Part shown: piece after piece, positions 1 to 44,438 of the stretch
How positions within the stretch are numbered: the first letter of the stretch is position 1
Layout of the letters: every line of letters begins with the position of its first letter
DNA from: a virus
Virus record (IMG/VR): IMGVR_UViG_3300005529_000059
Coordinates: 1-44,438 of that record
Reading direction: 5' to 3' (one strand)
DNA: 44,438 nucleotides
Translations under genes and position numbers: made by a program
The notes under the pieces: model-generated
The model's database searches: none
Seen by the model: only the letters and a program-made list of their open reading frames with translations
What the model was told of the DNA's origin: nothing

Positions 1-80
1 GTGTTAACCAATGAGGCGTCGGGAAGTGCTAATGGTGCGGCCTTCTCAATTTCCTGTAAGGACACCGTCGAGTGCGCGAT
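1..80. repeat. 80-bp terminal direct repeat (left copy)
   Basis: This segment is identical to the last 80 bases of the window (44359-44438). The tail-fibre reading frame crosses the junction without a break, so the two ends are the same locus. The simplest reading is the overlap left when a circular or circularly permuted genome is assembled; a real short terminal repeat is the alternative. Confidence 0.95.
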
Positions 81-549
81 CGGAGCTAACCGCACTGGAA
101 CGGGTTCATATACCCCGATTAACTTCTACACGAGCGCAGCAAAAGCACTGACGATTGGTACTGGGTCCGGGATCTACACTGCGGGCGCGACTGATAAAGG
201 TTCAGGCACTATTAACGTTGGGTCCAATATCTACCTTGCTGGTACGGCATATACGAACCCAGACTTCGTTCTAGAGCATTGGGCCACTGGCAAGATTCAG
301 CAGTTTATCGGGAATCCAGGTGCGTTACAGTACAAGCCATTTACGCTCCAGGAAATCGCGGACTTCGCAGGAAAGAACTACTATCTTCCGCAACTTGACT
401 TTCTTAACGGCCATACCGGAGATGCGGACGGAGATGTGGGAATCAGAGAACGGCACGATATTTCGTTGATTCTCCATGAAGACACATTCCGTTTTCTGTT
501 CGAGATAGATCGAAGGCTTACAGCACTGGAGGCAAATCATGCTCAATAA
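1..549 (+). CDS. Tail fibre/adhesin, C-terminal part (5' partial)
   Basis: This is the C-terminal 182 residues of the fibre gene that begins at 43033; the frame is continuous across the 80-bp overlap, giving about 624 residues in total. Bases 1-3 happen to read GTG but this is not a start. The part here follows the YadA-like repeat shaft and looks like a globular tip. It ends in a helical segment (FRFLFEIDRRLTALEAN) that could be a short trimerisation coiled coil. The gene is the last of the tail cluster. The predicted role is receptor binding on the host surface, inferred from the repeat architecture and position. Confidence 0.8.
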   Translation: MLTNEASGSANGAAFSISCKDTVECAIGANRTGTGSYTPINFYTSAAKALTIGTGSGIYTAGATDKGSGTINVGSNIYLAGTAYTNPDFVLEHWATGKIQQFIGNPGALQYKPFTLQEIADFAGKNYYLPQLDFLNGHTGDADGDVGIRERHDISLILHEDTFRFLFEIDRRLTALEANHAQ

Positions 550-976
550 CCTGCAACCGGGTGTAGGTCATCAGCGGCGCATCCAACCCTCCGTGCGGAG
601 GGGTAAAGGCAATCATCAGCCGGTTGGGATAGGAAACAAGGATTGGTGTTTTGAATCGAAACAGGACTTTATCTGCAATCTCCCGCTGAAGGGTGACGCA
701 CCGTGCGCAGCCGCGCATTTCTCCAGTAATCGGATCGCGGTACGGCGCATAGGGAGCGTTTTCGAGCCACAGCACAAACGTCAGTTCGGGCTGTATTTGT
801 TCCAGCGACGTGCTGCCCTGAAGGATCAGCCAGGATTTCCCAGCGGGGGGATAGACGTAAATCATCTTATCTGTCCCGGTCAGAAGCTTATCGAAGTTGA
901 CAATGGTGTAATCAGATTGGGCGCAGAGAGATACAGAAAGCAGACATATCCAGAGAATGACTCGAAGATGTCTCAT
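518..976 (-). CDS. Putative exported protein, antisense to the tail genes
   Basis: This is 152 residues on the opposite strand to all neighbours. The N-terminus is a good signal peptide: basic MRHLR, a hydrophobic core ILWICLLSVSL, then a CAQS cleavage or lipobox-like site. The mature part has normal globular composition (for example TDKMIYVYPPAGKSWLILQG) and one CxxC. It overlaps the 3' end of the fibre gene by 32 bases, tail to tail. No clear ribosome binding site is seen. A plus-strand frame of equal length (539-997) has a GGAGG before its ATG but an unnatural composition. I therefore prefer the minus frame, as a possible moron acting at the envelope; function unknown. Confidence 0.55.
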   Translation of the reverse strand: MRHLRVILWICLLSVSLCAQSDYTIVNFDKLLTGTDKMIYVYPPAGKSWLILQGSTSLEQIQPELTFVLWLENAPYAPYRDPITGEMRGCARCVTLQREIADKVLFRFKTPILVSYPNRLMIAFTPPHGGLDAPLMTYTRLQVIEHDLPPVL

Positions 977-1019
977 GGTTATCGAAGGATAGCGTAAAGG
1001 CGAAGAAGGAGCAAAGACA

Positions 1020-1337
1020 ATGGCAGCAACCGCAGATCAGTTATCGGCGCTGGGGAATGACACGAAGTTTCAGCAGCGTGTGAAATCACTTCTGGTTCAG
1101 CAGGCAGGTGCGGTCTATGCCCAAGGTTCAGGAGCTACTGGATATGCCTATGCTAAGCAAATCCTGCAGGGCAATATTAATTTCATCAATGTGACACAGG
1201 TACTCGTGAATCGAACGAACCTCGTTGCGTCGAATGTGACATACAACTTCGCAAGCGGCTGCATCGTGACGGACGCCACGGACGCAGCAATACAGAACCA
1301 GATTGGCACCGATTGGGCCATGTTGGCGGGAGTTTAG
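1020..1337 (+). CDS. Small virion-region protein, paralogue of the 28163 gene
   Basis: This is 105 residues with an AAGGAG ribosome binding site. No known family is recognised. It has the same plan as the protein at 28163-28486: an N-terminal helix ending in FQQRV (FQSRV there), a Tyr/Ala segment with YAKQ or WAKQ, a variable middle, and a C-terminal DAAxxxxxQ..I helix. I read them as diverged copies of one small structural or assembly protein. It lies between the fibre and the ejection-like proteins, so a virion role is likely but unproven. Confidence 0.75.
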   Translation: MAATADQLSALGNDTKFQQRVKSLLVQQAGAVYAQGSGATGYAYAKQILQGNINFINVTQVLVNRTNLVASNVTYNFASGCIVTDATDAAIQNQIGTDWAMLAGV

Positions 1338-1339
1338 TG

Positions 1340-1504
1340 ATGACTTTCGAAGAACGTGTCGCGTTGAACATGGGGCGACTGATTGTGCAGATTGAACAGA
1401 AAGCCGCTCAATTAGATGAGGCGATGAAGCAAAACGCTGAACTGACTGCCAAAGTGACGGAGTTGGAAAAACAACTAACTAAAAAGCGAGGCGGGAAGGA
1501 ATAA
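1340..1504 (+). CDS. Small coiled-coil protein
   Basis: This is 54 residues. The ATG at 1340 is chosen over an upstream in-frame ATG at 1313 because GGGAG precedes it and the upstream start would overlap the previous gene. Almost the whole protein is a predicted amphipathic helix with heptad spacing (KAAQLDEAMKQNAELTAKVT) and a basic tail. It ends two bases before the next ATG, so it is probably co-translated with the ejection-like proteins. Function unknown; possibly a chaperone or minor virion part. Confidence 0.65.
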   Translation: MTFEERVALNMGRLIVQIEQKAAQLDEAMKQNAELTAKVTELEKQLTKKRGGKE

Positions 1505-1506
1505 CA

Positions 1507-3273
1507 ATGCCTTACGTCATGGCTCCTGATGGTTCTGGCGTCGTCTGGTCGGACGATCCGAACGCGACCTATCAGCAAGCCGCACAGGCGGCACAGTCTC
1601 AAACCGGTGCAACGTTTGGCGATCCCACCGGAATGGGTTCCAGTCAAGGAGTTTCCAATCAATCCAACGCCACGTATACAACTCCCAGCGGCGGACCAAC
1701 GCCAACGGTCACGCCTACCCCAAATCCGTCCGGCACTCCGGCCAGTACTGGGATTACCGTAGGGGGTTACACCAACGGGGCGCTGCCGAGTCCGGCCGTT
1801 AATCCTTCGGTATCGGGCGGTGGGATCAATTTCGGAACACCTCCGGGGCCGCAGGTCATCAATTGGGGCTCAGCGACTCAAGGTCCGAATGGAGGGCCAA
1901 CCAGCCTACAGGACATTCTCCGTTCGCTGATTACACAGTCGCAGAACCAGACCTCGTATGGTCAGAATGCCTTGATTGCCGCGTTAAGCGGACTCGGCGG
2001 GTACGGTCAACAAACATTGGCTCCGCAGCTTTCCCAGACGCTTGGGATGTCGAATCAGGTCCTGAGCAATCTTCCTTACTCCTCAACATGGGCCGGAAGT
2101 CAGGCGACGGGAGCCGCGCAGACCCAACAGCAGTTGATTCAACAGTTGTTGGGACAGACGACACCGACTGCACAGGCGCTGGCAGGAAATGTGAATCAGG
2201 GATTGAGCCAGAGCGCCACGGACATGCTCAATGCGGTGGGTGGACGGATCACGAATCCACTCCAGCAGTTGATGGATCAGTCGGGATTCCAGAATCAGAA
2301 TCCCGGAGCGGTCCAGGGGGCGGGACTCGGCACACGAGCGGAAGACATGCTCAACGCCTTCGGGGGGTTGACCCAGCCGACATTACAGACGCTTCTGGGA
2401 ACGAATTCCACACTCCAGGCTGGACAGGGTTTATTCGGGCAGGGTTTAGCGCCATCGACTCAAGCCGCGTTGAATACACAGGCCATGGACACCACGGCCC
2501 AGCAGTACAACAACGCAAAACAGGCGATAATGACCCAGCTTTTGCAACAAGGGGCCGCAGGGACGGGAGGGCCGGGCAGTACCGCGCAGATCGTGAACAA
2601 TCTCGGAAACCTGTCCATTGCCCAACAACAACAACAGGCGCAATTACAGCAACAGGCGATTCTCGCGAATCAGGCCGCGCTTCAGCAGAATTACGGTCTC
2701 GGGTTGGGAGCGGCGGGAACGCAGCTTCAAAGCCAGTTGGGAGCGTTGGGGCAAGGTTTGGGAGCCGCGCAGGGATTTACCGGACTGGAACAGTCGGCAG
2801 CGGACGTCGCGAATCAACTCGGGTTGGGAGCCGCGCAGACCATGGGCTCTCTGGGTGGACAGTACACCAATACACTCCAGCAAGCCTTACAGGCAAACAA
2901 TCAACTCGCGTTGGGTGGGGCGCAGTTGACCGGAAATCTCGCGCAAGAATTAGGCGGATTGTATGGAAATCAGGCCTTAGGGTTTACCGGACAGGTGAAT
3001 AACATGTACGGTCTGGCGAATCAACTCCCGCAGTCGTACCTCAGTGCCTACGGAGGAAATCTACAGAACATCCTCAGCGGAACTCAAGGATTGGGACAGT
3101 TGGGCACGAGTGGAACGGCGGCGTTGAGTGCCTTGACCGGGCCGTTCGCGTCGATTGCCGGCGCAAACTCCGGCGTCCTCGGGGCGCTGTTGGGAGCCGG
3201 AAGCAGCATCCTCGGCTCCGTGCTGGGAGGGTCAGGCGGCGGCGGAAATACAGAAACGTTAGGTCTTCCTTAA
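1507..3273 (+). CDS. Gln/Gly/Ala-rich internal virion (ejection-like) protein
   Basis: This is 588 residues, strongly biased to Gln, Gly, Ala, Leu, Asn and Thr, with very few charged residues. A short N-terminal segment (MPYVMAPDGSGVVWSDD) is followed by a Pro/Thr-rich linker to about residue 110, then repeated GLG, NQ and AAQ segments, and a glycine-rich C-terminus. It heads three consecutive large genes placed between the tail genes and lysis. In P22-like podoviruses three ejection proteins (gp7, gp16, gp20) have a comparable role. The assignment is by position and composition only; no homology to those proteins is claimed. Confidence 0.65.
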   Translation: MPYVMAPDGSGVVWSDDPNATYQQAAQAAQSQTGATFGDPTGMGSSQGVSNQSNATYTTPSGGPTPTVTPTPNPSGTPASTGITVGGYTNGALPSPAVNPSVSGGGINFGTPPGPQVINWGSATQGPNGGPTSLQDILRSLITQSQNQTSYGQNALIAALSGLGGYGQQTLAPQLSQTLGMSNQVLSNLPYSSTWAGSQATGAAQTQQQLIQQLLGQTTPTAQALAGNVNQGLSQSATDMLNAVGGRITNPLQQLMDQSGFQNQNPGAVQGAGLGTRAEDMLNAFGGLTQPTLQTLLGTNSTLQAGQGLFGQGLAPSTQAALNTQAMDTTAQQYNNAKQAIMTQLLQQGAAGTGGPGSTAQIVNNLGNLSIAQQQQQAQLQQQAILANQAALQQNYGLGLGAAGTQLQSQLGALGQGLGAAQGFTGLEQSAADVANQLGLGAAQTMGSLGGQYTNTLQQALQANNQLALGGAQLTGNLAQELGGLYGNQALGFTGQVNNMYGLANQLPQSYLSAYGGNLQNILSGTQGLGQLGTSGTAALSALTGPFASIAGANSGVLGALLGAGSSILGSVLGGSGGGGNTETLGLP

Positions 3274-3277
3274 ACAT

Positions 3278-4882
3278 ATGAGCGCACAAGATCCAACCCA
3301 AGATCCGAACTTTGGAATGATCGGCACGTCCCAACCGCAAGATCCTTCCGTATTGGCTCAGGCATTACAAAGCCAGAGTTATCCGTTACCGTTAACCCAA
3401 CAACCGTCACAGCAGACGTCGCAAGAGCAGGATGTATCCGCATTAATGCCCCATGTGGATCTGACCCAACAATTACAGCAGATGGGCCATGCGGAGCGGG
3501 ACCTGCGGCGGAAAGAGTACTTGACGCATGCTCTGGGCGATTTGGTCTTTTCCCTCGGACAGGGATTGACGGCAGCGGCACAAACACCACGAACCGGAGA
3601 TGCGAATGCGGCCGGAGCGGGAGCGGCCCTTCAGGCACCACAGGTTTTGCAGCAGATCAAAAATCAGCAAATGCTGCAGCAGAACCAGCAGTTGACCGAA
3701 CGGATTCGGGCACAGGCGGCAGCGCAGAATGCGCAGACCATGGAACAGTATCGGCAGATGCAGGAACAGCAGGTGCCGGTGACTGACCCGACCACGGGAA
3801 TGCCGATCCTTGACAGCACATCGGGACAGCCGATGATGACTGACCGGAAGACGGCGGCAATGATTGCGGCACGGTTTGGAACCACGGCGATGCAACAGGC
3901 GGGAGCTAATAATCGAGCCGATATCCGCAAGGAAATTGCCCAGATGCTCAACACCACCAAAGGGCTGCAGGAGGGGTGGAAAGTTAGCTTCGGTGATGAC
4001 GGTAAGGCGACATATGAACCGCTGCCCTACGATCAACTGACGCCGCAGATGAAGGCCAAAATCGATTACGAGAAGGCAGGAACCGAACTGCGGGAAGCTC
4101 AGAAGGATTTCGAGAAGAGCAAGAACGATCCGAATTCCCCGGCATTCAAGGCCGCGATGGCTCGCCTGGACGCTGCGACCGGCAATCTCCAATTACGGCA
4201 GCAGGAATTCAACGCGAATTATCTCGGTACGTTTAACGGACAGCCGCTTCCGGGAGGACCCTCGACCGATACGGGCGCACCGATGGGGCTCAAAACGGCA
4301 CAGGCTCTCGGTGGGCAGGCACCGCAGCAGATCAAAACGCAGACGGCGGCCGCATTAACTACTAAGGACATGATCGATATTGTCAAGGGACTCGTCGCCA
4401 AGAAACCTTACCTGATTGGTCCCGCAGCGGGACGGGCCGCAGAGGCGGCTCAAGGTATCGGAACATCCTTTGGAATGCAAGATCCGCAGGACGAAAAGGA
4501 TGCTGCGACGTTATCAGGTCACCTCGGGTATTTGTTTGCTAATGAAATCCGCGCTGCATTCCCGAACCGGCCCCCTCGCGAAATCATCGACATGCTGAAG
4601 CAGAAGTCCGCTCAGATGAAAGATGATCCGAGTATGTTGGAAGGGTTCCTGAAATCGGCAGAGAACAACGCGAATGTTGCATTGTCCACAGGAGCCAAAT
4701 TCAATATTCCTCAGGCGAAACAGGCGATTAAATCCACTGACGCGGTTGTGAAGCCTCCGCAGGCGGGAGCCATGCTGACTCCAAACGTTGCGCAGCAGTA
4801 TCTGAGCGCAGCCAAGGGGGATCGGGCGAAAGCGCGGAGCATGGCGATTAACGACGGCTGGACCATTCCAAAGATACAATAA
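3278..4882 (+). CDS. Gln-rich internal virion (ejection-like) protein
   Basis: This is 534 residues. The first 200 are Gln/Pro/Ala-rich and low-complexity, with helices such as MLQQNQQLTERIRAQAAAQN. The middle contains a charged coiled-coil-like segment (GTELREAQKDFEKSKND). The C-terminal third is more globular, with a final SAAKGDRAKARSMAINDGW motif that looks like a folded domain. It follows the previous gene by four bases and overlaps the next by one (TAATG). It was probably made together with its neighbours as a set of DNA-ejection or core proteins. No enzyme motif is seen. Confidence 0.65.
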   Translation: MSAQDPTQDPNFGMIGTSQPQDPSVLAQALQSQSYPLPLTQQPSQQTSQEQDVSALMPHVDLTQQLQQMGHAERDLRRKEYLTHALGDLVFSLGQGLTAAAQTPRTGDANAAGAGAALQAPQVLQQIKNQQMLQQNQQLTERIRAQAAAQNAQTMEQYRQMQEQQVPVTDPTTGMPILDSTSGQPMMTDRKTAAMIAARFGTTAMQQAGANNRADIRKEIAQMLNTTKGLQEGWKVSFGDDGKATYEPLPYDQLTPQMKAKIDYEKAGTELREAQKDFEKSKNDPNSPAFKAAMARLDAATGNLQLRQQEFNANYLGTFNGQPLPGGPSTDTGAPMGLKTAQALGGQAPQQIKTQTAAALTTKDMIDIVKGLVAKKPYLIGPAAGRAAEAAQGIGTSFGMQDPQDEKDAATLSGHLGYLFANEIRAAFPNRPPREIIDMLKQKSAQMKDDPSMLEGFLKSAENNANVALSTGAKFNIPQAKQAIKSTDAVVKPPQAGAMLTPNVAQQYLSAAKGDRAKARSMAINDGWTIPKIQ

Positions 4883-5994
4883 TGCCGCAGAAGGATATTT
4901 TCGATTTAGTCGCGGGGCCATCAGGCGGAAGAGACATATTCGATATTGTCGATTCCAGTCCCTCGCCGGAAATGCTTGCCGACGCGCAAAGTGCTCAAGC
5001 CCGACTGCGGACGCAGATGATTCCCGCAGGATTGCAGGGCGCAAATCCTCAGAAGATCGGGAACACGCCTCTCGGCTCTCAGTTGATTGGCGTGGACCCT
5101 TCGACACTCGTTGACCGCATGGCAGGTGGAGCGGCGAGTATCGTCAATACGCTTTTGCCGGGAGGCGATGCGAACAAAAAGTATCCGATTCCACAGTTAA
5201 CGCCTAACCAACAAATTGGAGAAAAGGCCGTGGCACTGGGAGGGGCCGCACAGGGCGTACAGGCGGCAGCGGAAGCCGTTGCACCTGCCGTTGCCGGTCG
5301 GTTGGATTTAGCCCGGATTTGGAATCAAGTCGCGGATGTGCCTGCAGGACGAAAGGGCGCTGAAGTAGCTACGGCGACGGGATTACCAAAGACAAATCCA
5401 GGCAATGCGCCGATACGGGCGCTCCAGGAGGAAGGAACAGGCGCTCTCGGGCAAATCACGTCCGCAGTGACAGCAAGGCCGAATGTGGAACTGTACGGAA
5501 AGGTTTACGGCGAACTCAACCGATCTGGCCGCATGATCGATAACGTTTTGGCTCAGTCTCCGCAGACCATTCAATTCGACGTTCCAGCGACGAAAAAAGC
5601 ACTGGAGGCGGCGAAAGCTGCAGGTCTGCAGATGACCGGTGACACCAATCAGGTAACTGCGCCGTTACTCAACGCGCACAAGTTTCGCAGTGAGCTAGGA
5701 AGCCGTATCCAATGGAATCCGAACGCCATGCCGACTGAGGCCAATGAGCAAATGAAGGACTTGTTTTTCCAGATCGGCAACGATATTCAGTCCTCCGCTG
5801 GGCAGGGAGTGGCGGTCTTAAATAAGCGGTGGCAAGAGGCATACCTCTATACGAAGGCTCTCAAGACGCAGTTGGATTTGCAGTTAGCTGGGGGAAAAGT
5901 TCCCATGTCGATGGCACAAAAGGGAGCGATTGTTGCGGCAGAAGCCGCAGCGGGAGCAGCGGGAGTCGGCGAACTCTACCGACGATTCCGGTAG
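4882..5994 (+). CDS. Internal virion (ejection-like) protein
   Basis: This is 370 residues with its start overlapping the previous stop (TAATG). The N-terminus carries a repeated (K/R)DIFD motif (KDIFDLV and RDIFDIV), a short peptide duplication that may be a docking signal. A hydrophobic Gly/Ala-rich segment follows near residues 110-140, then a mainly helical region, and a hydrophobic Ala/Gly C-terminus (AAEAAAGAAGVGELYRRF). Those small-residue hydrophobic stretches would suit a protein that meets membranes during DNA entry. The role is inferred from position as third in the ejection-like series. Confidence 0.6.
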   Translation: MPQKDIFDLVAGPSGGRDIFDIVDSSPSPEMLADAQSAQARLRTQMIPAGLQGANPQKIGNTPLGSQLIGVDPSTLVDRMAGGAASIVNTLLPGGDANKKYPIPQLTPNQQIGEKAVALGGAAQGVQAAAEAVAPAVAGRLDLARIWNQVADVPAGRKGAEVATATGLPKTNPGNAPIRALQEEGTGALGQITSAVTARPNVELYGKVYGELNRSGRMIDNVLAQSPQTIQFDVPATKKALEAAKAAGLQMTGDTNQVTAPLLNAHKFRSELGSRIQWNPNAMPTEANEQMKDLFFQIGNDIQSSAGQGVAVLNKRWQEAYLYTKALKTQLDLQLAGGKVPMSMAQKGAIVAAEAAAGAAGVGELYRRFR

Positions 5995-6068
5995 GAGTTA
6001 CTTGTGGTAATGATGCCGACATGCCAGCCGATGAAAGCACCGATAGCGATGAAAAGTAATAAACCCAT
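5976..6068 (-). CDS. Possible tiny membrane peptide (low confidence)
   Basis: This is a 30-residue minus-strand frame that reads as one ideal transmembrane segment with a basic tail (MGLLLFIAIGAFIGWHVGII, then TTSNSYRNRR). It fills most of the 149-base gap between the ejection-like genes and the lysis genes. The ribosome binding site is weak and all neighbours run the other way. It may be chance. I see no other convincing gene in the gap. Confidence 0.22.
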   Translation of the reverse strand: MGLLLFIAIGAFIGWHVGIITTSNSYRNRR

Positions 6069-6143
6069 AAGAAAAGCCTAAGTCCGCTGTCTACGGAAAG
6101 GCAACGGAAAAAGATGATGACGAAAAGAGAGGGTTAGGATGAC

Positions 6144-6449
6144 ATGCCGACATGGATTGATGAAGTACTGGGGAGCCTTATCTTGGCTTTGGCGTGGTTT
6201 GTGAAAAGAACCATGGCTCAGAACGATAAGAGGCATGAATACGCAGATGAACGCCTCGCTAAAATCACAGCCACACTCGCCTCGATTGACGGCGGCCTGA
6301 GTCAAATTCACGAACGGCAAGACGCACATGAAAAACGGGATGACGAACGCTTCGCCGTAGCAGATAAGACATCCGACCGGATCGAAGCGGCCATTTTAGT
6401 GATCCACAACGACATTAAAAAACTTTTAGAACGCAAAGGAGAATCATGA
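6144..6449 (+). CDS. Membrane-anchored coiled-coil protein of the lysis cassette
   Basis: This is 101 residues with an AGGA ribosome binding site. One N-terminal transmembrane helix (EVLGSLILALAWFV) is followed by a long charged, heptad-like helix rich in Glu, Asp, Arg and Lys up to the C-terminus. This shape fits an inner-membrane spanin-like protein or a lysis accessory protein. It overlaps the holin-like gene by four bases (ATGA) and is first in a three-gene set ending in a cell-wall hydrolase. No partner outer-membrane lipoprotein is evident, so the spanin assignment is open. Confidence 0.6.
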   Translation: MPTWIDEVLGSLILALAWFVKRTMAQNDKRHEYADERLAKITATLASIDGGLSQIHERQDAHEKRDDERFAVADKTSDRIEAAILVIHNDIKKLLERKGES

Positions 6450-6634
6450 AAGCACTTCTGAAAACACTGTTACACGCCTTCATTTCCGCTGCGGTGGTCG
6501 GCGCAGCGTCTGCCCTGCAAAGCGGTGGCGCGGTAACGAGTGGCAATGTCCTCGTTCCCGCATTGGTTGCTGGGGCTGCTGGAGCCGTTCATGCGGTACT
6601 GCCTTCAACGCTGAATCCGCCTGCGCAGCAATGA
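6446..6634 (+). CDS. Putative holin
   Basis: This is 62 residues, coupled to both neighbours by ATGA overlaps. A basic N-terminus (MKALLKT) precedes two short hydrophobic Ala/Val/Gly-rich segments at about residues 8-25 and 34-53, with a short polar tail. Size, topology and position immediately before the hydrolase gene match small phage holins, which open the inner membrane at lysis. There is no diagnostic sequence motif; the call rests on context. Confidence 0.6.
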   Translation: MKALLKTLLHAFISAAVVGAASALQSGGAVTSGNVLVPALVAGAAGAVHAVLPSTLNPPAQQ

Positions 6635-7068
6635 ATTACACCGTCGTCCTTCCCGATCAGACCGAAGCCTTGACAAACTTCTATATGCTCGCCTTAGCAA
6701 TCTATCGGGAAGCACGCGGGGAGGATCAACTATCGAAACTCGCCGTAGGCTGGGTCATCCGCAACCGCATGGAGAAGGGCGGATGGTTCGGCTCCAGCTA
6801 TTTTGATGTCGTGACAAAGCGAGCGCAGTTTTCGAGCTTCAACCTAGGTGAGAAGAATTCCATCGTGTTTGGACCGCCGCAAGATCCCGCGTGGAGAGAA
6901 TGTACGCAAGCGGCAACCGATGTGATCTTATCGAATCGCGCAGACCCGACGAACGGAGCAACGTTCTACTACGATAAGAGTCTCGACCAACATCCGCCAT
7001 TATGGGCAAGAGAATATACCCATACGGCGGATGTGGGAGCGTTTCACTTCTTCAAAAATACAAGTTAG
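6631..7068 (+). CDS. SleB-type cell wall hydrolase (endolysin)
   Basis: This is 145 residues. It shows the signature order of the Hydrolase_2/SleB family: an early LAIYREARGE block with the conserved acidic residue, the helix AVGWVIRNRME, a RAQFSSF block, and DPTNGATFYY with a late Trp/His-containing region. SleB-like enzymes cleave peptidoglycan glycan strands. There is no signal peptide, so release would depend on the upstream holin-like protein. Length equals a bare catalytic domain without a separate wall-binding domain. It ends the rightward late transcription unit and converges with the minus-strand early operon 19 bases away. Confidence 0.85.
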   Translation: MNYTVVLPDQTEALTNFYMLALAIYREARGEDQLSKLAVGWVIRNRMEKGGWFGSSYFDVVTKRAQFSSFNLGEKNSIVFGPPQDPAWRECTQAATDVILSNRADPTNGATFYYDKSLDQHPPLWAREYTHTADVGAFHFFKNTS

Positions 7069-7087
7069 ACCCAGATGACCGCCATCC

Positions 7088-7285
7088 TCAGACTCCCCTC
7101 GGACGTTGTTTTTTGTATTCATCTGCAACGCCACGAGCCATTCGAATAACCTCACCCGGAAGCACCGCGCCTACCGCTTCGGTTGGACTGCACGCGCCAG
7201 TCGTGTAATCCACCGCATCAAGCACCGTGAGCAATGCTGCCCACAGACGTTCGTCCATTCCAAATACGGGCTCGTTCTTTTTCAT
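7088..7285 (-). CDS. Hypothetical early protein
   Basis: This is 65 residues with a good GGAGAG ribosome binding site. It is mildly acidic at the start, helical, and ends basic (KKQRPRGV). No family is recognised. It is the last gene of the leftward early operon and lies 19 bases from the convergent endolysin gene; I see no hairpin terminator between them. Confidence 0.65.
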   Translation of the reverse strand: MKKNEPVFGMDERLWAALLTVLDAVDYTTGACSPTEAVGAVLPGEVIRMARGVADEYKKQRPRGV

Positions 7286-7303
7286 GGTCTCTCCAATATC
7301 GGA

Positions 7304-7513
7304 TTACTCTGTTCGTCTCACCCTTTTTATCAAGTCGTGAGATTTGATTGCCATTTCGATTCTCGACTGCAGGATAAACGCGACGTAGTTTTCCAGTGCC
7401 GCGATGCTTTCACGCGAGCAATCCGCCGCAATGAAACCTTTGTCGAATATGAAATTGACAAACTCCTTCGCTTCGCGCTGATAGTACGGCTCAACCTCAA
7501 CTTCTTCGCTCAT
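7304..7513 (-). CDS. Hypothetical early protein
   Basis: This is 69 residues with a GAGG ribosome binding site. An acidic N-terminus (MSEEVEVEP) is followed by an alpha-helical body with alternating charge and a basic end. No family is recognised. It is in the leftward early operon, downstream of the recombination genes. Confidence 0.65.
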   Translation of the reverse strand: MSEEVEVEPYYQREAKEFVNFIFDKGFIAADCSRESIAALENYVAFILQSRIEMAIKSHDLIKRVRRTE

Positions 7514-7593
7514 TGGACCTCGATGACTTGATTCGTCACTTTGTTTTGCGCTTCAGGTTCATAAAAGTTAGTGCGCCTTCGTCTCGACACCCT

Positions 7594-7761
7594 CTAAATT
7601 TCCTGTAAGTCCTGTTCTCGGAAGTGCGTCGGCTTCGTTTTGCCTGCGATTCTTACCACCGCATGTCCAGCCCACGAGTACGACAGAAACTCCACTTCCG
7701 ACCCTCGCATCATGACGGCCAGCGGATCGTCTATATCCGCTGGCACAATTCGCAACTTCAT
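7594..7761 (-). CDS. Small hypothetical protein
   Basis: This is 55 residues (begins MKLRIVPADIDDPLAVMMRG, ends HFREQDLQEI) lying just downstream of the SSB-like gene on the same strand. The composition is protein-like with beta-strand character. The ribosome binding site is weak (CTGGA). Eighty bases separate its stop from the next gene, with nothing else recognisable there. Function unknown. Confidence 0.55.
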   Translation of the reverse strand: MKLRIVPADIDDPLAVMMRGSEVEFLSYSWAGHAVVRIAGKTKPTHFREQDLQEI

Positions 7762-7768
7762 TCCAGGT

Positions 7769-8221
7769 TTAAAACGGGATGTCTTCGTCGGTTGCTTCGA
7801 AGGCGCTTGGCTCTGTTGCTGGCTTGGCGGGTTGTTTGGAGAAAAACCCCGCCACGGCTTTCGCCGGGCTACCCCCGCTCATGGCACTGCGCTTAAATAA
7901 CCACGCCACCTTGATTTTGGTCTTACCCTTGTATTCCTCTTCATCGGTTACGAAAGTGACTTCACGCCCGGCGATATCGGCACCGAGGCGGTTTTCGATG
8001 TAGGAAGCATCGGCGAGTTTTTCTTCCGGCACGCCGAGGGCTTCGGTGAAAATCTTCGCGGCGTTGTCGCGGTTTTTGCGTGTGAGCCAAATGATGTAGG
8101 ACGTGTCGCCGTCATCACAAGTCAGCATGACTTGATAACCGAGGCTACCCGACTGGCTTTCGATAATCTCGGAACCTTCTCGCACCTTGCCGTGATATTT
8201 GATGTTTGCTTTGATTGCCAT
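7769..8221 (-). CDS. SSB-like single-stranded DNA-binding protein
   Basis: This is 150 residues. A beta-rich N-terminal 110 residues is followed by a flexible Pro/Ala linker and an acidic tip ending DEDIPF. That is the hallmark of SSB proteins, whose last residues recruit replication and repair partners. The start overlaps the stop of the Sak4-like gene (TAATG), so the two are co-translated. Phage Sak4-type recombinases usually depend on an SSB, which supports a shared role in recombination or replication. It does not look like canonical bacterial SSB over its core; it could belong to a DUF669-like phage family. Confidence 0.65.
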   Translation of the reverse strand: MAIKANIKYHGKVREGSEIIESQSGSLGYQVMLTCDDGDTSYIIWLTRKNRDNAAKIFTEALGVPEEKLADASYIENRLGADIAGREVTFVTDEEEYKGKTKIKVAWLFKRSAMSGGSPAKAVAGFFSKQPAKPATEPSAFEATDEDIPF

Positions 8222-9210
8222 TACGCTACTACCTCCTGCAGCATTTCCGCCTTGCGGGCTTCCTTCAGAGTGTTCAATTGCTCATAGGTGTCGCCGAGTT
8301 TCGTTTTCTTGCCTTTAGTCAAATCCCAAGCCGTCTTCAGTTGATCGAGATTCTTCGCACCCTGGATGGCATCGCGGATCTGCTTGAACAGGTTCTCCCG
8401 TTCCTTGTTTTTTTGCTCTTCGGCCTTGGCCTGTGCTGCGGCATCCTTTTCGGCAGTTTCTTCCGCCGTGCCGAGCGTTCCTTGTTTTGTTCCGCTCAGG
8501 TATGAAACAACTGGCTCAATGGTTGAGTAATTCGGCCAATCAATCGTCCGGCCCGACAAAATGCCCGATCGATCCTTCTCAAAAAACACTTTGATAATGA
8601 AACTGCCGTCAGTGTCGAACTCGGGGCGCATTCTCCCGCAAACGTGTGGCTCATGGGACGTCTCGCCTTCGGCCTTCATTTTGGTTCCCGTGACATGGGA
8701 TTCGCCTTCTTCGTCTTCTTCCATTACGACACCTTCACGACCGCACAACAGCGCATGAAAGTTGCCATCAAGAAATAGCGACATGAGTTTCTTGTAAGGC
8801 TTTTTGATGCCTTGCCACGCCTGAATTGGAATGCCGCCGTTGGACATGAGCTTCCCCGTATAGGCAGCTCGCGCAGCCTCCCACAGATGGGTAATGGAAT
8901 CGATCACAACAACGGAATGCTCCGCCGGATCGATGCTTTCAATGGCCTCAACTGTTTCCATAATGGAGCGCGTGATTAAGCGGTCGAAGTCGAATGCTTT
9001 CGGATGGACTTTCCGCTGGGCAATATCCATAGCATAGAACTCCGTACCACGCTCCGTGTCAATGTAAGCGATTCTCTTTTTATCGCGAGCCGCCAGCCCT
9101 TCAGCCCAAAGCAGGGACGTGAGCGTCTTGCCAGTGCCCGCTTTGCCATAGAGAGCGGCCTTAAAAAATGCCTGTTCGGATGTTGCTTTCTGAAACAGTT
9201 TCGTACTCAT
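8221..9210 (-). CDS. Sak4-like RecA-fold ATPase (single-strand annealing recombinase)
   Basis: This is 329 residues. Walker A is at about residues 22-29 (GKAGTGKT) and Walker B at 100-104 (VVVID, followed by SITHLW). A C-terminal Lys/Glu-rich helical segment covers residues 240-329. This matches the AAA_24/Sak4 group of shortened RecA-like phage recombinases, which act in strand annealing and repair. The C-terminal extension is longer than in minimal Sak4 proteins. It is directly coupled to the SSB-like gene, the pairing expected for this family. It lies in the leftward early operon controlled from 11988-12025. Confidence 0.75.
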   Translation of the reverse strand: MSTKLFQKATSEQAFFKAALYGKAGTGKTLTSLLWAEGLAARDKKRIAYIDTERGTEFYAMDIAQRKVHPKAFDFDRLITRSIMETVEAIESIDPAEHSVVVIDSITHLWEAARAAYTGKLMSNGGIPIQAWQGIKKPYKKLMSLFLDGNFHALLCGREGVVMEEDEEGESHVTGTKMKAEGETSHEPHVCGRMRPEFDTDGSFIIKVFFEKDRSGILSGRTIDWPNYSTIEPVVSYLSGTKQGTLGTAEETAEKDAAAQAKAEEQKNKERENLFKQIRDAIQGAKNLDQLKTAWDLTKGKKTKLGDTYEQLNTLKEARKAEMLQEVVA

Positions 9211-9325
9211 TATCGTTTTCTCCTTTTAATGCCCTTCCGTAGTCTGAAGGGATTGAATTGGAATCACAGACACACTGCCGCTTGGGTTCGCAGCATTCTT
9301 CACAAAAATCTTCATCAGGAATCAT
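9161..9325 (-). CDS. Possible small Cys-rich protein
   Basis: This is a 54-residue frame beginning MIPDEDFCEECCEPKRQCVC, with five cysteines in a CxxCC and CxC pattern that could bind zinc. It overlaps the start of the Sak4-like gene by 50 bases in another frame. A GGAG lies about 13 bases upstream of the ATG, which is longer than ideal. The operon is otherwise packed, and this frame fills the only gap of over 100 bases between 9210 and 9358, which favours it. Confidence 0.4.
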   Translation of the reverse strand: MIPDEDFCEECCEPKRQCVCDSNSIPSDYGRALKGENDNEYETVSESNIRTGIF

Positions 9326-9357
9326 TCTGGAATTACGACTCCTTTCCTTCTCTCACT

Positions 9358-9975
9358 TCACAACTTAATTTCACCGAGAATTTCACGCTTCATCGCTGCG
9401 CACTTATCGTCTTGCCACACAACTTCACCGTAGAGCGCAACAATCCAAAGACGCTCGCCGTTCCATTTGTCCGGGTTCATGGTCGCGTGAAATCCGCGAT
9501 GGCAGATACTTAGCTTGCCTGTAAGTTCTTGAACGAGTCCCGGTCGCGCAGGTTCTTTCGCAGAGCCGCCATTACTCGGCAATCCGTTCGGGTCCGATCT
9601 CCAGAAGGCAAGCGCCGTCGCGCTTGCTACTGCTTCCTTGAAGGCATTTTGCTGGTTAGCGGGCCATGATTGGATAGCGGCTTCGGCGAGTTGTGGATAC
9701 TGCAAGCCGTAGCCGTAGCCGTCGCCGGAGCCGTAGCCGTAGCCGTAGCCGTCGCCGGAGCCGGAGCCGAAGCCGTCGCCGGAGCCGGAGCCGGAGCCGA
9801 AGCCGTCGCCGGAGCCGGAGCCGTAGCCGGAGCCGTCGCCGGAGCCGGAGCCATAGCCGTCGCCGTAGCCGTAGCCGTAGCCGGAGCCGTAGCCGTCGCC
9901 GTAGCCGTAGCCGGAGAAATCAGCCATCGTCCAGTCTGGCAACTGGCCTCGGCTGATTGTCGCCTCGCAGATCAT
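9358..9975 (-). CDS. Phage protein with a 35-unit XG dipeptide repeat insert
   Basis: This is 205 residues. The ATG at 9975 is chosen because GGAGG precedes it and it overlaps the previous stop (ATGA). Residues 1-20 are ordinary. Residues 21-90 are 35 consecutive dipeptides of the form Tyr, Ser, Asp or Phe followed by Gly. The remaining 115 residues form a conserved-looking domain with LSICHRGFHATMNPDKWNGE and a following ERLWIVALYGEV block, a segment I recall from other phage early proteins of unknown function. The repeat resembles an intrinsically disordered, self-associating low-complexity region. No activity can be assigned. Confidence 0.75.
   Translation of the reverse strand: MICEATISRGQLPDWTMADFSGYGYGDGYGSGYGYGYGDGYGSGSGDGSGYGSGSGDGFGSGSGSGDGFGSGSGDGYGYGYGSGDGYGYGLQYPQLAEAAIQSWPANQQNAFKEAVASATALAFWRSDPNGLPSNGGSAKEPARPGLVQELTGKLSICHRGFHATMNPDKWNGERLWIVALYGEVVWQDDKCAAMKREILGEIKL
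9706..9915. repeat. Hexanucleotide tandem repeat, 35 units
   Basis: These are 210 bases of uninterrupted 6-base units. On the plus strand the units are gccgta, gccgtc, gccgga and gccgaa. The first four bases are invariant and the last two vary. On the coding (minus) strand they give TAC, GAC, TCC or TTC followed by GGC. Such an array can change length by slippage in six-base steps without breaking the frame. Confidence 0.97.
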
Positions 9976-10250
9976 TTCGCCTCCAGCCAACGCTTCTCAG
10001 CTTCAGGAGAAACTTCCAGCACGGCAGTAATGCTGCGCAAGGTAATATCCGCAGCGGGACCGATCTTGCACGAGCCATTCGGCCCAATCGCCGCAAGGCC
10101 CATGAAACCACGCAAATCCGCAGACCAATAAATGCAAAGCCGCGAGCGTTTCAAGAAAATGGTTTCGCCGTTCGTATCATCGGCATATCCAAAGAAGACG
10201 CCCCTATGGGCCGTCGTAACTACTACAGGTCTCTCTTTTGTCTTAGGCAT
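9972..10250 (-). CDS. DUF6948-like phage protein
   Basis: This is 92 residues with an AGGAG ribosome binding site. It has the family pattern PVVVTTAHRGVFFGYADD, then an LCIYWSADLRGFMGLAAIGP block, then a C-terminal ITAVLEVSPEAEKRW. I recognise this as the DUF6948 type of small phage early protein; function unknown. Its stop overlaps the start of the XG-repeat protein, so they are co-translated. Confidence 0.7.
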   Translation of the reverse strand: MPKTKERPVVVTTAHRGVFFGYADDTNGETIFLKRSRLCIYWSADLRGFMGLAAIGPNGSCKIGPAADITLRSITAVLEVSPEAEKRWLEAK

Positions 10251-10504
10251 GATTTCTCCTTTTCTGAATTTGATTCTTCTTGTGTCATCTCGCGCAGTTG
10301 CCGCGACAATTCGTCTACAGTTCTGACTATTGTCGAAGCGCGGGCTTCATTGAATTCCGCTTTACTGGCATCCTCTCGGATCTGTTCCGCTAATCCGCGA
10401 ATTATGCAAAGTCCGTTATTTGCAACATGCGCCAAAGATTCTCGTGCTTCTCTCGGCATGGCGCGTAACTGCTCCAGTCCGGTCTTGGATGCGCGAGAAT
10501 TCAT
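10223..10504 (-). CDS. Hypothetical helical early protein
   Basis: This is 93 residues, Arg/Glu/Ala-rich, predicted almost wholly helical. One segment (SLAHVANNGLCIIRGLAEQI) resembles a four-helix or coiled-coil core. It overlaps the DUF6948 gene by 28 bases and the upstream gene by four (ATGA). No family is recognised. Confidence 0.65.
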   Translation of the reverse strand: MNSRASKTGLEQLRAMPREARESLAHVANNGLCIIRGLAEQIREDASKAEFNEARASTIVRTVDELSRQLREMTQEESNSEKEKSCLRQKRDL

Positions 10505-10809
10505 TTCTTCCGCTCCACGCGCTTCAGCCAGCCGCTTAGAGTGCTGCGATGATCCAGCGGAGAGCGAGCCGCAGCGCCTTTATGATGGGCACGGTCAGGC
10601 TGTCCCATAAAAAGCGGCTTGCCTTTTGTCGAAAGATTTATCCCTCTTCGTCCGTCTTTCAGTAATGGCACGCAGTGATCGCGGAGAATTTCTGGCGGTG
10701 GCTCATCAGAGAGATAATCGACCGCGTCTACCAGTGCCTTTTCGCGTGCTTCCTTCTCCGCGAGTTTCTTCTTGCGCTGAATCCGGTTGAACATGGCGTC
10801 GAAACTCAT
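10501..10809 (-). CDS. Hypothetical basic early protein
   Basis: This is 102 residues from the ATG at 10809, which overlaps the stop of the upstream membrane-protein gene (ATGA). A longer in-frame start is possible but would read through that gene. The N-terminal third is a Lys/Glu-rich helix (AMFNRIQRKKKLAEKEAREK). The C-terminal half contains HHKGAAARSPLDHRSTLSGW, basic and possibly DNA-contacting. Function unknown. Confidence 0.6.
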   Translation of the reverse strand: MSFDAMFNRIQRKKKLAEKEAREKALVDAVDYLSDEPPPEILRDHCVPLLKDGRRGINLSTKGKPLFMGQPDRAHHKGAAARSPLDHRSTLSGWLKRVERKK

Positions 10810-10967
10810 GATCGCGCAATCCGCTCCAGTTTTTCTTGTTCGGAGCCTGCGTGCCAATCGCGATAGATAACCCACACGCCAAGGCCAGCGCAGAACATAG
10901 CGGCGGCGGTAAAGCAGACCGCGCCCAAAATCACCCACCCGACACCAATCGCCTCGTAGATGTTCAT
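10806..10967 (-). CDS. Small membrane protein
   Basis: This is 53 residues with a GGAG ribosome binding site. One long hydrophobic segment (GWVILGAVCFTAAAMFCAGL, extending to GVWVIY) is followed by a charged C-terminal tail. It probably spans the inner membrane once. ATGA overlaps on both sides put it in the same early operon. The role could be host takeover or exclusion, but nothing in the sequence decides. Confidence 0.6.
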   Translation of the reverse strand: MNIYEAIGVGWVILGAVCFTAAAMFCAGLGVWVIYRDWHAGSEQEKLERIARS

Positions 10968-11134
10968 TGATTCTCCTCTCCATAAACGAGCCACATAAAC
11001 GCGTGCCAAGCGTCTCCGCTCATCGCCTCGTGGACTTGTGGCATCACCGCACAGTACTCCGCTCCTGTGGAATGCTCCCTGAAGTACCGTAGGGCGTCAA
11101 TTAACCGGAGATCCCAAATGGATAGTTCGTACAT
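10964..11134 (-). CDS. Hypothetical early protein
   Basis: This is 56 residues from the ATG at 11134; a GTG at 11149 would add five residues and overlap the upstream gene. The sequence has an N-terminal LRLIDALRYFREHSTGAEY segment and a Trp-rich C-terminus (GDAWHAFMWLVYGEEN). No family is recognised. Confidence 0.55.
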   Translation of the reverse strand: MYELSIWDLRLIDALRYFREHSTGAEYCAVMPQVHEAMSGDAWHAFMWLVYGEENQ

Positions 11135-11136
11135 CG

Positions 11137-11331
11137 TCACAGGACACACTCACAATCCCGGCTGCGTTTACCGCATCGGACACAGGAATCACATTTATCG
11201 CAGATCAACCAACCATCCGGGTGCCGTGTGATTCGGTCGGTTGGGGTACAGCATACTTGGCAAATGATTCCGAGTAAGCACAGGATGAACCTGTCGGGAT
11301 TGCTGTAGAAGTCTTCAAGATTGGTGCTCAT
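11137..11331 (-). CDS. Small zinc-ribbon-like protein
   Basis: This is 64 residues from the ATG at 11331, which overlaps the upstream stop (ATGA). Cys-rich: CQVCC in the middle, then CDKCDSCVRCGKRSRDCEC near the end, enough for one or two zinc sites. It probably binds nucleic acid or a host protein; no family is recognised. Confidence 0.6.
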   Translation of the reverse strand: MSTNLEDFYSNPDRFILCLLGIICQVCCTPTDRITRHPDGWLICDKCDSCVRCGKRSRDCECVL

Positions 11332-11546
11332 GCGAAATCCTGCTTTATCCCAGCGTTGAAATCTTTCATGCAGAACGAGCACGGCTCGCCTGCAACCTCT
11401 GCCAATCCGTTCAGCCGCGCTTGCTCTGTGACGCCTTTATAGAAGCGAACATCTACTGGGTGGCGACACGCGGCAAATACTTCTGTGGATTCTTCTTCCA
11501 TCTCGGCATGACGCGACACGTACTCAACAATCGGCGTGTTAACCAT
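11328..11546 (-). CDS. Hypothetical early protein with a CxxC motif
   Basis: This is 72 residues with a strong GGAGG ribosome binding site. An acidic helix near residue 15 is followed by CRHPVDVRFYKGV and a C-terminal CSFC pair. It overlaps both neighbours. Function unknown. Confidence 0.6.
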   Translation of the reverse strand: MVNTPIVEYVSRHAEMEEESTEVFAACRHPVDVRFYKGVTEQARLNGLAEVAGEPCSFCMKDFNAGIKQDFA

Positions 11547-11988
11547 TGGAATCCTCCAAATGCTGTCTTCGGCACTCCGGGTCTTGGCAATTCATACGGG
11601 TGCATAGCGGTTTAACAGGATAAGAAGCGGAGGCCGCAGATTGCGGGGTGGTCCCCTGCGGCCCTCCGTCAACGCCCGAAGAAAGGAGTGAAGCGGGCGT
11701 TTTCTCGTCAGGTCTGTTATAGAAAGCCCATTGTGCCGCACAGTAGAGATAGTCGGCACGATGGTCATGGATATACCAACATTCGGCGCATAAAGCTTCG
11801 CTTTCGCCGTCTTGCTCGCTCTCGCGTGTTGTCGCTTCTTCGGCTCCGCACATGACGCAATGTCCTTCCACGTCGCGGGCTTGACTCCCAAGCTCCTGAG
11901 GCGCGGGTTGCGGGGTTCCTGCCTCCGGTAATACCGGCTGCGTTTGCATCCCTGTTTCGACCTGCGTCCCTGACGTGTGCTTAACCAT
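11539..11988 (-). CDS. Zinc-finger-like first protein of the leftward early operon
   Basis: This is 149 residues. A disordered Gln/Pro/Thr-rich N-terminus is followed by a CVMCGAEE...CAEC zinc-binding arrangement at about residues 44-70, and a C-terminal C-x4-C-x4-C-x3-H group (CTRMNCQDPECRRQH). No Shine-Dalgarno is seen. The ATG lies about three bases after the start predicted from the TTGACA/TGTACT promoter at 11998-12025, so the message may be leaderless. Being promoter-proximal, it may be an early regulator. Confidence 0.65.
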   Translation of the reverse strand: MVKHTSGTQVETGMQTQPVLPEAGTPQPAPQELGSQARDVEGHCVMCGAEEATTRESEQDGESEALCAECWYIHDHRADYLYCAAQWAFYNRPDEKTPASLLSSGVDGGPQGTTPQSAASASYPVKPLCTRMNCQDPECRRQHLEDSNG

Positions 11989-11997
11989 TCAATACAC

Positions 11998-12025
11998 AGT
12001 ACACAATGTGTACTTCGCTTGTCAA
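11998..12025 (-). promoter_or_regulatory. Leftward early promoter with operator O1
   Basis: The minus strand has TTGACA (12025-12020), a 16-base spacer, and TGTACT (12003-11998). The perfect palindrome GTACAC-AAT-GTGTAC (11999-12013) lies between and across the -10, so a bound repressor would block RNA polymerase. The same palindrome recurs at 12752-12766. The likely binder is one of the two nearby HTH proteins. Confidence 0.7.
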
Positions 12026-12057
12026 ATATTTTATTTCTCGTCAGGGTGATCGGAAGT

Positions 12058-12099
12058 CTGACAGAATCCCGCCTTATCTTTGTGTACACTTCCGTACAT
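12058..12099 (+). promoter_or_regulatory. Possible rightward promoter and half-sites before the repressor gene
   Basis: CTGACA (12058-12063) and TGTGTA (12081-12086) are 17 bases apart. GTGTACAC (12082-12089) and GTACAT (12094-12099) resemble pieces of the GTACAC operator, though without its full two-arm spacing. This would allow autoregulation of the downstream gene. The -10 match is poor, so this is tentative. Confidence 0.35.
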
Positions 12100-12119
12100 G
12101 AACGAAGAGAGGAACGCCT

Positions 12120-12497
12120 ATGACAACGACCAACTGGAAGCGGCTGTTAGGCGAACAATTACGAACGTTCCGACTTAAAGCCCACGGAGGGAAAGGAATT
12201 ACTCTCGATAAGGCCGCAGCAACAATAGGACGGACGCGGACCTATATCAATCGACTGGAAACGCAGATGGAGAAGCAGAACCCTTCAATGAAGATATTGG
12301 AGCAGCTCTGCACTTTATATGGGCGGCCGATCGGGGATCTCTTCGAACCGATCGTGCCCAGCAAAGCAGCGGAATGGCAGTCTAACGACCTGCACGTGAA
12401 GTTAGACGAGATCCTAAGAGGACCGGAAAAGATCGCCAGTGCCATAGAAGAAAACATTTTGGGTATGCACGACCGCATGAAGCGGCACAAAAAGTAA
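12120..12497 (+). CDS. XRE-family HTH repressor
   Basis: This is 125 residues with a GAGG ribosome binding site. A helix-turn-helix covers about residues 10-75 (ITLDKAAATIGRTRTYINRL is the recognition region, followed by the typical KILEQLCTLYGRPIGDLFEP end). The C-terminal 50 residues are helical and probably dimerise. It has no LexA/CI-type protease domain, so induction would not be by RecA-stimulated self-cleavage. It lies divergent from the early operon across an operator, the classical position for a lysogeny regulator. Confidence 0.8.
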   Translation: MTTTNWKRLLGEQLRTFRLKAHGGKGITLDKAAATIGRTRTYINRLETQMEKQNPSMKILEQLCTLYGRPIGDLFEPIVPSKAAEWQSNDLHVKLDEILRGPEKIASAIEENILGMHDRMKRHKK

Positions 12498-12594
12498 AAA
12501 ACCGCTTGCATGACGGGCGTCCAGGTTTTAAAGTGACGCCCGCTCCTTCCTCTCATACTCTCGCTTAGTTCATGTTCCGAGGAGATTCTACAAG

Positions 12595-12744
12595 ATGAGA
12601 AAAACAATCAAACGCGTTGAGTCCATATTCAACTCCAAGAATCCTAAGGTAATCAACGCGGTAAAGGAGTCGGTGGACGCTCTTTACGACAGGGCCAAGC
12701 CGAAGAAAACACCAAAGCCGCGAATTGCCAAAACCCACCGTTGA
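12595..12744 (+). CDS. Small basic protein
   Basis: This is 49 residues with a good GGAG ribosome binding site. Strongly basic: MRKTIKRVESIFNSKNPKVI at the start and a Lys/Pro-rich tail (AKPKKTPKPRIAKTH). Likely to bind nucleic acid. Its stop codon lies within the -35 box of the promoter for the next HTH gene. Function unknown. Confidence 0.6.
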   Translation: MRKTIKRVESIFNSKNPKVINAVKESVDALYDRAKPKKTPKPRIAKTHR

Positions 12745-12769
12745 CTTTATAGTACACATAGTGTACGGT
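12741..12769 (+). promoter_or_regulatory. Promoter with operator O2 before the Cro-like gene
   Basis: TTGACT (12741-12746), a 17-base spacer and TACGGT (12764-12769) make a promoter. GTACAC-ATA-GTGTAC (12752-12766) occupies the spacer. This palindrome has the same arms and spacing as O1. Transcription should start near 12776, five bases before the ATG at 12781. Confidence 0.65.
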
Positions 12770-12780
12770 AGCCGTGTCAT

Positions 12781-13002
12781 ATGCACACAAAGGCACGGTA
12801 TAACTTAAAGCCGCTGGAAGATGCTAGACGCCTCCAGCGGCATTCCCTTCGAAAACTCGGGCACGTTTTAAACATCAGCTACAGCTATGTCGGGCACCTC
12901 TTGAGCGGTCGGCGTCAGAACGAGGACCGGCTTAAGAAATTGGCCGCAGTGCTTCACGTGCCATGGGGAAAAGTCGAAGCAGGTGCGCGTAGGAGCGCAT
13001 AG
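12781..13002 (+). CDS. Cro-like small HTH protein
   Basis: This is 73 residues. The HTH spans about residues 18-60: SLRKLGHVLNISYSYVGHLL, then RRQNEDRLKKLAAVLHVPW. It is almost only a DNA-binding domain, as in Cro proteins. There is no Shine-Dalgarno before the ATG, and the promoter places the transcript start a few bases upstream, so translation is probably leaderless. It probably shares the GTACAC operator with the 125-residue repressor. Confidence 0.75.
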   Translation: MHTKARYNLKPLEDARRLQRHSLRKLGHVLNISYSYVGHLLSGRRQNEDRLKKLAAVLHVPWGKVEAGARRSA

Positions 13003-13009
13003 AGGGAAC

Positions 13010-13165
13010 ATGATCTTCGAGCTGGGCACGCTGTTTAATTGGATTGCGCTGCGCATTGGCACAGGCGAGCCATATTTCTGCGTGGCCGTTAAGCGTGAGC
13101 CGCTGGGCTTGATGCTGATTTTCTTCGGATCAATGTGGACGACGAAGAAGTACAGAGAGAAGTAG
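13010..13165 (+). CDS. Small protein with a hydrophobic segment
   Basis: This is 51 residues from the ATG at 13010, preceded by AGAGGGAAC as ribosome binding site. A hydrophobic stretch near the C-terminus (PLGLMLIFFGSMW) ends in a basic tail (TTKKYREK). Possibly a membrane peptide. The same AGAGGGAAC-ATG start context recurs before the next two genes. Confidence 0.5.
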   Translation: MIFELGTLFNWIALRIGTGEPYFCVAVKREPLGLMLIFFGSMWTTKKYREK

Positions 13166-13172
13166 AGGGAAC

Positions 13173-13583
13173 ATGACGAGATATAGCACCGAAGCGGAAT
13201 ACCGCAAAGGCGGTTGGCGTTGCTTCCACTGCGATGAAACATTCACAACTCCCGGCGCTGCGCAGGATCACTTCGGCAACTATTTGAACTCAACCCCGGG
13301 CTGCATTCTCAAGGTCCAGCTTGGAAATGAGCGCGGTTGGCTAATGGAAATCCGTAGGCTTCAGGAAGAAAACGCGCATCTCCGGCAACAGATGAACGAA
13401 GAGTACTGGAATCAAACCGCGTTCGCAGCTCACCTGAAGACGCTTATTCAGAGCTATCGACCGTTCAGAAAGTGCGAGACCTTGCAGGATGTGTTCAACG
13501 TTTACGACAGCATGGAAGGCCGAGCCTTAGCAGCGGGAGACGCACACGCATATTGGCCAAGCCATGAGGTAGAGGGAACATGA
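13173..13583 (+). CDS. Zinc-finger-containing phage protein
   Basis: This is 136 residues with a GAGGG ribosome binding site. Residues 14-34 form a C2H2-like finger (WRCFHCDETFTTPGAAQDHF). A coiled-coil segment follows (MEIRRLQEENAHLRQQMN), then a C-terminal region with FRKCETLQDVFNVYDSM. This finger-plus-coil plan is common in environmental phage early genes of unknown role; a regulator is likely. Confidence 0.7.
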   Translation: MTRYSTEAEYRKGGWRCFHCDETFTTPGAAQDHFGNYLNSTPGCILKVQLGNERGWLMEIRRLQEENAHLRQQMNEEYWNQTAFAAHLKTLIQSYRPFRKCETLQDVFNVYDSMEGRALAAGDAHAYWPSHEVEGT

Positions 13584-13831
13584 CGAGATTCGCCCGCAGC
13601 GCTCCAGTCCGCGTTTTCGTCAAGAAGCGGTATGAGCGGCGACGGCTTAATTTCGAATGTCTTTGCTTGCCGGACGCCGAAACGCACGGCATTAAATGGC
13701 GCTGCGGTAAATGCAATCGAGGGCGGATCGTGCCGGAGAAATGGTTTCGCTGTCGTGTGTGCGGCTATCAAGTATCAGAAGTTCTATATTTGTATGATTT
13801 GAAGCCGGGTCGGGCGAATAGAGAGACATGA
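13580..13831 (+). CDS. Zinc-ribbon protein
   Basis: This is 83 residues, overlapping the previous gene by four bases. An Arg-rich N-terminus (PVRVFVKKRYERRRLN) precedes CGKC and CRVCG knuckles at about residues 42-61, a standard zinc ribbon. It probably binds nucleic acid. In the same frame after its TGA a protein-like sequence continues to 13990 (see findings). Confidence 0.65.
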   Translation: MTRFARSAPVRVFVKKRYERRRLNFECLCLPDAETHGIKWRCGKCNRGRIVPEKWFRCRVCGYQVSEVLYLYDLKPGRANRET

Positions 13832-13846
13832 GATTCGCGCTGCGGC

Positions 13847-13990
13847 GTGGAAGGACACGCCTTCGATCAGATCCAAGCGGGCGGAGTAGATCAGCATATC
13901 TCCGTGGCGCGGATGCTAAGGAAGCAGTTGGATGTCAGGCTGACGCATCCAGAGCTGGAATCAAGCCCAGCCAGCGCGAATAGACATTAG
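13847..13990 (+). CDS. Possible small protein with GTG start, or readthrough extension
   Basis: This frame reads naturally (HAFDQIQAGGVDQHISVARM, then LRKQLDVRLTHPELES), 47 residues from a GTG without a clear ribosome binding site. It is in the same frame as the zinc-ribbon gene, separated by one TGA at 13829-13831. A competing frame from the ATG at 13828 gives 51 Arg/Ser-rich residues that look non-native. This could be a separate gene, a readthrough product or the remnant of a longer gene. Confidence 0.35.
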   Translation: MEGHAFDQIQAGGVDQHISVARMLRKQLDVRLTHPELESSPASANRH

Positions 13991-14005
13991 AGGACCGGAG
14001 TGGTG

Positions 14006-14152
14006 ATGACACCGGATTTAGTCGACCGCCTTTTAGCGTTTGAAGCCACTTTGGCAAACGAAGACGCAGAATTAGTCCAAGCTGCCGTTGATGAGATCAC
14101 GCGCCTGCGGACGGCGCTGGAACTTGCCATGAATACTCCACAGAAGATATGA
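14006..14152 (+). CDS. Small acidic helical protein
   Basis: This is 48 residues with a GGAG ribosome binding site. It reads as one long acidic helix (LVDRLLAFEATLANEDAELV, then QAAVDEITRLRTALELAMN). It overlaps the excisionase-like gene by four bases (ATGA), so the two are co-translated. Function unknown. Confidence 0.6.
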   Translation: MTPDLVDRLLAFEATLANEDAELVQAAVDEITRLRTALELAMNTPQKI

Positions 14153-14400
14153 AACTCGCTCTCACTATTCCTGAAGCTGCTGAGGAGATCGGTATGTCCG
14201 AAGGCTTCGTCAAAAAGCAGATTCGCGAAGGGCTGCTTGTTGCGCGGAAATTCGGCCGGCATACCAGGATCGAGTCAAGTGCCCTTCAAGAATGGGTCCG
14301 CCGCACGAAAATTGTAGTGAATGCCACCGATTCTGATAGGTCACTGACGGAAAATAACAAAAATCAAGTCATTGAAAAGACGGTAGGTGTCCGATCATGA
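14149..14400 (+). CDS. Excisionase-like HTH protein
   Basis: This is 83 residues. The N-terminal 55 match the MerR/excisionase-type HTH_17 domain: LTIPEAAEEIGMSEGFVKKQ, then IREGLLVARKFGRHTRIESS and a W in the last helix (LQEWV). Such proteins bend att-site DNA and direct integrase toward excision, or act as transcription factors. Its position beside the convergent integrase supports excisionase. The C-terminal 28 residues are polar and probably disordered. Confidence 0.7.
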   Translation: MKLALTIPEAAEEIGMSEGFVKKQIREGLLVARKFGRHTRIESSALQEWVRRTKIVVNATDSDRSLTENNKNQVIEKTVGVRS

Positions 14401-14418
14401 CCGGCTATAATCGAGTGC

Positions 14419-14443
14419 ATGATACGACTGTTAATAGTATCAT
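14419..14443. repeat. Inverted repeat between xis-like gene and integrase
   Basis: ATGATAC and GTATCAT are perfect arms separated by 11 bases, within the 65-base gap between the convergent excisionase-like and integrase genes. It may be part of attP, an integrase arm or excisionase site, or a weak bidirectional terminator. There is no T run. The sequence cannot decide. Confidence 0.5.
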
Positions 14444-14465
14444 TTTCAATGATTTAGGCCTAAAA

Positions 14466-15551
14466 TCACGTCTTTTTCGTCTCCGGAGTGATTTTTGTGG
14501 TGACGCCATCGCTTTCCCCTCGCAGCGTCTTATCGAACAGTTCCTTCCGTTTCATTACCAGAGAAATCGACGACGGGCCGACATGGATGTATTTCTCCGA
14601 AACCTTAACGGAGGAATGCCCCATGAGATAGCAGATGTCGAAGACGGATGCGCCGGATTCGGCGAGCCTTGTCCCGAAGGTGTGCCGACAGGAATAGAGC
14701 AGAAATTCCTTCGGAAACGGCGGATCGGCTTCCTTCATCAGTTTGGTATGGAGGTTCGAAATTGCCCCACGGGTAAAGTGCTGGCCTTTCGAGCCAGGAA
14801 ATACCCATTCGGAGTCAGGAAACAATGCAAAACACAATTGAAGAACTTGTGCCGACCTGCTGGTTTGCGGAAGCGTTCGGCATGCATTGGCCGTCTTCCC
14901 GGCCCGAACATGCACCGCATTGGTATCGATGTCCGTTTTGCGCAAGGAAACACATTCTTCTGGCCGCAACCCCAAATCCAGCAGCAAAATCGCGACCTGC
15001 TTCAGAGGATAGTCCGCCAGCTCCAAATACCGCTTCTCGGTCTCACCGTCCAAAATAAACTCGCGGTTCTTCTCCCCGGGCAAGGTCTGGACGCCCCGGT
15101 AACGGATCAGCCCGCACCGATCGGCGAACCGCAACGCTTTGCGAAGGGTCCGCAATTCGCCGTTAATGGTCGAAGGCGAGAGTTTCTTGGCCAGCCTGGA
15201 GTCTTTGTATCCCTGCTGGGTCAGCGCGTCGATACGATCCAATCTCAACTGCGTAAAGGGGATGTATTCGCACAGTCGCTTGACACACTCCGCATAAAAC
15301 TGAAGCGTGCGCTGCTTCTTCGCGTTCTGGCGCACCGACTCCATAAACGGACCCTCCAGAAAAATGGAGAGGACCGGCGCCGGTGCTTTCTCGATAAGGC
15401 CGATTCCGGTTTCAACAAGGTTGGTGCGGAACTTGGCGACGTAGGATTCCGCCTTTTCCTTGTTCTTAAGGAACGTCGAGCCTTGATAACGCTGGCCCCG
15501 GAATCGAAAGTCGAAGTGCCAATATTTTCCCCGACGAACAAGTTTCGCCAT
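14466..15551 (-). CDS. int: Tyrosine-recombinase integrase
   Basis: This is 361 residues. The N-terminal 60 residues hold an arm-binding or AP2-like beta segment (KYWHFDFRFRGQRYQGSTF). A SAM-like core-binding domain covers about 65-150. The catalytic domain from about 165 shows Arg196 (GLRPEEC), a likely beta-hairpin Lys219, Arg289-His290 (YSCRHTFGTR), GH at 311-312 and the nucleophile Tyr321 (SEKYIHV). The usual first His of the HxxRH box is a Tyr here, a substitution seen in other integrases. It integrates the phage DNA at an att site; attP is probably in or next to the 3' flank near 14400-14465. Confidence 0.9.
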   Translation of the reverse strand: MAKLVRRGKYWHFDFRFRGQRYQGSTFLKNKEKAESYVAKFRTNLVETGIGLIEKAPAPVLSIFLEGPFMESVRQNAKKQRTLQFYAECVKRLCEYIPFTQLRLDRIDALTQQGYKDSRLAKKLSPSTINGELRTLRKALRFADRCGLIRYRGVQTLPGEKNREFILDGETEKRYLELADYPLKQVAILLLDLGLRPEECVSLRKTDIDTNAVHVRAGKTANACRTLPQTSRSAQVLQLCFALFPDSEWVFPGSKGQHFTRGAISNLHTKLMKEADPPFPKEFLLYSCRHTFGTRLAESGASVFDICYLMGHSSVKVSEKYIHVGPSSISLVMKRKELFDKTLRGESDGVTTKITPETKKT

Positions 15552-15566
15552 GTGGAGGGCGAATCT

Positions 15567-15593
15567 ACTCCAACTTCCTTCAACACGTCAACT
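15567..15593. repeat. Direct repeat flanking the vWA gene, copy 1
   Basis: ACTCCAACTTCCTTCA, four variable bases, then GTCAACT. The second copy is at 16241-16267 and only the four middle bases differ. Read on the minus strand this copy supplies TTGACG and TAGATT about 18 bases apart in front of the integrase gene, so it may double as the integrase promoter. Confidence 0.85.
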
Positions 15594-15615
15594 TTACAAG
15601 GAGAACTTTAGAAAT

Positions 15616-16233
15616 ATGAAACAAGGCTATACCCACATTGCTGTTGTGCTTGATCGCTCGGGCTCAATGTCAACCTGTGCCACGGATACGGTTGGCGGTT
15701 TTAATGCGTTTGTCGAAGATCAGAAAAAAGTGCCCGGAGAAGCTACGCTCACGCTTGCGCAGTTCGACGACGTGTACGAGCTTGTTCACAACGGAATCGC
15801 GCTGAAAGATGTGCCTTCGCTCGACTTTCATCCTCGCGGATACACGGCACTGCTCGACGCTATCGGCAAAACGATTAACGATACCGGCGCATGGCTGAGC
15901 CAGAAGCCAGAAGATCAGCGGCCGGAGCGCGTTTTCTTTGTGATCTTGACGGACGGCGCTGAGAACGCCAGTCGCGAATTCACCCGCGAGCAGATTTTCA
16001 AAATGATTCGGCATCAGGAAGACGCCTATAAATGGCAATTCATCTTCCTTGGCGCAAATCAGGATGCCATTAAGGCCGGGGCTGGAATCGGAATCAAGAT
16101 GGATTCGGCGCTGACTTATAACGCATCAAATACGAGCGAGGCATACCGTACATTTTCGGGCAGTCTTACTGGCGCGCGTACCAGCGGTAAGGCGGCGGCA
16201 TTCACAAGCACGGATCGGCTGAGAAACAAATAA
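15616..16233 (+). CDS. von Willebrand factor A domain protein
   Basis: This is 205 residues with an AGGAG ribosome binding site. It is a single vWA domain with an intact metal-ion (MIDAS) site: DRSGSMS at residues 13-19, Thr in the GYTALLDA loop, and Asp in ILTDGAEN. vWA domains bind partner proteins through a divalent metal. There is no signal peptide or membrane segment, so it acts in the cytoplasm. It is the first gene of the rightward block after the integrase and is bracketed by two 27-bp direct repeats. Role in phage unknown; recombination-associated cargo or a host-interaction protein are both possible. Confidence 0.8.
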   Translation: MKQGYTHIAVVLDRSGSMSTCATDTVGGFNAFVEDQKKVPGEATLTLAQFDDVYELVHNGIALKDVPSLDFHPRGYTALLDAIGKTINDTGAWLSQKPEDQRPERVFFVILTDGAENASREFTREQIFKMIRHQEDAYKWQFIFLGANQDAIKAGAGIGIKMDSALTYNASNTSEAYRTFSGSLTGARTSGKAAAFTSTDRLRNK

Positions 16234-16240
16234 CGGCGTG

Positions 16241-16267
16241 ACTCCAACTTCCTTCAGAGGGTCAACT
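16241..16267. repeat. Direct repeat flanking the vWA gene, copy 2
   Basis: This matches the copy at 15567-15593 in 23 of 27 positions, with all mismatches in one four-base block. It starts eight bases after the vWA stop codon. Confidence 0.85.
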
Positions 16268-16311
16268 CGGTAAATGAATACAGGTCCACGGTCTTCTCTG
16301 GAGTTTCACGT

Positions 16312-16524
16312 ATGAAACCTTCTAATCCGCCTAAAGAAATTTACTTGCAGGTTCACGGTATAGACAAAAGGGAACTGCTCCCGGGCGATGAGGACGATGA
16401 AGTTTGCGAAGTCACTTGGGCCGACGAACGCATTTTCGACACGGATATCCGTTATGTGATTGATAGACGACAGTTACGAGGAAAGCGGGTTAGCCGTCCA
16501 TCTTTAGAAAAGAGGCAAGGATGA
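16312..16524 (+). CDS. Hypothetical protein
   Basis: This is 70 residues with a GGAG ribosome binding site. An acidic middle (LLPGDEDDEVCEVTWADE) is followed by a basic C-terminus (RRQLRGKRVSRPSLEKRQG). It looks like a small beta-rich phage protein; no family is recognised. Confidence 0.6.
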   Translation: MKPSNPPKEIYLQVHGIDKRELLPGDEDDEVCEVTWADERIFDTDIRYVIDRRQLRGKRVSRPSLEKRQG

Positions 16525-16571
16525 CCTTGCGAGCATTTGCCTGTGGGGGAATCTAAGTTCACGGAGGAGTC

Positions 16572-17462
16572 TTGCGCAGCTTCGGAATCATCAGCCCGCA
16601 GTTCTGGACAGGAAGGACCGGCCGAGAGATCCAGGCGGCCGGAGCGGACGCGGTAATAGTGGCGGCCTATCTCATGACATCGCCTCACTCTCATATGTGC
16701 GGGTTGTATTTTCTGCCAAAGCAGTATGCCGTCTTCGACACTGGCCGAACGCTCAAACAGGTCGAAAAAGCCCTCCTGCAGCTCGCCTTGCTGCCTTCTG
16801 GCGCATTTTCTCAGTACGACGAGGCCAGTCAGCACGTTTGGCTGCCCGAAATGATGCACTGGCAGGTGGGACCATTAAAACCAAAGGATAATCGGATAAG
16901 TTCAATTATCCGTTGGTATTCCATGTTACCGGCTTCTCCGTTTCTGATTTCTTTCTATGAACGATACAAGGAAGAACTCCCCGGCTTAGAGAAAAGAGAA
17001 GCCCCTTCGAAGCCCCTTCAGAGAGGCACAGAGCCCCTAAATCCACTCTGTGTCTGTCCTGATCCTGATCTTGATTCTATTTCTTCGGAAGGGGGAGCGG
17101 GGGAAACCAAAATTCGGCTCGGTGAATTTCAAAACGTCCTGTTGCTGCCCGACGACATCGCAGACTTGCGAACTCGGCTTACAGAACACTTCGACGTTTT
17201 GGTGAATGAACTGGACCGCTACGGGGAAACGCACCCGAAAGAGTTTGCTAAATACAAGAACCATAAAGCCGTATTGCTCAGTTGGCACGGCCGAAAAGAG
17301 AAAACCAATGGAAAACCGAAAGACCGACAGGAGCGCAATGCCGAAAACGCCCGGCGCCTGCTGTCTCGGCTTAATTCTGAAAATGGCAGCGGCGGCGAAT
17401 GTGGAATTGAGCGAAGCGACCCAGGCAGTCTACCTCGAACGCTTGCAAAAGCTCAGTCCTGA
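16572..17462 (+). CDS. Replication initiator/replisome-organiser-like protein
   Basis: This is 296 residues from a TTG start with a strong GGAGG five bases upstream. The N-terminal 120 residues (SFGIISPQFWTGRTGREIQ, then VVAAYLMTSP and GLYFLPK) follow the winged-helix pattern of phage replication proteins that begin with a short Phe/Trp motif. After a Pro-rich linker, a C-terminal charged helical region ends in an Asn/Gly tail. It is followed by an overlapping helicase-loader-like gene, the usual O/P-type order. The role is inferred from fold pattern and context; origin binding is not demonstrated. Confidence 0.6.
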   Translation: MRSFGIISPQFWTGRTGREIQAAGADAVIVAAYLMTSPHSHMCGLYFLPKQYAVFDTGRTLKQVEKALLQLALLPSGAFSQYDEASQHVWLPEMMHWQVGPLKPKDNRISSIIRWYSMLPASPFLISFYERYKEELPGLEKREAPSKPLQRGTEPLNPLCVCPDPDLDSISSEGGAGETKIRLGEFQNVLLLPDDIADLRTRLTEHFDVLVNELDRYGETHPKEFAKYKNHKAVLLSWHGRKEKTNGKPKDRQERNAENARRLLSRLNSENGSGGECGIERSDPGSLPRTLAKAQS

Positions 17463-17679
17463 AGCGCTGACGTATGCCACGAATCGCGTGAATGACGAAT
17501 GGTCGGAAGCGAGCAAGATGCCGCCCTTGGCATTCATTCTCGCACGGGCTGAAGACTTTGCAACGCTCCGGCAATCGAATCGGCTATTGGAATTACCGGA
17601 TAAGCCGGACGATTGGGACCCGGAATTCGCGAAGAAACTGCTCGACGAAGTGCGTCGGGCAAAGATGGCGCTTTCGTGA
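17338..17679 (+). CDS. Helicase-loader-like replication protein
   Basis: This is 113 residues from an ATG preceded by AGGAG. It overlaps the end of the initiator-like gene by 125 bases in another frame. It contains the pattern YLERLQKLSPEALTYATNRV with NDEWSEASKMPPLAFILARA, as in the N-terminal domain of many phage replication accessory proteins (substrate-loading domain, helices plus a W.. and P motif). No Walker motifs follow, so it is only this domain. It may guide the host helicase to the phage origin. Confidence 0.6.
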   Translation: MPKTPGACCLGLILKMAAAANVELSEATQAVYLERLQKLSPEALTYATNRVNDEWSEASKMPPLAFILARAEDFATLRQSNRLLELPDKPDDWDPEFAKKLLDEVRRAKMALS

Positions 17680-17849
17680 CCTGTCCTACCTGCAAAACCG
17701 AGGTGGAAAAGCGTTTAGTCCTCTTCGGCAAGTTGGGAACGATCGAAATGGAGGTTTGTGTATGCGAAGCGGAAAAGATTCAGGCGCGACACTCAGTGAG
17801 GCCGACAAAGCAGCCGATCGACCGAAAGCAGAGGCAGTTCAAAACGTGA
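17676..17849 (+). CDS. Small zinc-binding protein
   Basis: This is 57 residues from a GTG overlapping the previous stop (GTGA). It has CPTC at the start and CVC about 30 residues later, with a basic tail. Likely a zinc ribbon. Its last 88 bases are shared with the next gene in a different frame. Confidence 0.55.
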   Translation: MTCPTCKTEVEKRLVLFGKLGTIEMEVCVCEAEKIQARHSVRPTKQPIDRKQRQFKT

Positions 17850-17899
17850 TGCGATCCAAACTGAAGGCTGGCGCGAATTCCTTTCAGGGGGTGAAATAA
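17762..17899 (+). CDS. Small helical protein in an overlapping frame
   Basis: This is 45 residues (starts MRSGKDSGATLSEADKAADR, ends GANSFQGVK). GGAGG lies six bases before the ATG and the stop overlaps the next start (TAATG), both arguing that it is translated. It overlaps the zinc-binding gene by 88 bases, so one stretch of DNA encodes two proteins. Confidence 0.55.
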   Translation: MRSGKDSGATLSEADKAADRPKAEAVQNVMRSKLKAGANSFQGVK

Positions 17900-18198
17900 T
17901 GAACGAATTTGACATTGGACAGACGGTTCAGCGAATCGGAGAAAAGGCGTGGGCGCTCGCGTTGAAGTCGGTAATCGTCGAAAGCTGGATTGAAATCGGC
18001 TTCAGCGGTATTGGATTTCTCACCGTCATTGTCGGCTTGATTCTGGTATGGCGCGGCAAGGAATACTCCGCAATGCGAGGCGCTGGAGCCATCGTGGCAA
18101 TTATCGGAGGGCTTGTGTTTCTGATATGCCTTGGCGACGGCATCTACGGTATCTACCTACCGGAATTGGTCGCAATTAACCGGATCTTACACCGATGA
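17899..18198 (+). CDS. Membrane protein with two transmembrane helices
   Basis: This is 99 residues with a GGGGGTG ribosome binding site. Hydrophobic helices lie at about residues 35-50 (GFSGIGFLTVIVGLILVW) and 63-80 (AGAIVAIIGGLVFLICLG), with a short basic loop between. Both ends are probably cytoplasmic. It could be an exclusion or lysis-related protein, but it lies among replication genes and nothing specific identifies it. Confidence 0.65.
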   Translation: MNEFDIGQTVQRIGEKAWALALKSVIVESWIEIGFSGIGFLTVIVGLILVWRGKEYSAMRGAGAIVAIIGGLVFLICLGDGIYGIYLPELVAINRILHR

Positions 18199-18338
18199 AA
18201 TCCCGTGTGATGTCTCGACGTGCTCGTCAACGGTGGGCTAAAGAAGAACCAGCAATCAAGCTAGCTCGTAAAGGCTGTGAATGTTGTGGACAGAGGGTAA
18301 GGAAGCGGCAGAAACGCTGCGCGAGGTGCCGAGGGTGA
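18195..18338 (+). CDS. Small basic zinc-ribbon protein
   Basis: This is 47 residues overlapping the membrane-protein gene by four bases. Very Arg/Lys-rich, with CECCGQ and CARC knuckles that can bind one zinc. A nucleic-acid-binding role is likely. Confidence 0.6.
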   Translation: MKSRVMSRRARQRWAKEEPAIKLARKGCECCGQRVRKRQKRCARCRG

Positions 18339-18439
18339 AACTTAAATGTTTCTTTGGTTTCCATGTGTGGATTTTCGTCACCGCATCGCCGCTCGGCAGG
18401 ATGTATTGGCGTTCTGAATATAAGGGTGAATCTGACTGA
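18335..18439 (+). CDS. Very small phage protein (KCxxGFHxW type)
   Basis: This is 34 residues from a GTG overlapping the previous stop (GTGA). The start VKLKCFFGFHVWIFV resembles a recurring small phage protein beginning MKLKCxxGFHxW, usually longer with zinc-binding cysteines. Here those are absent, so it may be truncated. The last 18 bases lie within the left arm of the large inverted repeat at 18422-18474. Confidence 0.45.
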   Translation: MKLKCFFGFHVWIFVTASPLGRMYWRSEYKGESD

Positions 18440-18555
18440 AAGACGTTGGGGAACGTTAGTTCAGATTCACCCTTTGACCGGAAAGCAGGGTACCTAGATG
18501 ATAGGCCTGTGCCCCTGAAACGGGGCCGCAGAGGAGGGAGGAAAGCAAACTCCCT
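18422..18555. ncRNA. Candidate structured RNA with four consecutive hairpins
   Basis: P1 pairs 18422-18435 (AAGGGTGAATCTGA) perfectly with 18461-18474 and encloses an inner ACGTT-GGGG-AACGT hairpin. Next come CAGG-gta-CCT-AGATGAT-AGG-CCTG, then GCCCC-TGAAAC-GGGGC, then GGAGGGAG-GAAAGCAAA-CTCCCTCC. About 130 bases are thus mostly paired. The frames across it look non-coding. There is no T run directly after the last stem, so it is not a plain terminator. The orientation is unknown, but neighbours run on the plus strand. I do not recognise a known RNA family. Confidence 0.6.
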
Positions 18556-18617
18556 CCGCCACCCGCTTTTCGTTTGAGAGAATACCACAATTTTAAGTTT
18601 TGTGAAGGGGGTCACGT

Positions 18618-18719
18618 ATGAGCACTGACAATAAGGGCACAATCGACTGGAGTGCGATTCTTGCCGACCTGGAGGCAAAGAAAGCGGCACTTGAACAGGC
18701 TATTGCCGGAGTGCGCTAA
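18618..18719 (+). CDS. Tiny helical protein
   Basis: This is 33 residues with a GGGGG ribosome binding site. WSAILADLEAKKAALEQAIA is a typical amphipathic helix found at the start of small bacterial and phage proteins. It might be the N-terminus of a gene shortened by a frameshift, because the next frame continues with protein-like sequence to 18864. Confidence 0.5.
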   Translation: MSTDNKGTIDWSAILADLEAKKAALEQAIAGVR

Positions 18720-18768
18720 AGATTCATTTAGTCTTTCTGAATTTCAAAAGACCCCACTACCCGGAAAG

Positions 18769-18864
18769 ATGAAGTTTGAAACTGTTCGAGGAAGCTGGAG
18801 AGGAAACGTTGAGAAAGAAGAAGACGCTGAACTTAAGCAGTTGCGCAAAAGTGCAGGATTGTAG
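18769..18864 (+). CDS. Possible small charged protein
   Basis: This is 31 residues (MKFETVRGSWRGNVEKEEDA, then ELKQLRKSAGL) with GGAAAG just before the ATG. The frame is open upstream into the previous gene, so it may instead be the shifted continuation of that protein. Confidence 0.35.
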   Translation: MKFETVRGSWRGNVEKEEDAELKQLRKSAGL

Positions 18865-18873
18865 CGGTGGTTT

Positions 18874-19233
18874 ATGACGAAAACGATTCAAGAATTGAGC
18901 GATGCAGAGTTGTCACGCTGGATTGCGGAGAAACTCGGCCTGTCTGATATGGCCCATGCAGTAGTTCACGGCGCGGGCGCGTGCAGTAGATGTAAGCGAT
19001 TTCTGCCGTTACCGGAGCGAGACTGCGTGGACGATTATATAAACGATCCCGCCATGACGGTGATGCTGCTGGAAAAACTTCGCCCGTTGCACGTTCAAAT
19101 AACTCTCGACATGGATTATTTCGGAATTGTGATCGGCTGGCCGGAATCGCGATACTGGAGAAGCAACTCACATTTGACCGCTAGCCGAGCTGTCGCTGAA
19201 GCCTTTGCTCTCGCGAATGGTTGGACGGAATGA
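18874..19233 (+). CDS. Phage ABA-sandwich-like protein
   Basis: This is 119 residues with a GGTGG ribosome binding site. An N-terminal helix (ELSDAELSRWIAEKLGL) precedes a CSRC pair and the C-terminal block VDDYINDPAMTVMLLEKL, ITLDMDYFGIVIGW and ASRAVAEAFALANGW. That arrangement is typical of the small phage ABA-sandwich family, whose function is unknown. It overlaps the DUF1064 gene (ATGA). Confidence 0.65.
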   Translation: MTKTIQELSDAELSRWIAEKLGLSDMAHAVVHGAGACSRCKRFLPLPERDCVDDYINDPAMTVMLLEKLRPLHVQITLDMDYFGIVIGWPESRYWRSNSHLTASRAVAEAFALANGWTE

Positions 19234-19607
19234 AGCGCAATAAATACGGCGTAGGAATCGACCCGGCCTCAATTGAAAAACGCACGGTTGACGGAATCGT
19301 GTTTAGTTCGCAGCACGAGGCGCAGCAATATATCAGTTTCAAGGCATTGGAGAAAGCTGGAGCAATTGCGAAGCTGGAATTGCAGAAACCCTACCAGATT
19401 CACGCAATTGAGGGCTTGCATCGGATCCTGGCTCCCGGCGAGGCGTTAATGCTGAAGCCGATTTGCAAGTACATCGCGGATTTCGTAGTAACCGAGAAAG
19501 ACGGAACCGTGCGGGTGTATGACGCGAAAGGATTTCGTACCCCCCTCTACCGATTAAAGCGCAAATTTGTGGAGGCCGAATATGGAATACTGATTGTTGA
19601 GATATGA
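19230..19607 (+). CDS. DUF1064 nuclease-like protein
   Basis: This is 125 residues. It matches the DUF1064 plan: N-terminal KRNKYGVG, then VFSSQHEAQQYISFKALEKA, IAKLELQKPYQI, IADFVV, and VYDAKGFRTPLYRLKRKFVE. The Glu of the EAQQY helix, Asp of ADF and Asp/Lys of DAKG are spaced like a PD-(D/E)xK nuclease core. Members sit among phage replication genes and may resolve branched DNA. The fold is inferred from motif order. Confidence 0.75.
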   Translation: MKRNKYGVGIDPASIEKRTVDGIVFSSQHEAQQYISFKALEKAGAIAKLELQKPYQIHAIEGLHRILAPGEALMLKPICKYIADFVVTEKDGTVRVYDAKGFRTPLYRLKRKFVEAEYGILIVEI

Positions 19608-19765
19608 AAATCGATCACATCTTCTGCCGGGGTGGACTTATTGGACTCGTCGTCATATCGGTCATCTTGTGGCCTGTCAGTGAACTGGGTTTTATCGGTT
19701 CGGTCGCGGTGATAATTGGCGGTAATTGTCATGCGATCCCAATAGCAATACTTAGTGCTTGGTAA
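19604..19765 (+). CDS. Small membrane protein, possibly truncated by the IS
   Basis: This is 53 residues coupled to the DUF1064 gene (ATGA). Two hydrophobic stretches (GGLIGLVVISVILWPV and FIGSVAVIIGGN) suggest one or two membrane spans. The last codons TGG-TAA lie at the probable left end of the IS1-type element (about 19761), so the stop may come from the insertion and the original protein may have been longer. Confidence 0.55.
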   Translation: MKIDHIFCRGGLIGLVVISVILWPVSELGFIGSVAVIIGGNCHAIPIAILSAW

Positions 19766-20808
19766 TGGTGCATTAGCGTGTGCTCGCAATCAATAACTCC
19801 TCCAGTGTCCAAACATGATCTGTGATCCCGCTTGCTACCGCCGGAGTTGTGTTGATTGTCGCATGGACACGAACAAAATTGCTCCATGCGAAGTACAAGG
19901 CCACGGCATAGCGCAAGTTTTCAATCTTCTTTGAGAAGCCAAGGCACAGCCGAGTTAAGCGACGCATGAACGTCCTCATGTTGAGATTGCTGCGCTCAAC
20001 ATGAGAAGTGCAAATGTGTTCTTCGATCGGCTGGCCTGTAATGGTTTTACGGACTGCACCAATACACGCTGGGGGAGAGTAACGGCCACTGCCGCCCTCC
20101 AGATTACCTGCGTAAATCTTCTGAATCACTCCGTGATCTACGTCACCATTAAATGCTCGTCGTGTTGCAAACTGATAGGCTCCAAACGAGTCTGTACTTA
20201 CCTGCGGACGAACAACCAACCTGTCAGCCAGGTCTGCCATGAAGTGTTGGGTAGACGGCGCATTACGTTTACCGACGAGGTATGTAATAACTAACTTGGT
20301 GTGTCGGTCGATTGCAACAAACGTATAGGTGTCGCCTAATAGATCGGCATTATCGGTCGCCTTAAGGTGGCGCTGTTTCTTTCCCACGAAACCCCAAATC
20401 TCGTCACATTGAATATCTGCAAGTGCGAGATTTCGCATTCTGGAATCCATCAGCTTCTCGCACCGCTCACCAATGAGAACCAAAAGGCGTAGCACTGTGC
20501 GCTTGTTGATTCCAGCGATCCGCGCAGCTGCACGAATACCAACACCTTCTACAAGCAAATTAATAACGTGAACGGCCTTTGCGAAATCAACGCGCATTTC
20601 GTCAAGATGGCTTTCCGGTTTGTCGGACCATGTTCTACCGCATGTTAAGCAGCGATAGCGTTGAATGCGATTCTTACCGTAGGTGCCAGCACGGCGAGCC
20701 GTAGCTTGGCAAAAATGACAGGTCATTGCGGGCCTTGCCTTTCAAGAGGCGATGGCTCACAATCAAGTTGTCTAGGCTAGCTTGCGAGCAATCGCGGGTT
20801 AGTTGACC
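19761..20808. mobile_element. IS1-family insertion element (approximate ends)
   Basis: A single transposase gene fills most of this interval. TGCTCGCAA at 19781-19789 recurs inverted at 20782-20790. Outside each copy is a GCG and a terminal GGT, giving imperfect inverted ends of about 27-29 bases starting at 19761 and 20808. I find no convincing target-site duplication, so the boundaries are estimates. A strong terminator begins at 20809, immediately outside the right end. Confidence 0.6.
19773..20726 (-). CDS. IS1-family transposase (single frame)
   Basis: This is 317 residues. An N-terminal zinc finger (CHFC and CLTCGRTW) precedes an HTH (GIRAAARIAGINKRTVLRLL). The DDE catalytic domain has Asp108 (QCDEIWGFVG), Asp179 (STDSFGAY) and Glu244 (SHVERSNLNMR). 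All key residues are present, so it looks active. In classical IS1 the zinc/HTH part and the catalytic part are two frames joined by frameshifting; here they are one frame, as in the ISMhu11-like group. It runs opposite to the surrounding phage genes. Confidence 0.85.
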   Translation of the reverse strand: MTCHFCQATARRAGTYGKNRIQRYRCLTCGRTWSDKPESHLDEMRVDFAKAVHVINLLVEGVGIRAAARIAGINKRTVLRLLVLIGERCEKLMDSRMRNLALADIQCDEIWGFVGKKQRHLKATDNADLLGDTYTFVAIDRHTKLVITYLVGKRNAPSTQHFMADLADRLVVRPQVSTDSFGAYQFATRRAFNGDVDHGVIQKIYAGNLEGGSGRYSPPACIGAVRKTITGQPIEEHICTSHVERSNLNMRTFMRRLTRLCLGFSKKIENLRYAVALYFAWSNFVRVHATINTTPAVASGITDHVWTLEELLIASTR

Positions 20809-20850
20809 GGCCCTGTCGGTGTTATCAGCACTGATGGGGCCTTTGCTTTT
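20809..20850 (+). terminator. Rho-independent terminator of the replication block
   Basis: GGCCC pairs with GGGCC, a TG/TG internal loop follows, then TCGGTG pairs with CACTGA around a seven-base loop. The stem is followed by TTTGCTTTT. It points rightward. It probably terminated the operon ending with the 19604 gene before the IS came between them. Confidence 0.7.
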
Positions 20851-20864
20851 CATGGGTAAAAGTA

Positions 20865-20931
20865 TACGTAAGCGGCTTACGTAATGCAAGTATTATTTCG
20901 CTTGAATACGTAAGCGGGTTGCGAATACACT
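20865..20931 (+). promoter_or_regulatory. Promoter with two palindromic operators before the KGG-like gene
   Basis: A perfect 19-bp palindrome, TACGTAAGC-G-GCTTACGTA (20865-20883), is followed by an imperfect copy starting TACGTAAGCG (20907-20925). Their centres are 42 bases apart, about four helical turns on the same face. The second copy covers the spacer of TTGAAT (20902-20907) and TACACT (20926-20931). This suggests cooperative repression, perhaps autoregulation. Confidence 0.6.
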
Positions 20932-20937
20932 AAGACC

Positions 20938-21138
20938 ATGCCAACCACTAAACGCATACCAAAAGAAATTAGAAGTTACTTTGCCAAGATCGGCGCAAAG
21001 GGTGGAAAGAAAGGCGGAGCGGTACGAGCCTCCCGAATGACCGCCGAAGAGAGATCGCAAAGTGCGCGGAAAGCGGTCCAAGCACGCTGGGAAAAATCGG
21101 GGAAAAACCGGAATAATTCGGAATCAGAAAAGGCTTAG
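20938..21138 (+). CDS. Small basic KGG-like protein, leaderless
   Basis: This is 66 residues. The core KIGAKGGKKGGAVRASRMTA, then EERSQSARKAVQARWEK, is a pattern I recall from many small bacterial and phage proteins with Gly-Gly-Lys turns; role unknown, DNA or RNA binding plausible from the charge. There is no Shine-Dalgarno. The predicted transcription start falls on the A of the ATG, so the message is probably leaderless. It is controlled by the palindromes just upstream. Confidence 0.65.
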   Translation: MPTTKRIPKEIRSYFAKIGAKGGKKGGAVRASRMTAEERSQSARKAVQARWEKSGKNRNNSESEKA

Positions 21139-21175
21139 AACTTAATAGGTTGACGTCGTAGAATGATTTCAGCCT

Positions 21176-21251
21176 TCGGGCAAGAGTTTCGCCCTAAAAA
21201 GCGAAACGGGCCGCTGACACGGCCCGATCTTGAACGAAAGGAGAACTTCGC
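21176..21251 (+). promoter_or_regulatory. Structured 5' leader with alternative hairpins
   Basis: Two overlapping stems compete: GGGC/GCCC around AAGAGTTTC, and GTTTCGC/GCGAAAC around CCTAAAAA. A separate GC-rich hairpin CGGGCCG-CTGACA-CGGCCCG follows, then AAAGGAG and the ATG at 21252. Mutually exclusive stems upstream of a ribosome binding site are typical of an attenuator or riboregulator. No ligand is suggested by sequence. Confidence 0.5.
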
Positions 21252-21350
21252 ATGAAACAAACGCGAAGGGGTTGGATCGTCATCCTCCTATCATTGTCAG
21301 ACGGTTCAACCATGGTGATTGTGGTTTTGCCTCCCGAAAGGGTGAACTAA
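21252..21350 (+). CDS. Possible 32-residue leader peptide
   Basis: It begins MKQTRRGWIVILLSLSDGST and ends VIVVLPPERVN. It has an AGGAG ribosome binding site at good spacing and lies between a structured leader and a strong terminator. It may be a regulatory leader peptide or a real tiny protein. No family is recognised. Confidence 0.45.
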   Translation: MKQTRRGWIVILLSLSDGSTMVIVVLPPERVN

Positions 21351-21406
21351 GCCTCAAATCACCGAACCTGATTCAAGCTTAAACCTTGCTTCAGGCGCTA
21401 CAAACC

Positions 21407-21447
21407 GGCCTGACCGCAGCAGCCACTGCCGTCGGGCCTTTCTTTTT
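21407..21447 (+). terminator. Rho-independent terminator
   Basis: GGCC-t-GAC-c-GCAG pairs with CTGC-c-GTC-g-GGCC (11 pairs, two mismatches) around CAGCCA, followed by TTTCTTTTT. It ends the short transcript carrying the 20938 and 21252 genes. Confidence 0.8.
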
Positions 21448-22174
21448 GTCGCTTAGCTTAAATTCCGATAAATTCCGAGAGGACAACAGAAAGCGACATT
21501 CCGCCGTTCCCCCGCAGAACAACAAAGTGCCAACAAATATGACCAAACTAAAAGTCTTGTCATACTTGTCAATGACAGTGTTGCACCAGTGCAGGGAGGC
21601 GTGCAAGCACTTTTGTACACTTTAGTGTACTGCCATCCACAGCCAGCGTGGGTTTGGAATTTTCCATATTTCCCAGCACAGGAATTACACTAGCACACTA
21701 GGTGCCCCATTGCCTAGTGCTTTAGGAATGCTGATTTCTTTCTGGCTCTTTGCGTCGGCTCTGGATTCATTAGGGTAGCCGCGTGAAATCCAAGTTGAGG
21801 AGATGTGAGAACAAATTGCTTGACGCGAGAAACCACTTGGTATTACAAAGACCTTGACAGTTGCAGCGGGTTCGTGGTTTCCAGTTAACGCGGGCTCGCT
21901 GCAATTGGCCATAGCTGGATCTCGTGACGATGAACAGTAAGCACGATGGTTGGACGATACACGGAGTGAGCGACGGCAACTGTCGCCCATGGCAGCGTAA
22001 GCCTGTAAGCCTCAGGCCGGAAACCCGAATACCAGTTATCCGACAAACTGCCTGAGCACGTCCATCAACCCGATTCTCCCTGCGCTTCCCAACGCACTGA
22101 GGCGGTCCTGAAAATGAAAAATCTCGCTCTCGCGGGAAAAGTTGCAACGTACCTTCCAGTGAGGCGCAAGCCGA
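21448..22174. other. Gene-poor region of about 0.7 kb
   Basis: No convincing gene is seen. Frames here (for example 41 residues at 21930-22055) lack good composition or start signals. Structure is present: a tandem AAATTCCGA pair near 21461-21481; the operator-like GTACAC-TTTA-GTGTAC at 21615; a hairpin CACTAGG-TGCCCCATTG-CCTAGTG near 21699-21720; GAAACCAC and GTGGTTTC about 37 bases apart near 21830-21882; and GCAGCG/CGCTGC near 21863-21902. It lies just before the putative small terminase gene, so a packaging (cos/pac) site, an origin or a control region are all possible. Confidence 0.5.
21615..21630. promoter_or_regulatory. Operator-like palindrome O3
   Basis: GTACAC-TTTA-GTGTAC. The arms equal those of O1 and O2 but the spacer is four bases, not three. 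It may be a third site for the phage repressor, controlling transcription into the terminase/accessory region. Confidence 0.5.
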
Positions 22175-22696
22175 ATGGCTGAAGCCGCCCAACCCTTTCC
22201 TCCTGATGTTGCAATTCAAGCGCAACCTGAGCCCTATCGCTTAACCGAAAAGGAAAAAACAGCGATCATCGCGGAACGCCTTTCCGGTGTGCCAGTTGCC
22301 GCTATTGCTGCCAAATACGGCTGTGAACGTACGACCGTTTGGAGAATATGCAACCAAGCGCAGCAGACCCAAAAAGCCGTCACACGCGACTGGCGTGAGA
22401 ATCAAGTCAAGCTGGCTGTAAGTGCGGTAAATGCAGGGCTTAAATGCCCTGACGATCCGTACAAACGTGGTAATTTGGGCGCGACAGTGCTCAAGGGCTT
22501 GGGTGTGTACGCTCAGGACAACAGCGTCAACGTGAATGTGGCGAACTGGCTGGGCTCACGGCCTCCAGGCTGTGATGAGATCGAGGCACTCACCGTCGAG
22601 TCCAGCACCCCAATGGGTAGTGAGAGCGAGAGTTTACATAACACCTCAACTGAGACGGATGGTCTACAGGTTGTGGTTGAGCCACCGCGTGAGTAA
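22175..22696 (+). CDS. HTH protein, putative terminase small subunit
   Basis: This is 173 residues. The N-terminal third has a homeodomain/resolvase-type HTH: LTEKEKTAIIAERLSGVPVA, then AIAAKYGCERTTVWRICNQA. A helical middle and an acidic Ser/Thr-rich tail follow. Small terminase subunits have this layout: they bind packaging sites through an HTH, oligomerise and contact the large subunit. It opens the rightward late region. The large subunit is about 10 kb downstream, which is unusual, so a transcription regulator is the alternative. Confidence 0.5.
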   Translation: MAEAAQPFPPDVAIQAQPEPYRLTEKEKTAIIAERLSGVPVAAIAAKYGCERTTVWRICNQAQQTQKAVTRDWRENQVKLAVSAVNAGLKCPDDPYKRGNLGATVLKGLGVYAQDNSVNVNVANWLGSRPPGCDEIEALTVESSTPMGSESESLHNTSTETDGLQVVVEPPRE

Positions 22697-22997
22697 CGCT
22701 GACAATTCGCCGGGAGTCCCTGCCGATGGCCCCCTGGGAAACCCTCAAGGGGGTGGTGACCGGTCCCGTTCCTTCCCCGACGCACATAAAGTAATTTCAA
22801 AACGGACTTGTCAGGTTTTCGAGATCCATCCCGATGACACGCATTTGTGCAATATCGCGGACCCGTGTGGGATTGTAGGCGGGGCAAGGCGCATTGTCTG
22901 TGAGGGTGAGCCCGTGGCGACAGGAAAAGTGGGTGAACGGCTTTGCCGGAAGCACGCTGAAGAATATCCAGAACCGCAGGCCTTGAGGTTGCTGTGA
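22689..22997 (+). CDS. Small Cys-containing hypothetical protein
   Basis: This is 102 residues from a GTG overlapping the previous stop. The first 35 residues are Gly/Pro/Asp-rich. The second half has CQVFEIHPDDTHLCNIADPC and CEGEP...CRKHAEEY, a spacing that may bind zinc (C and H ligands). The ribosome binding site is weak, so the start is uncertain. No family is recognised. Confidence 0.55.
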   Translation: MSNADNSPGVPADGPLGNPQGGGDRSRSFPDAHKVISKRTCQVFEIHPDDTHLCNIADPCGIVGGARRIVCEGEPVATGKVGERLCRKHAEEYPEPQALRLL

Positions 22998-23004
22998 GCG
23001 CACG

Positions 23005-23208
23005 ATGCCGTTCCTGAGGTGCGCGGACATTGAGGTGTTGTTGGCGATCAGTGACTCGGAAGTGATCGTGACGACGAAGACGCGGGTGGGGAAGAAGATT
23101 CAGATTTACAACGTGGAAGCGCCGGAGACGGGAGTGGGGGAGTGGTTGGAGGTGCAGACGTGGATCAATCTGTTGAGACGGGACGATGGGGGAGTGGGAG
23201 CGCGATGA
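23005..23208 (+). CDS. Hypothetical protein
   Basis: This is 67 residues. The sequence alternates hydrophobic and charged residues, suggesting a small beta fold (VLLAISDSEVIVTTKTRVGK). It overlaps the next gene by four bases (ATGA) and leads into the radical SAM cluster. Function unknown. Confidence 0.55.
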   Translation: MPFLRCADIEVLLAISDSEVIVTTKTRVGKKIQIYNVEAPETGVGEWLEVQTWINLLRRDDGGVGAR

Positions 23209-23375
23209 GCCCAGAGGAGATCGGATGGGAGCGGCCGTCTCGGGAGTTGGTCGAAGCCGCGAAGGCGGTCGTCGAGTTATACGACGGCGGTCAGATTGAA
23301 GCGCGGACAGGGATGATGGCGACGGTGTGGCGGGCCTTTCGGCGGTTGAGTGCGGCACTGAAGGCGGAATCGTGA
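23205..23375 (+). CDS. Hypothetical helical protein
   Basis: This is 56 residues from the ATG at 23205 with GGGAG upstream. Mostly helical (ELVEAAKAVVELYDGGQIEA). Its stop overlaps the GTG start of the radical SAM gene (GTGA), so the two are translationally coupled. Confidence 0.55.
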   Translation: MSPEEIGWERPSRELVEAAKAVVELYDGGQIEARTGMMATVWRAFRRLSAALKAES

Positions 23376-24283
23376 AGCTGTGGGATGAGTACCGGGTCTG
23401 GAAACGCGAACGGTTTCCTCGCGGGCTGCATGTGATGGGAACCACGGTGTGCAATGCGAAGTGCGCGTTCTGCCTGTATCCGTTGAAGGAACGGTCGGCT
23501 CAGGTACTGCCGATGGAGACGTTTCGGCGCGTGGTGGACGAGTTTGCGGCGTACAAGATTCCGTTTGAGATTGGATTGACGCCGGCCTTCGCCGATCCTT
23601 TGATGGACCCGTTTCTGTTGGACCGGTTGGCGTACCTGAAGATGGTGCCGCAGGTCCGGTATATCCACTTCAACACGAACTTGATTGCGGCGGAGAGGGT
23701 GGGGTTTGAACGGATTTTAAGATCAGGCGTCCACCGGATTCACGTCTCAATTGGGGGGCTGTGCCGGGAGTCGTATAAGCGATTATTCGGCGTGGATGCC
23801 TTTGACCGAGTCTTTGGAACCTTAACGGATATTCTGCGTCTGAACCGCGACCTCGGTTTCCCGGTGAAGTTCGATGCGATTGTCCGGGCGGACGAGCCAT
23901 TCGACGTCGTTTGTCAGAAACCGACATACCGACTGCTGAAGGATAGCCAACTTCAATGTAAGTTCGACCTTTCCGTTGAAAACGAGTACGACGATTGGGG
24001 CGGTCAGGTGGATCTGGCGAAGGCGAATCTGAAACAGGTGACACCGGTGCCGGTCGCAACTCGCCCGTGTTTCAATATTTACCACGCCTTGAGTCTGGAG
24101 ACGGACGGCTCCTTCTCCCTCTGTGCCTGCAAAGATGTCCGTCAAACCTCGTTGAACATCCGGGGAACTCTGAAAGACGCGCTGGATCATCGACGAGAGA
24201 CGATTGCGCGGTGGAAGGCTGGGGATATCCCGTTGATTTGCCAGCAGTGCCATGTCTATCAGGACCCCCTGTTACGAATATGA
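23372..24283 (+). CDS. Radical SAM enzyme
   Basis: This is 303 residues from a GTG that overlaps the previous stop. The iron-sulfur motif CxxxCxxC is intact at residues 27-34 (CNAKCAFC). The following TIM-barrel-like region is consistent with the family (FEIGLTPAFADPL, IHFNTNLIA, RIHVSIGG). A C-terminal Cys group (FSLCACKD, ICQQCHVY) resembles a SPASM/auxiliary cluster domain, common in enzymes that modify peptides or carbohydrates. The substrate is unknown. It is coupled to the membrane glycosyltransferase-like gene by ATGA, so the two products probably act in one pathway. Confidence 0.85.
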   Translation: MKLWDEYRVWKRERFPRGLHVMGTTVCNAKCAFCLYPLKERSAQVLPMETFRRVVDEFAAYKIPFEIGLTPAFADPLMDPFLLDRLAYLKMVPQVRYIHFNTNLIAAERVGFERILRSGVHRIHVSIGGLCRESYKRLFGVDAFDRVFGTLTDILRLNRDLGFPVKFDAIVRADEPFDVVCQKPTYRLLKDSQLQCKFDLSVENEYDDWGGQVDLAKANLKQVTPVPVATRPCFNIYHALSLETDGSFSLCACKDVRQTSLNIRGTLKDALDHRRETIARWKAGDIPLICQQCHVYQDPLLRI

Positions 24284-25932
24284 CCTTACCGATTCCGCTC
24301 GAATGGCTTCTATTTCCCGTCATGGCCCTCGCTCTCTACTGGCCCTGTCTCAATGGGGAACTGATTTACGATGACATGGACGTGGAGGCGGACTGGAAAA
24401 ATAAGCAGGGCTGGCGGGTGTGGAAAGAATCGCGCCCTCTGACCATTTTGTTATATCGCTTGACCCATAAGTGGCCTGGAACCTTACGCGGGCACCACGT
24501 GACGAACGTGCTTGTTCATTCCCTGAACGCCGTTCTCGTCGGTAAGATTGCGTCTCAGATTGGAGTCAACCCATGGATCGCAAGTCTTCTTTTTCTGGCG
24601 CACCCGTTTGCCGTGAATGCGGTAGCATACATTTCGGGCCTTGCATCCCTCCTGAGTGCATCGGCGGGGTTATTCGCTATATCCCTATCGTTGAGCGGGC
24701 ATTGGAGCATTGCACTTGCGGCAATTGCTGTCGCTGCGATGGCGAAGCCGGACGGTATCGCATTGTCCCTAACCCTACTGGCTATATCCCTCCAGACTGG
24801 CCCGCCACGCTTTGCTGAAATCCTTTCGGCCTTAATCCTCATCGGCGGTGTCGCGGGGTTCCTCTACTTCCGCAAACACTACCAGCCGGAGATCCAGGCG
24901 CGAGCCCACATCAAGGACGGATTACCCGGACCTCTTCCACAACCCGAACACGCCATGACGGTACTGACCCACACCTTGAGATTACTTCCAGCGTGGGCAT
25001 TGGGTTTGTGTATCGCGAATAAACACGGCGGCGGGATTGAAACCCGTCTTGAAGATGAAGTACTCGCGGTCCTGTCGGCCGTGGGACTCGGTGCGCTGAC
25101 GGTCATCTTTCCAGTCCCAATGAGTTTGATTCTGTTCGGCCCGTGGTTGGTCTATATTGTGTTCCGAATTCATGAACCGTTAGCGGAGTACCGTAACTAT
25201 GCAATGGTCGCAGGGTTCGCTCTGTTACTTTCTCAATCATACTGGGGACTTGTGGCTATCGGATGGTTTGCTTATCAAACGTATCGCCACGCATACATCT
25301 ACCGAACCGCATCGGCTTTTTGGACAAGTGCCTGCACTGTCGGCCTCGGGGACAAATCCAACGCCTATTATCAACTCGCGGGTGTTTACCAGATCCGTTC
25401 GTGGAAAGCGAAAGACGAAGCGGAAATGAAGATGTGGCTGGAGAAAGCCGCCAATGCCAACCGCTTTGCGATCGGGTTAAATCCGGCACTGGCCCCGGCC
25501 CGCTGTAACCTCGCCCGCGTGTTAACCGCATTCAATGAGAATGAAGCCTTATTTGAATTTGAGAAAAGCGTGATCCAGTGTCCGCACTATGAACCCTTAT
25601 GGGAAGAACTCGCGCACCTCTATCAGTCCCGTGGAGCACTGGAGAAAGCCGACCACGCCATCACGAAGGCGTTGGATCTTGCGCCATCATCCGCCTCGAT
25701 CCTGAACCGTGCAGGCATCATTCGTTATTTACGGAGACGTTTAGGCGAAGCGCGGCAGTGTTTCCGTCAAGCGGTAGAACTGGACCCGAATCCCTACTAC
25801 CGGGTGAATCTCGCAATTACCCAACGGACCATGGGAGATACCGTCAAAGCTGAAGATTTAGCCGGATTGCCGAAGAATCTCCCGGTGACGAATGATTTGA
25901 TCCCACCACAGATGCAGGAGGTTCATGCCTGA
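24280..25932 (+). CDS. TMTC-like membrane glycosyltransferase (GT-C) with TPR repeats
   Basis: This is 550 residues from the ATG overlapping the radical SAM stop. The first 370 residues contain about eight to ten hydrophobic helices. Hallmarks of TMTC/GT-C proteins are present: the DD catalytic motif in the first external loop (GELIYDDMD, residues 27-34), RPLTILLYRL, HHVTNVLVHSLNAVL and AHPFAVNAVAYISG. The C-terminal 170 residues hold about four TPR motifs (ALFEFEKSVIQCPHYEPLW, then LYQSRGALEKADHAITKALD and RRLGEARQCFRQAVELDPNP). Such proteins transfer sugars from lipid carriers outside the cytoplasm. The sugar and acceptor are unknown. Confidence 0.75.
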   Translation: MTLPIPLEWLLFPVMALALYWPCLNGELIYDDMDVEADWKNKQGWRVWKESRPLTILLYRLTHKWPGTLRGHHVTNVLVHSLNAVLVGKIASQIGVNPWIASLLFLAHPFAVNAVAYISGLASLLSASAGLFAISLSLSGHWSIALAAIAVAAMAKPDGIALSLTLLAISLQTGPPRFAEILSALILIGGVAGFLYFRKHYQPEIQARAHIKDGLPGPLPQPEHAMTVLTHTLRLLPAWALGLCIANKHGGGIETRLEDEVLAVLSAVGLGALTVIFPVPMSLILFGPWLVYIVFRIHEPLAEYRNYAMVAGFALLLSQSYWGLVAIGWFAYQTYRHAYIYRTASAFWTSACTVGLGDKSNAYYQLAGVYQIRSWKAKDEAEMKMWLEKAANANRFAIGLNPALAPARCNLARVLTAFNENEALFEFEKSVIQCPHYEPLWEELAHLYQSRGALEKADHAITKALDLAPSSASILNRAGIIRYLRRRLGEARQCFRQAVELDPNPYYRVNLAITQRTMGDTVKAEDLAGLPKNLPVTNDLIPPQMQEVHA

Positions 25933-26537
25933 TGTGGATTGTGCGCCATGCTCCGACTCAAGCCAACGATCCCGGCTCCGCTAAAGTGCGCGGCTGGCTG
26001 GATTCGCCCGTTGACGAATCCGGGTATAAACTCGCCGACGAACGCGCTCAGCACTTCATGGACATTCCCCTGCAGAGAATTCAGTACTCGCCCGTTGAAC
26101 GATCTCGTGTGATGGCGGAAGCGATTCAGATGTACTCCGGCGTTCAGACGATGGAGCCCGACTACCGGCTGATGTCGTGGAACATGGGCGACTTTCAAGG
26201 ACAGGACCTCGATGACGTGGCCGACTCGATTGACGCCTACATGAGAGAGACCCCACGGATCGCGATTCCGGGCGGGGAATCGTATGTGCAGTTTCTCTCG
26301 CGATTGCTTCCCTACATTCGGGAATCCGCCGATCAAGACGAACTCGTGTGTGTGACGCACTTCCGGGATATTGTCGCGGTCGCGGCATGGGACGCGGCGG
26401 GACGCGATGGGATTACTCAAGATCCAGACGTGCTCTCGGATATCGGACCTTATGATGACTGGCAGATTGTTCTCGTGACGCCGGACAGTTTTATTCCGAT
26501 GGTCAAAGACGCGGTGACGTCGCAGGGAGGATCGTAG
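25932..26537 (+). CDS. Histidine phosphatase (phosphoglycerate-mutase-like)
   Basis: This is 201 residues with an AGGAGG ribosome binding site and a one-base stop/start overlap (TGATG). The catalytic RHAPT motif is near the N-terminus (residues 5-9). The second Arg is in YSPVERSR, a Glu in PGGESYVQF, and the second His in VCVTHFRDI, so all four catalytic positions appear present. It removes phosphate from a small molecule or protein. In this cluster it may process sugar phosphates or a phosphorylated intermediate; that is inference from context. Confidence 0.8.
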   Translation: MWIVRHAPTQANDPGSAKVRGWLDSPVDESGYKLADERAQHFMDIPLQRIQYSPVERSRVMAEAIQMYSGVQTMEPDYRLMSWNMGDFQGQDLDDVADSIDAYMRETPRIAIPGGESYVQFLSRLLPYIRESADQDELVCVTHFRDIVAVAAWDAAGRDGITQDPDVLSDIGPYDDWQIVLVTPDSFIPMVKDAVTSQGGS

Positions 26538-26798
26538 GTGGACCCCATTGCGATTATCGTTCAATGGGCAGAACGGCAGTTCAAGAAGTGGACACGTTAC
26601 GATATTGCTTCATGGTGTTCCCGGAATTTCCCGTCAGAAAAGGCGATTTTCCATAAGCTGAGAATCGAAAGGCGACTTGGCATTCACAGCCTACAATATC
26701 GCTCCAAGATGTCATTATCTCCAGCCAAGGACGTGCCGCCACCGCCTTTCTGCTTTCGATTGATCCACGGCTTTAAGAGGCACAGGTCTCCAAAATGA
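26538..26798 (+). CDS. Hypothetical protein
   Basis: This is 86 residues from a GTG directly after the phosphatase stop, with GGGAGG as ribosome binding site. The first 50 residues (IVQWAERQFKKWTRYDIASW, then CSRNFPSEKAIFHKLR) could form a small helical DNA-binding domain. The Pro-rich end is probably disordered. It overlaps the next gene by four bases. Confidence 0.5.
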   Translation: MDPIAIIVQWAERQFKKWTRYDIASWCSRNFPSEKAIFHKLRIERRLGIHSLQYRSKMSLSPAKDVPPPPFCFRLIHGFKRHRSPK

Positions 26799-27010
26799 TG
26801 ACGATTGAAATTCTCTCCTCCAGCCTTCGCACGCGAATCTCCGTGGAGCAAATTCAGTTCGTCCGTGTCTGCCCGCACTGTGACATGGAATTCCTGACCA
26901 TCGACCCCGATCAAATTTATCCGTCACCGAGTCATCGCGTGAGAGCCTTTCAGATCCGCCGTATCCTTTCCGAGTCCCGCCTTAACGCCCCCGTTAAATC
27001 CCTCCATTGA
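26795..27010 (+). CDS. Hypothetical protein with a CxxC motif
   Basis: This is 71 residues. CPHCDMEF near residue 30 is a half zinc-knuckle. The last codons lie within the conserved late-promoter palindrome at 26981-26998, so the gene end overlaps a control element. Function unknown. Confidence 0.5.
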   Translation: MMTIEILSSSLRTRISVEQIQFVRVCPHCDMEFLTIDPDQIYPSPSHRVRAFQIRRILSESRLNAPVKSLH

Positions 27011-27036
27011 GACTCTTGTCCGTTTCACCCTATAAC
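26981..27036 (+). promoter_or_regulatory. Candidate late promoter PL1 with upstream palindrome
   Basis: CTTAACGCCCCCGTTAAA (26981-26998) contains the inverted repeat TTAACG-CCCC-CGTTAA. TATAAC (27031-27036) follows after exactly 32 bases. A partial -35 (TTGAGA, 27007-27012) has an 18-base spacer. The same 18 bases, same distance and same TATAAC occur before the capsid gene at 36841-36896. The palindrome is centred about 53 bases before the predicted start, where an activator would sit. Confidence 0.65.
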
Positions 27037-27070
27037 GCAATCTGACATAGGTTACCTCCTTCTCCCTTTC

Positions 27071-27099
27071 AGGGCGGATCAGCTCCCGCCCTTTACTTT
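27071..27099 (+). terminator. Terminator- or attenuator-like hairpin
   Basis: AGGGCGG-ATCAGCTCC-CGCCCT-type stem (seven pairs) is followed by TTTACTTT. It lies downstream of the predicted PL1 start and just before the ribosome binding site of the next gene. It may stop readthrough from the accessory genes or attenuate PL1 transcription. Confidence 0.6.
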
Positions 27100-27111
27100 G
27101 GAGTAATTGCG

Positions 27112-27342
27112 ATGCCTGCAAAGTCTCAAGCCCAACAAATCGCAATGGCGATTGCGGAGCATGATCCATCCAAACTCTATAAGCGCAATCAGGGAATGCT
27201 TCAGATGTCGCATGAGCAATTGCATGATTTTGCCGCGACCAAACGCGCTGGATTGCCAACCACCAAGACCGGCATCGCGGCCGGAGTCACGAGACGAAAA
27301 GCCGCAGCCGCGAAGGCACCGAAAGCCCCGAAAGGCTACTGA
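27112..27342 (+). CDS. Small basic protein at the head of the late block
   Basis: This is 76 residues with a GGAG ribosome binding site. It starts MPAKSQAQQIAMAIAEHDPS, a pattern shared by small phage and bacterial basic proteins of unknown role (DUF3008-like). The C-terminus is an Ala/Lys/Pro-rich tail (RRKAAAAKAPKAPKG) that could bind DNA. It overlaps the next gene (TGATG). Confidence 0.6.
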   Translation: MPAKSQAQQIAMAIAEHDPSKLYKRNQGMLQMSHEQLHDFAATKRAGLPTTKTGIAAGVTRRKAAAAKAPKAPKGY

Positions 27343-27797
27343 TGCTCTCCACAAAAACCGTTCTCTTATCGTCCTCGGTCAGTCGCACGACCTCTTCCAC
27401 TGAAACCAACTATGCGATCCTCCCGGCTCCCGCGCAGGGCGCGGACATCCTTTTGAATGTCACCTCGCTGACGGGAACAGGGGCCACGGTGATTGTTGTC
27501 ATTCAGAAGGGATGGCGCGATCTCGCCAATACCGACTCCACCGTAGGAATCGAAACGACAGGGAATATCAATTGGGTGGACCAATGGGCATTCACGAGCG
27601 TGAACACATCCACTGGGTCCCGGCAGCTTTCCTTGGGAACGACCGGTAATTCCGAAACGGCATGGAAACAGGACGCGATTGCCTCGAATACCCAGAATGC
27701 CGGACCTCTCGGGGATATGTTCCGGGTTGCGTGGATCATCTCGGGAGCCTTTTCGCCGACAGCGAGTTTCAGCGTAGTCGGGAAGTTCTATTACTAG
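27342..27797 (+). CDS. Beta-rich virion protein, similar in plan to the 38649 gene
   Basis: This is 151 residues, Thr/Ser/Ala-rich with alternating strands. A block ILLNVTSLTGTGATVIVVIQ, then GWRDLANTDST and FSVVGKFYY at the end, parallels the 38649 protein (IILDVTALATTGFNWGAVTL, then WYAAYRF and FAVWGIF). Both look like one beta-sandwich domain used on the capsid or tail. Function inferred from position and fold. Confidence 0.65.
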   Translation: MLSTKTVLLSSSVSRTTSSTETNYAILPAPAQGADILLNVTSLTGTGATVIVVIQKGWRDLANTDSTVGIETTGNINWVDQWAFTSVNTSTGSRQLSLGTTGNSETAWKQDAIASNTQNAGPLGDMFRVAWIISGAFSPTASFSVVGKFYY

Positions 27798-28154
27798 ATG
27801 AGCGACAAGTATTACCAGCTTCCGAACTATTCCCTCTCGGATGTGTGGAAAGCGTCTTCATCCACGAGTGACACCTCAGATCATCAGCTCCAGGCCGCTC
27901 CCGGAGCGGGCCGTGTGCTCTGGATTACCAAACTCACGGTGACGAATCGGTCGGCCGTCAACACGATGATGACGTTTAAAAACGGCGCGGGCGGGTCAAC
28001 GGTCTGGCAAACCCCCATGCCGGCCAACGGGGGCGCGGTGGAACCGTTTCCCACGCCCATTGATGTGGCGGCGAATACGGCGCTCTATTTCGCCGCTTCG
28101 GACAATGCTGCGACTTTGTACGTATCGGCGGCGGGATTCACCACGAGCGTTTAG
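27798..28154 (+). CDS. Beta-rich virion protein
   Basis: This is 118 residues, starting directly after the previous stop. The pattern VLWITKLTVTNRSAVNTMMT, then LYFAASDNAATLYVSAAGFT resembles small jelly-roll virion decoration proteins. No specific family is recognised. Confidence 0.65.
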   Translation: MSDKYYQLPNYSLSDVWKASSSTSDTSDHQLQAAPGAGRVLWITKLTVTNRSAVNTMMTFKNGAGGSTVWQTPMPANGGAVEPFPTPIDVAANTALYFAASDNAATLYVSAAGFTTSV

Positions 28155-28162
28155 GAGGCTTT

Positions 28163-28486
28163 ATGGCATTTACTGCGAAATATTCGGATCTCGCCACTTT
28201 GGTTCAATCGAGCGTGTTTCAATCCCGCGTAACAGGAGCGGTCGCGAACTATGCGAAGTACCTGTTGGGTAACGCTGGTTCAACCCTGGATCAGATCAAT
28301 TGGGCGAAGCAGGCCGTCTACAATCCTGGCGCGTCCGCTTCCCAGCTCTATTGGCAGGCTGCTCTCGACCCGGCGTTCTCCAGCGAGTCTGCGTCTCCGA
28401 TTGATCCCAGCGCGGCTAATGTTTCGGATGCTGCGCTCGATACCGTCGTACAGACAGCGATCAACAACTCTCTTCTGAAGTTCTGA
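28163..28486 (+). CDS. Small virion-region protein, paralogue of the 1020 gene
   Basis: This is 107 residues with GGAGG upstream. It shares its layout with the protein at 1020-1337: N-terminal FQSRVTGAVANYAKYLLG, a WAKQAVYNPG segment, and a C-terminal DAALDTVVQTAINN helix. No known family is recognised. Two copies far apart suggest a structural role at two virion positions. Confidence 0.7.
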   Translation: MAFTAKYSDLATLVQSSVFQSRVTGAVANYAKYLLGNAGSTLDQINWAKQAVYNPGASASQLYWQAALDPAFSSESASPIDPSAANVSDAALDTVVQTAINNSLLKF

Positions 28487-28487
28487 C

Positions 28488-29519
28488 ATGGCTGTTGCCT
28501 ACGATAACTCCGCCACTATTGACGGATTTGGAATCGCCACCTTGACTACCGGTTCCTTCACCATCGGCTCCGGCGCTAATCGCGCTGCTCTTTTGGGACT
28601 TGGAATCTACAGTGCGACGGCGAGCGCGATTTCCGGTACGTGCGCGGGGACATCGGGCAGCATCATCACCGGAACTACAGAACAGGCGCTCAGCATGACG
28701 AGCATCCTGATTGGAGTGACGGCTCCAGCATCGGGGTCCAAGACGGCCCATGCTCAATGGACAACATCGGCCTCGGCGTCTCTCGGTGTGATTACCGCGA
28801 CAGGCGTCAATCAAACCACGCCATTCAACAACGGTACAGCAAACAGTACGGGAACCGGAAGCTGCAGCGTGACCGTGACCAGCAATAGCGGAGATTTAAC
28901 GTCAACGGTCGGCATCAACTCGGGAGCGGGCTCGAATCAAACAACCAATCAGACCAAGAAAACGACCGATTTTGCCTGTATGGATATCGGCCCCGGAACT
29001 GGCAGTACAACTCATACATGGACTGGAACCTCGAACAATAACGTTTCGGGGGCGAACTTTGCTCAGGTGTCATCGAATAGCGGTGCGCTGTTTCGCCAGA
29101 CTCCGATGACGGGATTAGGGGTCGGCGGTCCATTCTTTTCAGATCCTATGGCGACGTCCGGCAGATTCAAGCATCGTCAGTATTTGAGACGCGCTTTCGC
29201 TTCCGATATTCACCGCTTGATTGTTGGCATCGACCGAGAACACCTCACGGATCTGTCGCTGGAATTTGAGATCCAGATTTACGTTTCCGATTATGCCGAC
29301 GGGGATTGGCTATTCTACGGCGCGGCCGGAAATCAGGGACGCCGATTATCCGACCGGTACTTAAAAACAGGTCTGATTTACCATCACATCCCTGACGAGG
29401 TTCGATATTTGACCGCCGTTCTGTGGTCGAACCGGCTAATCCATACACGATGTTTTGTTGAAGCCGATCAATCTATTGTCCTGCCCAATAAGCGTATTTT
29501 CATGCCGAGGGCCGCATGA
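28488..29519 (+). CDS. Virion protein with Thr/Ser-rich beta domain
   Basis: This is 343 residues. The first 200 are Thr/Ser/Gly-rich with an Ig-like or jelly-roll alternation (ATLTTGSFTIGSGANRAALL, SVTVTSNSGDLTSTVGIN). The last 140 differ in composition: charged and globular (RAFASDIHRLIVGIDREHLT, YLKTGLIYHHIPDEVRYLTA). The two halves may be separate domains brought together by fusion. Probably an exposed virion protein. The end overlaps the glycosyltransferase start by four bases. Confidence 0.6.
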   Translation: MAVAYDNSATIDGFGIATLTTGSFTIGSGANRAALLGLGIYSATASAISGTCAGTSGSIITGTTEQALSMTSILIGVTAPASGSKTAHAQWTTSASASLGVITATGVNQTTPFNNGTANSTGTGSCSVTVTSNSGDLTSTVGINSGAGSNQTTNQTKKTTDFACMDIGPGTGSTTHTWTGTSNNNVSGANFAQVSSNSGALFRQTPMTGLGVGGPFFSDPMATSGRFKHRQYLRRAFASDIHRLIVGIDREHLTDLSLEFEIQIYVSDYADGDWLFYGAAGNQGRRLSDRYLKTGLIYHHIPDEVRYLTAVLWSNRLIHTRCFVEADQSIVLPNKRIFMPRAA

Positions 29520-30232
29520 ACCTTTTCATTGCGAATGTCTCGTACAACAACACGTTTCAGAATCTGAGTGCTCAACTACGAGCGCACCGGACTCCGGGTG
29601 TCGAGCAGATTCATCATTTTGAGTTGGCGTCGTCGCTCTTAACGTGGAGTTTCAATACGGCATGGGTCCATGCCTTGAACCTTCGGAAGTCGGCCGGCAT
29701 CACACACTTCCTCCTCTGGCACTCGGACGTGCAGCCGATGGGCGAGGACTGGTTGAGGGTGTTTCTCGATGAGTTCGAGAGTAATGAAGCGGATGTGCTG
29801 AGCGCGATTATCCCGATCAAGGATTCACGCGGGCTCACGTCAACGGCTCTCGACACGGATGAGTGGAGGCCGAAACGGATCACAACTCACGAAGCGAACG
29901 AAGTTCTCCCGGTATCGTGGACGAACGAACTCCTTCTCATCAACAGTGGCTTGATGCTGTGCGACTTCACAAAGCCATGGGTTGAAAAAATTTGCTTCAC
30001 GATGCGGGATGAGATTGTTCAACAGCCGGACGGGGAATGGGTGGTTCGCTGTGAGCCGGAGGATTGGAACTTCTCACGGCAGTGTCGGCGTCTCGGCTTG
30101 AAACTCGTCGCCACACGAGCGGTGACCGTGCAGCATCACGGCGCAGGGTGCTGGAGTTCCGCGAGTGTCTGGGGCGATCCGATCGATAAGCAAAATGAAT
30201 TTGCGACGGAAAAGGTCTTGATCGATGGCTAA
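29516..30232 (+). CDS. GT-A-type glycosyltransferase
   Basis: This is 238 residues, coupled to the upstream gene (ATGA). A Rossmann-like start leads to FLLWHSDVQP (residues 66-74), whose SDV acts like the metal-binding DxD region of family-2-type enzymes. Then come DVLSAIIPI, LINSGLMLCD and the late EPEDWNFSRQCRRLG block (residues 180-194), with VQHHG at about 205-209, the usual acceptor-base and metal-ligand end. It transfers a sugar from an activated nucleotide. Lying among virion genes, it may glycosylate a virion protein or host surface component. Confidence 0.7.
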   Translation: MNLFIANVSYNNTFQNLSAQLRAHRTPGVEQIHHFELASSLLTWSFNTAWVHALNLRKSAGITHFLLWHSDVQPMGEDWLRVFLDEFESNEADVLSAIIPIKDSRGLTSTALDTDEWRPKRITTHEANEVLPVSWTNELLLINSGLMLCDFTKPWVEKICFTMRDEIVQQPDGEWVVRCEPEDWNFSRQCRRLGLKLVATRAVTVQHHGAGCWSSASVWGDPIDKQNEFATEKVLIDG

Positions 30233-31601
30233 GGATGAAGTTGTTCGTGCGTCTACCGGCGTCATGCTGGACGTGTTTGTCCAGAATGCCGGGGCCACGA
30301 ACGGCGCGGGTCTGACCGGACTAACTCAGGCATCGAGCGGTCTGACCTGTTACTACCACGTCGATAATTCGAACACATCCGTTGCGATGACATTGGTGAC
30401 GGCGACACTCGGAACGTTCACCGCCAATGGGTTCATTGTCGTGGACGGTACGAATATGCCGGGGATGTATCAGTTGATGCCGCCAAATGCCGCATTCTCC
30501 AACACCACGGCACGCCGCGTAACCTTCTACCTCCAAGGTGTTACGAACATGGCTCCGTGTGTCCTGGAAATCGCGCTGAAAGGCGTGGATACCCAAGATG
30601 CGGTTCATGGCGGAATGTCATCTCTGCCGAACACCGCAGTCACGACAAACGCATCCCTTATTACGAGTGGAACCTCTACGGATCAACTCAGCGTGAGTGG
30701 CGGGAGAGGCAAAGCCGACGTCAGTTACTGGAATGGCACAGTCGTATCGACGCCAGCAACGGCGGGAATCCCCGACATCAACGTTAAGAACATCAATAAT
30801 GTGGCTGCGACGTCCGTCACGACCATCAACGCGAACCTCGGCACAACTCAAGCGATTACATTCGACGGGAACAATTATCAGAAAGTGGACCTTGTTGATA
30901 TTGCGGGATCTGCCGTGTCGGCATCATCGGCGCAACTCGGTGTGAACGTGGTGAATATTGCCGGACATGCGGCCACTTTAGACGCGAACAATCTGTTGCA
31001 AGTGGATCTTGTGGATATTGCCGGTTCGGCGGTCTCAACGTCATCAGCTCAACTTGGAGTCCAGGTCGTCAGCATTGAGGCAGCGGCCTACGACGCCAAT
31101 TTCAGTACAGCAATCGGGAACGGTATCGAAACCGTTTTAGCAATCGACGGTTCAGGAGAAGTCACAGTCGGAACGAACAACGACAAGACAGGCTACTCCA
31201 TTGGTACGGGAGGCATCGCGAGCAGTTCATTTGCGGCCGGAGCTGTAGACAGTTCCGCCTTCGCGCAAGGAGCAGCCGATAAGGCGTGGTCCACAGCAAC
31301 CCGGACCCTGACAAGTACGGGAGGCGTGTTCCGTCTCGCAAAGAATACCGCGCTCGCCAACTTCCCCTTCTTGATGACGGATTCCACCACGCACGCCCCG
31401 AAAACCGGATTAACGGTAACGGCAACGCGGCGTATCGATAACGGCAGTTTCGCCAGTTGTGCCAACTCCGCGAGCGAAATCGCAAACGGGTGGTACACGA
31501 TCAATTTGGCCGCGAGTGATTTGAACGGCGACACCATCGCGTTTCGGTTTACCGGAACGAATGCGGATGATCTCGACTTCACCGTGGTGACGCAGCCATG
31601 A
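30225..31601 (+). CDS. Large beta-repeat virion protein (tail/baseplate-like)
   Basis: This is 458 residues, overlapping the glycosyltransferase end by eight bases. An N-terminal domain to about residue 125 resembles baseplate upper-protein folds. The middle carries two copies of VDLVDIAGSAVS(A/T)SSAQLGV (around residues 222-245 and 261-284). A C-terminal domain covers about 355-458 (TGGVFRLAKNTALANFPFLM). Rich in Asn, Thr, Ser and Val, low in charge. Probably a tail spike or fibre component; the repeats suggest an elongated trimer. No enzyme motif. Confidence 0.6.
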   Translation: MAKDEVVRASTGVMLDVFVQNAGATNGAGLTGLTQASSGLTCYYHVDNSNTSVAMTLVTATLGTFTANGFIVVDGTNMPGMYQLMPPNAAFSNTTARRVTFYLQGVTNMAPCVLEIALKGVDTQDAVHGGMSSLPNTAVTTNASLITSGTSTDQLSVSGGRGKADVSYWNGTVVSTPATAGIPDINVKNINNVAATSVTTINANLGTTQAITFDGNNYQKVDLVDIAGSAVSASSAQLGVNVVNIAGHAATLDANNLLQVDLVDIAGSAVSTSSAQLGVQVVSIEAAAYDANFSTAIGNGIETVLAIDGSGEVTVGTNNDKTGYSIGTGGIASSSFAAGAVDSSAFAQGAADKAWSTATRTLTSTGGVFRLAKNTALANFPFLMTDSTTHAPKTGLTVTATRRIDNGSFASCANSASEIANGWYTINLAASDLNGDTIAFRFTGTNADDLDFTVVTQP

Positions 31602-31750
31602 ACGTGATTTTTGTGTGGTCGAAATATCAATCGCGGATTCCCTTAGCTCCTGGCCCTGTCATGGTCTGGAGACGATTGGGGACGCAGGGGCAAGCCCCGG
31701 TGATTAATCCCGATAACGGGTTTCTACCACTTCTGGGAACAGGAACATGA
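31598..31750 (+). CDS. Small hypothetical protein
   Basis: This is 50 residues with ATGA overlaps on both sides, filling the gap between the beta-repeat protein and the membrane protein. It starts MNVIFVWSKYQSRIPLAPGP. The tight coupling at both ends is the main evidence that it is real. Function unknown. Confidence 0.6.
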   Translation: MNVIFVWSKYQSRIPLAPGPVMVWRRLGTQGQAPVINPDNGFLPLLGTGT

Positions 31751-32013
31751 TCTGGATATTCATTTTCCTCCTGTTGATTGCCAATAACGCGATCTGGGTA
31801 TGGTTCTGGCGAGAATCCAAGGTTCAGACCGCCATTGAACCCACCGCGCTCGAAAAACGGGCGGCGGCGTTAGTGGCTTTCGAGGAAAAGCGGTCGCCTG
31901 ATGCCAGCGGGGAATTCAAGCGTCATCGGGTACTCGCGAAACTCATGGACGAATTTCCGCAAGCGGCTAAGCGCGATATTTCCGCAGCGATTGAGAAAGG
32001 ATTGCCCGAATGA
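31747..32013 (+). CDS. Small membrane protein next to terminase
   Basis: This is 88 residues. One N-terminal transmembrane helix (IWIFIFLLLIANNAIWVWFW) is followed by a charged cytoplasmic part ending HRVLAKLMDEFPQAAKRDIS, then AAIEKGLPE. The C-terminal pattern (helix, EFP, basic, AAIE) recalls phage holins of the LLH type, so this could be a second holin or a membrane anchor. It overlaps the terminase gene by four bases. Confidence 0.55.
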   Translation: MIWIFIFLLLIANNAIWVWFWRESKVQTAIEPTALEKRAAALVAFEEKRSPDASGEFKRHRVLAKLMDEFPQAAKRDISAAIEKGLPE

Positions 32014-33695
32014 CCGTGGCAGTCGAGACCCAGCAAACGCAAGTTCTTGAGAGCATCTTCCGCGTGAGACAGAAAGCCCGCACGGATCTGATGTTTTTGA
32101 TGAAAGCGTTACTTGGGTATAAGGACGTCAATCAGGAAGTTCACGGGCCGATCCTCTCGAAACTCCAGCAGTTCAAGGGTGGAACGGACAAACTCGGACC
32201 CAATGGTCAGATCGATTACGCTCCGTTCGTCGATAAGTGGAGACTCGAAGGCAAACGCTCGCGGTTAATTCTCGATCCTCGCGGTCATCTCAAAACCACT
32301 ATCATTTCCATTTCGCACGATATCCAGTGGATTTTAAACTATCCCGACATCCGCATCCTGATTACCACGGCCACCGGGGATCTGTCCGAGAAAGTACTGC
32401 GCGAACTCAAAGGACATTTTCAGTTTAACGAGCGGTTCCGCTATTACTTCCCGGACTTCTGTCCGCCGGCCAAACGGGCGGGCGACTTCGGCAACATGGA
32501 ATCGTTTACGGTTCCGAATCGTAAACGTGTCGCAAAGGAACCGACCGTATCGACATCGTCTATCGGAAAATCCGTCACTGGCTCTCACTTTGAAATCCTC
32601 GATTGCTGCGACATGGTGGACGAACAGAACTCCGCAACACCGGGAGGTATCCGTTCCGTCATCGATCACTTCGCGCACATGGACCCGCTCTTGGAACGTT
32701 CGGAGATTCCGCCCCATACCGGCTGGGTGAACATGGAAGGAACGCGGTACGACTTCGGCGACCTCTACGGGACGATCATCGACGCGCAAGAACAAACCCC
32801 GGAAAGCGAGAAGTGGGAAATCTCGATCAGAGACGCGGAAGTGGATGAAGCGACCGAGACAACCCTGTGGCCGTCCCGGTATCCGTGGCGCGTCCTGAAG
32901 GCCATGGAGGCCCGCATGGGTCCGCAGATTTACTCCGCACAGATGAGGAATAGACCGATTCCTGCCAGCGGTGGACTCGCGACATTGGAAGACCTCATCG
33001 GCATTTGGCGCTCGCGTTCGGACGTCAACACCCTCATTCCCGCGTTGAATCTGCACTGCACGGTAGACCTTGCGGCGATGGATCAGAAGAAAGCGGGAGG
33101 GGATTACATCGTCCTAACGGTCGCGGGGTTCACCCGTGAAGGCAAAATGGTGGTGGTCGATATCCGCAGAGGTCACTTCAATGAAACGGAAGTCATCGAC
33201 CAATTCTACTACCTTGCCCGACTCTACCCCGGCATTCTTGATTTTAAAGTGGAACGTGAAGCGTACTGGCGCACGCTTGCGCCTTTCCTTAAACGGGAAC
33301 AGTTCAAGCGCGGATTCCTGCCGCCTATTATTGATCTCCAGCGGGACAACCAGAAATCCAAACAGCAGCGGATTCAAGGATTGCAGCCGTGGTTCAAAGC
33401 GAAATTGATTTCGTTTGCGGCGGATCTTCCCTGTAGAACCGATCTCTTTCAGGAAATCACGCGCTTTCCGTCACAGTCGGTTCATGACGACATCCTGGAC
33501 ACGTTAGCGGATCAATTGCAGAACCGTGAAGGCGGCGTCAACTATGACGTGGTACCGGCACCGTGGTCACCGAAGATCGGCGACCCGGCGCCGGAAGATC
33601 GGTTCTTGGAATTTGATCCGTTTTCACACGAGGCGCAGTTCCTTCTCCAGCAGATCGGTGCGGGAGATTCGAATTACGACTGTAACGGCATATGA
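32010..33695 (+). CDS. terL: Terminase large subunit
   Basis: This is 561 residues. The ATPase half has a deviant Walker A, DPRGHLKTT (residues 89-97), as in T7-like terminases, and a Walker B-like hydrophobic-acidic stretch HFEILDCCDMVDEQ (193-206). The nuclease half has the RNase H-type first Asp at 353 (CTVDLAAMD), another at 365 (GGDYIVLT), and a late HDDILDTLADQL motif near residue 495. It pumps DNA into the prohead and cuts it. The portal gene follows with a four-base overlap. Confidence 0.9.
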   Translation: MTVAVETQQTQVLESIFRVRQKARTDLMFLMKALLGYKDVNQEVHGPILSKLQQFKGGTDKLGPNGQIDYAPFVDKWRLEGKRSRLILDPRGHLKTTIISISHDIQWILNYPDIRILITTATGDLSEKVLRELKGHFQFNERFRYYFPDFCPPAKRAGDFGNMESFTVPNRKRVAKEPTVSTSSIGKSVTGSHFEILDCCDMVDEQNSATPGGIRSVIDHFAHMDPLLERSEIPPHTGWVNMEGTRYDFGDLYGTIIDAQEQTPESEKWEISIRDAEVDEATETTLWPSRYPWRVLKAMEARMGPQIYSAQMRNRPIPASGGLATLEDLIGIWRSRSDVNTLIPALNLHCTVDLAAMDQKKAGGDYIVLTVAGFTREGKMVVVDIRRGHFNETEVIDQFYYLARLYPGILDFKVEREAYWRTLAPFLKREQFKRGFLPPIIDLQRDNQKSKQQRIQGLQPWFKAKLISFAADLPCRTDLFQEITRFPSQSVHDDILDTLADQLQNREGGVNYDVVPAPWSPKIGDPAPEDRFLEFDPFSHEAQFLLQQIGAGDSNYDCNGI

Positions 33696-35713
33696 GCACC
33701 GTACTTGACCAAGCCTTAGCCAGTATGCCGCTCACTGGAGCGGAACAGCAGATCAAAGAACCCACCGATCCGTGGACCGATGACATGGCTTGCAAAATCG
33801 CCGTGCAGGACTTCCTTGCGGCCGAACGCTACCGGAGCCAGAACCATGATTGGCGCTATCGGGTCTCGGATGAACTCTACCTCGCATGGGTTGCGCAGAA
33901 GTATTGGGAAGGCACGAAGATTCCACGAGCCTCGATTCCCGTGTTTCTCGCGTTTCAACAAGTCGAATCGCTTCTACCGAAACTCATGTCGGCGATCTTC
34001 TCGGACAATCCGTGGTTTGATGGCGAACCCGGACTCGGCGTTGCGGTCGAGATCATGCGGCAGTTCCGGGATAAGGTCCGCAATCAGCTTGATGATGCGC
34101 AAGTAAGAGAAACCTTCCGGCGAGCGATCAAAAGCGCGTTGATCTATGGAAACGGGATTACGGAACTCTCGTGGGTGTCACAGAAAAACAAGTCGCTGAA
34201 GTATGTCCCGACATGGAAGTTTCCTCAGCAACAACAAGGGAATGTTGTTAACTTCGCGAAAGCGAAACGAGTCTTGGAAAAGCGCGAGACGGAAGAGATT
34301 GAAAACCGTCCGGTCCTGAGCAACATTTCCATCAAAGATTTCTACTTCGATCCGAACGCGACCTCGCCGGTCATTCAAGATCCGTCCCACGGTTATGTGT
34401 GTATTCGGGTTTATAAAACGATTCAATTCCTCGACAGCCTGAGAGAAAACAAAGAATTCACGATTCCGAGTAAAGATGAACTCGCGAAAATGGCCCAACA
34501 GCGGCCGAGTGCCCAATCGGACACGACCAAATCCGTTGTCGAACTCATGAGATTCGGCTATTGGGCACCGCAGAACGATCAGACGAGCGATCCGGCCGGC
34601 AAACGGATCGAGTTAATTTCACGGGTCTCGAAAGACCGTGTCGTGTGGGTTCTCAATCGGACGAAGACGATTCTGAACAAGCCCAATCCGTATGGATTCA
34701 TCAACTATTACGATGCGTTCTACGCGGATGTCCCCGACAGAGCCTACGGCATGTCGATGTGCGATGTATTGGAAGGCGAGCAGCGGTTTAAAACTTCGCT
34801 GATTAATGCAAGAGTCGACGAACTCGCGCTCTCGATTCACGCGCCGGTCCAGTACAAACGGGGACTGAACATCCCGTCGTATCAACTGCGCACCCGTCCG
34901 GGTCAAATGATCCAAGTGGAGACACCGGGAGAGGATTACGTCCGCACCGAAATGGGCGGCATTACCCAGAATGCGTACATCGAAGACCAAGCCTCGGAAG
35001 CGCGGGCGCAGAAGATCACGGGACTTTCCGACCTTATTGCAAACGGTATGGGACAGGAGGGCGGCAACTCGGCATCCCGAACAGCTACGGGTATTGGCGC
35101 ACAGGTCCAGGCGGGGAGTTCCCGTATCCAGGGCTTACTGGAAACCTTGGAAGATACCTACATCGAACCGATTCTGAACGACACTGTTAAACTGAACATC
35201 CTCTTCCCGCCGTTGGGCACGAATGCCGCGCAGATTCAACAACTGCAGAACGTGAAACTTTACATGCGAGCCTCGGCCCGAATGAAGTCGCAGATGACGT
35301 TATTGCAGACGTTACCGCTCGTCCTTCAATCGATCCTGAATCCGGCGTTGATAACCCAAATGGGACAACAGGGAATCGGTCTGAACTGGAAAGAAATCAT
35401 GACGATGATTCTGGACACGACGGGATTCCAGAACCGGGCCGATTTGATCCGCAAGTTAACTCCTCAGGAAATCCAGCAGATGCAACAGCAGATGCAGGCG
35501 GAGGCGCAATTGAAAATGCAGATGCAGCAACAGCGGTTGCAGAGTCAACAGCAGCAGACCGACGCGAAACTGCAGCACTCGACACAGTTGGAGCAAATGA
35601 AACTCGACGGCAAACACGATATTGAAGAGACGAAAGGTAAACATGCGCTGGCGGCGGCACTCATCCCGACCATGATTGAACACGCCTTAGCGGGGAGTAC
35701 TTCTTCCGAATGA
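33692..35713 (+). CDS. Portal protein
   Basis: This is 673 residues, typical for podovirus portals. The N-terminal region fits the family (WRYRVSDELYLAWVAQKYWE, then FLAFQQVESLLPKLMSAIF). The middle contains the stem/crown-like region and TASRTATGIGAQVQAGSSRI, a signature-like segment of this portal type. The C-terminal 90 residues are Gln/Met-rich helices (IQQMQQQMQAEAQLKMQMQQ), a barrel-like extension. It forms the dodecameric DNA channel at one capsid vertex. Coupled to terminase and the following gene by ATGA overlaps. Confidence 0.85.
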   Translation: MSTVLDQALASMPLTGAEQQIKEPTDPWTDDMACKIAVQDFLAAERYRSQNHDWRYRVSDELYLAWVAQKYWEGTKIPRASIPVFLAFQQVESLLPKLMSAIFSDNPWFDGEPGLGVAVEIMRQFRDKVRNQLDDAQVRETFRRAIKSALIYGNGITELSWVSQKNKSLKYVPTWKFPQQQQGNVVNFAKAKRVLEKRETEEIENRPVLSNISIKDFYFDPNATSPVIQDPSHGYVCIRVYKTIQFLDSLRENKEFTIPSKDELAKMAQQRPSAQSDTTKSVVELMRFGYWAPQNDQTSDPAGKRIELISRVSKDRVVWVLNRTKTILNKPNPYGFINYYDAFYADVPDRAYGMSMCDVLEGEQRFKTSLINARVDELALSIHAPVQYKRGLNIPSYQLRTRPGQMIQVETPGEDYVRTEMGGITQNAYIEDQASEARAQKITGLSDLIANGMGQEGGNSASRTATGIGAQVQAGSSRIQGLLETLEDTYIEPILNDTVKLNILFPPLGTNAAQIQQLQNVKLYMRASARMKSQMTLLQTLPLVLQSILNPALITQMGQQGIGLNWKEIMTMILDTTGFQNRADLIRKLTPQEIQQMQQQMQAEAQLKMQMQQQRLQSQQQQTDAKLQHSTQLEQMKLDGKHDIEETKGKHALAAALIPTMIEHALAGSTSSE

Positions 35714-36147
35714 GCATCCCGATACGCACTCCAGAAGATTTAGTCGCGCTGTACGAAGCCGAACGTGCGGAAGATGACGCGATCAAAGCACGGGAAGACA
35801 TTGCGTTACTTCTTGAACAGCCGGGATGGAAACGCTTGGTGGAGTGGCTGTCCACCAAACGCGATAACGCCTTTCAGCAATTACGCGGGGTTCATGGAAC
35901 GCGCGATGTTTTAGCGGAATCCTTCCTCAAATGGCAGATCGTGGATTCCATGTTTGAAGACATCCAAGACTTCATCAAATTGACGATGGAGCACGGGGAA
36001 GAGATTCTTTCCCGCAGACAAACGACACTACAAGATGAATTTCTAAGGGAGCAATTGCATGGCCGATACGACGCAAGCGACAGTGGATCCCCAGCAGGCG
36101 GCAGCGGTGATCCAGCAAGTTCAACAGCAGACAGCGCCGGTTATTAA
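35710..36147 (+). CDS. Hypothetical protein between portal and scaffold
   Basis: This is 145 residues. Two-thirds is alpha-helical and charged (DDAIKAREDIALLLEQPGWK, WQIVDSMFEDIQDFIKLTME). The final 30 residues are Gly/Ser/Asp-rich and overlap the scaffold gene by 89 bases in a different frame. Its small size and position suggest a head-assembly helper. No family is recognised. Confidence 0.65.
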   Translation: MSIPIRTPEDLVALYEAERAEDDAIKAREDIALLLEQPGWKRLVEWLSTKRDNAFQQLRGVHGTRDVLAESFLKWQIVDSMFEDIQDFIKLTMEHGEEILSRRQTTLQDEFLREQLHGRYDASDSGSPAGGSGDPASSTADSAGY

Positions 36148-36829
36148 ACCTACCCCCGCGTTTCGGATCGAAACGAAGACGGGAGCGGTATTTGAGGGGC
36201 AGACCGAACAGGAAGTGTTACAGAAACTCGTCCAATCGGTCGAGAGCGGGTCGAATCACATCAAGGAACTCCGCTCGGAAGTCTCGACTCTGAGGCAGCA
36301 GGTGCAGCAGCCGAACCACCAGCAACAGCAAACCACGCAGAAGACCCCACAAGATCAATATTGGGAACTGTGGCAGAAAGACCCGCTCGCGGCCGATCGG
36401 TTTGCGGCTGCCGCCCGTTTGGGTGTTCCGGTGGAGCAGGTGGATGCGATCGAGCGCCAGACGATTCAAAGCGCAGCGGTATCCCAACAGCAAGCCGCCG
36501 CGACGGAATTCATGCAGCGGTGTCCGGATTTTCCGGCCGGTGACGTGGCTGCGGCTCAAGCCTTGGCGCAACGGCTACAACAGCGGTTCCCGGGACAGAT
36601 CCCGACCGCCGATCATCTGGAACTCGTGTATAACGATCTCGTCCGCGCTGGAGCGGTGAAGCCTCAGGATGTTCCGATACAGGAAGTGGTCAATCAGCCG
36701 AAGCCCATTCCTTCTCTCGGATCGTCTCAACAACAGCAGGCCGTGGACTTTGAGCGCCAGTTCCGCCAGTTGACTCACGATCAGCAGAAGCGGGTTATTG
36801 AAGAACTCGCCGCACGCGGACACCGGTAA
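36059..36829 (+). CDS. Scaffolding protein
   Basis: This is 256 residues, Gln/Ala/Glu-rich and mostly helical with a coiled-coil stretch (HIKELRSEVSTLRQQVQQPN) and a basic C-terminal helix (FRQLTHDQQKRVIEELAARG), the part that usually binds capsid subunits. It lies directly before the major capsid gene, the standard position. GGGAG precedes the ATG at suitable distance inside the upstream gene. The function rests on composition and position. Confidence 0.75.
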   Translation: MADTTQATVDPQQAAAVIQQVQQQTAPVIKPTPAFRIETKTGAVFEGQTEQEVLQKLVQSVESGSNHIKELRSEVSTLRQQVQQPNHQQQQTTQKTPQDQYWELWQKDPLAADRFAAAARLGVPVEQVDAIERQTIQSAAVSQQQAAATEFMQRCPDFPAGDVAAAQALAQRLQQRFPGQIPTADHLELVYNDLVRAGAVKPQDVPIQEVVNQPKPIPSLGSSQQQQAVDFERQFRQLTHDQQKRVIEELAARGHR

Positions 36830-36840
36830 ATCAGCGGGGG

Positions 36841-36896
36841 CTTAACGCCCCCGTTAAACCGTTCACTAGATTCCCCGCTAATCTCTAATCTATAAC
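36841..36896 (+). promoter_or_regulatory. Candidate late promoter PL2 for the capsid gene
   Basis: The same 18-base element as PL1 (36841-36858) lies 32 bases upstream of TATAAC (36891-36896). There is no recognisable -35 box here (TAGATT at the expected place), so an activator bound to the TTAACG-CCCC-CGTTAA palindrome is a good explanation. In this copy, GGGGG before the element lets it also form a CGGGGGC/GCCCCCG hairpin (36835-36853) right after the scaffold stop. Confidence 0.65.
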
Positions 36897-36901
36897 CAAA
36901 C

Positions 36902-36982
36902 TGTCCGCGAACCGGACACGCCCCCTTCGTTGACGCGAACCGTCACGAAGGTTCATTCACACTCAGCCGGGTGTGCGTGAAT
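36902..36982 (+). promoter_or_regulatory. Structured leader of the capsid message, three hairpins
   Basis: H1 is TGTCCG-CGAAC-CGGACA (36902-36918). H2 is CTTCGT-t-GACG-CGAAC-CGTC-ACGAAG (36925-36950). H3 pairs ATTCAC at 36955 with GTGAAT at 36977-36982, with ACAC/GTGT inside. H1 and H2 share the same five-base loop CGAAC. The start site predicted from PL2 is about 36903, so the hairpins form the 5' end of the message, where they could stabilise it or bind a protein. Confidence 0.6.
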
Positions 36983-37047
36983 CCGAACGATTCCGCCTCT
37001 TCAGTCTGAGCCAAACCATAACCCCTTCTCTCTTAGGAGACACCGGT

Positions 37048-38049
37048 ATGGCTTACGCTCCAGCGAGTAACGCAACAACAACTCCCTCGCTAGCTCATTT
37101 AGCAACCGTCTACTACGAGCGGAAAGGTTTGGATCAGCTCACGAAGGTATTCCGATTCCGGCAAGCGTGTATGCCGGATGTGTTGCCCTTGCGCGTCGGC
37201 AAAACCGTTCAGTTTTACCGTTACTCGCTCTTGTCGGCCAACACAACCCCCGCCACTGAAGGCGCGGTCGGTTCAGGAATCCCGCTGACCACCACGACCA
37301 TTTCCGCAACCGTTTCCGAGTACGCCGACTTCATCACGATTTCGACCTTACTCGAACAAACGGCCATTGATCCCATTGTGGAAAATGCCGCGTTTAATCT
37401 TGGCTACAGAGCCGGTTTGACCGTGGACACCATTGTCCGAACGGAATTCGATTCCAACGTCTCTTCGGTCGCTCTGCAGACGCAGGGTGCGGCCTTAGCG
37501 GCCATCGACTTCCGCAAAGCCGTCGCTTACCTGGAAGGTAACGACGTGCGGCCATTCGATCCCAACATGAACACGTTGGGCGCATCGAGCACTTACGGCG
37601 AAGGCTCCTACTACGCCATTGCTCACCCCTACGTGATCTTCGATCTCATGTCCGACAACACCGCTGGCGGCTTCATTGACGTCATGCGGTATGCCGATCC
37701 GCAGTCCATCCTCAATAACGAGGCGGGCAAGATCGGTGCCTGCCGGATCATGAAATCCACAAACGTGGGTTCGACCGGAAGTGTTCCTTCCCAGAAACGG
37801 TATGTCTACGTCGTGGGACAGGGCGCGGTCGGCGCGATTGAGCTGGCGGGAACAGGACCGACGCAGGTGGTCGATCCGCAGAAGGAATCTTTCAAAATCA
37901 ACGTCATCAAAGGCGGTCCACAGATTGCCGATCCCGAAGGAATGATCGGGTCCGCAGTCTCTTACCGGTTCGTCTTTGTCACCAAAACCCTGGACACGAC
38001 CGTGTACCGGTATCGAATCCTGTACGCGCAAACGTCCCTGAACATCTAG
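37048..38049 (+). CDS. Major capsid protein, N4-gp56 family
   Basis: This is 333 residues from the ATG at 37048, preceded by AGGAG at good distance; an earlier in-frame start at 36973 lies in the hairpin leader and lacks a ribosome binding site. The sequence follows the N4-gp56 pattern: LATVYYERKGLDQLTKVFRF at the start, LPLRVGKTVQFYRY, the E-loop region TPATEGAVGSGIPL, and IAHPYVIFDLM in the core. HK97-fold subunits of this type form the icosahedral head. It has its own promoter and long leader, fitting the need for high expression. Confidence 0.9.
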   Translation: MAYAPASNATTTPSLAHLATVYYERKGLDQLTKVFRFRQACMPDVLPLRVGKTVQFYRYSLLSANTTPATEGAVGSGIPLTTTTISATVSEYADFITISTLLEQTAIDPIVENAAFNLGYRAGLTVDTIVRTEFDSNVSSVALQTQGAALAAIDFRKAVAYLEGNDVRPFDPNMNTLGASSTYGEGSYYAIAHPYVIFDLMSDNTAGGFIDVMRYADPQSILNNEAGKIGACRIMKSTNVGSTGSVPSQKRYVYVVGQGAVGAIELAGTGPTQVVDPQKESFKINVIKGGPQIADPEGMIGSAVSYRFVFVTKTLDTTVYRYRILYAQTSLNI

Positions 38050-38058
38050 GAGGCGAAA

Positions 38059-38640
38059 ATGTCGGACTTTACAGCATCCCAAACGGCAGTACCGCTCCCT
38101 AGTGCGGAACTCAACCTAGGGGGCACCTCGACCTCGGAGAAGCAGTTTTTGACTGCATCGGCGTCCGGCGGACGAGCTGCGGGTCAACCCTTGGCCTGTC
38201 GAATTCCGGGTTCCAATACGCTCAGCAACCGGTGCTTCACGATCGTTGTTGCCGGACGAGTGACCGGGGGAACGACCACCAACTTTACCCTTAATCTTTA
38301 TCTCGGGGCATCGACCACCATATCCAACAACACCGAAATTGCGACGACTGGCGCTAACGCTCTGGCGTCCCTATCGGGCAATTTCAAGCTCATCTGCGAG
38401 TGCATGTGGGATTCCACGAGCGGCAAACTTCAGGGAATCATGTATGGTTGGGTTACGACCACGGCGGTCGCTCAAGTCATCATGACTTCAGTGACAACCA
38501 AGCCGGTGCTCTCCGGTGAAACCAACCTGAATTTGTCCTCTTCGGCCCCGGACAACTCGCTGACCGTGACAGGGACGTTCTCTTCAGGAAACGCAGCAAA
38601 TGTGGCCTACGTGGACACGTTTGAAGTGTTGGCGGAATAG
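38059..38640 (+). CDS. Capsid-associated beta-rich protein
   Basis: This is 193 residues with AGGAGG upstream. Thr/Ser-rich beta alternation (CFTIVVAGRVTGGTTTNFTL, TLNLYLGASTT) suggests a jelly-roll decoration or head-fibre domain. Following the capsid gene directly, a decoration role is likely; no family is recognised. Confidence 0.65.
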   Translation: MSDFTASQTAVPLPSAELNLGGTSTSEKQFLTASASGGRAAGQPLACRIPGSNTLSNRCFTIVVAGRVTGGTTTNFTLNLYLGASTTISNNTEIATTGANALASLSGNFKLICECMWDSTSGKLQGIMYGWVTTTAVAQVIMTSVTTKPVLSGETNLNLSSSAPDNSLTVTGTFSSGNAANVAYVDTFEVLAE

Positions 38641-38648
38641 GAGGATCA

Positions 38649-39131
38649 ATGGCATCTCAACTCTTTAATGGGACTCCGGTTCCTTTATCCGCTTCCGCCA
38701 CCGTCACCACTTCCAGTAACGGCGGAACTCTGAAAAATGGCTCCGGCTCGTTTCCGGTCTGCGAAGCGGCGGCGATCATTCTGGACGTCACCGCCTTGGC
38801 TACGACCGGATTCAACTGGGGCGCGGTCACCCTGGACGTGTTTATCGACACGTCGGTGGACAACGGAACCACATGGTATGCCGCCTATCGGTTTGCTCAG
38901 GTGACGACTTCTACCAAGCAACAGCGGCTCGACATCCGGGATACCGGTATCGGCGTTTCGGAAGTCGGAGCCACGGTAGCGGACCTGAAAGCCACAACGG
39001 CGATCAACGCAAACACGGTTCTTACTCAAGATATCCGTATCCGTTGGCAATTGAACACGGGCGGCGGCGCAGCCACAACGACCTTTGCGGTGTGGGGCAT
39101 CTTCGAACCGGGAACCAAAAGCGGAGCGTAA
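38649..39131 (+). CDS. Capsid-associated beta-rich protein, same plan as 27342
   Basis: This is 160 residues with AGGAGG upstream. An N-terminal linker is followed by a beta-sandwich-like domain (IILDVTALATTGFNWGAVTL, DTSVDNGTTWYAAYRF, FAVWGIF at the end). The 27342 protein has the same order of elements. It overlaps the next gene by one base (TAATG). A second decoration or joining protein is likely. Confidence 0.65.
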   Translation: MASQLFNGTPVPLSASATVTTSSNGGTLKNGSGSFPVCEAAAIILDVTALATTGFNWGAVTLDVFIDTSVDNGTTWYAAYRFAQVTTSTKQQRLDIRDTGIGVSEVGATVADLKATTAINANTVLTQDIRIRWQLNTGGGAATTTFAVWGIFEPGTKSGA

Positions 39132-39742
39132 TGGATAAACCAATCCTGTCTTCCGGCGATGTGGAAATCCGCAAGGAAATCCTGTCGCCGGAAGTCGTCA
39201 AGACCGTCGATAAGATCAAAGAATCCCAACATGCCAGTAAAGAGCGTGTGGTTCAGGACCGCAAGGAACGCGAGTCCTACATTGCTCCCGATGGCGATGT
39301 GGACATTATCCGAGACAAGAGCGCGGCCCAGCGTGGCCGGGTTCTGCAGACAACGGAGATCGTGCGCCGGTTGAAACGGATTAACCCGGCGTTGATTTAC
39401 GAAGTTTCCAAGAATTTTCCCGATATCGGGGCGTTCTACATCATCGAAAACCGCCCCAATCCTTTAACGAATGTTTCCCCGTGGAAACGTCACATCTGCG
39501 GAATACCAAACGGGGAAGTCTGGGAGTTTCACCGGCCTCTCGTGATTGAAGAGGTGATCCCGGAACCCGAAGGATTGGGGCAGACGAAAACCGTGAAGGT
39601 GGAAGGGCAAGTTCCGGGATGGAGACAGATCCTCCTCGCCTTGATTGTCGATGGAGCGATTAAGCCGGCCGACGCGGAGAAGTATTTCAACGTATCGCAG
39701 GGAAGGAGTTCGGAACGATGGCAAAAAGCACAGGTGAATTGA
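39131..39742 (+). CDS. Hypothetical virion-region protein
   Basis: This is 203 residues from the ATG overlapping the previous stop. A charged helical N-terminal 90 residues (KTVDKIKESQHASKERVVQD) is followed by a more globular half (LIYEVSKNFPDIGAFYIIEN, VSPWKRHICGIPNGEVWEFH). Its place between head decoration and connector genes suggests a head-completion or assembly role. No family is recognised. Confidence 0.6.
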   Translation: MDKPILSSGDVEIRKEILSPEVVKTVDKIKESQHASKERVVQDRKERESYIAPDGDVDIIRDKSAAQRGRVLQTTEIVRRLKRINPALIYEVSKNFPDIGAFYIIENRPNPLTNVSPWKRHICGIPNGEVWEFHRPLVIEEVIPEPEGLGQTKTVKVEGQVPGWRQILLALIVDGAIKPADAEKYFNVSQGRSSERWQKAQVN

Positions 39743-39846
39743 TTCTGGAAGATCGGCGACGGGATTTCGGATTCCTGGACATCGAGATTGAAGAACTGGA
39801 AGCCAAGATTGCGCCAAATGGTTCCGATGCAGGGTTTCTCGATTAA
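39718..39846 (+). CDS. Small acidic protein
   Basis: This is 42 residues (MAKSTGELILEDRRRDFGFL, then DIEIEELEAKIAP). GGAAGGAG precedes the ATG at good spacing, its start overlaps the previous gene and its stop overlaps the next start (TAATG). Helical and acidic; unknown function. Confidence 0.6.
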   Translation: MAKSTGELILEDRRRDFGFLDIEIEELEAKIAPNGSDAGFLD

Positions 39847-40487
39847 TGGCGATTCTTCAGCGCAGTTACAAGCCCATGAGCGAAGAGCACAAAGCCAAGA
39901 TGGCGGCCGGAAGGAAAGCCGCAGCCGAAAGGAAGGCGAAGGAGCAGGAGAAACCGATGGAAGCCTCAGCAACGACATTCAATATTCACGGCACGCAGGA
40001 ACCTCAACCGGAAGTAAGTCCGCTCGCTCAAGCCCTCGCCGGAATTCAGACCGTTGACGCGCAGCCGGAAGCGAAGCCCGAAGTCGAAACGGTGACCGTG
40101 CCTATAAAGATGCTGGCGGATATGCAGTGCCAGATCGAGGAACTGAAACAGCTCAAGACGGCTACTGGTGGCAACATCACGTTTGAGCAGCTCGCATTCC
40201 TGTTACAGGAAATGAAGAAGCCCGACGAGGAAACACAGGCGAAACTCGCAGCCGAAAAGGCACGCCGGGAGCAAGAATGCAAAGACATGCTCGAACTCGC
40301 GCTTCTGGAAGAGGCGAAGACGAAGCAGCGTTACCAGAACTGCAACCACAAAAAGGAAAACGGACGTTCGGCCTTCGTCGGACAGATGCACTCGGATGGC
40401 CTTTATCATCCGATCTGCCAGCATTGCCAGTATGAGGCACCACCGATCAAGCCGACCACGGACATGATGTCGATGGGGGTTGGTTAG
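39846..40487 (+). CDS. Hypothetical protein with C-terminal zinc-binding group
   Basis: This is 213 residues. A basic start (SEEHKAKMAAGRKAAAERKA) is followed by a Pro/Glu-rich linker, a coiled coil (MLADMQCQIEELKQLK, then KLAAEKARREQECKDM), and a C-terminal CNHKKE...HSDGLYHPICQHCQYE with Cys and His spaced like a zinc ribbon. Such a domain is unusual among virion genes; it may be an assembly factor. No family is recognised. Confidence 0.6.
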   Translation: MAILQRSYKPMSEEHKAKMAAGRKAAAERKAKEQEKPMEASATTFNIHGTQEPQPEVSPLAQALAGIQTVDAQPEAKPEVETVTVPIKMLADMQCQIEELKQLKTATGGNITFEQLAFLLQEMKKPDEETQAKLAAEKARREQECKDMLELALLEEAKTKQRYQNCNHKKENGRSAFVGQMHSDGLYHPICQHCQYEAPPIKPTTDMMSMGVG

Positions 40488-40498
40488 GAGCGTGACCG

Positions 40499-41233
40499 TT
40501 GGGCAGTACCTACACATGGCAAAATGCCATCGATCACGTCGCCAAATACGTCAAGGGCGTTCCCACTACTGCGCTTGACGCGGTAGCCGCTGACACTGTT
40601 GATAACATCATTTGGAAGTTCTGGTTCTGGAAATGGTCCATGAAGAACCTGACCCCGATTTCCTGGGTGGACCAGACGCAGGACTACACGATTTCCAATT
40701 CGGATTTCTACCGCCTCTACCGGCTTCGATTTCGACGCACGGACATCACCCCGAATATCGTTCGGGAAAAGAATGTCACGAATTTCCTGTCTCCGAATCT
40801 GGAGCAAAAAGGAACAATCGATTCCATCCTGAGCGGTTCGTATAACTACGAACTCGGGCTCCTTCGGTTAGAGAAAGCGACGTCGGTTCCCTCGGGGCTC
40901 GCCTGTCAGATCGAAGGGGATTATCAGTTTCAGAAGACGAAAATCACCTCGGCTTCGACAACGATTGTATTCCCGGACTATTACTTTGACGTTGCCATCG
41001 AAGGCATCAAGTGGAAGTACTACCAGTTGATCGGAAGCCAACAGGCCGGGATGCTCCAACTCGACAAGAAATCCAAACAGGTTGTGTATACCGGGCAACT
41101 CGGGGTGTTTTACGCCTCCCTACAAGCCATGGCCGAAGCCGAGGGGATGGGCCAGGGCGATTCGACACGATTCCCGGATGACGGCTTAGGATCGGCCCGA
41201 GTGACGAATCCTGGCCTCTTTGCGTGGTCGTGA
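40499..41233 (+). CDS. Head-tail connector/adaptor-like protein
   Basis: This is 244 residues from a TTG start with AGGAG eight bases upstream; no ATG or GTG fits the frame. Largely helical with aromatic clusters (WKFWFWKWSMKNLTPISW near residue 40) and a C-terminal RFPDDGLGSARVTNPG tail. Placed between head genes and the stabilisation protein, as P22 gp4-like adaptors are. It probably docks on the portal and extends the short tail. Assignment by position and general pattern. Confidence 0.6.
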   Translation: MGSTYTWQNAIDHVAKYVKGVPTTALDAVAADTVDNIIWKFWFWKWSMKNLTPISWVDQTQDYTISNSDFYRLYRLRFRRTDITPNIVREKNVTNFLSPNLEQKGTIDSILSGSYNYELGLLRLEKATSVPSGLACQIEGDYQFQKTKITSASTTIVFPDYYFDVAIEGIKWKYYQLIGSQQAGMLQLDKKSKQVVYTGQLGVFYASLQAMAEAEGMGQGDSTRFPDDGLGSARVTNPGLFAWS

Positions 41234-41234
41234 T

Positions 41235-43043
41235 ATGCCGAACGTCCACCACTACACGCAACAAACAAATCTCCCTTACATCACCAATGCAAATGTAACG
41301 GAAACTCGTCCGCATTATGTGGCGGGTCAGAATGTGCTGTCTTCGTTGAAAGGCTACGTCGAAAAACGATACGGCAACCCGACTTACACGACCGACATTT
41401 TTAACGGTTCGGTTCAGCGATTGTTCGGCTGGCGACGGTGGAGCGGGGCGTTCTTCGTCATGGCGAGCGTGACGACGAGCAGCCAATCCAAAGTCTATAA
41501 ACTGCAAATCGGTACGGATACGACCTTTCAAAGCATCTTCACCTCGTCAAGCACGACAGCATTTGATTTCACGGTATCGAACAATCAGGTGTATTTCGGC
41601 AACAGCACCGACATGGAAAAGTATGACGGCACCACGGTCACCAAGTGGGGTATTGCCAAACCTGCGGCCGCGCCAAACGCTAGCCAAGGTGCAGGCTCCA
41701 TCAGTGCCGCTGCTGGGGGATACAGTTACCGTTACGCTTTTGGAAATTCCTCGACCACGCATATCGGGCAGGTGTCGGACGCCTCGGCCTACACTGGCAA
41801 TTTCACCTCGAAAAACTACACGATTACGGGCTCGACGACATCCGATTCTCAAGTGAATCAGGTGCATGTCTACCGCACGGCCGATGGCGGGGCGACCTAT
41901 TACGAGTTGCCCAACTCCCCGATTTCCTATAGCGGCTCGTGGTCCCTCGTCGATTCGGCGGCATCGTCGGCACTGAATACGTCTGCGCAGGCGTCTCTTC
42001 CGGGAATGAATGCCCCACCGCCAGCATCGCAAGGGTGTGTGTTTTTTGCTGGGCGGCAATGGACGTTCAGCGGCGACAAACTCTATTACTCGAATTTTGA
42101 AGAGCAAATCAACGGTGTTAACGACGAATCGTTCTATACGATCAACGTCTACGACATGGGTTCGGAGATCACGGGACTCGTTGTCACCCAATACGCCTTA
42201 TTGATCTTCACGAGATCCAGTATCCAGAGGATTACCGGGGATTCGATTGCCACGTTTACCCGGCAGCCGTTTGTCGGGCGGGCGGGAGTGGATCACATCT
42301 CGAATATAGCCTCGGGCGGTCAACGCGTGGCCGCATGGCTCGACACCACAGCACGGGTCTTTGTCACGGACGGGATTTCCACGCAGGAAATTGGAGTTCC
42401 CATCCGAACCGATCTTGCGACTATCAGCCAGACCGCGTCTTCCGTTTCGTTCCATTCCAACGGTGTGCAGCAATGGTTGATTGTGCAGGACTCCAGTCAA
42501 AACAAGTGCTGGGTCTACGACAACGACATCGGTCAATGGATGCCGCCATGGACCATTGGAGGCACGGCCATCTGTTCGGCAGAGACCGCGCAGGGTGTGT
42601 ATACCTTACTGCGTTCGACAAGTTCCGGGACTCAGGTGCTGAATATGAGCACCGCGTCCTATCAAGATGCGGGGGTGAGTTATTCCGAATCGTTGACCAC
42701 TGGATTAATGGATCTCTGGGAAGGTCAAGGCGTAACTGAAGTCGGATTCATTGAACGCGTGGCGATTGAGAGAAATACTGTCGCGCTGTCGGATGTTGCA
42801 GTGCTTCAGGATGACGACCCGTCGCAGGGTTCGTTCACGTCAATCTTTGGAAATGAAACCGACCCGCCCGACCGGACACAGGGAACGTATCTGATTGAGA
42901 AACATTACCCGCAAACGGCGACGGTAGGCACCGCACGGCGTGCGGCCTTGCAATTGACATGGCCGAGCGCAACGAACGCCTGGAAACTCTATACGACGGA
43001 TCTGGTATCGAATTCCGTGGAGGATGTCACCAATGCCAGTTGA
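41235..43043 (+). CDS. Tail stabilisation/hub protein (P22 gp10-like)
   Basis: This is 602 residues from the ATG at 41235, one base after the previous stop. The sequence has repeated beta blades typical of the phage stabilisation family: RPHYVAGQNVLSSLKGYVEK near the start, GWRRWSGAFFVMASVTTSSQ, KYDGTTVTKWGIAKP, HVYRTADGGATYYELP, RQWTFSGDKLYYSNFEEQ and ALLIFTRSSIQRITGDS. P22 gp10 is about 470 residues; this one is longer by roughly one extra C-terminal domain. It closes the portal channel and anchors the fibres. The end overlaps the fibre gene by 11 bases. Confidence 0.75.
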   Translation: MPNVHHYTQQTNLPYITNANVTETRPHYVAGQNVLSSLKGYVEKRYGNPTYTTDIFNGSVQRLFGWRRWSGAFFVMASVTTSSQSKVYKLQIGTDTTFQSIFTSSSTTAFDFTVSNNQVYFGNSTDMEKYDGTTVTKWGIAKPAAAPNASQGAGSISAAAGGYSYRYAFGNSSTTHIGQVSDASAYTGNFTSKNYTITGSTTSDSQVNQVHVYRTADGGATYYELPNSPISYSGSWSLVDSAASSALNTSAQASLPGMNAPPPASQGCVFFAGRQWTFSGDKLYYSNFEEQINGVNDESFYTINVYDMGSEITGLVVTQYALLIFTRSSIQRITGDSIATFTRQPFVGRAGVDHISNIASGGQRVAAWLDTTARVFVTDGISTQEIGVPIRTDLATISQTASSVSFHSNGVQQWLIVQDSSQNKCWVYDNDIGQWMPPWTIGGTAICSAETAQGVYTLLRSTSSGTQVLNMSTASYQDAGVSYSESLTTGLMDLWEGQGVTEVGFIERVAIERNTVALSDVAVLQDDDPSQGSFTSIFGNETDPPDRTQGTYLIEKHYPQTATVGTARRAALQLTWPSATNAWKLYTTDLVSNSVEDVTNAS

Positions 43044-44438
43044 TGTCTTCCAGAAAATTCCGATTAGTGGTGTCGGTCCCGACCCTTCGATGAGTTCCGG
43101 TCCAGCCGGAGCGACACTCAACAGCGATAACAACCAAGTCTTGCAGTTGATCGAGCAGGCCACAACCACGTCACAGACTCCGCAGAATCAACCCGCGTCG
43201 AACACAATAGCTGGAGATTCCGCATCTTCAACCGGAAGCGGTGCAACCACGGTCGGGCAATTGGCGCAGACGCAGGGCGGCAATACCGTCACGGTGGGCC
43301 AGAACACGATTTCCGCTTTAGGAGAAAGTGTAGTGGTTGGGGCGGCGGCATCGAGTGGCGGCGGCAACGATGTGGTGATTGGGTATCTGGGTTCGTCCGG
43401 TACAGGCGGAAATAATACCGTCATCGGCACAGCAGCATCTGCGAGAAACGGTGGTACGCAATTCAATGTGGCAGTCGGGGCGGCGGCGTACGCCACCGGT
43501 GGTACATCAACAGCGATTGGCGCTGCAGCGAATGCGGCCGGGTCCAACGGCCTCGCAGTTGGGGCAGCGTCTATCAGTGGCAGCGGTTCTAACAATACGG
43601 TTGTCGGTGAAGGTTCATCCATTGGCTCTGGCCTCAGCAATTGCACGATTGAAGGACAAGGAGTAGCAATTACCGGAGGAGGAAGTTCTACTGCTGTCGG
43701 ACAGAGTGTCACGATCGGTGCTGGAAATGATGTGGCGATCGGCCAGGGTGTCACAACAGGAACTGGTTCCAAGAATACGGTCATCGGGGCGACCGCTTCA
43801 ACCGCTACCGGAAACACAACGATGAATGTGGCGATCGGATACGGTGCCGCTGCATCGGGAAACAATGACGTCACAATTGGCGCTTCCGCATTGACGGGGA
43901 CAGGAGGGGCAAACGTCTCGATTGGTCACAGTGCGACCACTTCGGGATCTGCTCATGCTGTTGCGGTCGGGGATTCCTCCTCCGCAGGAGCCACGTTTGA
44001 CGTTGCAATCGGCTCAGGGGCGTCCACGGGACTAGGTGGAAGCAACACCATTATCGGTAAAGGGACCGCTTGTACTGGCAACGCTAGCAATAACGTTGTC
44101 GTTGGCCTTGGCTCATCGGCATCTGGCGGCAATAACACTGTTGTTGGTCAGGGCTCGTCTGTTTCAGGCGCAAACTCGACGGCGATCGGCACGGGGCATT
44201 CCATTACGCATTCGAATAACTGCGCTATTGGAACTGGTGTCACATCAATTGCGAACAATATGCTGATTTTCAGTGCTGATGGGGTGGCAATTCCGTCCAT
44301 TAATCCAGGCGGCGGTGGCGTTCTTATCAATCATGCCAACAGCGATTACACCTACATCGTGTTAACCAATGAGGCGTCGGGAAGTGCTAATGGTGCGGCC
44401 TTCTCAATTTCCTGTAAGGACACCGTCGAGTGCGCGAT
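43033..44438 (+). CDS. Tail fibre with YadA-like head repeats, N-terminal part (3' partial)
   Basis: This begins at ATG 43033, overlapping the previous gene by 11 bases; no stop occurs before the window edge, and the frame joins base 1 (full length about 624 residues). Residues 1-60 are a likely tail-attachment domain. From about residue 75 to 405 run some twenty repeats of about 14 residues of the form NTVVGxGSSxSGxNSxAIGx, the left-handed beta-roll of trimeric autotransporter heads (YadA/Hep_Hag). A transition (SADGVAIPSINPGGGG) leads to the tip encoded at 1-549. The gene is the probable host-range determinant. Confidence 0.8.
   Translation, partial: MPVDVFQKIPISGVGPDPSMSSGPAGATLNSDNNQVLQLIEQATTTSQTPQNQPASNTIAGDSASSTGSGATTVGQLAQTQGGNTVTVGQNTISALGESVVVGAAASSGGGNDVVIGYLGSSGTGGNNTVIGTAASARNGGTQFNVAVGAAAYATGGTSTAIGAAANAAGSNGLAVGAASISGSGSNNTVVGEGSSIGSGLSNCTIEGQGVAITGGGSSTAVGQSVTIGAGNDVAIGQGVTTGTGSKNTVIGATASTATGNTTMNVAIGYGAAASGNNDVTIGASALTGTGGANVSIGHSATTSGSAHAVAVGDSSSAGATFDVAIGSGASTGLGGSNTIIGKGTACTGNASNNVVVGLGSSASGGNNTVVGQGSSVSGANSTAIGTGHSITHSNNCAIGTGVTSIANNMLIFSADGVAIPSINPGGGGVLINHANSDYTYIVLTNEASGSANGAAFSISCKDTVECA
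44359..44438. repeat. 80-bp terminal direct repeat (right copy)
   Basis: This is identical to bases 1-80 and lies inside the tail-fibre coding sequence in the same frame. It is the join of a circular map. Confidence 0.95.

Follow-up and report, generated by a model that had tools for sequence, protein, structure and literature searches.

A gene coding for a GT-C-fold protein with C-terminal TPRs was found in the complete genome of an uncultured phage, and related genes were detected in several other phage contigs. By analogy with the Gtr conversion enzymes, the product is probably a polyprenyl-phosphate-sugar-dependent, periplasm-facing glycosyltransferase by which a tailed phage would modify the envelope of its host. 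The window, that is the whole stretch of DNA analysed (44,438 nucleotides), is one whole IMG/VR record (IMGVR_UViG_3300005529_000059), and its main features are as follows:

1-80 (+): terminal direct repeat, copy 1, an exact 80-nt match to 44359-44438
23327-24283 (+): radical SAM ORF (PF04055, 5.4e-9), with an ATGA overlap with the GT-C start
24280-25932 (+): 550-aa glycosyltransferase of the GT-C fold; its membrane domain covers roughly residues 1-340 and is followed by C-terminal TPRs at about 344-527
25932-26537 (+): histidine phosphatase superfamily protein, alpha-ribazole phosphatase/PGM-like (PF00300, 2.3e-21)
32010-33695 (+): terminase large subunit (TerL, PHROG 38, E=1.7e-60)
33692-35713 (+): portal protein (PHROG 1216, E=3.4e-26)
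44359-44438 (+): terminal direct repeat, copy 2, an exact copy of 1-80

The contig is a complete phage genome which closes circularly at about 44,358 bp. The terminal repeat, the terminase, the portal and a head-closure-like protein (Hc3), all encoded in the same record, confirmed that the locus belongs to a phage and not to a host segment. In addition, a cell-wall hydrolase gene and a weak capsid match were found, and distant relatives of the terminase occur in cyanophages, for example in Pf-WMP3 (about 27%). The GT-C gene is internal to the genome, away from the contig edges, and is followed downstream by Ser/Thr-rich ORFs and the terminase. For the radical SAM, GT-C and phosphatase genes, GC content (0.54-0.57) and GC3 fall within or close to the range seen in the structural genes.

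Three further observations were made in this genome. An IS1-like transposase ORF is located inside it (19773-20726, minus strand); assignment of a host through this ORF failed, the best matches in Nitrospirota being just 45-50% identical. The ORF at 29516-30232 (plus strand) shows GT-A glycosyltransferase-like features (WHSDVQP, PEDWNFSRQ, HHG) and is a candidate from its sequence alone, with no Pfam, NCBIfam or phage match. A long array of 6-nt-based repeats (GCCGTA/GCCGGA) at 9675-9958 is probably part of a minus-strand coding region.

The ORF at 24280-25932 is real, with 550 uninterrupted codons. All the blocks read by the first-pass annotation were present in its translation: YDD at 30-32, SRPLT at 51-55, H73..N76VLVHSLNA and AHPFAVNAVAYISG at 107-120. 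These blocks are not due to chance, since they coincide with conserved family columns in 58 bacterial relatives: H73 and N76 were each found in 56/58, H108 in 57/58 and P109 in 58/58, and P53, H80, E/D303 and Y307 are conserved as well. The motif codons are:

24370-24375 (+): D31-D32, first outer loop, family columns 56/58 and 58/58, respectively
24433-24444 (+): R52-P53-L54-T55 (RPLT), part of TMTC motif M2
24601-24639 (+): H108-G120 (HPFAVNAVAYISG), after which the RxD of TMTC motif M3 is absent (L121, S123)
24745-24747 (+): K156, the conserved lysine of TMTC motif M4, 56/58
25186-25200 (+): E303-Y304-R305-N306-Y307, a rearranged TMTC motif M7 (ERxxY), common to the phage relatives L094 and L095

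The pair D31-D32, for which the first-pass annotation had asked whether it aligns with the catalytic acids, falls on the near-invariant acidic pair of the family and corresponds in alignment to the acidic residues that are catalytic/metal-binding in GT-C enzymes, motif M1 of PMC7801869. About four TPRs had also been predicted, in agreement with a Pfam TPR_2 match (3.8e-10) in the 550-aa protein; the Pfam scan gave TPRs only, without any other domain. TPR proteins in the PDB match the window protein starting at residue 387 or 395, and in the full-length structure model the TPR helices span residues 344 to 527, directly after the membrane domain. A PHROGs profile search gave no match for the protein, and zero matches were obtained among the 50,697 sequenced phage records of INPHARED, in keeping with the earlier remark that no well described phage example was known.

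When the full-length model was submitted to Foldseek, the list was filled by TPR proteins, and therefore the membrane domain was modelled alone (AlphaFold, residues 1-380, family sequences as input, no templates, pLDDT 80.6). Comparison of this model with the PDB using VIA-align 2 gave 43 entries at Z 10.3-18.6, every one with a GT-C fold, followed by a drop to Z 4.0 in the next row, which upheld the proposed fold: GT-C is the sole class above Z 10. The top structural matches were STT3, AglB, PglB, Pmt1/2, Pmt4, ArnT, ALG and Emb/Aft proteins. Foldseek with the membrane domain was weak, with no E-value below 0.04 and mostly the same top families, and when PDB sequences were searched with the family profile (hmmsearch), the matches were to TPRs and not to GT-C enzymes. 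The structural case is thus based on VIA-align 2, the motifs and homology, not on Foldseek E-values, and the identification as a GT-C/TPR protein is right. Since PIG-U, a non-enzyme, is also among the structural matches of the membrane domain, a GT-C fold alone is no proof of activity. The membrane helices number eleven, which is odd, so the TPRs would lie on the same membrane side as the DD loop, predicted to be the outer (periplasmic) one with the N-terminus taken as inside. Outer loop 4 is short, poorly aligned and modelled with a pLDDT under 50.

Seven motifs have been described in human TMTCs (PMC7801869). The window protein has the acidic residue in the first outer loop expected throughout the GT-C superfamily (D31-D32) together with the 11 membrane helices and C-terminal TPRs of TMTCs, and it keeps M1 (DD), the RP of M2, the K of M4 and the E and Y of M7, as well as H73/N76/H80 and HP. 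Of M3 in outer loop 2, the RxD is absent, L121-A122-S123 standing in its place; in M4 (KE(T/Q)xxT) K156 is kept and the glutamate is replaced by P157; and in M7 (ERxxY) E303 and Y307 are kept, with the arginine moved by one residue to 305 (EYRNY). The DW of M5 was not recognisable in the window protein, where outer loop 4 aligns poorly and the model confidence is low. DUF1736 (PF08409) gave no match in the window protein, a model that no control genome matched either; the Pfam models PMT and PMT_2 were likewise unmatched by the protein. Of the TMTC-type assignment made in the first-pass annotation, the TMTC-like GT-C plus TPR architecture therefore stands and strict TMTC membership does not: judged by its sequence, the window protein is a TMTC-like GT-C/TPR protein and not a TMTC by strict markers, because M3, the M4 glutamate and a DUF1736 match are missing and M7 reads E-Y-R-x-Y.

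According to PMC7801869, prokaryotes also have full-length TMTC homologues. When only the GT-C membrane part was used as query, a motif-led search yielded 56 relatives from bacteria, spread over Planctomycetota, Verrucomicrobiota, Gemmatimonadota, Myxococcota, Omnitrophota, Nitrospirota and other phyla. To guide the patterns, the search alignment included one fragment composed from background knowledge as a consensus of the motif region in bacteria, and the relatives were confirmed with the window protein itself. A match was present in 24/246 genomes of Nitrospirota (the phylum of L047) and in 68/237 of Omnitrophota (the phylum of L019). TPRs follow the membrane domain in 35 of the 40 aligned relatives, and 12 of the 40 match PMT_2. 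Relatives with the same predicted architecture, a homologous membrane domain followed by TPRs, are thus widespread in bacteria. The branch of the window protein is long (3.43 against a median of 0.66 in one tree, and 1.77 against 1.04 in the tree including phage relatives).

Within the IMG/VR viral contigs, scans with single proteins (GT-C, terminase, radical SAM) gave nothing, as did early profile scans, and relatives were found only with profiles that focused on the motifs and had a bacterial or phage relative as lead sequence. For this reason the early null scans say little and the viral count is a lower bound. The firm phage cases are:

L087: a 438-aa relative immediately upstream of the terminase small and large subunits
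L088: a 479-aa relative, with an exonuclease and a Bet-like annealing protein encoded nearby
L089: membrane and TPR parts as separate ORFs, near head-closure Hc3
L094: a relative read in two frames on a 54 kb contig, where a weak match to terminase lies some 2.4 kb further downstream
L095-L097: a single phage present in three samples, with TerL and portal on the contig (L095 contig 46.6 kb)

At L089 555-2008 the GT-C membrane part and the membrane/TPR part are two adjacent overlapping ORFs, the TPR part coming first. The two frames of L094 reflect either an assembly error or inactivation, and they were joined with an X between them for the tree. A less certain case is L093, in which the two proteins tested had no PHROG match. 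L098 and L099 are possibly host or provirus-edge sequence and were excluded from the firm cases. A glycan-type cluster (aminotransferase-like, several family-2-like glycosyltransferases, epimerase-like, radical SAM) occupies L099 131-11167 with the GT-C gene last; it adjoins opposite-strand phage-like genes and may be phage or provirus-edge host DNA.

The best full-length relative of the window protein is a phage gene. The tree contained a phage-only clade which joined the window protein with L094 (99/94) and then with L095 (99/97), support values to be read in the light of many long branches. E-Y-R-x-Y is common to these three proteins, and the L094 contig and the window phage have two other genes in common (48% and 39%). 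Loss of RxD was considered as a signature of all phage copies and rejected, as L094 retains R; its KE is also retained. Since the phage label requires at least five changes on the tree, phages appear to have acquired this enzyme family more than once, or to have exchanged it with hosts. This recurrence makes the finding somewhat stronger than the first-pass annotation had stated.

The GT-C gene is flanked by two overlapping neighbours. The likely true start of the radical SAM ORF is a GTG at 23372, which overlaps an upstream stop, and the GT-C stop lies in a TGATG overlap with the histidine-phosphatase ORF, which is preceded by an AGGAGG. Because of the ATGA and TGATG overlaps and this AGGAGG, the three genes look translationally coupled. 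A dedicated modification system had been suggested from the lytic-region location and the tight coupling to the radical SAM gene; the other contigs did not support it, as both this gene and the phosphatase are missing from L094 and L095, the closest phage relatives, and the three-gene order was not conserved among the environmental phage contigs tested. PF04055 had no match in the L094, L095, L088, L089, L093 and L098 contigs and only a sub-threshold stretch in L087, and the phosphatase was found in the window only among the records tested. A strong PF04055 match occurs in L099, where a radical SAM gene overlaps the GT-C start, with at most marginal similarity to that of the window (BLASTP E=0.006 over 75 residues). 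Given that PF04055 and the phosphatase are mostly absent from the other contigs, the three-gene arrangement is particular to the window phage among the contigs tested, and co-function, though possible, is without support from conservation. In L087 (155-1279) a radical SAM-like stretch of the PHROG 9298 type is joined to a cytosine-5 DNA methylase in one ORF; being dissimilar to the radical SAM protein of the window, it was discarded as support.

In the role proposed here, the 11-helix domain would be inserted in the inner membrane of the host, and both the loop that carries DD and the TPRs would project into the periplasm. The sugar would be taken from a lipid-linked (polyprenyl-phosphate) donor, presumably supplied by the host, since a search of the phage for a family-2 glycosyltransferase found none: gtrB-like PF00535 had no match within the window and matched in all 14 control genomes, and no donor-making genes were found in the phage. 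It would then be passed to an envelope acceptor recruited or held by the TPRs, and the surface of the infected cell would be changed so that, for example, superinfection is blocked or progeny are kept off debris. The Gtr enzymes provide a precedent for phage-encoded periplasmic glucosylation (PMC2629481). Against an active enzyme are the missing R and D of RxD, the displaced M7 arginine, the replaced M4 glutamate, the short outer loop 4 with its low model confidence and the long branch. The motif changes, the long branch and the existence of non-enzymes with a GT-C fold, such as PIG-U (PMC7801869), would fit a protein without catalysis that binds or blocks a partner in host glycosylation; this appears unlikely, as DD, K156 and E303 are kept, R and KE are still present in L094, and the E-Y-R-x-Y common to a phage clade suggests constraint over decay.

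GT-C active sites face the periplasm or the ER lumen, and the virions of tailed phages assemble in the cytoplasm. For this reason an acceptor in the host envelope is likelier than a virion protein: phage structural proteins, for instance the Ser/Thr/Gly-rich products of 27342-31601, would not meet a periplasm-facing active site. Their glycosylation by the enzyme together with the radical SAM protein would agree with the position of the gene upstream of the Ser/Thr-rich ORFs and the terminase, with the packaging or structural genes also adjoining it in L087 and L095, and with the possible extra sugar transferase at 29516-30232, but the radical SAM gene is missing from the closest phage relatives and this reading is improbable. 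It is very improbable that the radical SAM, GT-C and phosphatase genes are a recently picked-up host segment carried without a role in infection. All three are of cellular type and mutually overlapping, and the genome carries the IS1-like transposase gene; this reading is opposed by their phage-like base composition, by the phage gene that is the best full-length relative and by the phage-only clade. Envelope modification in the manner of Gtr remains the preferred role. A bolder version, in which phages keep their own TMTC-like lineage, marked by the rearranged lipid-phosphate motif E-Y-R-x-Y, as protein O-glycosyltransferases for proteins of the host periplasm or surface that the TPRs select, would be a strategy undescribed before and is offered as a doubtful suggestion.

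Envelope modification by phages, described for Gtr and acetyltransferase cassettes, would be extended by the window protein to a TPR-bearing type of enzyme. The bacterial members of the family are common in uncultured phyla and are without biochemical characterisation in the literature searched, and its animal members take part in O-mannosylation; being small (438-550 aa), the phage versions could serve as tractable models. The several phage contigs provide a clear gene set with which to ask if a phage glycosyltransferase is directed to protein acceptors by its TPRs.

With the eukaryotic TMTC1-4 O-mannosyltransferases, the window protein has in common the 11 membrane helices, the DD in the first outer loop and the C-terminal TPRs; it differs in the unmatched DUF1736, the lost M3 and the only partial M4 and M7, and M5 was not recognisable in the poorly aligned outer loop 4. 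The likeness is one of sequence and fold, mannose and a protein acceptor being traits of the TMTCs. PMT (GT39), ArnT and STT3/PglB have the GT-C fold in common with it (Z 15.6-18.6), but at 5-12% identity in structure alignments and all without a TPR tail, and Pmt carries a MIR domain. The closest likeness is to the prokaryotic GT-C plus TPR proteins, which are homologous across the membrane domain and have the DD, RP, H..N...H, HP, K and (D/E)xxxY motifs with TPRs directly after it. From these the window protein, at about 20-25% identity in the alignment, differs in being phage-borne, in the loss of RxD, in the change of ERxxY to EYRxY and in a shorter outer loop 4.

GtrC proteins of seroconversion cassettes are phage-encoded glucosyltransferases with multiple membrane helices that have long been known (PMC2629481). 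The window protein resembles these conversion enzymes (GtrII, GtrV, GtrX) as a phage-encoded multi-helix membrane glycosyltransferase in an operon setting and, as proposed here, in the periplasmic use of a polyprenyl-linked sugar; it differs in having no sequence match to any Gtr family and in its TPR tail. A literature search, made largely without subscription journals, brought up nothing on TMTC-like proteins of phages. As Gtr enzymes have long been known, it is the TPR-bearing, TMTC-like version alone that is new to phages within the literature searched.
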